Source: Woeseiaceae bacterium
GTDB lineage: Bacteria; Pseudomonadota; Gammaproteobacteria; Steroidobacterales; Woeseiaceae
DNA: 38,704 nucleotides
NCBI GenBank assembly: GCA_029246105.1
Contig: JAQWOA010000052.1
Location: 1-38,704 of the forward strand
Reading direction: 5' to 3'
Of the stretch, positions 1 through 38,704 are shown one piece after another (the first letter of the stretch is position 1; every line of letters starts with the position of its first letter). The notes under the pieces are model-generated. The model made no database searches, had not been told where the DNA came from, and saw only the letters and a program-made list of their open reading frames with translations. The translations under genes were made by a program, and so were the position numbers.

Positions 1-1
1 A

Positions 2-928
2 TGGACGCCAAAGGATAAACTGAAAGCGGTGGATAATATCAGCTTTGATCTGTATCCCGGTCAGACCCTTGGGGTGGTCGGGGAAAGCGGCTGCGGCAAA
101 TCCACTTTAGCGCGCGCGATCATTCGTATGCTTCCGGCGGAAACGGGCCAAGTGCTTTGGCTGGGGCAAGATTTACTCACCACAAGCGATGCTGCGATGA
201 AAGAAAAGCGCCGCGATCTGCAAATGATTTTCCAAGATCCACTAGCCTCACTTAATCCGCGAATGACAATTGGTGAAATTGTTGCAGAACCACTCAAAAC
301 ACACTTCCCACAAATGAGCAAAGACGAACGTAGCGCAAAAGTACGACAAATAATCAAAAAAGTTGGAATCTCGCCCAATTTAATTAACCGTTACCCACAT
401 GAGCTTTCAGGTGGCCAATGTCAACGAATCGGAATAGCAAGGGCATTAATTATTAGCCCCAAACTAATCATCTGTGATGAACCAGTCTCAGCGTTAGATG
501 TTTCAATTCAGGCACAGGTGATTAATTTGTTAATGGAGTTACAAAACGAGCTAGGTCTTTCGTTAATATTCATTGCGCATGATCTGAGTGTAGTAAAATA
601 TATTTCTGATCATGTAATGGTCTTATACCTAGGCAATATCGTAGAACTTGCCCATAGCAAAGACTTTTATGATCGTCCATTGCATCCTTATGCTCAAGCA
701 TTAATTGCCTCTGTGCCAGTGCCGGATCCTACGGCACTCAAAAAATCACAAAATAAGTTAATTACAGGTGAGCTACCATCACCAATCAATCCACCTTCAG
801 GTTGCGTCTTTCACACTCGATGCTGTCATGTGACAGATATTTGCACGAAACAAAAACCTGCAGCAGATACACTAAATAAAAATCGTTTGGTTGCCTGTCA
901 CCATTGGCGACAAATCAATGCTGGATAA
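2..928 (+). CDS. oppF: Oligopeptide ABC transporter ATP-binding protein, OppF/DppF type (5' end truncated by window)
   Basis: Frame is open from base 2 (WTPKDKLKAVDNISF...). Walker A GESGCGKST, signature LSGGQ, Walker B LIICDEPVSALD, and the OppF-type C-terminus GELPSPINPPSGCVFHTRC. Confidence 0.93.
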   Translation, partial: WTPKDKLKAVDNISFDLYPGQTLGVVGESGCGKSTLARAIIRMLPAETGQVLWLGQDLLTTSDAAMKEKRRDLQMIFQDPLASLNPRMTIGEIVAEPLKTHFPQMSKDERSAKVRQIIKKVGISPNLINRYPHELSGGQCQRIGIARALIISPKLIICDEPVSALDVSIQAQVINLLMELQNELGLSLIFIAHDLSVVKYISDHVMVLYLGNIVELAHSKDFYDRPLHPYAQALIASVPVPDPTALKKSQNKLITGELPSPINPPSGCVFHTRCCHVTDICTKQKPAADTLNKNRLVACHHWRQINAG

Positions 929-971
929 GCTTTATCTTTTTTTTAAAAAAATACAGTGTGGCGTTAGATGA

Positions 972-1132
972 TCAACCAAAGCGGCCAGTAACATAATCTT
1001 CAGTAAGACGATGTCCTGGGTTGGTAAAAATCTTATCGGTCGCGTCGACTTCAATGAGCCGGCCAAGTTAAAAGCTATCATCTGTCGAATCTGCTCTTCG
1101 TCCTCAACCACTAATATGCATTTAGAAGGCAT
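972..1132 (-). pseudogene. Fusion scar: phoB 5' fragment (1061-1132) joined to pstB 3' fragment (972-1064) in a different frame
   Basis: Minus strand from 1132 reads [24 protein letters not shown] (PhoB-type receiver N-terminus). After about 1064 another frame reads [30 protein letters not shown], which matches the PstB C-terminal pattern (..IFTNP...TEDYITGR(Y/F)G*). Confidence 0.75.
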
Positions 1133-1251
1133 TATAAGAATGTAACCTATCGTTCATGTATTTTAAATCATCAGATCAAGTAAAAATTTCATTTGTATGA
1201 CAAACTTATGAATAAAATGTTACACGTTCCTTTCTCCTTTAAGGTAAATAC

Positions 1252-2631
1252 ATGAGAGAACATCAAGAATCTGGTTTTTTACAATCGATGATCTGTTTCG
1301 GTGGTGTCATTATGATTATCATCGTCGGGCTACTATGGCTCGAAATCAGTCTACATAGTCTTATGCTGATTGCACTCATATGGGTTGCTTGCCACTCAAT
1401 AAGCCTCGGTTTCAGATTCCCAGAAATTAAAACTGCGATGATCTCCGGCATAGAAAAAGGCCTTGGGGCCATCTTTATCTTTTTTCTAATCGGTGCTTTA
1501 ATCGCCGCGTTGATTGAGAGTGGAACAATCGGTGGCCTTATTTACTACGGTTTGGATATCCTGCATCCGAGCATTTTCCTACCAGCTGGTTTAGTCCTAT
1601 GTAGCCTCATGTCACTCGCAACCGGTACAGCATGGGGAACAATAGGAACCCTCGGTGTTGTCTTAATGGGTTTGGGTGATGCGCTAGGCATTCCGCTGCC
1701 GCTGATCGCTGGTATGGTCGTCTCTGGCGCAAGCTTCGGTGATAAAATGTCACCTGTGTCTGATACAACTAATCTCGCCGCCATGAGTGCTGGCACAGAC
1801 CTCTACTCTCATATTAGGTCGATGCTATATACGACCGTTCCTACTTATGTCATTTGCCTTATCATTTATACATTCATTGGATTGAACTATAGCGTGCATA
1901 CCATCTCTGCACAGGAGCTGATCGATCTAAAGCAATATATCGCAATCGAGTTTTGGATCGGACCACTCACGCTGTTGCCATTAATCGTACTGCTTGGCCT
2001 CAGTCTTAAACGAGCACCGGCGGAAGTTAGTATGCTCGGTAGTGTCGCTACTGCAATCGTACTCGCTGTCGTCATACAGGATCGATCTATATCTGAGGTA
2101 CTAAACAGCCTTAACAGCGGCTATAAAGCGAATACAGGACTAGAGAGCTTAGATGTGATTCTAACCCGGGGGGGAATGCAAAGCATGATGTGGACTATGT
2201 CACTCGCGCTTCTTGCACTATCACTTGGTGGTCTGCTTGATCGTGTGGGCTTCGTCCGAGTACTAATGAGCGGATTGCTTATACGTATCAAACGCGCCGC
2301 AACTTTAATGACTGCCACTATTGGCGCAGGTATCGTTGCCAATATGAGCATGGGGGAGGGATACCTTTCCATTATCTTTGGCGGGCAAATATTTAAGAAG
2401 TCCTATGAAGAGCATAATCTCAAGAAGCATATGCTGTCACGAACCCTCGAAGAAGGCGCAACACTCAGTACAACGTTGATCCCCTGGACTACCTCTGGTG
2501 CGTTCGTTACGGGAGTTCTTGCGATATCACCGTTGGATTTCGCCCCATGGGCATTCTTTAACTACATCAACCCAATACTATCCATTGTCCTTGCCTATAT
2601 CGGTTTTGGAATTTTTCGAAATCGTAAATGA
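1252..2631 (+). CDS. nhaC: NhaC-family Na+/H+ antiporter
   Basis: Polytopic 459 aa protein with the NhaC-type stretch GTAWGTIGTLGVVLMGLG...GASFGDKMSPVSDTTNLAA. Confidence 0.88.
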   Translation: MREHQESGFLQSMICFGGVIMIIIVGLLWLEISLHSLMLIALIWVACHSISLGFRFPEIKTAMISGIEKGLGAIFIFFLIGALIAALIESGTIGGLIYYGLDILHPSIFLPAGLVLCSLMSLATGTAWGTIGTLGVVLMGLGDALGIPLPLIAGMVVSGASFGDKMSPVSDTTNLAAMSAGTDLYSHIRSMLYTTVPTYVICLIIYTFIGLNYSVHTISAQELIDLKQYIAIEFWIGPLTLLPLIVLLGLSLKRAPAEVSMLGSVATAIVLAVVIQDRSISEVLNSLNSGYKANTGLESLDVILTRGGMQSMMWTMSLALLALSLGGLLDRVGFVRVLMSGLLIRIKRAATLMTATIGAGIVANMSMGEGYLSIIFGGQIFKKSYEEHNLKKHMLSRTLEEGATLSTTLIPWTTSGAFVTGVLAISPLDFAPWAFFNYINPILSIVLAYIGFGIFRNRK

Positions 2632-2685
2632 TTGATATCAATAGATATTATATCGAAACTCAATCCCTAAGTAATTAGTGCTGCT

Positions 2686-3978
2686 TCAGACGACTAAATC
2701 TATTTTTAACTTTTCACCGTCGCCAAAAATTCTCTTATAACGATTTACTTCTTCTTTAGGGCCCATCGCTTTATTAGGGTTGTCTGAAAGTTTTACTGTT
2801 TTCTTTCCATTTGCAGCTACTGCCTTGCAAACCAACGAAAAAGGCTCCAAGGTTTTATCTGGAATAAGCCCCCTGAAATCGTTTGTCATTAATGTGCCCC
2901 AACCAAATGCTAATTTAGCTTTATTTTTAAATTTATCATTCAACTCTTTTATTTTAGGAACGTCTAAACCATCAGAAAAAATAAGTAGCTTCTCTTTTGG
3001 ATTCTCCCCTCTTGATTTCCACCAATCAATTGCGATTTCAGCGCCTTTAATAGGGTCGCCAGAATCTACTCTTATACCAGTCCAATCGTTCATCCATGAA
3101 GGTGCATTTTCTAAGAAATTTTTAGTTCCAAAAGTATCTGGTAAGATAATTAAAAGTTTTCCGTCATGCTCTTCTTGCCAATCTTGAAAAACTTTATAAG
3201 GAGCCTGAAGAAGTTCAGAATCACTTTTTGCTAATGCAGCATAAACCATCGGAAGTTCATGGCCGTTAGTGCCAATAGCTTCAACTTCACGCCTCATCGC
3301 TATTAGACAATTAGACGTACCTGTGAAGTTTGATCCAAGGCCTTCCTGCATTGCTTGCACACACCAGTCTTGCCATAGAAAAGAATGACGTCTTCGTGTG
3401 CCAAAATCTGCAATTGATAAATCATCGAGATTCTTTAAATCTTTAATTTTCTCCCACAGTTTTGTCATCGCTTGAGCATATAATACTTGCAGCTCAAATC
3501 TACCCATACCGCGGAGAATCGCTCTACTGCGTAATTCCATAATAATTGATAATGCTGGAATTTCCCAAAACATTACTTCGGGCCAACTACCTTCAAATGA
3601 AAGTTCATATTGATTGCCAGTACACTCTAAATGGTAAGGAGGAAGTCTTAAATTTTCAAACCACTCCATAAAATCAGGCCTAAACATCTGTTTTTTTCCA
3701 TAAAACGTATTGCCCCTTAGCCAAGTACTTTCTCCACGAGTCAATCTTAGTGTACGAACATGATCTAATTGTTCTCTGAGTCTACTTTCATCAATTATTT
3801 TGGCGATGGGGACGTGATCTGATCTATTAATTAAGCTAAAAGTTACTTCAATATTTGGTTTATTTTTAAATACTGATTGGCACATTAATAATTTATAGAA
3901 ATCTGTATCCAATAAAGACCTTATTATTGGATCAATTTTCCATTTTCTATTGTGAACTCGTGTAGCTATATCAACCAT
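2686..3978 (-). CDS. pncB: Nicotinate phosphoribosyltransferase
   Basis: SLLDTDFYKLLMCQSVF, FGTRRRHSF, GTSNCLIAMR, RVDSGDP and FGWGTLMTND are characteristic NAPRTase segments. Confidence 0.93.
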   Translation of the reverse strand: MVDIATRVHNRKWKIDPIIRSLLDTDFYKLLMCQSVFKNKPNIEVTFSLINRSDHVPIAKIIDESRLREQLDHVRTLRLTRGESTWLRGNTFYGKKQMFRPDFMEWFENLRLPPYHLECTGNQYELSFEGSWPEVMFWEIPALSIIMELRSRAILRGMGRFELQVLYAQAMTKLWEKIKDLKNLDDLSIADFGTRRRHSFLWQDWCVQAMQEGLGSNFTGTSNCLIAMRREVEAIGTNGHELPMVYAALAKSDSELLQAPYKVFQDWQEEHDGKLLIILPDTFGTKNFLENAPSWMNDWTGIRVDSGDPIKGAEIAIDWWKSRGENPKEKLLIFSDGLDVPKIKELNDKFKNKAKLAFGWGTLMTNDFRGLIPDKTLEPFSLVCKAVAANGKKTVKLSDNPNKAMGPKEEVNRYKRIFGDGEKLKIDLVV

Positions 3979-4330
3979 AGCTGCCCCTCCGAGACGATGG
4001 AGTATTTTATAAAGTTAATATTCATACGATTGAAAAACCTTACGATTGATCATTATTTACGATTACCTAATTCAAATAGTTTTTTTATTTTTATGGGTTC
4101 ACTCTAGTGACATTCTTGAATATATAGTAAAGATATCAGTTCACAATAATTAATTACTTATAGCAGCACCCTCTCCTGCCCTCAAATAAACTCATATTTA
4201 ATTTATTTCCAGATAGTCATTAATTTTTAATATGCGGACCTTGCTAGGAAAAAACCCAAATAGAAGTACCCTCTTGCGCATCTATAATAAGCCGTAATCA
4301 GGGCGCTCCATAACAACTAATAGCCTCAGA

Positions 4331-4359
4331 TTGACATAGCTATGTTTGTGGTCTACTTT
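4331..4359 (+). promoter_or_regulatory. Putative sigma70 promoter for the cobalamin riboswitch/btuB transcript
   Basis: TTGACA (4331-4336), 17 nt spacer, TACTTT (4354-4359), immediately upstream of the riboswitch. Confidence 0.5.
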
Positions 4360-4365
4360 CATTTC

Positions 4366-4528
4366 CAGATGGTGCTCTAGAATATTAGAGTTAAGAGGGA
4401 ATCCGGTGCAAATCCGGAGGTGTACCCGCAACTGAAAGCTAGGAGATGTCGGCCAGTCGAGCCACTAGGAGTTTGATTCCTGGGAAGGCGGCCAGCATTT
4501 GTGATTAGTAAGCCAGGAAACCTGCCAT
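4366..4528 (+). ncRNA. Cobalamin (AdoCbl) riboswitch
   Basis: ggtgct...aagagggaatccggtgcaaatccggaggtgtacccgcaactg...B12 box agccaggaaacctgcc (4511-4526), directly upstream of a btuB-like gene. Confidence 0.92.
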
Positions 4529-4672
4529 CGCGTCGTTCGTCCGAGGTCGGGATAACCTTTGGGGCCGGATTCACATTTTCCCGTGAAACGACAAGTCATT
4601 GGCTCGTCGCTCTGCTCTAGCAGTAATAGCCATAGTTGTCTCAAATCAGTCCAAGGTTGACGTCTTAGGGCT

Positions 4673-6526
4673 ATGGGGAAATTCAAATTGTTTGAGAAAC
4701 TTAGTATTTTTTGTCTTGCTATATTGACCAGTGGTGGTGTCTTTTCTGCAGAAAAATCTTCAAGCAACGAACCGACTGAAAATCTTATTGTTTATGGTGT
4801 GCGACTCCAGCAACCAACGACAGAAATTGGCTCGAGTGTATCCATCTTGACGGCGGATGATATCGAAGCATTGGGTTCAAACTTTGTGCTCGATGTGATC
4901 TCAACTCTACCTGGCGTAACAATCAACCAAAATGGTGCATTCGGTGGAGCGGCCTCAGTTCGTATTCGTGGAGCATCAAGCGAACAAACACTCGTAATTA
5001 TTGATGATGTAGTTGTCAATGATCCAACTTCCCCAGGTGGTGGCTTTGATTTCTCAAGAATGGACCCATGGAATATTGAGCGCATCGAAGTACTGAAAGG
5101 CCCGCAGTCAACTCTATGGGGAACAGATGCTATGGGCGGTGTGATCAATATCGTTACAAAGCGTCCTGAAAATGAATTTAACCGTAGAGCTTTTATCCAA
5201 GCAGGATCATTCAACACGCTTCGAAGTGGCGCGGAGCTCAGTGCAGCAATGGATCATTACGACTTCCGGCTTGCGGCAACCAGCACTTCTTCTGATGGCA
5301 TATCAAAAGCAGATAAGATCAATGGCAACACAGAAGAAGATGGGTATGACGCTAATACAGTTCATGCCGCTGCTGGAACTGAGCTTTGGGGTAATGCCCG
5401 CTTACAAGCTAATGCTCTATGGACTAATGCAAAATCTGATTTCGACAGTTATTCGTTTGGAGCGCAAGGCAATGTCGGTGATGGTGACGAATACAGCAAG
5501 ACTGAAGAGGTTGCAGCCAATCTCAAACTGTTACTGCCCTTACTTAATGGCAAACTCGAAAGCATATTCCTCGCTGGGTACTCTGACATTGATAGAAAAA
5601 GCTTCAATGCTGGAATTCAAGGCTTTTCAAGCAAAGGCAACCGAAAGATTTTGCGTTATCAAGGTACGCTGAATATTAATGAAAGCAGCCGACTTGCATT
5701 CGGTGCTGAACAGGAAAAGAGTAAAGTAAATGATGATGACATCACGATAAACGGCTTATTCGCATTATACGAACTTCAAGTCCTTAATTCTGTGACTGTC
5801 AGTGCAGGTTTACGAAGTGACAACCATGATCGCTTCGAGGCGGTCACAACAGGGCGTCTTGCGGCAGCTTATAATCCAAATGATCAGATTACATTGCGTG
5901 CGAGTTGGGATGAGGGATTCAAATCACCCACTCTTTTTCAAACAACCTATTTCTGTTGCGGCGCGACATCGCCGAATTCGGAATTGAAGCCAGAAACATC
6001 TGAGGCCTTTGATATTGGCATAACTTTTCGAACTGCTGATAAGCGTGGAGGGATCGAACTAACCTATTTTGATCAAGATACTACAAATCTCATTAACTTC
6101 TCTTATGGCATTGGTGGATATGAAAATATCGCAGCGGCAAGCTCATCAGGCATCGAAGTTGGTAGTAATTATAGCTTTATGTCATGGCTTAATGCAGCCA
6201 TTAGCTACACTTACATTAATGCAAAAGACGGTACTGGTACACCGCTCATCAGGGTGCCAAAACACTCAGGTGATTTGATTTTTTCATTCAATCCAAAAGG
6301 CCGCCTAAACGGTTCCTTGCATATCAAACACAATGGCGAAGAACAGGATCCGAATGGTGTTATCGATTCTTGGTCGCGTGTTGATATCACGAGTCGCTAT
6401 GCAATTAGCGATAGTGTCAAAATATATGCACAAATAGAGAATCTGTTTGACAAGCAATATCAACAGATTATCGGCTACGGAACGCCTGGTATTTCTGGTC
6501 ATCTTGGCGTGCATCTAAGGTTTTAA
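4673..6526 (+). CDS. btuB: TonB-dependent vitamin B12 receptor
   Basis: Signal peptide, plug-domain motifs (DVISTLPGVTI, VRIRGASSEQTLVIIDD, IERIEVLKGPQSTLWGTDAMGGVINIVTK), C-terminal beta strand ending in F, and location behind a cobalamin riboswitch. Confidence 0.9.
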   Translation: MGKFKLFEKLSIFCLAILTSGGVFSAEKSSSNEPTENLIVYGVRLQQPTTEIGSSVSILTADDIEALGSNFVLDVISTLPGVTINQNGAFGGAASVRIRGASSEQTLVIIDDVVVNDPTSPGGGFDFSRMDPWNIERIEVLKGPQSTLWGTDAMGGVINIVTKRPENEFNRRAFIQAGSFNTLRSGAELSAAMDHYDFRLAATSTSSDGISKADKINGNTEEDGYDANTVHAAAGTELWGNARLQANALWTNAKSDFDSYSFGAQGNVGDGDEYSKTEEVAANLKLLLPLLNGKLESIFLAGYSDIDRKSFNAGIQGFSSKGNRKILRYQGTLNINESSRLAFGAEQEKSKVNDDDITINGLFALYELQVLNSVTVSAGLRSDNHDRFEAVTTGRLAAAYNPNDQITLRASWDEGFKSPTLFQTTYFCCGATSPNSELKPETSEAFDIGITFRTADKRGGIELTYFDQDTTNLINFSYGIGGYENIAAASSSGIEVGSNYSFMSWLNAAISYTYINAKDGTGTPLIRVPKHSGDLIFSFNPKGRLNGSLHIKHNGEEQDPNGVIDSWSRVDITSRYAISDSVKIYAQIENLFDKQYQQIIGYGTPGISGHLGVHLRF

Positions 6527-6533
6527 TAAGCTA

Positions 6534-7358
6534 ATGAAACATTCTTTCATCGCTGCCATATTACTTATAAATTTTGTTAGCGGCGTAACGCTGGCTGATT
6601 CAAATGCGAAGAGAATCGTCAGTCTTGATTTTTGTGCTGATCAATATCTTCTTAAAATGCTGCCTCGCTCGAGAATCCTCGCTGTATCACCAAATGCAAA
6701 CAAACATTTTTCCTATATGCGTGATAGTGCGATCAATATTTCTACAGTACGACCAATTGCTGAGGATGTATTAGCTCTCAAACCTGACCTAATAATTCGC
6801 TCTTATGGTGGAGGCCCTCATGCCAGTAGATTTTTCAAACTCGCAGGCATTCCAGTATTGCAGATTCCGTTTACTAATAGCTTTGAAGATGTTCGTAATA
6901 CAATACGACATATCGCAGATGGTTTGGGAGTAGAACAGAAAGGCGAGAAAATTATTTCTATAATGAACAGTCGTTTAAAAAATATTCGCAAATCAGACTC
7001 AAAAAAAATGGCGCTTTATATGACGCCGACAGGGGTTACTAGTGGAGCTGGTACACTTATTCATGAAATGCTCCAAGCTGCGAATCTTAAGAATTTCCAA
7101 CGCCACCCAGGGTGGGGATTAATTCCGCTGGAGCGTCTTGCGTATGAGCAACCAGCCGTAATTGCTGCTGCATTTTTTACCGCAGAAGAAAATTACCTAT
7201 CTATGTGGAGTCCCATGCGTCATCCAGTAGCAAGAAAACAGATGACTAAACAGCCGACCGTGATGTTACAGGGTGCTTGGACAGCCTGCGCAGGCTGGTA
7301 CCTGCTGGACGCGATTGAAGCGCTAGCTGAGAGCGTGGCTATGGAAAAAGCTAAATGA
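6534..7358 (+). CDS. btuF: Cobalamin ABC transporter periplasmic binding protein
   Basis: Signal peptide, RIVSLDFCADQYLL and ALKPDLII of the BtuF/helical-backbone family; between btuB and btuC. Confidence 0.85.
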   Translation: MKHSFIAAILLINFVSGVTLADSNAKRIVSLDFCADQYLLKMLPRSRILAVSPNANKHFSYMRDSAINISTVRPIAEDVLALKPDLIIRSYGGGPHASRFFKLAGIPVLQIPFTNSFEDVRNTIRHIADGLGVEQKGEKIISIMNSRLKNIRKSDSKKMALYMTPTGVTSGAGTLIHEMLQAANLKNFQRHPGWGLIPLERLAYEQPAVIAAAFFTAEENYLSMWSPMRHPVARKQMTKQPTVMLQGAWTACAGWYLLDAIEALAESVAMEKAK

Positions 7359-8344
7359 CGTCACGTCAACTTAATCTATTTTTGCTTACTGGCTGCATCG
7401 TCGCAATCTTAGCTGCCTGCACTTTAGGCTCAACATCTATGGATTTTTCTCGGGTCTTAGCTGCCTTTTTTGGACAATCTTCTCCCGCAGATAGTGTTGT
7501 CATTTGGCAAATTCGTTTTCCAAGAGCCCTATCGGCCTTTATTGTAGGGGCAGCACTCGGGGCAAGTGGCGCAGCTTTACAGGGCTTGCTTCGTAATCCA
7601 TTAGCAGAGCCTGGAGTATTGGGCGTAACTGCAACAGCTTCTTTATCGGCTACGTTTGCCCTATATTATGGTTTCGTAGCAAGCTCACCTTTCTTGTTGC
7701 CCATTTATTCCATTGCTGGCGCCCTGATAGCAACCGGGCTTTTAGCGGCCGCAGCAATTCGCGTTAGTTCTGTGGTTACATTAATTCTGATTGGTGTTGG
7801 CCTTTCAAGTTTTTCGGCAGCACTGATGTCACTACTGCTAAATCTAGCACCGAATCCATTCTCTTTATCAGACATGATCAACTGGCTGCTCGGCTCAGTT
7901 GCTAATCGAAGTCTTAATGACATACTGATCGTAATGCCTTTTATGATTACTGGCTTTATAATTTTATTTATCACACGCAGAGGCCTATCTGCTTTGACGC
8001 TTGGCGAAGAAGCGGCGAGTGGAATTGGCCTCAATCTCCGCCATCAGCGTATAGCAGTGGTGCTCGGTGCAGGCCTCACAACCGGCGCATCTGTTGCTCT
8101 AGCCGGTGCTATAGGATTTATCGGTATTGTCGCACCACACCTTGTAAGACCATTCGTCCACTACGACCCGGCTCGCAGTTTAATTCCCAGCGCTCTATTA
8201 GGTGGCCTAATACTGATTATCGCTGACATCGGCGTGAGACTACTGCCGACGATATCAGAGTTAAAACTCGGCGTTATTGCATCCATTATCGGTGCTCCAG
8301 CATTCATCTGGATTGCAGCAAAACGACGCTTGACTCATGACTAG
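7355..8344 (+). CDS. btuC: Cobalamin ABC transporter permease
   Basis: FecCD family: RFPRALSAFIVGAALGASGAALQGLLRNPLAEPGVLGV, AGAIGFIGIVAPHLVRP. Overlaps btuF by 4 nt. Confidence 0.9.
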   Translation: MTSRQLNLFLLTGCIVAILAACTLGSTSMDFSRVLAAFFGQSSPADSVVIWQIRFPRALSAFIVGAALGASGAALQGLLRNPLAEPGVLGVTATASLSATFALYYGFVASSPFLLPIYSIAGALIATGLLAAAAIRVSSVVTLILIGVGLSSFSAALMSLLLNLAPNPFSLSDMINWLLGSVANRSLNDILIVMPFMITGFIILFITRRGLSALTLGEEAASGIGLNLRHQRIAVVLGAGLTTGASVALAGAIGFIGIVAPHLVRPFVHYDPARSLIPSALLGGLILIIADIGVRLLPTISELKLGVIASIIGAPAFIWIAAKRRLTHD

Positions 8345-9110
8345 TCTTATCGCTAATAAAGTAAGCATTGACGTTGCAGGAGCTTCGATTCTTCGTGATG
8401 TTACAGTTTCACTCCAGCCAGGTGAGCTAGTTGCGATACTTGGTCCGAATGGTGCAGGAAAAACTTCATTATTGCGTGCATTAATGGGGCTAACGAAGAC
8501 AAGTGGTGGCTCAGCGGAACTAAACCGCGTTGCCTGTCATAAAGTAGCACCGCAGGATCGTGCGAAGCTGATCTCTTACTTGCCACAACGCCGACCATTG
8601 GCCTGGCCAAACAGAGTAATTGACGTTGTAGCGCTTGGGCGATTTGCTCATGGCGCTGCGCTTGGTCAGCTGAGCCCTGAAGATACGCTGGCTGTTTCCG
8701 ATGCCATCAATACCTGCGATCTCAATAAACTTGCAGAGAGAAGCACTGCCACTCTATCTGGCGGTGAACTCGCAAGAGTTCACTTCGCTCGTGCTATTGC
8801 CTCGAAAACTCCTCTACTGGTTGCAGATGAGCCAGTTGCGGAGCTTGATCCCCGACATCAAGTTCGTATCTCAGACTTACTCCGAAAATATGTCGACAAT
8901 GGTGGCGGTGCACTAGTCGTCCTTCATGACATCACTCTTGCTGCTCGAATAGCTGATCGTTTGGTTTGGATGAAAAATGGCAGCATTTTTGCAGAAGGGA
9001 CACCGATCGAAACGTTAACATCGCAGATGATAAAGGATGTCTTTGGCGTGCAAGCATATATTGGAAATGACAAACACGGGTTCGATGTTCGTATAGAGGG
9101 CGCTGCATAA
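8337..9110 (+). CDS. btuD: Cobalamin ABC transporter ATP-binding protein
   Basis: Walker A GPNGAGKTS, signature LSGGE, Walker B LLVADEPVAELD. Overlaps btuC. Confidence 0.88.
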   Translation: MTSLIANKVSIDVAGASILRDVTVSLQPGELVAILGPNGAGKTSLLRALMGLTKTSGGSAELNRVACHKVAPQDRAKLISYLPQRRPLAWPNRVIDVVALGRFAHGAALGQLSPEDTLAVSDAINTCDLNKLAERSTATLSGGELARVHFARAIASKTPLLVADEPVAELDPRHQVRISDLLRKYVDNGGGALVVLHDITLAARIADRLVWMKNGSIFAEGTPIETLTSQMIKDVFGVQAYIGNDKHGFDVRIEGAA

Positions 9111-9212
9111 GATTCAGGCCCCTAAAAATTTAAGGGCTAGCCCAGCTCCAACGAATAAGGGGCGATGTAATCAGCTTTTTTTATTTCTCGAGTCCTTCGG
9201 TTTTTTGTATTG

Positions 9213-10689
<1,477 letters not shown>

Positions 10690-10703
10690 GAAGACTTCGG
10701 TGG

Positions 10704-11576
10704 CTATTGATTTCCTCTCGACTGATTTAAATACTGAAAAAATTCAGTATTTGGATCCAAAACCAGCAAATCGCCCGCCTTACCCATCGACTTCTTATAT
10801 GCATCGATACTACGATAAAAAGAATAAAACTCAGCATCTTTAGTGTAAGCATTGGCATAAATTTCAGCGGCACGAGCATCACCTATTCCACGAACGATCT
10901 GGCTATCTCGATACGCATCAGCAAGAATAATAGTTCGATCCTTATCTGCCGTCGAACGAATGAGCTCAGCATCCTCTTGACCCTCTGCTCGCGTTTCTGC
11001 GGCAACTCGCGCACGCTCCTCTCGCATTTGGTTATAAACAGAGTTACGGACTTCAGACACGAATTCGACCTGCTTGACGCGAAAATCAACAAGCTCTACA
11101 CCTAACCCCTGCGCTGTTTCCATTGCATTCGCAAGCATGTCTTGCATTAACTCAGCTCGCTCGACTGAGATTGCCTCAACGATAGTACGCTTACCAAACT
11201 CAGTAACAATAGAGTTCTTGATAATCTCACGTAATCGATCCATAGCAATATTTTGTGAGCCGCCAGTCGATGTATAGAACGGCACCTCATCAACGATTCG
11301 CCACTTAACAAAATAATCGACTGTCATTGCAGTACGTTCGAGCGTGAACACGCGCTGTGGCGCATCATCAATCTTTAAAATTCGACTTGGAAATTTGCGA
11401 ACTGTTTGCACAATAGGCCATTTGAAATGCAAACCTGGCTCAATTTTTGCCTCAACAACCTCACCAACCTGCAATTTAATTGCAAGCTCTCGTTCATCAA
11501 CTGTATATGCAGAAAGAACAAGAGCAACAAGGCCAAAGAAAATAAATATAGCCATTGGAAATCTTAAATTTTTCAT
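10704..11576 (-). CDS. hflC: HflC, membrane protease FtsH modulator
   Basis: SPFH/band-7 protein with TM N-terminus, DERELAIKLQVGEV, FRVKQVEF; follows hflK. Confidence 0.95.
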   Translation of the reverse strand: MKNLRFPMAIFIFFGLVALVLSAYTVDERELAIKLQVGEVVEAKIEPGLHFKWPIVQTVRKFPSRILKIDDAPQRVFTLERTAMTVDYFVKWRIVDEVPFYTSTGGSQNIAMDRLREIIKNSIVTEFGKRTIVEAISVERAELMQDMLANAMETAQGLGVELVDFRVKQVEFVSEVRNSVYNQMREERARVAAETRAEGQEDAELIRSTADKDRTIILADAYRDSQIVRGIGDARAAEIYANAYTKDAEFYSFYRSIDAYKKSMGKAGDLLVLDPNTEFFQYLNQSRGNQ

Positions 11577-12700
11577 TAGCGGGTTCTCCTTTCGCGAATA
11601 ACTCCAACTGAATCAGTAGAGCCCGCATCCAATGAACGCGATTCCAGGTCATCAGTTTGTGATGCATTGTTATTCACGTCTACTCCATTAGACTGACGCA
11701 TTAATTGATCAAGCGGCAGATACAATAAGTTTCCGCTACCTTCAGAGTCAATGATCACCTTATTCGTACGACTATATACATTCGAAATTGCATCAAGATA
11801 CAGTCGATCGCGCGTAACGCGTGGCGCCTTTTGGTACTCAATGAGTAACGCCTCAAAACGTGATGACTCACCCACAGAATCTGCTATCACTCGATCTCTG
11901 TATGCCTCAGCATCTTGCAGTACACGTTGTGCAGCACCGCGAGCCCGGGGAATCAGATCGTTCGCGTACGTTGTCGCTTCCAATACATATCGATCACGAT
12001 CATTTCGAGCTTTCTGTGTGTCATCAACTGCTTCTTGTACAGACTTGGGATAATCAACGACATTGAGGTTTATTGATGTAACGGTCAATCCTGTGCCTGC
12101 GCCATAGTTAGCAAGGGTTTCCTGAAGCTCATCCATCGTTCTTTCCGGAATTTCTTCGCGTTGATCCCCGATCAATAAGTCAAGAGAGCTCGTTCCAACT
12201 ACGCCACGAAGTGCGCTTTCAGTAACATCCTGCAAGGTAATTTCCGGATCAGCGACCTCGAAGCTATATAAGACCGGATCAGTACGGCGGTACTGCACAA
12301 CGATGTCGATAAATACATACTGCTCATCTGCTGTGAGCATCTCAGTGCTGAAGTTGTAATCATTTACTTCCTGAATATTGATAATATCGACTGTCTCAAT
12401 CGGAAACGGAAAATGCCATCGCAAGCCCGCCGATGAAGTTTCAGTGTAAGCGCCAAACCGCTGCACAACACCACGCTCTGCTTCATCGACTCGATAAAAA
12501 CCCGTAAGGCCCCACGCAATTAAAACTATTATTAAAAATAGGTAGCCAAAACCTCCAGAGGCACTGCCGCCAATGATGCTGTCGAAACGCTTCTGCCATC
12601 TTTGCGCTATTTGGTCGAGGTCGTTTGGCTCACCGCCACCCTTTTTCCATGGGTCACGATTCCAAGGGTCATGACCGTTGTTAGATTCATTGTTAGCCAT
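11576..12700 (-). CDS. hflK: HflK, membrane protease FtsH modulator
   Basis: Gly/Trp-rich N-terminus (NNGHDPWNRDPWKKGGG), TM segment, EAERGVVQRFGAY, LRWHFPFPIE. Confidence 0.95.
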   Translation of the reverse strand: MANNESNNGHDPWNRDPWKKGGGEPNDLDQIAQRWQKRFDSIIGGSASGGFGYLFLIIVLIAWGLTGFYRVDEAERGVVQRFGAYTETSSAGLRWHFPFPIETVDIINIQEVNDYNFSTEMLTADEQYVFIDIVVQYRRTDPVLYSFEVADPEITLQDVTESALRGVVGTSSLDLLIGDQREEIPERTMDELQETLANYGAGTGLTVTSINLNVVDYPKSVQEAVDDTQKARNDRDRYVLEATTYANDLIPRARGAAQRVLQDAEAYRDRVIADSVGESSRFEALLIEYQKAPRVTRDRLYLDAISNVYSRTNKVIIDSEGSGNLLYLPLDQLMRQSNGVDVNNNASQTDDLESRSLDAGSTDSVGVIRERRTR

Positions 12701-12734
12701 AATATTTATAATATTCCTATGATCCGTTACTTAG

Positions 12735-14000
12735 TTACATTTGAAGATTTTCATGCTTTAAGAATCGCCGCAAGTCTTTTTCAGCCATTCGCAACATTAA
12801 TCTCCAGCTACCGTCTTCCTGCAATTCTTCATTAACGACAGCACCGAGCTCAAATAGTTTTGCTCGTTGGCGCCCTTCTGACGGTTGCAGATAGATAGTT
12901 CGTTCCATTTTTTTCTGCTTCAAGCGATTAGCTATTACACATTTTAGCTGTGACAGACCTTCGCCAGTCACTGCTGACAGCCAAATTGAGCGACCTTCAG
13001 TTTTGCTATGGGACGTCACCCACGGTTGATGGTCTATCTTATCAATCTTATTGTACACGCGTATCTGCGGAATTTTATCTACATCTAACTGACGCAAAAC
13101 TGAATCCACCTGGCGTGCCCGATGCCATTGATTGGGATCGCTGACATCAATTATATGTAGAATTAAATCTGCTTCTCGTGTTTCTTGTAACGTCGACCTG
13201 AATGCGGCAATAAGCTCATGCGGCAGGTCTCGAACAAAGCCAACCGTATCAGCTAAAACAACCTGTTCTCGTCCCGGAAGGTCGAGGTGACGTACCGTGG
13301 AATCAAGAGTAGCAAACATTTGATCTTGAACGTAAGTATCTGCAGCGGTCAGCGCATTAAATAGAGTCGATTTTCCTGCATTGGTATAGCCTACTAGTGC
13401 AACCGTTGAGATATCCGCTTTCAAACGATTTTGCCGATTCATCGAGCGACGCGTATCTACAGTTTCGAGACGATCGTTTAATTGCCTAATTCTCGCACCG
13501 ACCAGGCGCCTATCAGTCTCTAATTGAGTTTCACCAGGGCCGCGCAGCCCAATGCCACCTTTCTGCCGCTCCAGGTGAGTCCAACCGCGAACTAATCGCG
13601 CAGAAATATGTTTAAGTTGTGCCAGCTCTACCTGCAGTTTGCCTTCAAAGCTTCTTGCTCGCTGAGCAAAGATGTCAAGAATTAAGCCTGCGCGATCCAA
13701 AACACGGCATTTCAGCTCTGCTTCAAGGTTCCTTTCTTGGCTCGGCCGGAGCAGCGCGCAAGAGATGACTAATTCGGCATTGTTTTTTCTTATCAAAACC
13801 TTGAGCTCCTCAAGCTTCCCTTTGCCGACAAAATAACGTGGATTAGGACGTTTACGTGATGCGTTAAGCTCAGCTACCACGGAAGCTCCAGCTGAGATAG
13901 CCAGTTCAACAAATTCTTTTTGATCAGATTGGTCAGCTATGCCATCTGGATTTGAATGGAGAAGCACTGCACGCTCACCACTTTTCGGGCGCTCAAACAA
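12735..14000 (-). CDS. hflX: GTPase HflX
   Basis: GKGKLEEL, GIGLRGPGETQLETDRR, GYTNAGKSTLFNALT, DTVGFVRDLPH. Confidence 0.97.
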   Translation of the reverse strand: MFERPKSGERAVLLHSNPDGIADQSDQKEFVELAISAGASVVAELNASRKRPNPRYFVGKGKLEELKVLIRKNNAELVISCALLRPSQERNLEAELKCRVLDRAGLILDIFAQRARSFEGKLQVELAQLKHISARLVRGWTHLERQKGGIGLRGPGETQLETDRRLVGARIRQLNDRLETVDTRRSMNRQNRLKADISTVALVGYTNAGKSTLFNALTAADTYVQDQMFATLDSTVRHLDLPGREQVVLADTVGFVRDLPHELIAAFRSTLQETREADLILHIIDVSDPNQWHRARQVDSVLRQLDVDKIPQIRVYNKIDKIDHQPWVTSHSKTEGRSIWLSAVTGEGLSQLKCVIANRLKQKKMERTIYLQPSEGRQRAKLFELGAVVNEELQEDGSWRLMLRMAEKDLRRFLKHENLQM

Positions 14001-14035
14001 GCTCCACCGCCTGGTGAGTTAGCATCATTATTAAA

Positions 14036-14284
14036 TTATTCGTCGTCATCTCCAGATTCATCATCAAGCATAGGAAGACGAATATTACGCGAAGGCACAA
14101 TAGTAGAAATGGCATGTTTATATACCATTTGATTTACGCTGTCCTTAAGTAAGATCGCGAACTGATCAAATGAGTCTACTTGTCCCTGTAGCTTGATTCC
14201 ATTTACAAGATAAACTGATACGGGAACCTTCTCCTTTCGCAGGATATTGAGAAATGGATCTTGAAGCATTTGGCCTTTAGCCAT
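14036..14284 (-). CDS. hfq: RNA chaperone Hfq
   Basis: [47 protein letters not shown]...[15 protein letters not shown]. Confidence 0.99.
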
Positions 14285-14413
14285 AATTAGGTCTCCTTAT
14301 TATTCTTTTTTTTAGTAGAGATTCCGACTTCGATAGCGATGTTGTGCGCCCATTTTTGAACTTAACCGAAGTGAAAAAAATTTTATCACAGGAACTCCGC
14401 ACCCGTTAGAGAT

Positions 14414-15343
14414 TCAACCAAGTTTTTCCGCAAGGTATGCTGATATGGTGTCAATAGCATCCACCTCAAGTGGATTTATCAAAAAAGCATTCTTTTCTGA
14501 ACGCAACCATGTCAATTGACGCTTCGCGAGTTGTCGGGTTGCAAAAAGGGTGCGATCTCTAGCTTCCTGTCTAGAATAGTCTCCATCCAGATAAGCCCAA
14601 AACTGACGATACCCAACTGAACGCATTGCAGTAGAATTTCTACTGAGGCCTGGACGGCAGCGCAAAGATTCCATCTCTTTCTCGAATCCATTATTTATCA
14701 TTTGGTCAAGTCGCCTTTCAATTCGCTCATGCAGTAAACTACGAGGCTCAATGATCAACGAAATCTTTATATATTTCAGATCATCAACTTCATGCACCGC
14801 CTCGCTATACCACTGACTGATAGGTTTACCACTAATGCGGAAAACTTCGAGTGCTCTTTGAATTCGCTGGCTATCATTTGGATTAAGTCTTGCTGCTGTC
14901 TCTGGATCGTATGATTCAAGTTCAGCATGAATTGCCGGCCAGCCTCTTTTATTTGCTTCACGATTAATAAGGTCACGTATAACAGGGTTCTTTGCTGGAA
15001 GTTTCGCCATGCCTTCAGTTAATGCCCGAAAGTACATCATGGTTCCACCAACAAGAATTGGAATTCGCCCCTTTGCAGAACTCAATCTGATCGCAGCACG
15101 TGCATCTCGAACGAAATCACCGGCGGAGTATGTTTTTTCTGGGTCAAGGATATCAACCAGTTGGTGCTCCACTCGCTGCAAGCTTGCAGTATCCGGCTTC
15201 GCCGTTCCAATATTCATACCACGATAAACCATCGCAGAATCAACGCTGATGATGTCGCAAGGAAACCTCTCGCAAAGGCTGATTGCGAGCTCAGTTTTGC
15301 CCGACGCGGTAGGTCCCATCAAGAAAATGGCATTATGATTCAT
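14414..15343 (-). CDS. miaA: tRNA dimethylallyltransferase
   Basis: LMGPTASGKTELA, ISVDSAMVYRGMNIGTAKP, SQRIQRALEVFRISGKP, RQLAKRQLTWLR. Confidence 0.98.
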   Translation of the reverse strand: MNHNAIFLMGPTASGKTELAISLCERFPCDIISVDSAMVYRGMNIGTAKPDTASLQRVEHQLVDILDPEKTYSAGDFVRDARAAIRLSSAKGRIPILVGGTMMYFRALTEGMAKLPAKNPVIRDLINREANKRGWPAIHAELESYDPETAARLNPNDSQRIQRALEVFRISGKPISQWYSEAVHEVDDLKYIKISLIIEPRSLLHERIERRLDQMINNGFEKEMESLRCRPGLSRNSTAMRSVGYRQFWAYLDGDYSRQEARDRTLFATRQLAKRQLTWLRSEKNAFLINPLEVDAIDTISAYLAEKLG

Positions 15344-15602
15344 AAGCTCATCTCAGTGAAAATACGTAAACAAGTAAAAATATCCTACTATCGAAAAGAC
15401 ATGACTGAGTAAATATAAATCGATCTCATTGCAATGTAGAGAGCGCTTTCTATAACTGATGTGGCCACTAAATCGCTTTATTAGCAGCAATCTAATTAAT
15501 GAAACGATCTAGAAGTTACTAGGTATGCATACGAAGAATTGGCGATGACATTAACAATCAATTAATTTTTTCAAATTCGTAAGCGCAAATCTCAGTAAAT
15601 GG

Positions 15603-16922
15603 CTAACCTCCAACATACAACGGAATACTGAGCGTCTGACCGACACGAATCTTATTAGTTAAAAGTTTATTGGCTCGACGAATCTCCGCGGGGGTGACAT
15701 TATAGCGCTCAGCGATTTGAGAAATTGTATCACCACTGTTTATAACATAACTTACTTGGCTCGAAGATGTGCGACGCGTTTCAATCGCTATCCGCGTATC
15801 AGGCGGAGGATTAGTGTAAAAATAGCTTTTAATGCCTGCCAATACAGCACTAGCTAAGCGCGCCTGATGCTTCTTATTTATAAGTTTCTTTTCTTCGGAC
15901 GCATTAGAAATAAAACCAGTCTCAACTAAAATCGAAGGCATATCGGGTGCTTTGAGTACCAGTAACGACTTTTGCTTAACCTCTTTACTATGCATTTTCG
16001 CGACCTTGCTCATTTCGCGACTGACCTTTGCACCAACATCCAAACTCACACTTAGTGATTCTTTCTGCGATATATCAAGTAAGACCGATGCTACAACTTC
16101 ATCATAGTCATGCAAGGAGACACCGCCGACATTCACCGGCGCGGTCTCTCTACGTTCTAATTGCCTTGTCGCTTCATCATTCGCCCCCTTAAGGTTTAAT
16201 GCAAAAACTGATGCTCCATTGACACGCGAATCATGGAATGCATCAGCATGAATTGAGATAAACAGATCCGCATTATTTTTTCGGGCTTTCGCAATACGAT
16301 CACGTAGTTCAACAAACACGTCACTACTACGAATAAGTAATGCTTGCATGCCCGGCTCAGCATCAATGCGACGTGCAAGCTCTTTACTTATAGCGAGATT
16401 AAGATCCTTTTCCTTTGAACGGCGACCGATAGCGCCCGGATCATAGCCACCATGGCCTGCGTCAACAGCGATAACAATATCTCTACCAGATCGGTATTCC
16501 TCGGTAGCGCGCTTAACCGGCTGTAAATTATCTGCACGCGTAAGATCAATAACAAGTCGGTCGCCATATTGAGAATTTGGCCCAGCTCGGAAGCTTCTTG
16601 AGCGAACATCTCCAGTCAAGTCCAAGACCACACGAAGCTTTCCATTTGGGCGAACGGCGCTACGAATGGAACGCACGGAGCCAGAGCCTTTTGGTAATTT
16701 TCTCAATGATTTAGCTAGGCGGCTATCTTTAAGATCAATAACAAGCCGATTCGGCCCACGTAAAGTGAAAATGTTATGATTAGCCGAATGACTAAGATCA
16801 AGTACGACACGGGTCTTATCGTTTTCTGACTTGATGCGAATATTTTCGACGGTCGAGCCAGCATTTGCTGCTGTGCTTAGCAAAAAAACAAGCGATATTA
16901 ATGTAAGTCGCATGCGGCTCAT
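15603..16922 (-). CDS. amiB: N-acetylmuramoyl-L-alanine amidase with AMIN and LysM domains
   Basis: AMIN-like N-terminus, Amidase_3 motifs VAVDAGHGGYDPGAIG and FISIHADAF, LVETGFISN, C-terminal LysM (YVINSGDTISQIAERYNVTPAEIRRAN). Confidence 0.94.
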   Translation of the reverse strand: MSRMRLTLISLVFLLSTAANAGSTVENIRIKSENDKTRVVLDLSHSANHNIFTLRGPNRLVIDLKDSRLAKSLRKLPKGSGSVRSIRSAVRPNGKLRVVLDLTGDVRSRSFRAGPNSQYGDRLVIDLTRADNLQPVKRATEEYRSGRDIVIAVDAGHGGYDPGAIGRRSKEKDLNLAISKELARRIDAEPGMQALLIRSSDVFVELRDRIAKARKNNADLFISIHADAFHDSRVNGASVFALNLKGANDEATRQLERRETAPVNVGGVSLHDYDEVVASVLLDISQKESLSVSLDVGAKVSREMSKVAKMHSKEVKQKSLLVLKAPDMPSILVETGFISNASEEKKLINKKHQARLASAVLAGIKSYFYTNPPPDTRIAIETRRTSSSQVSYVINSGDTISQIAERYNVTPAEIRRANKLLTNKIRVGQTLSIPLYVGG

Positions 16923-17021
16923 CAGGACATAATTCTTTAATCGATGGATTATGTCTGATTAGTATACAAATTTGGTGGAAGAAGCCAAGCTTTTCGCTGC
17001 AAAATTATGGAGATATATAGT

Positions 17022-17474
17022 TTAGTTAATCTCTTGAATCACAAAGGAGCCTCGCTCGCTAAGGCCATGAATAAATACCCTGCGCGAATCCCCTTCATAG
17101 TGAATCTCAACATTGAGGTCAGCATTAGCCGCCAGATCCGGTGCGCGGTCAGGCCATTCAACCAAGCAAAACCCGTGATCTAACTCGCCCCAACCCAAAT
17201 ACCGAAGCTCCTCAGAGTCAATAACCCTATATAAATCAATATGATATATCATACCAGATGGTAAATCGTAAGGCTCGATTAAAGTATACGTTGGACTTGG
17301 CACCGGTCCAATGTGCCCGGCAAAGTTGATGAACGCTCGGGCGAATGTCGATTTTCCAGCTCCCAACTCACCAGTGAGTAAAATCGTCCAACCAGCCTTA
17401 TCCTCAGGCATTGCATTATATAAATTCTCCGCAAGAGTGATTGTAGCTGACTCATCTATCAGAAGTTTACTCAT
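17022..17474 (-). CDS. tsaE: tRNA threonylcarbamoyladenosine biosynthesis ATPase TsaE
   Basis: LTGELGAGKSTFARAFI, SPTYTLIEPYD, HIDLYR, LVEWPDRAPD. Confidence 0.96.
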   Translation of the reverse strand: MSKLLIDESATITLAENLYNAMPEDKAGWTILLTGELGAGKSTFARAFINFAGHIGPVPSPTYTLIEPYDLPSGMIYHIDLYRVIDSEELRYLGWGELDHGFCLVEWPDRAPDLAANADLNVEIHYEGDSRRVFIHGLSERGSFVIQEIN

Positions 17475-17607
17475 GTATTTGCCGCAAGCTGAAGCACGCC
17501 AATGGTATTAACTGCTTCCATTCAAGGCTCACTATTTCTTCATTTTCGATAGCGATGTAATCGACTCGCAAAACTGACGTAATTGAGTAAATATTTATAA
17601 TTAGTGA

Positions 17608-18747
17608 TTGCATCACTATGATTATACTGTGGATGATAAGGATCAAACAGTGGCCACTTCAAAAGATACTCAAATAAATATCGATTTTATATCTCTAAAA
17701 CGAGATATCACTTCTTGGTGCCATGAGCTTGGCTTCCAAAAAACTGGTATTGCAGATATCGATCTCACCGTCGCAGAGGAACGACTGGCTAAATGGTTGC
17801 GGTCCAATTTTCATGGCTCAATGGAATATATGGAGCGCCATGGCACTAAGCGCAGCAGGCCTCAAGAGTTGGTACCAGGCACCCTGCGGGTCATTACCGT
17901 CGGTATGGAATACTTACCACAAGAGCAGAAAATAGCTATAGATCTATTGGATGATAAGGAAAGTGCATATATTTCTCGCTATGCCCTGGGGCGTGACTAT
18001 CACAAAGTTCTTCGAAGGAGGTTGCGAACCCTTGCAAATCGCATAGAAAATAATATCGGAAAATTTGGATACCGTATATTTGTAGATAGCGCACCAGTAT
18101 TAGAAAAAGCGCTTGCTGAAAAATCAGGTATTGGATGGATTGGAAAACACACAAATCTTATCGATAGAGATACAGGCTCATGGTTTTTCTTAGGGGAGCT
18201 TTATACAGATCTTCCGCTACCAATCGATGCTGCTGAGGTGTCACATTGCGGATCCTGTAATGTATGTATCGATATCTGTCCAACTAATGCCATTGTTGCA
18301 CCATACTCCCTCGATGCTCGACGCTGTATTTCTTATCTAACTATTGAAAATAAAGGCGCGATACCAGTCGAATTTCGGAAAGATATTGGTAATCGAATCT
18401 ATGGATGCGATGACTGCCAGTTATTTTGCCCCTGGAATAAATTCGCGAAACCAACAGCGGAAAAAGACTTTGCACCACGCCATGAATTAGATAGTGCACA
18501 ATTAACTGAACTTTTCGCCTGGGATGAAGAAACCTGGCTAGATAAAACAAAGGGTAGCGCTATTCGAAGAGTTGGGTTCGAGCGATGGTTGAGAAACATT
18601 GCAGTCGCACTCGGTAATGCAGAAACTACAAATGAGGTAATTATTGCACTCAGGTCAAGGCAGGAAGACGTGTCATCTTTAGTTGCGGAACATGTGGAAT
18701 GGGCACTTAAGCAGCATGACATTACACTGAAAAATCAAAATAGTTAA
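17608..18747 (+). CDS. queG: Epoxyqueuosine reductase QueG
   Basis: CGSCNVCIDICPTNAIV and GCDDCQLFCPWN double 4Fe-4S motifs, ISYLTIENKG, ARGK-type N-terminal domain. Confidence 0.96.
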   Translation: MHHYDYTVDDKDQTVATSKDTQINIDFISLKRDITSWCHELGFQKTGIADIDLTVAEERLAKWLRSNFHGSMEYMERHGTKRSRPQELVPGTLRVITVGMEYLPQEQKIAIDLLDDKESAYISRYALGRDYHKVLRRRLRTLANRIENNIGKFGYRIFVDSAPVLEKALAEKSGIGWIGKHTNLIDRDTGSWFFLGELYTDLPLPIDAAEVSHCGSCNVCIDICPTNAIVAPYSLDARRCISYLTIENKGAIPVEFRKDIGNRIYGCDDCQLFCPWNKFAKPTAEKDFAPRHELDSAQLTELFAWDEETWLDKTKGSAIRRVGFERWLRNIAVALGNAETTNEVIIALRSRQEDVSSLVAEHVEWALKQHDITLKNQNS

Positions 18748-18789
18748 ATATCCTAAACCGTTAATTAAATATATCGACATCGTCTCGTA

Positions 18790-19638
18790 CTAAATCGTAA
18801 CTACTACATTATCGATCAGGCGCGCATTTCCCAATTTGACGGCGACAAGCACAACTAATTCGTCACAGTCTCGATCAGGGGCTTTCAAATTTTGTGCACG
18901 CCTAATTGAAAAGTATTCAACAGAAAACCCAGCATCGCTTAATACCTTAATTGACCTCGACTCTTGCTCTTTATAATCTCGGCAGCCACTCTGTAGCCTT
19001 TCTGCGGTATCGGACAACACCTCATAAAGCATCGGTGCATTAACTCGTTCATCATCGCTCAAATATTGATTTCGCGAACTCATTGCCAAACCATCATCTT
19101 CGCGCATCGTCTTACCAGTGATGATTTTTATAGGCAAATTCAAATCAAGAGACATATGACGAATCGCCAACTGCTGCTGATAATCTTTTTGTCCAAAAAT
19201 AGCTGCATCAGGCTGCACTAACGTAAATAATCTAGCAACAACAGATGTCACGCCATCAAAGTGCCCAGGGCGGCTCGCGCCACAAAAGTTTTCAGTAATT
19301 TTTGGCACCAAAATAGATGTGGCATTTTCCAAGCCAAGTGGGTACATCGTTTCGACATTCGGCGCAAATATTAAATCAGCTGTAGACTCTTTAAGGCGCT
19401 GTATATCAAGTTTGAGATTTCGAGGATACTCATCGAAATCTTCGTCCTTCCCAAATTGTGTTGGATTAACAAAAATACTGATGACGACTTTTTCCGCAGA
19501 TTCACGCGCAAGCTCCACAAGTGACAAATGTCCTGCATGCAGATTGCCCATTGTTGGAACTAAAGCGACATGATGGTCCTGCTGACGCCATTCGATGAGC
19601 TTTTCTTTGAGTTCTTGTTTGGTTGTTGCAACCGTCAT
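18790..19638 (-). CDS. panC: Pantothenate synthetase
   Basis: VALVPTMGNLHAGHLSLV, SIFVNPTQFG, FGQKDYQQ, DDGLAMSSRNQYLS. Confidence 0.98.
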   Translation of the reverse strand: MTVATTKQELKEKLIEWRQQDHHVALVPTMGNLHAGHLSLVELARESAEKVVISIFVNPTQFGKDEDFDEYPRNLKLDIQRLKESTADLIFAPNVETMYPLGLENATSILVPKITENFCGASRPGHFDGVTSVVARLFTLVQPDAAIFGQKDYQQQLAIRHMSLDLNLPIKIITGKTMREDDGLAMSSRNQYLSDDERVNAPMLYEVLSDTAERLQSGCRDYKEQESRSIKVLSDAGFSVEYFSIRRAQNLKAPDRDCDELVVLVAVKLGNARLIDNVVVTI

Positions 19639-20465
19639 GAAAAACAGTGTTCAGGCTCAGGATAGCCACCATCTTTGACTTCATTAACGTATGACTGAAC
19701 AGCCGCAAGTGGAGAATTGCAATCAGCCTGGAAGTTTTTAACGAATTTGGGTGTCCTCCCCAACGTTATGCCAAGCAAATCATATAAAACTAGAATCTGG
19801 CCATCGACGTCTGGTCCAGCCCCAATTCCAATCACTGGGACTTCTAATGCTTCAGTGATGAGCTTACCAGCCTCATTTGGCACACACTCCAATAGAACAA
19901 TATCTGCGCCAGCATCCTGAAGACGTTTTGCAGAGACCAACATTTCTTGTGCCTTATCTGGCTCTCTACCTTGAACCTTGAACCCACCTAACTTATGAAC
20001 TGATTGCGGCTTCAAGCCCAAGTGTGCACAAACCGGTATATCGTGCCGCGCCAAATGCTCAACGATCTCAACCTGATCATCGCCTCCTTCTAACTTCACC
20101 ATCATGACGCCGCCTTCTTGCATCAGGCGAACCGCATTATCCAGCGCCATACTAAGTTTTGTGTAGCTCATAAAAGGCATATCAGCAACTAGGAATGCCC
20201 TATGCAGACCACGAGAAACCGCTTTAGAGTGGTAAATAATGTCATCAACTGTTACGGGAATCGTTGTGTCATGACCCTGAATCACCATGCCAAGTGAATC
20301 ACCAACCAATACCAAATCGATGCCCGCCTCATCAACAAGTGCGGCATAGCTAGCGTCATACGCTGTAATACATGCAATCGGTTGATTCTTATGCTTCATG
20401 TTTTGCAGAGTAGATATATTTATCGGTGGCTGAGTCATGCCACGTTGTTCAAGTTGTGTATACAT
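19635..20465 (-). CDS. panB: 3-methyl-2-oxobutanoate hydroxymethyltransferase
   Basis: ITAYDASYAALVDEAGIDLVLVGDSLGMVIQGH, CAHLGLKPQSVHKLGGFKVQG, GIGAGPDVDGQILV. Confidence 0.98.
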   Translation of the reverse strand: MYTQLEQRGMTQPPINISTLQNMKHKNQPIACITAYDASYAALVDEAGIDLVLVGDSLGMVIQGHDTTIPVTVDDIIYHSKAVSRGLHRAFLVADMPFMSYTKLSMALDNAVRLMQEGGVMMVKLEGGDDQVEIVEHLARHDIPVCAHLGLKPQSVHKLGGFKVQGREPDKAQEMLVSAKRLQDAGADIVLLECVPNEAGKLITEALEVPVIGIGAGPDVDGQILVLYDLLGITLGRTPKFVKNFQADCNSPLAAVQSYVNEVKDGGYPEPEHCFS

Positions 20466-20479
20466 AGTCTCGTAGGATA

Positions 20480-21154
20480 TCAGGCAAGTGCCGCAGTTAC
20501 AGGATTGAAAAATCGTCGTCCACTAGTTGTGCACTCGATCTGCTCAAATAACTGCGCGTAATCCCCATCATTACTAATCGGATTGATCTGCGATGCATTT
20601 ACTATAAGTAGTGGGCCATCATCATAATTATGAAAAAATCGCGAGTAAGCGTCAGTTAGGCGCTCAAGATAAGGTCGCTCAATGTATCGATCGTAACGTG
20701 AATCACGGCGAGATAACCTTTGTAAAATCACATCGACAGATGCCTGTAAATAAATAACAAGATCCGGCACCGGTGCATCAACTGCCAAGTTATCCGCTAT
20801 TTGCTCATAAAGCTTTAACTCCTCAGCATCTAAATTGAGCTCGGCAAATAATCGATCCCGAGTAAAAAGATAATCGGATATACGAATATTAGAAAACAAG
20901 TCCGATTGTCGCATTTGCTCTATTTGACGGGCTCTAGCGAATAGAAAAAACATCTGCGTCGGAAGCGCAACAGACGATCTATCGCGATAAAAACGCTCAA
21001 GAAACGGGTTTTCCTCGAATTCCTCAAGTACAAGATCTCCGGATAAGCTGTCGGCCAACCGCCTGGCTAGCGCCGTCTTGCCAACGCCTATCGGCCCTTC
21101 AATCGCGATGTAACGCGACAATCCTGAGGCACTCTGTAAATGATGTACAGTCAC
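20480..21154 (-). CDS. Deoxynucleoside kinase family protein
   Basis: YIAIEGPIGVGKTALARRLA, LEEFEENPFLERFYRD, DLVIYLQASVDVILQRLSRR; dNK family, located between panB and folK. Confidence 0.88.
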   Translation of the reverse strand: MTVHHLQSASGLSRYIAIEGPIGVGKTALARRLADSLSGDLVLEEFEENPFLERFYRDRSSVALPTQMFFLFARARQIEQMRQSDLFSNIRISDYLFTRDRLFAELNLDAEELKLYEQIADNLAVDAPVPDLVIYLQASVDVILQRLSRRDSRYDRYIERPYLERLTDAYSRFFHNYDDGPLLIVNASQINPISNDGDYAQLFEQIECTTSGRRFFNPVTAALA

Positions 21155-21163
21155 TGACTTACT

Positions 21164-21658
21164 CTATTCAATTCGGGATACTGCTAGGTCAGATGCATGT
21201 GCATTAATACGTGCAACACGACCTAAGTTTGGAACATACACTTCGAGAGCCACCTCTCCAAGCGGTAACAATACAAAATTTCGCTCGCCAATGCCCGGAT
21301 GTGGAACGATTAAATTTGTCTCATTAATTTCATGGTCAGAATAAACCAGCAAATCCAGATCGAGAGAACGTGGGCCCCATTTGATATCAGTACGCTTACG
21401 ACCACATTTATTCTCAATACTTTGCAATTCAAGAAGAAGTTCGGCTGCGGGCAATTGGGTTATAAGTGCTGCTACTGCATTGACAAAATCTGGCTGCTCT
21501 ATACCTCCGAAAGGCTCTGAGCGGTATAACGATGATTGACGCACCAAACGCGTCAATGGAATCTCTGACAGTAAAACAAAAGCAGTCTCCAGCTGAAGTA
21601 TTGGATTATTCAAATTACTTCCAAGTCCAATATATGCAGGATACCAATGTTCAGTCAT
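21164..21658 (-). CDS. folK: 2-amino-4-hydroxy-6-hydroxymethyldihydropteridine pyrophosphokinase
   Basis: YIGLGSNLNNP, SLYRSEPFG...QPDFVNAVA, GPRSLDLDLLVY, VPHPGIGERNFVLLPL. Confidence 0.96.
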   Translation of the reverse strand: MTEHWYPAYIGLGSNLNNPILQLETAFVLLSEIPLTRLVRQSSLYRSEPFGGIEQPDFVNAVAALITQLPAAELLLELQSIENKCGRKRTDIKWGPRSLDLDLLVYSDHEINETNLIVPHPGIGERNFVLLPLGEVALEVYVPNLGRVARINAHASDLAVSRIE

Positions 21659-23016
21659 GTTGATTGAAGGGATCTACGACGACGCCGTTGACGCCGCCTC
21701 TGACCATCATTCTTCCCCTGACCTTGTTTTGATCGCATTTGAAAGCTTAAGGTGCGCTCATCTTCAGTCTGTGTTTGCACATCAGTCCAGAATTTGGCCA
21801 AAGTTTTATCCGCCTGACCAACTTTAGACTGTAGCAGCATGAAATCGTAGGCAGCCCTAAAGCGCCGATGTTCCAGAAAGTTCATCGCTCTCTTTCCTCG
21901 TAAAACTCTAAATCGCGGCTGTAAAGCAAGCATTTCTCTCATTGGAACACTAAATCGTTTTGGTATGGAAATTCGTCGTTGCTGCTGCGACACGATCTCA
22001 TATGCTGCAATACTGATCGCCTGCGACTCAGATATTTTTTCTTCCAAGCATCGTGCCTCAGCCAACCTCTTTATTGGCATCCAAAGAAAAACACCAAGCA
22101 AGAACATCGGCGTGACTGATTTGCCAGTCGCTACGCGTTTGTCAGTATTTTGGAGAGCAGCTCGTATGAATTTGAGGAAACTTGCATCATTAGACAATTC
22201 TTCTTCCGTAGCAGGGAAGAGCTTTCCAAATAAATTATATTCTTTAAGCAGGTCGAAAGTCAGCTCAGCAAATCCCGATTGAAATAATTTCAAAAACTCA
22301 TCAAATAATCTTGCTGCTGGCACATTTGTAAGTAACGCAGTATGTTCTCGAATTGCCTTGACCGCACTATCTTCAATAGTAAAATTGAGCTTGCCAGCAA
22401 AACGTACTGCTCGCAACATACGAACGGGGTCTTCACGAACTCGTTGCACCGGATCTCCGATAAATACAATACGCTTTCGCTTTATGTCTTTGAACCCACC
22501 AACATAATCCCAGATACTAAAATCTGCGATGTTGAAATAAAGGGCATTACAAGTGAAATCACGCCTCCAAACATCCTCATCAATCTCACCATAGACGTTA
22601 TCACGTAGAATTCGACCCTCGATATCATGAGCCGAATCATCGTCCTTATGATTTGCGGCAGCCCTAAAAGTCGCAACTTCGATGATTTCGCGCCCAAATC
22701 GAACATGCGCTAGACGGAAGCGACGACCAATTAATCGACAATTACTAAATAGAGAGCGAACCTCTTCCGGTGTCGCATTAGTTGCGATATCGAAGTCTTT
22801 GGGATGCAGTTCCAACATGGCGTCACGCACACCTCCACCAACCAAGAAAGCCTGATAGCCCGACTTATGCAGGCGATATAGGACTTTTAAGGCAGCACTG
22901 GAGATATCGTTACGCGAGACATTATGGCCAGAGCGCTTGATAATCCGTGGTTCTATGGACCCAGGTTTCGGGCTTTCTTTCAAATGACTGTCACTTACAT
23001 GTAGAGAATGCGTCAT
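21655..23016 (-). CDS. pcnB: Poly(A) polymerase I
   Basis: AFLVGGGVRDAMLELHPKDFDIATNATPEEVRSLF, RRDFTCNALYF, REDPVRMLRAVRFAGKL, Arg-rich C-terminus. Confidence 0.94.
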   Translation of the reverse strand: MTHSLHVSDSHLKESPKPGSIEPRIIKRSGHNVSRNDISSAALKVLYRLHKSGYQAFLVGGGVRDAMLELHPKDFDIATNATPEEVRSLFSNCRLIGRRFRLAHVRFGREIIEVATFRAAANHKDDDSAHDIEGRILRDNVYGEIDEDVWRRDFTCNALYFNIADFSIWDYVGGFKDIKRKRIVFIGDPVQRVREDPVRMLRAVRFAGKLNFTIEDSAVKAIREHTALLTNVPAARLFDEFLKLFQSGFAELTFDLLKEYNLFGKLFPATEEELSNDASFLKFIRAALQNTDKRVATGKSVTPMFLLGVFLWMPIKRLAEARCLEEKISESQAISIAAYEIVSQQQRRISIPKRFSVPMREMLALQPRFRVLRGKRAMNFLEHRRFRAAYDFMLLQSKVGQADKTLAKFWTDVQTQTEDERTLSFQMRSKQGQGKNDGQRRRQRRRRRSLQST

Positions 23017-23067
23017 ATAATAACAGTCTAGCCAGCACCTGGGTGATACTAAAAAGGTTGGAAGCTC

Positions 23068-23095
23068 TTGTGGATTCAGAGGTCGGCCTTATAAT
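23068..23095 (+). promoter_or_regulatory. Putative promoter of the tRNA-Glu gene
   Basis: TTGTGG, 16 nt spacer, TATAAT (23090-23095), then a G+C-rich stretch (agcggcccg) about 30 nt upstream of the tRNA. Confidence 0.6.
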
Positions 23096-23125
23096 AGCGG
23101 CCCGTCCAGATGGACGGCCCACTCT

Positions 23126-23201
23126 GCTCCCTTCGTCTAGTGGTTCAGGACGCTGCCCTCTCACGGCGGTAACAGGGGTTCGAATCCCCTAGGGAGTACC
23201 A
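23126..23201 (+). tRNA. tRNA-Glu, anticodon CTC
   Basis: gctcccttcgtctagtggttcaggacgctgccctctcacggcggtaacaggggttcgaatcccctagggagtacca. Cloverleaf with anticodon loop cCTCTCAC, T-arm AGGGG-TTCGAAT-CCCCT, encoded CCA. Confidence 0.95.
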
Positions 23202-23209
23202 ATCAAGTT

Positions 23210-23243
23210 AAAGGGCTAGCCAATTTTGGCTAGCCCTTTTTTT
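23210..23243 (+). terminator. Rho-independent terminator downstream of tRNA-Glu
   Basis: aaagggctagccaa-tt-ttggctagcccttttttt: long perfect inverted repeat followed by a T run. Confidence 0.92.
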
Positions 23244-23415
23244 ATTTGCGCTCAATACTGCGCACAAAGCCTGCACAATTACCTTGAATTTTAAAATGAC
23301 AATTACTGAGAAACTAAAAAATATATAATATCTGCAAAACACGTATAAAGTTGGTATTAAAGAGATTGATTTTTTAAATTTTTCCAAATGATATAAATCA
23401 TTAATAGAGGATGGT

Positions 23416-24723
23416 ATGAAAATAACTTACCTTAAATTTTTTTTAAAAATATTTATTTTTGGAAATTTTTTATTCTTTATAGGTTGCGGAGACAGTAGTA
23501 ACAACAGTGTTTCACCCAATTCAACCTCAAGCATACTTCAACCTAATTCATCAGCAATAAATTCTTTACCTGTTATTTATATAAATACTGAAGCTAATGT
23601 CAGTATTCAAAGAGACGATTACACGCAAGGAACTATACAAGTATATGGTCAAGGAATCGTTGATTCTATGTCTGAAGTAACAATGAAAATCCGAGGTAGA
23701 GGTCATTCAACTTGGGGCAAACATCCTAAAAAACCTTACCAGATGAAATTATCTGATTCGAGTGCATTTTTAGATATGCCAAAGAAAAAAAGATGGTTAT
23801 TTATGGCGGAGTATTCAGACAAAACCATGTTGCGTAATCGCCTTGCCATGGAATTGGGTTACCTGAGTAATTTAGATTGGACTCCTAATAGTCATTATGC
23901 TGACGTTTATATTAATAAAGTATCAATGGGAACCTACCGCATAAGTGAGAAAGTAGAGGAAGGCTCAAATCGAGTTGACATCGGTGATAATGGATTTTTA
24001 CTTGAAATTGACTACAACGGTCATGGTCACGTAGATGCTAATGATGTTTATTTTGAGACTAATCAAATATCAATTCAGAATGGTAATGGTCGAGGAAATG
24101 TTATTCAAATAAAAGAGCCTGATCTAGCTCAAGGAGATCAGCAATATAACTTTATAAAAGATTATATTATTGATTTTGAGACCGCTTTATTTAGTGCAAA
24201 TTTTACTGATCCTGTTAATGGTTATTTACCATATGTTGATATCAATAGTTTTGCTGATTGGTTTCTAATAAACGAGATTGCAAAGAATCAAGATGCAAGA
24301 GCCTACTCAAGCATCTATTTACATTATATTCCTGGCCAAAAAATTAAAATGGGTCCAATCTGGGATTTTGATTTAGGTTTTGGGAATGTTGATTATTCTG
24401 ATGCGACCTATGCTCAGGGATGGTGGGTTTATTACCATTGGTGGATTGAAAGGTTAATGCAAGATCCCGCATTCGTTAACAAAGTTAAAGAACGTTTTAC
24501 TCACTTTAAAAGTAACGAACAATATTTACTATTAAAAATTGATGAATGGTCTCAAATGCTCAGAAAAAGTGTTGCTAGAAATGATGATATCTGGGGTACT
24601 TTAGGAGTCTATATTTGGCCTAATTCCATGGTATATGCCACTTACAATGAAGAGGTCGAACACCTCAAAAATTGGTTACGGGAGCGTTTTATCTGGATGG
24701 AGTCGGCGATCGAGCAACTTTAA
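23416..24723 (+). CDS. CotH-like (spore-coat kinase fold) putative lipoprotein
   Basis: Lipobox-like signal (FLFFIGCGDSS), IRGRGHSTWGKHPKKPYQMKL, LFMAEYSDKTMLRNRLAMELG, YRISEKVEEGSNRV, GPIWDFDLGFGN: CotH-family hallmarks. Confidence 0.85.
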   Translation: MKITYLKFFLKIFIFGNFLFFIGCGDSSNNSVSPNSTSSILQPNSSAINSLPVIYINTEANVSIQRDDYTQGTIQVYGQGIVDSMSEVTMKIRGRGHSTWGKHPKKPYQMKLSDSSAFLDMPKKKRWLFMAEYSDKTMLRNRLAMELGYLSNLDWTPNSHYADVYINKVSMGTYRISEKVEEGSNRVDIGDNGFLLEIDYNGHGHVDANDVYFETNQISIQNGNGRGNVIQIKEPDLAQGDQQYNFIKDYIIDFETALFSANFTDPVNGYLPYVDINSFADWFLINEIAKNQDARAYSSIYLHYIPGQKIKMGPIWDFDLGFGNVDYSDATYAQGWWVYYHWWIERLMQDPAFVNKVKERFTHFKSNEQYLLLKIDEWSQMLRKSVARNDDIWGTLGVYIWPNSMVYATYNEEVEHLKNWLRERFIWMESAIEQL

Positions 24724-24801
24724 GAAAGCCTAGCCCATATATTCTCTTACAAAAGAGACCATACCTCCTTATTAGGATCATTATCTGCGAGTCAATCCGA
24801 A

Positions 24802-25020
24802 ATGAAAAAAGTATTCGACGCCCTAAGCAACATTGAAGCTCACCTCGTCCTACACCAGCTTCAACAAGCTGGACTAGAAGCGCATATTCAAGGTGAGCAT
24901 CTTCAAGGCGGAATGGGTGACCTACCAGCCATTGGAAATGTACATATTATAGTAAACGATACGGATGAGGTCGAAGCGCGTCAGATTATCGCAGACTGGA
25001 ATGACGCCGAAGTCGACTAA
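24802..25020 (+). CDS. DUF2007 domain protein
   Basis: 72 aa MKKVFDALSNIEAHLVLHQLQQAGLEAHIQGEHLQGGMGDLPAIGNVHIIVNDTDEVEARQII, typical of the family. Confidence 0.8.
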   Translation: MKKVFDALSNIEAHLVLHQLQQAGLEAHIQGEHLQGGMGDLPAIGNVHIIVNDTDEVEARQIIADWNDAEVD

Positions 25021-25252
25021 AACCGGTCGGTTTTACCGACAGATCGTAGGGAGCAAAGATTGAGGTTACAGCAATAGTCGCTCGAGTTGCCAATCTCCCA
25101 ATACCGCTTCAGCCTCATACCTTTAATCGAATTTCTACCTCGATAATTTCAATCACGATGTTGCCTTACGCGGCCATATGGTGTGTGATCACGTTTTAGC
25201 TTCGTAGGAGCTATAAAAGTAAAGCACCGGCAATCAAGGAGCAAGGCATAAA

Positions 25253-25675
25253 ATGAAAAACACAAGCTTGCAGAGGCGCATAAGTGCGATGATCTATGAT
25301 GGATTACTCGTTCTTGCTTTGATATTTCTCACGACGATTCCTTTCATTGCGGTACGGAGTGGTGAGCCGGTCGAGACAAACGATAACCTCTTTTATAAAT
25401 GCGTTTTGCTTGGAGTAGTCTTTAGCTTTTTTGTTGGCTTTTGGATGAAAAGTGGTCGCACTCTAGGAATGCAGTCCTGGCGACTGCAGCTCATTGGTCA
25501 GAATGGTAAACGGCCAAGTTTTAGCATGGCGACAATTCGATTTTTTGCAGCCCTATTGTCTTGGCTTCCCTTTGGATTGGGGTTTTTATGGCAACTCTGG
25601 GATAAAGAACAACTGACTTGGCATGATCGCATCAGTAAATCGCATATCGTGCACTACCCAAAAGACAAAGGCTAA
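25253..25675 (+). CDS. RDD family membrane protein
   Basis: RRISAMIYDGLLVLAL, GRTLGMQSWRLQLIGQNG, WHDRISKSHIV. Confidence 0.88.
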   Translation: MKNTSLQRRISAMIYDGLLVLALIFLTTIPFIAVRSGEPVETNDNLFYKCVLLGVVFSFFVGFWMKSGRTLGMQSWRLQLIGQNGKRPSFSMATIRFFAALLSWLPFGLGFLWQLWDKEQLTWHDRISKSHIVHYPKDKG

Positions 25676-26736
25676 CGAATCCGTGACAAAGCAAACATTG
25701 CAACCATAGCCAGCGTAACTGAAGGTAACCAGGTCACAAAGATTGGGCTTAAATTAAATACCTGACCAGAATTAGCTAACGTTTCACTAGCCAAATAGTA
25801 TGCAAGGCCTATTATTATTCCGACCATCAATCGACCCCCAGCGCCGCCAGTGCGCAAAGGTCCGAAGACGAATGCTAATGCCAGAATTGGCATAATCAGC
25901 ACCGAGCACGTTCTTGAAACTCGATACCAAAATTCCATTTCATACCTGGTCGCATCCAAATTATTTCTTTGTAGATAATCGATATAAATCAGCATTTCTC
26001 GGGCCGATAGACTCAAAGGCTTCGCTAATGAGCTTCCAAGCAGGCCAGAATTCATTTCGAAAGACTCAATGGATAACTGTGTCTCCAGCACCTGCACGCC
26101 ATCCGGCTGAAATCGCGTTTCTCGAATGTTTTCCAAAATCCAATCATCATTTTCATCAATGATTGAATTCTCTGCTACCGCAATCGACTCTAAACGATCA
26201 TTATCAAATTTATATATATGCAAACTGCCAAATTCAAACTCAGGGTTTACGCGCTCCAGATGCATATATGTAGAACCATCTTTTACCCAAGCCTCTGTAC
26301 CAAGTTGATTGTCATCGTGCTCGTAGCGAGCTTCCATTCGCATGTCTCGAGCATAAAAATCTAGCGGTGGTCCAATGAATTCCCCTAATAATCCAGTAAA
26401 AAGAAGCATCACGGCACCTGAAAAGGCGGCCATACTCGATATCCTAACAATGGATAATCCGGTCGAACGAATTACAATAATTTCGCTATTGGCAGCGATT
26501 GCACCCAAACCGAGGAGTGAGCCTATTAGCGCCGCAATCGGCAACATTTCAAAAGCGAGATTGGGCAGCCGAAGTAATGTAAAAAGAATCGCCTCTGATG
26601 TCTGGTAGTTACCCTGTGTATCATCAAGTTCAGCAATAAATTCGAATAAGCCCGCCAATGCTAAGAGAATCGCTAAAACCAACGACGTGCTAGTCAAAAT
26701 AGTACGCAACATGTATCTACTCAAAATATCAGTCAT
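25672..26736 (-). CDS. lptG: LPS export ABC transporter permease LptG
   Basis: MTDILSRYMLRTILTSTSLVLAILLAL...FEFIAELDD. Start chosen at MTDIL (4 nt overlap with lptF) rather than the 26 aa longer ORF. Confidence 0.92.
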   Translation of the reverse strand: MTDILSRYMLRTILTSTSLVLAILLALAGLFEFIAELDDTQGNYQTSEAILFTLLRLPNLAFEMLPIAALIGSLLGLGAIAANSEIIVIRSTGLSIVRISSMAAFSGAVMLLFTGLLGEFIGPPLDFYARDMRMEARYEHDDNQLGTEAWVKDGSTYMHLERVNPEFEFGSLHIYKFDNDRLESIAVAENSIIDENDDWILENIRETRFQPDGVQVLETQLSIESFEMNSGLLGSSLAKPLSLSAREMLIYIDYLQRNNLDATRYEMEFWYRVSRTCSVLIMPILALAFVFGPLRTGGAGGRLMVGIIIGLAYYLASETLANSGQVFNLSPIFVTWLPSVTLAMVAMFALSRIR

Positions 26737-27815
26737 CGAAATATCCTTCGGTGATAACCATTTTGCATGCCGAGCAAAATAAGAGTAAATAAAAACATGC
26801 AGCAATGTACCCACCAGATACCCAGCACCGGTGAAATTGCACCCTGCTCAATCCAAGCTTTTGCGGCAGTCATCAAATTAAGATAAATAATAAAAACCAA
26901 CAGACCAAGTGCAAGCCGTTCATATCGACCTTCCCTCGGTCGACTTCGACTCAGTGGCACTGCCAGAATAGCAAGTATGATTGTCGATATAGGAACGCCA
27001 AGGCGCCATTGAAATTCGGCGACATGGACAAGCTCGTCAGATTGAAGTAAATCCATGAAGGCCATCGATTTAGCCTGTGGAGTCAACACCTTCAGTCTCG
27101 GCAAACGATAAGATATGCCATGTTCTGCAAATTCGATAATTCGAAACCCAGTGGTTCCTGGAGTACCTTCATAGCGACGGCCATCACGCAGCACCAAGAG
27201 CCTGATGTCAGGATCATCAGACTCGATCATCTCACCGAAATCAGCAGTTACGACCTCAATCAGTCCATTTCCCGACTGTCGCTGCATAAACACATTTTCC
27301 AGAAAGCCCTCTGACGTAACTCGATGGCCATAAACCACCGCACGATCGGGGCTCAAGACAGTGAACTTACCCGGCTCAATACTTGCAAGATCTGCATCCC
27401 TTTTCGCTTGTGCACCAATTCGATCAACGGCATATATAGCAGAGGGACTGCCTTCAATAGAAAGCCAGGCTACGCCGACAACTAAGGGCACCATAAGCCA
27501 AATGAGGGGCCGATATATTCCTGCAATTCCGACCCTGCAAGCCATCATGGCCGGCATTTCACTATCTCGATATAGCCGACCAAGAGCAAGCATCGTAGCG
27601 AGAAAAAGTCCAATGGGTATTAGAATCGTCAAATATTGGACTACAGACAAGCCAATAACATCAAACGCAGCATATTTAGGCAACTTACCTTTCGCGACGT
27701 CTCCGAGAATGCGTGCAAACTGATTTGTAAGCAGGATCAACAAAAGAGCCATGGTGACTGCAAGCCAAGTCATGGCGATTTCGCGAAAAATGTACCGATC
27801 AAGAATACGAGTCAT
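26733..27815 (-). CDS. lptF: LPS export ABC transporter permease LptF
   Basis: MTRILDRYIFREIAMTWLAVTMALLLILLTNQFARILGDVAKGKLP; divergent from pepA as in E. coli. Confidence 0.95.
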   Translation of the reverse strand: MTRILDRYIFREIAMTWLAVTMALLLILLTNQFARILGDVAKGKLPKYAAFDVIGLSVVQYLTILIPIGLFLATMLALGRLYRDSEMPAMMACRVGIAGIYRPLIWLMVPLVVGVAWLSIEGSPSAIYAVDRIGAQAKRDADLASIEPGKFTVLSPDRAVVYGHRVTSEGFLENVFMQRQSGNGLIEVVTADFGEMIESDDPDIRLLVLRDGRRYEGTPGTTGFRIIEFAEHGISYRLPRLKVLTPQAKSMAFMDLLQSDELVHVAEFQWRLGVPISTIILAILAVPLSRSRPREGRYERLALGLLVFIIYLNLMTAAKAWIEQGAISPVLGIWWVHCCMFLFTLILLGMQNGYHRRIFR

Positions 27816-27920
27816 CGGTGTCCAGAAATGACGTAGCTGTAAATAGCTGAAAGGGTTAGACTACCGTTTTTATTTTGTTCATGACAGCCCCAATACAATA
27901 ATCGAGGTGGCCAAGAAACT

Positions 27921-29417
27921 ATGAAATACTTTACAACCACTGGCAAGGCATCCAATAGAGCTTCTGACTGTGTAATCGTTGGAGTCTATAATCGCGGTAA
28001 ACTAAGTGCCGGCGCAAGCGACATAGACACAGCTAGCAAAGGATACATTCAAAACCTTATCAAGTCTGGTGACATTTCAAGTACGCCTGGTCGGGTAACA
28101 TTGCTTAATAAAGTACCAGGAGTCAAAGCAAAGCGTATTGCTCTTGCAGGCCTCGGTAAAGATGGTTCCCTCGACGCTATCGGCTTCAAAAAAGCTGTAG
28201 CTGCATCAGTAAAATCTCTTTTGAACTCCAAAACAAAGGAAATATTTAACACACTAACACTTGAACCCGTAAAGAATTGTGACCCCTATCATCTAGCCCG
28301 GCACTCAATTGAAACAGTGAGCGATACTTTATATCGCTTTAATCAGATGAAAAGCGGACGCAAGAAAGCTTCGATGCCACTGAGTACAGTTACCCATTCG
28401 ATTAACAAAAGAAGTGATGCAGCAAATTCAAAGCGTGGAACTAAGCATGGTGATGCCATCGCAAAAGGTGTAGCGCTAGCTAAAGACCTCGGTAATCTTC
28501 CAGCAAATGTATGTACTCCAAATTACCTTGCTGAAACCGCAAAGAAAATGGCTGCTAGCAATACTAGATTAACGACGAGCATTCTCAATGAAGCGGAAAT
28601 GGAAAACCTCAACATGGGAGCCTTACTTTCAGTCACTGCTGGCGCCACTGAGCCCGGCAAGATGATCATCATGCAATATAAAGGCGCAGGCAGTGATAAA
28701 CCTATCGTTTTAGTTGGTAAAGGTGTCACCTTCGATACTGGCGGCATTTCGCTTAAACCTGGTGCTCGTATGGATGAAATGAAATTCGATATGTGTGGCG
28801 CCGCTAGCGTTATTGGCGTTATGTCAGCTATTATCAGCATAAAGCTTGACATAAACCTAACAGTAATCGTCCCAGCTGTTGAAAACATGCCGGCGGGCAA
28901 CGCAACGCGTCCCGGTGACATTGTCAAAAGTATGTCTGGTCAAACTATTGAGGTTCTAAATACTGATGCTGAAGGTCGAATGATCCTCTGTGATGCCTTG
29001 ACTTATGCCCGCCGCTTAAAGCCTGCCACAATAATCGATGTTGCAACATTAACTGGTGCCTGCGTTGTTGCACTTGGTAATCATCGCTGCGCTATTTACT
29101 CAAACAATGACGATCTACAAGATGAAATTTTCTCCGCCGCTAAACGTTCTGAGGATCTTGGCTGGCCAATGCCAATGGGTGAACAATATGCTGCCCAATT
29201 AAAGAGCAACTTTGCTGATATGGCGAATATTGGCGGATCGACAGCTGGATCTGTAACAGCTGCATGTTTTCTTGGAAAATTTACCGACGGCATGAAGTGG
29301 GCACATCTCGATATCGCTGGCGTCGCGTGGAAAACCGGCGAGCAGAAAGGGTCAACTGGGCGCCCTGTAAGCTTATTATCAGAATTCATTCTGTCCCGCG
29401 CCGGCGCACTGTCCTAA
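27921..29417 (+). CDS. pepA: Leucyl aminopeptidase (cytosol aminopeptidase, M17)
   Basis: VGKGVTFDTGGISLKPGARMDEMKFDMCGAASVIG, NTDAEGRMILCDALTYA. Confidence 0.97.
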   Translation: MKYFTTTGKASNRASDCVIVGVYNRGKLSAGASDIDTASKGYIQNLIKSGDISSTPGRVTLLNKVPGVKAKRIALAGLGKDGSLDAIGFKKAVAASVKSLLNSKTKEIFNTLTLEPVKNCDPYHLARHSIETVSDTLYRFNQMKSGRKKASMPLSTVTHSINKRSDAANSKRGTKHGDAIAKGVALAKDLGNLPANVCTPNYLAETAKKMAASNTRLTTSILNEAEMENLNMGALLSVTAGATEPGKMIIMQYKGAGSDKPIVLVGKGVTFDTGGISLKPGARMDEMKFDMCGAASVIGVMSAIISIKLDINLTVIVPAVENMPAGNATRPGDIVKSMSGQTIEVLNTDAEGRMILCDALTYARRLKPATIIDVATLTGACVVALGNHRCAIYSNNDDLQDEIFSAAKRSEDLGWPMPMGEQYAAQLKSNFADMANIGGSTAGSVTAACFLGKFTDGMKWAHLDIAGVAWKTGEQKGSTGRPVSLLSEFILSRAGALS

Positions 29418-29423
29418 ATTAAC

Positions 29424-29843
29424 GTGGCTCAAGTCGATTTCTATGTTCTCGACAATGTCGACGAGCACTCTCGTTTTATCCTTGCCTGTAAGTTAACTGA
29501 AAAGGCTTGGAGGTTAGGAAATAAAATCCACATTCATACTATGAACCAGGTAGATGCCGAACGACTCGATGAGCTGTTATGGACTTTCCGTAATGGTAGT
29601 TTTGTTCCACATAAGTTAATGGGCAATGGGAATCCTGCACCTGTATCGATTGGTTATGGTATGGATGCCATGGAGTCGCGAGACCTTCTTATCAATCTCT
29701 GCGACGAGATACCAGCATTCATGAATACTTTTCCTCGGATCGCAGAACTTGTAACCTCCAAAGAAGAATGTCTGCAAAAAAGTCGGAAGCGGTACACTAT
29801 TTATCGCGACCAAGGCCATACACTGGAAATACACAAAATCTAA
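29424..29843 (+). CDS. holC: DNA polymerase III chi subunit
   Basis: [56 protein letters not shown]; between pepA and valS. Confidence 0.95.
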
Positions 29844-32593
29844 TGGATAAGTCGTACCAACCACAAGATATCGAACAACGTATCTATGATCGCTGGGAAG
29901 AGGAAGGCTACTTCATTCCTGAAGGTGATGGCACGCCATATTGCATCGTTATTCCTCCGCCCAATGTTACTGGCACGCTGCACATGGGTCATGCTTTCCA
30001 AGATACGATAATGGACACTCTTATTCGCTTCCATCGAATGCTTGGTCATCGTACTTTATGGCAGCCTGGAACTGACCACGCTGGCATCGCAACTCAGATG
30101 GTAGTTGAGCGAATCCTAAATACTGAGGGAAAGTCAAAGCATGATCTTGGTCGAGAAAAATTTATAGAGCGTGTTTGGTCCTGGAAAGAAGAATCTGGTG
30201 GAAGTATCGCGAAACAAACCCGACGCCTCGGTGCGTCAGTGGATTGGAATCGTGATCGATTTACGATGGATGATGGCATGCTGGAAGCAGTCCAAAAGGT
30301 CTTCATTCAACTGTACGAAGAAGGTCTGATTTATCGTGGTAAGCGCTTGGTTAACTGGGATCCAGTATTGCATACCGCCCTATCTGATCTTGAGGTTCTG
30401 TCTAAAGATGAAAACGGTAGCCTTTGGAATTTTCGCTACCCACTAGCTTCTGGTAACGGACACCTTGTAGTAGCTACTACTCGCCCCGAGACAATGCTCG
30501 GCGATAGTGCAGTCGCCGTTCATCCTGATGATGAACGATATAAAGATCTTATTGGGCAAGAAATTATCCTCCCCATCGTTGGTCGGCATATTCCGATAAT
30601 TGCCGATGATTATGTCGATCCAGAATTTGGTACTGGATGCGTGAAAATAACACCTGCACATGACTTTAACGACTATGACATTGGTAAACGACATAATTTA
30701 ACTATGCATAATATCTTTGACGATAATGCTGCAATGAACGACGAAGTACCTAAAGAATTTCGCGGCATGGATCGATTTGATGCGCGCAAAGCCCTCATTG
30801 CAAAATTTAAGTCACTTGATCTTCTTGAGAAAATTGAAGATTACGTTGTGAAAATTCCTCGAGGCGATCGTAGCAACGCGATTGTTGAGCCATATTTGAC
30901 TGATCAGTGGTATGTAAAAATCGAACCGCTTGCCAAACCCGCTATTAAGGCAGTCAAAACAGGTCGAATCAAATTTGTCCCCGAAAACTGGTCGAAAACC
31001 TACTTTGACTGGATGCATAACATTGAGGACTGGTGTATTAGCCGACAACTCTGGTGGGGACATCGAATCCCTGCCTGGTATGACAATGAGGGTAATATTT
31101 TTGTTGGAAACAATGAAAAAGAAGTTAGAGAAAAAAATAATCTTGGTGATATTCCATTACGTCAAGATAGTGACGTTCTCGATACCTGGTTTTCTTCTGC
31201 GCTATGGCCATTTAGCACAATGGGCTGGCCGAGTAAAACGAATGAATTAAAAGAATTCTATCCTGGCAATGTCCTTGTCACTGGCTTCGATATCATCTTC
31301 TTTTGGGTTGCCCGAATGATTATGTTCGGCCTGAAATTCATGGATGATGTGCCCTTCCGCGAAGTTTATATCCATGGCCTGATCCGAGACCAGGACGGCC
31401 AAAAAATGTCGAAATCCAAAGGTAATGTTCTTGACCCAATCGATCTAATTGACGGTATCGAGCTTGAAGCTTTAGTCGATAAACGTACGAAGGGGGTAAT
31501 CCAGGACCATCTCGCCCCCAAGATTGAAAAAGCTACGCGCAAACAATTTCCGGAAGGTATTCAACAGTTCGGTACCGATGCCTTACGCTTAACTTTTGCT
31601 TCACTTGCAACTAATGGACGTGACATTCGCTTCGACCTAGGTCGCATTGAAGGCTATAAGAATTTCTGCAATAAACTTTGGAATGCCGCTAGATACGTGT
31701 TGATAAATACCGAATCACTAGACGAAGGCGATTTGAAATTTAGTTCTGCAGATCGCTGGATTCGATCACGATTTAATAATGCAACGACTGACATGCAAAA
31801 ACATCTCACAAATTACCGACTTGATTTGGCTTTGCAATCGGCATATGAATTTACCTTGCATGAATTCTGTGACTGGTATTTGGAGCTATCAAAACCGATT
31901 TTGCAATCCGATAATATTCCTGATGCTGAAAAACGTGGTACGCGAAAGACCTTAATCGAAGTACTAGAGGCTACATTGCGCTTATTGCATCCTTTGATGC
32001 CTTTTATAACGGAAGAAATTTGGCAAACTGTGGCACTGCGAGCCAATCTCGAGGGAGAAACAATAATGTTACGTCCCTTTCCCAAGGCTTTATCTGAAGC
32101 GGCTGATGATAAAGCAGTCGAAGATATTGAATGGGTAAAACAGTTCATTCTCGGAGTTCGCCAGATTCGCGGAGAAATGGATATATCGCCTGGCAAACTA
32201 TTACCTGTAATCCTGCAGGATGCGAGTGCAACTGATCTATCTCGAATAAAATCTCAAGAGCTACTATTGGAGCGCGTGGGCCGCGTGGAATCTGTGACTT
32301 CCCTCAAAGATGAAAAGCCTCCAGCTGCCGCCACTGCGTTTTTGGGTGATATGCGCATGTTAGTGCCCATGAAGGGGCTAATTGATATTAAAACTGAACG
32401 TGCACGACTGAAAAAGCAGCGAGAAAAAATAAATCTTGATCTGCAGCGCAGTGCTGGAAAATTGAATAATAAGAAATTTATAAATAATGCGCCTGCTCAA
32501 ATTATTGCACAAGAGCAGCAGCGCGTTATTGAATTTGAGAGGGTTATTAAACAGCTGACCGAGCAGCTCGAAAAACTGAATGAACTGACTTAA
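29843..32593 (+). CDS. valS: Valyl-tRNA synthetase
   Basis: [14 protein letters not shown] (HIGH), [11 protein letters not shown] (KMSKS). Start at [22 protein letters not shown], overlapping the holC stop by 1 nt (TAATG). Confidence 0.98.
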
Positions 32594-32656
32594 AGCTGAG
32601 AATTCTTCTAAGCGTTATATATTGCCCTATTAGGCCTGCTTGTATAGGTAAAGCTA

Positions 32657-33919
32657 TTACAACTTATCGATCGCCGGTATGCGCACCAAAGCAAGCAAGA
32701 ATGCACCAGCGAGAAACATAGGCACCAGTGTTAATAGCACCCATTTTGGGTCATCGGATAACATAGCGGCGATTGCGACCATGGCCGGCCCAAGAACATA
32801 CGCGAATTTGGTTATCATACTGTAAAAGCCGAAAAACTCGCCTGATTGATCTGCAGGAATTAAAGTCGCATAAATAGAACGACTTAGCCCCTGCGTAGCA
32901 CCCTGAAATACCCCGATAATTATCGACATAATGTAAAACTCTCGCATCTCAGTCATTAGAGTGCCCCATAAGCAAACGCCAATATAAGCGAAAAGTGATA
33001 AATACAGCCCCCTTTTGGGCCCAAATCGATGCGCTAAAAAACCATAAGCTAATGTCGCTGGAAATCCAACAAAATTAGAGATCAATAAAGCTAAAACCAA
33101 ATCGCTATCCTCAAACCCTAACCGCTGGCCATAATTTACCGCCATAAAAATAACGGTAAATACGCCGCCAATATAGAGCCAATAGGCACTGAGAAATATC
33201 ACAATATTACGGTATTGGCTGATTTTCAGGGCAGTCAATTTCAATTTCTCATAAGCAGCCCTAATTGGATAACTCTTACCTTCAATAGGGTTATGAGCTT
33301 CAGAGATAGAGAACAATAATGGTAATAGGAAAAATGCCCACCAGACTCCAACCGAGATAAAAGCATAATTAAAAACCTCCGTCATACTCTCAAGGCCAAA
33401 GGTTTGCGGTGACTTCAACATCCAAAGATGTAAAGACAGAAGTACTGCTCCACCTAAATAGCCCACCGAATATCCCAAATTTGAAACAAAACTATAATTA
33501 CGTGGTTCCGTAACATCGATGAGTAGTGAATCGTAAAAAACATTTGAACTATAAAAACCAACTGACGCAATAAGATAAAACCCCAAAGCAATAGGCCAAT
33601 CATCTTGCCCAACAAACCCCAAGCTCGTTGTCGCTGCTGCGCCAATGATTGTAAATAAAAGGAGAAATCGCTTTCTATGATCACCAATATCAGCAATCGT
33701 CCCAAGAATTGGAGCAGATAGAAATACAACCAAGCTAGCAGAGAAAGTAACCCAACCAAGACGAATGGTTGCGACTGATCCGCCATCCTCTGCGCCCCAA
33801 TAATTACCGAGTGCTAATGGGAATAAAACCGCCAATACACTCAGTGCAAACGCTGAGTTAGCCCAGTCATATAGCGCCCAAGTAACAACTTTCTTTGTGA
33901 TAATTCTGGACTTTGGCAA
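32657..33919 (-). CDS. MFS transporter, UMF1-like
   Basis: VVTWALYDWANSAFALSVLAVLFP, GFPATLAYGFLAHRFGPKRGL, GATQGLSRSIYATLIPADQSGEFFGFYS. Confidence 0.88.
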   Translation of the reverse strand: MPKSRIITKKVVTWALYDWANSAFALSVLAVLFPLALGNYWGAEDGGSVATIRLGWVTFSASLVVFLSAPILGTIADIGDHRKRFLLLFTIIGAAATTSLGFVGQDDWPIALGFYLIASVGFYSSNVFYDSLLIDVTEPRNYSFVSNLGYSVGYLGGAVLLSLHLWMLKSPQTFGLESMTEVFNYAFISVGVWWAFFLLPLLFSISEAHNPIEGKSYPIRAAYEKLKLTALKISQYRNIVIFLSAYWLYIGGVFTVIFMAVNYGQRLGFEDSDLVLALLISNFVGFPATLAYGFLAHRFGPKRGLYLSLFAYIGVCLWGTLMTEMREFYIMSIIIGVFQGATQGLSRSIYATLIPADQSGEFFGFYSMITKFAYVLGPAMVAIAAMLSDDPKWVLLTLVPMFLAGAFLLALVRIPAIDKL

Positions 33920-33947
33920 AATACTGTCTCAAATAAGGACACAACCG

Positions 33948-35540
33948 TTAGTGTTCTCGGGTCTCCCGAAAAGCAATATCCGGCCAACGTTCCTCAGTCA
34001 GGTTAAGATTAACTCGCGTAGGAGCAATGTAGACTAGACTGTTGCTATGATCCAGCGCTAAATTATCGTGAGCTTTGCGCTCAAAGTCACTCAGCATCTT
34101 TATATCGCTACACTCAACCCATCGCGCAGTCGCTACATTAATAGCTTCAAACTGACATTCAACATTGTATTCATCTTTCAAGCGGTGAGCGACAACCTCA
34201 AACTGCAGTGGCCCAACAGCACCAAGAATCAAATCATTATTACGCTTAGGCTTAAAGAGCTGTGTAGCACCCTCCTCACACAGCTGCGCTAAACCTTTGC
34301 CTAAAGCCTTTAATCGCAATGGATCTTTCAATACCGCCCGACAAAAGATTTCGGGTGCAAAATTTGGAATTCCTATAAAATTAATCTCTTCCCCTTGAGA
34401 GAAGCTATCGCCAATATTAATTGTGCCATGATTATGAATGCCGATTATATCTCCAGCGCAGGCTAAATCAGCGTGCTGACGATCTGCAGCCATGAAAGTA
34501 ATTGCGTCAGGGATTTTCATTTCTTTGCCAGAGCGGACGTGTAGCGTACGAATTCCTTTACGATACTCACCAGAACAAATTCGCATAAAAGCAATTCGAT
34601 CCCTATGCCCCGGATCCATGTTCGCCTGTATTTTAAAAACAAAGCCAGTCATCTGCTCTTCAGTTGGACATATCTGACGCTGCTCACTATTACGACTCAA
34701 AGGAGCTGGAGCATAATTGATGAATTCATCTAGCAACTCTTGGACGCCAAAGTTTCCTATCGCTGATCCAAAGAATACTGGCGTTTGTTTTGCATTAAGA
34801 TAATCCTCGAGGGACGACTTTGGGCAAGCGCCTTTAACTAATGCTACCTCTTCACGAAATTCGGCTGCCAAGTCACCCAAAACCTCAGTCGCCTCATCTG
34901 AATTGAGGCCTTCGATCATATTTCGTTCTGAAGCCTTTTCTTGGCCAACTGGATTATATAAATAAATTCGATCCTGAAGCAGATGGTATACACCTCGTAA
35001 CGAGCGCCCCATACCAATTGGCCAAGTTATTGGTGAACATTGAATCTTGAGTACAGATTCAATCTCATCAAGTAAATCGATAGGCTCTTGTCCATCACGA
35101 TCAAGCTTATTGATGAACGTCATAATTGGCGTATCACGTAACCGACAAACATCCATCAATTTGATCGTTCGTTTCTCTACACCCTTTGCACAGTCAATAA
35201 CCATCAATGCTGAATCTACCGCAGTCAATGTTCGATAGGTGTCTTCCGAAAAATCCTCATGTCCTGGAGTATCAAGCAAATTTATTACATGCCCATTATA
35301 TGGAAACTGCATAACAGACGACGTCACTGAAATTCCACGCTGTTGCTCAAGCGACATCCAATCAGAAGTCGCATGACGGTTAGCTTTGCGACCCTTTACG
35401 GTACCAGCAAGCTGAATCGCGCCACCATAAAGTAATAACTTTTCGGTCAGAGTCGTTTTTCCAGCATCCGGATGCGAAATTATTGCGAACGTACGACGCT
35501 TGCTAACTTGTTCGTCAAGATTTGGCATTACTAATTCCAA
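33948..35540 (-). CDS. prfC: Peptide chain release factor 3
   Basis: [75 protein letters not shown]. Confidence 0.98.
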
Positions 35541-35593
35541 GAGTTAGTGGCGGCGAAGTCTAGCGGAATGGGTTCAGCTACGAAACCTTCTAG

Positions 35594-36070
35594 CTAATTA
35601 CTAAAAATGAGTTTCTTAGCGAGTACAAGTGCGCTTTCACGTCCATCATGCGCTTGGTAATAGGCTGGACGAGCTGCAATCTGATAAAAACCTTTTTTAT
35701 TGTACAAAGCTATCGCCGCCTCATTTGTTGGGCGAACTTCAAGAAAAATTTCTCGGACTGAAGCGGAACGCGCCCTATGTAATAATTCTTCTAATAGTCT
35801 TTCGCCATACCCCAAGGCCCGAAATTCTTGGTCTGTACAGAGATTAAGAATGTGAGCTTCACTGGCTGCGATCGATAATACGGCATAACCAGCAACTTGG
35901 TCTTCTCGAATCAATACCAGGCATTGATACCCAGCCAGCTGGCAATCACGAAAGGCACCATGACTCCATGGAAATTCATAGCTTCGGCGTTCAATATCTA
36001 AAACCATCGAGAGATCTTCAATATTCATCTCGCGGATCAAAACAGAAGGCCGCGGCATTAACATAATCAT
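35594..36070 (-). CDS. rimI: Ribosomal protein bS18 alanine N-acetyltransferase (GNAT)
   Basis: MNIEDLSMVLDIERRSYEFPWSHGAFRDC, LNLCTDQEFRALGYGERLLEELL, FLEVRPTNEAAIALYNKKGF. The ATGA overlap with the upstream gene favours a start at 36070. Confidence 0.93.
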   Translation of the reverse strand: MIMLMPRPSVLIREMNIEDLSMVLDIERRSYEFPWSHGAFRDCQLAGYQCLVLIREDQVAGYAVLSIAASEAHILNLCTDQEFRALGYGERLLEELLHRARSASVREIFLEVRPTNEAAIALYNKKGFYQIAARPAYYQAHDGRESALVLAKKLIFSN

Positions 36071-36633
36071 CCGGCTGCCTCCGAAATTATGCTTTGCGCC
36101 AGACAAAGATCACTCCACGATTCACGTTTTAGTAATGGGCTATGAAGCAACCTCAACGGATGGTAGGTCACCACCAAAGGTATTTCATTGATTGCTCGCG
36201 GTTGGCCACGCATTCGCTCAAAAGTATCATCACAATCCAATAACTTTTGTGCGGCGGATTTCCCAACTGCCAAAATTATGGAAGGTTTCACTATTGCAAT
36301 TTGGCAATCCAAATAATCGCGGCTCTCCAGAGTTTCTTCGGACTCTGATTTTCTCTCCTGTCCAACAGCACGCAGCATCTCATCTAGCATCAAATTTGAA
36401 CGGTCGATAAAAGATTCACCAATAATCATCCATGTCACTTTTTCACTGCTAGAACACTCAAACACGCATAACTTGAGATGATCCCAGCCCAGATTATTTA
36501 CTAAAGCGATGTCTGTAGCAGAGCTTTCTAGTTTATCCGTATCTCGCGGCAACCAGACATCAATACCTATGGCTTGTAAATAAGCGCGCCGTTGATGTTC
36601 GGAGTAAGTCATTTTAAATAGACCAAGATTCAA
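36067..36633 (-). CDS. DNA polymerase III psi-like N-terminus joined to a uracil-DNA-glycosylase-like domain; putative HolD equivalent
   Basis: N-terminal HQRRAYLQAIGIDVWLPRD resembles the E. coli psi N-terminus (RRDWQLQQLGITQWSLRRP). The body has a UDG-superfamily look (MIIGES, IVKPSIILAVGKSAAQKLL, VVTYHPLRLLHSPLLKRESWSDL). Directly upstream of rimI, where E. coli has holD. Confidence 0.65.
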   Translation of the reverse strand: MNLGLFKMTYSEHQRRAYLQAIGIDVWLPRDTDKLESSATDIALVNNLGWDHLKLCVFECSSSEKVTWMIIGESFIDRSNLMLDEMLRAVGQERKSESEETLESRDYLDCQIAIVKPSIILAVGKSAAQKLLDCDDTFERMRGQPRAINEIPLVVTYHPLRLLHSPLLKRESWSDLCLAQSIISEAAG

Positions 36634-36683
36634 TATTTGAGACAGATATTGCCACGCTGCATGATGTATTTCACTTTTAACAC

Positions 36684-37292
36684 CTAGGTAGCAGCTTCAT
36701 GACTGCCACGCACATTCGCGATAACGTCAACGCCAGCTACAACGCTCTGACCAACTTCAACCAAAGTTCTAGCGTCGACCGGTAATTGTATTTCAGCTGT
36801 ACCCGTCAAACGTAAGTAAGCACAGCGTTGTCCTTGACCTAAACGCTCCCCTATCTGCGCAAATGCCTTTGGAGCAAGACCTAAGCGGTGATCCTTAAAA
36901 ACCAGAACAATGTCATCTCCTTCGTCGGTTTGAAGCCATAAACCGCGCCTGCCTAAGTCCTTTATTGTCCCTTCTGTAGGTGTCCGAGCTGTATAAGTAC
37001 CAAGACTATTGACGCGAATTTTTACTTTAAGGGTAGCCACACCTATTTCGCCTACTTCAACATAACCGACTTCAATTACTTCACCGTCAACGGGGCTGAA
37101 GACGCCTAGCGCAACAGATCGGGCTGATCGCTGCGGATCGCGAAAAATCATGAAAAGCAATATAAACAGAAAGCTGGGAAAAGCTGCCAACCATGGGCTC
37201 GAAGAAAAAATTAAAAAAACAACAACAACAAAGACCAGCGCAAGCAGAGGTAAGCCTTCTTGAGCGACAAATGAATTTTGACGGCCGTACAA
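36684..37292 (-). CDS. Phosphatidylserine-decarboxylase-related membrane-anchored protein, possibly inactive
   Basis: Two N-terminal hydrophobic segments, FRDPQR, FSPVDGEVIEVGYVE, TPTEGTI, LPVDARTLVEVGQSVVAGVDVIA match the overall pattern of short Psd proteins. Confidence 0.72.
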   Translation of the reverse strand: MYGRQNSFVAQEGLPLLALVFVVVVFLIFSSSPWLAAFPSFLFILLFMIFRDPQRSARSVALGVFSPVDGEVIEVGYVEVGEIGVATLKVKIRVNSLGTYTARTPTEGTIKDLGRRGLWLQTDEGDDIVLVFKDHRLGLAPKAFAQIGERLGQGQRCAYLRLTGTAEIQLPVDARTLVEVGQSVVAGVDVIANVRGSHEAAT

Positions 37293-37335
37293 ATTAGTAT
37301 TCCTACAACTAAAAGATTCCGGACCTTCCTCTGCT

Positions 37336-37363
37336 TTGGCTTATCTGTCAATACAGTTAGAAT
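37336..37363 (+). promoter_or_regulatory. Putative proS promoter
   Basis: TTGGCT, 16 nt spacer, TAGAAT, about 33 nt upstream of the proS ATG. Confidence 0.35.
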
Positions 37364-37395
37364 GCATAGCTCATACATAATTGGTAAAACAAGTA

Positions 37396-38704
37396 ATGCG
37401 ATTCTCAAAATTCAGACTGACGACACTAAAAGAAGCGCCCTCGAATACAGAGATTGTCAGTCACAAACTAATGCTACGAGCGGGCCTGATACGCCGCTTG
37501 GCTTCAGGGCTATATACATGGATGCCGCTTGGGTTACGCGTCCTACGTAAAGTTGAGGCAGTGGTTCGGGAGGAAATGAATCGTGTTGGAGCTCTTGAAT
37601 TACTGATGCCAGCCATACAGCCGGCCGAGTTATGGCAAGAATCTGGGCGCTGGGATAAATACGGTCCGCTTCTACTCAAGATGAACGATCGCCATGATAG
37701 AAATTACTGTTTCGGCCCTACTCATGAAGAGGTCATCACTGAAATTGCGCGCAAAGAGCTTCGCAGCTATAAGCAATTGCCGGTGAACTACTATCAGATA
37801 CAGACTAAATTCCGAGATGAGATTCGACCACGCTTTGGTGTGATGCGCTCACGCGAATTCATCATGAAGGATGCATATTCATTCGATTTGGACGAGAAAG
37901 GACTGCAGAAGTCCTATGCCCGTATGTATGATGCATACACTGCAATACTCAACCGTTTGGGCTTAAAATTCCGAATCGTGGAAGCCGATTCAGGCGAAAT
38001 TGGCGGAAGTCGCTCTCAAGAGTTTCATGTTTTAGCTGATTCCGGCGAAGATGCAATCGTCTACAACGATGAAGACGATTATGCGTCAAATATTGAAAAA
38101 GTAGCCACATCTCATGATGGCCTTGAAGCGCCAGCGGCTTCTTTGAGTTTAACCAAGATTAAAACACCCGGCGTCAAAACAATCGCATCGCTATGCGAAT
38201 TTCTAAACATCAAAGCTTCACAAACAATGAAAACTTTAATTGTAGAAGGTGATAAAGGTCCAATCGCCCTTTGTCTGCGCGGTGATCATGAGCTGAACAC
38301 AATTAAAACACAGAAAATACCAGGAGTTACTTTACCTCTTATGATGGCAAGCCCAGAAAGTATTGCCAAAGCAACCGGCTGCGAACCAGGATTTGTCGGG
38401 CCTTTAGGGCTTTCAATGCCGATATTTTACGATCATGCGGTCGCTGGTATTGGTGATTTTGTAATGGGTGCAAATGAAAAAAACATGCATTACACCGGCG
38501 TTAATTTCGGACGCGATCTTGATACACCTCAGACCGTCGATATTCGCAATATCGCTGCAGGCGATCCAACCCCCGGTGGCAAAGGAAAATTGAGTATCGC
38601 GCGCGGTATCGAGGTTGGCCATATTTTTCAGTTAGGTACACAATACAGTGAAGCGATGTCGGCAACAGTGCAAGACTTGGAAGGTGAAAAACAACCAATG
38701 GTAA
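37396..38704 (+). CDS. proS: Prolyl-tRNA synthetase (3' end beyond window; missing from the supplied ORF track)
   Basis: Open frame from ATG 37396 to window end: [91 protein letters not shown]...[59 protein letters not shown]. Confidence 0.97.

Follow-up and report, generated by a model that had tools for sequence, protein, structure and literature searches.

How did the start of a phoB gene come to be joined to the end of a pstB gene between oppF and nhaC in a reduced gammaproteobacterial genome, and whose phosphate genes were they? The join was examined in a window of 38,704 nucleotides from Woeseiaceae bacterium, meaning the whole stretch of DNA that was analysed, which is contig C52 of a 1.35-Mb MAG (G000) comprising 58 contigs at 88 % completeness. 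Relatives are referred to as the genus (a sample of 73 species, including the sisters G004 and G011) and as f15, another family of the same order to which genome G217 belongs. The features on which the argument turns are as follows, in window coordinates.

2 to 928, plus strand: oppF, the left flank, with its 5' end beyond the contig (NF011659 OppF, 496 bits).
972 to 1067, minus strand: pstB 3' remnant, the last 31 codons plus the stop TGA at 972-974 (translation; TIGR00972/NF010860; identity to G217).
1064 to 1067: putative deletion junction, bases CTTG (minus) assignable to either gene (codon comparison, 10 f15 genomes).
1064 to 1132, minus strand: phoB 5' remnant, codons 1-23 (translation; TIGR02154 as best family; f15-type residues).
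1186 to 1224, minus strand: candidate Pho box, TGTAAC-ATTCAT-TGTCAT-TGAAAT, with an 11-bp period (21/24 matches).
1252 to 2631, plus strand: nhaC, Na+/H+ antiporter gene, the right flank (TIGR00931, 425 bits, above cut-off).

Further along the window, a cobalamin riboswitch (RF00174, 110 bits) was identified at 4353-4543, upstream of a gene for a TonB-dependent receptor (4673-6526).

The gap between oppF and nhaC in G000 measures 323 bases and contains a scar of approximately 160 bases, in which the first 23 codons of phoB are joined out of frame to the last 31 codons of pstB. Translation of minus 1132-1061 returned TIGR02154 (PhoB) as the top NCBIfam family over positions 3-22, a match that is weak by itself (17.7 bits, E 0.0017). 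The translation of minus 1067-972 matched the NCBIfam PstB models over their C-terminal 30-31 positions, namely TIGR00972 at model positions 219-248 of 248 (28.7 bits, E 8e-7) and NF010860 at positions 223-253 of 253 (31.4 bits, E 1.5e-7), and Pfam gave nothing useful on the short pieces. An intact 326-aa protein of G217, itself above the PstB family cut-off, ends in the identical 31-mer (31/31, E 5.5e-17). The family matches and this identity bear out the original prediction of a PhoB-type start and a PstB end as adjoining minus-strand peptides, the PstB peptide being confirmed by a full-length gene in a relative. The ORF at 932-1132 (66 aa) represents the phoB frame continuing through pstB in the wrong frame; its PhoB part spans 22-23 codons and stops before GCC, the 24th codon ('A'), which most likely belongs to pstB and is read here in the wrong frame.

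Judged by its residues, the PhoB and PstB of the scar are of f15 type and not of the type carried by its own genus. The 31 PstB residues share 71-81 % identity with those of the genus, whilst nine of the best 10 intact PstB matches (84-100 %) are from f15, and the closest ends among 396 genomes of the order, G217 (100 %), G167 and G153 (90 %) and G215 and G183 (87 %), all belong to that family. In PhoB, the scar displays the f15-type residues RQM and FNL, where the genus has REM or RDM and FHL; in PstB, it displays DYVTG and GRFG, which are also f15-type and are absent from sampled genus members. Over the 54 joined residues, whose 54 codons make up the entire donor signal, the scar reached at best an identity of 0.87 with f15 and of 0.70 with the genus. 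As a control, nine genus genomes were compared over the same residues, and each was nearer to its own genus (0.83-0.91) than to f15 (0.72-0.76).

Other clues to origin were tried and set aside. Third-position G+C was undiscriminating, the value for the scar (0.43) fitting the host (0.27-0.46) and lying near that of G217 pstB (0.48) too. A phage source was rejected as no phage record resembles the scar, a plasmid source because the matches are ordinary pstB ends at no more than 68 % identity, and a viral-contig source because matches reached only 58 %, the viral contigs concerned being five (L227-L231) that encode a PstB-like C-terminus. A second stray pstB tail was observed in a reduced genome of another family (G029, 1.6 Mb), which carries an intact pstB elsewhere. 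This orphan 3' end (L117:9472-9555; G029:C12:392471-392554) consists of 27 codons, ISVDDTEKVFTNPSHTLTQDYITGRIG and a stop, directly after a tRNA-like gene that by eye is probably tRNA-Phe, and displays residues VD and GRIG that are nearer the window's genus than G029's own pstB.

Gene order in relatives accounts for the form of the join. The genus layout is dinG-tsaB-phoB-phoR-porin-phoU-(dsbB)-[dapE, opposite strand]-pstS-pstC-pstA-pstB-(arsC)-dapD-glnD-map; in 28/28 genus genomes that carry both genes on one contig, phoB and pstB share a strand, with phoB 8-11 kb upstream. The f15 layout is a compact phoB-phoR-phoU-pstS-pstC-pstA-pstB cluster on one strand (e.g. G217:C176, G038:C4), spanning about 7.6 kb from phoB to pstB in 10/10 loci read. 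In G217, PhoB, PhoR, PstC, PstA and PstB were above their family cut-offs and PstS was below its own, with phoU assigned from layout only. The ancestral order supposed in the original prediction, phoB ahead of pstB, is therefore conserved in both groups, and, given that order on a shared strand, a single internal deletion would give exactly the join seen in the scar. The compact f15 cluster resembles the scar in gene order, strand and the sequence of both ends (31/31 PstB residues in G217), but is intact, lies in another genomic context and shows a nucleotide identity of only 82 % at the end of G217 pstB.

The site itself appears to be unused in relatives. In both sisters oppF adjoins nhaC across a bare spacer of about 110 bp without scar-like or pho DNA, and a search of G004 and G011 with the 31-residue PstB end recovered no PstB end. 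An intact cassette at oppF/nhaC was present in none of the genomes examined, and relatives with an oppF-[pstB...phoR-phoB]-nhaC arrangement, originally suggested for comparison, did not appear among those sampled. In G000, G004 and G011, the tsaB-dapE region is on another contig and lacks phoBR, phoU and pstSCAB, reading dinG-tsaB-porin-dsbB-dapE-arsC-dapD-glnD within the limits of each contig. On these contigs, loss of the native pho/pst genes is a state common to G000 and its two small-genome sister species, and the retention of porin, dsbB and dapE indicates piecemeal loss of the native genes from around them. The stripped locus was located at L206:7339-7460 (G004:C35) and L204:7205-7284 (G000:C19). 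The old phoB Pho box persists behind tsaB, where it now lies upstream of porin; in G004 the sequence that follows tsaB is TCGTAACAGTCCTGTA, which is the genus phoB Pho box. Taken together, the f15-like residues, the empty site in the sisters and a native locus elsewhere argue that the scar marks a horizontally acquired cassette.

Upstream of the phoB start, four TGTMAY-like hexamers at 11-bp spacing were found on the minus strand from 1224 to 1186, and Pho boxes consist of 11-nt direct repeats (PMC4415409). When scored by 11-bp period, 0/4000 resamples reached 21/24 matches, a score to be read as supporting only since the TGTMAY consensus was picked after viewing genus promoters; scored by the 18-nt CTGTCAT consensus, the candidate Pho box was not significant (P 0.07). 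The promoter is not closely like the phoB promoters of either the genus or f15. The candidate Pho box therefore supports the identity of phoB rather than any particular donor.

At the junction, the phoB and pstB genes of 10 f15 genomes, taken as stand-ins for the lost parents, allow 1-4 nt to be shared. The shareable stretch would reach 7 nt at most were residue 24 of PhoB an Ala encoded by GCC, as is the case in 0/10 f15 genes. An 8-nt shared ttggccgg, as put forward originally, would need a PhoB sequence absent from f15 and could not be sustained on this comparison; a microhomology-mediated deletion is possible.

The preservation of both pieces bears on the age of the loss. The pstB piece displays 17 nucleotide differences from G217 in 31 codons, distributed over 16 codons and all synonymous. 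Neutral decay was simulated with intact relatives as the start and preservation scored by a position-specific matrix; the joint probability of both fragments being open and so well preserved was 0.034 at 0.1 substitutions per site, dropping to 0.00002 at 0.2. At fourfold sites G000 differs from its sisters by 0.47-0.90, mostly above 0.7, with about 0.4 on the G000 branch. The exclusively synonymous differences and the low neutral age indicate that selection maintained the genes until a short time ago, consistent with the recent loss that had been proposed.

Among the families searched across assembled G000, intact PhoB, PstB, PstC and PhoU were each absent, as was the Na/Pi cotransporter family. 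Loss of the high-affinity Pho system, as predicted, is thus upheld for the searched families, and a further pho locus could still lie in the unassembled part of this 88 % complete genome. G000 and G011 each encode a full-length Pit, and G004 has a partial one at a contig end; from what is known of the family, this low-affinity transporter would be the phosphate importer left in G000. PstC-like matches with in-frame stops (G000:C3, G004:C2, G011:C90) were considered as pst pseudogenes and discarded, being intact modB of a modABC cluster. Across the genus, a strong PhoB match was missing in 25/73 species and in 5/31 high-quality genomes, and Pho-system loss may be repeated within it.

We consider it likely, from the comparisons above, that the scar is what a deletion left of a compact Pho cassette, acquired horizontally and formerly located between oppF and nhaC. 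Under this explanation, the native pho/pst locus at tsaB-dapE would have been taken apart in this lineage, and an f15-type cassette of about 7.6 kb (phoB-phoR-phoU-pstS-pstC-pstA-pstB) would have been present between oppF and nhaC, kept there by selection. One internal deletion, running from about codon 23 of phoB to a point 31 codons short of the pstB stop, would then have removed regulator, sensor and transporter together, with Pit remaining as the phosphate importer found. We infer that the cassette was acquired complete and was functional in this lineage, that the events took this order and that the deletion was single rather than several. More tentatively, the Pho system may have been lost, regained at oppF/nhaC through a foreign cassette that was used, and lost again very recently, in which case oppF/nhaC could be a flexible-island site with an intact cassette in other conspecific cells.

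That the scar is instead the rest of the lineage's own pho locus, deleted in one event either at its ancestral place or after a move between oppF and nhaC, is unlikely. The native genus locus (tsaB-phoB-phoR-porin-phoU-dsbB-dapE-pstSCAB-dapD-glnD) does place phoB ahead of pstB in the same orientation, and PstB VDxTD is common to the genus and part of f15. However, this locus differs from the scar in its location, in its PhoB/PstB sequence type and in holding porin, dsbB and dapE, which G000 retains; since it is still recognizable with these genes, a single native phoB-to-pstB deletion cannot have made the scar, and RQM, FNL, DYVTG and GRFG are f15-type residues that no sampled genus member carries. 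The original prediction of one deletion through a phosphate locus therefore stands as regards the join, which one deletion explains, but not as regards its native origin.

It is rather improbable that the join was made elsewhere, with a scar-like or chimeric phoB/pstB piece imported as is and the cassette never having worked at oppF/nhaC in this lineage. Only the joined ends are present, the sisters are without cassette DNA, and the orphan pstB 3' end beside the tRNA-Phe gene in G029 would lend such an import some plausibility, but the phoB start retains its upstream Pho-box-like repeats and the low neutral age demands a very recent import of a piece without selectable function. An assembly artefact, through misjoined contigs or repeats or through foreign reads built into the contig, was raised in the original prediction and is very unlikely. 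Although G000 is a MAG with 58 contigs, examined as assembled sequence, and the insert resembles DNA of another family, oppF and nhaC adjoin in two independent sister MAGs, the bin holds no other pst or phoB sequence to misjoin, and several independent breakpoints would be needed within about 300 bp.

The proposed gain and loss of a cassette has a parallel in the marine order HIMB59, in which flexible phosphate-related genomic islands carry pstSCAB, phoU and phoRB with a content that follows phosphate level, and in which the cassette varies between lineages in association with horizontal transfer, one of two families also having Pit (PMC10734472). The likeness lies in streamlined marine genomes with a pstSCAB-phoU and phoRB cassette coming and going (PMC10734472). 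In HIMB59 the island is intact and occupies one position across the order (PMC10734472), whereas here there is only a deletion scar, in a gammaproteobacterial genus, at a site unused by sampled relatives and with the native locus lost elsewhere. By analogy, the present case, seen in one genome per species, may work like the flexible islands of HIMB59.

The scar would represent a datable trace of how phosphate genes turn over in a reduced genome, marking precisely both ends of the foreign cassette that was lost, whilst the native locus records a loss separate from it. Presence/absence tables would reveal no more than the lack of pst and pho genes; the scar points to a second, horizontally obtained set that was selected until recently. 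It also predicts where intact copies may be sought in sibling cells, and so makes it possible to test whether the gain and loss of these genes are driven by phosphate supply.
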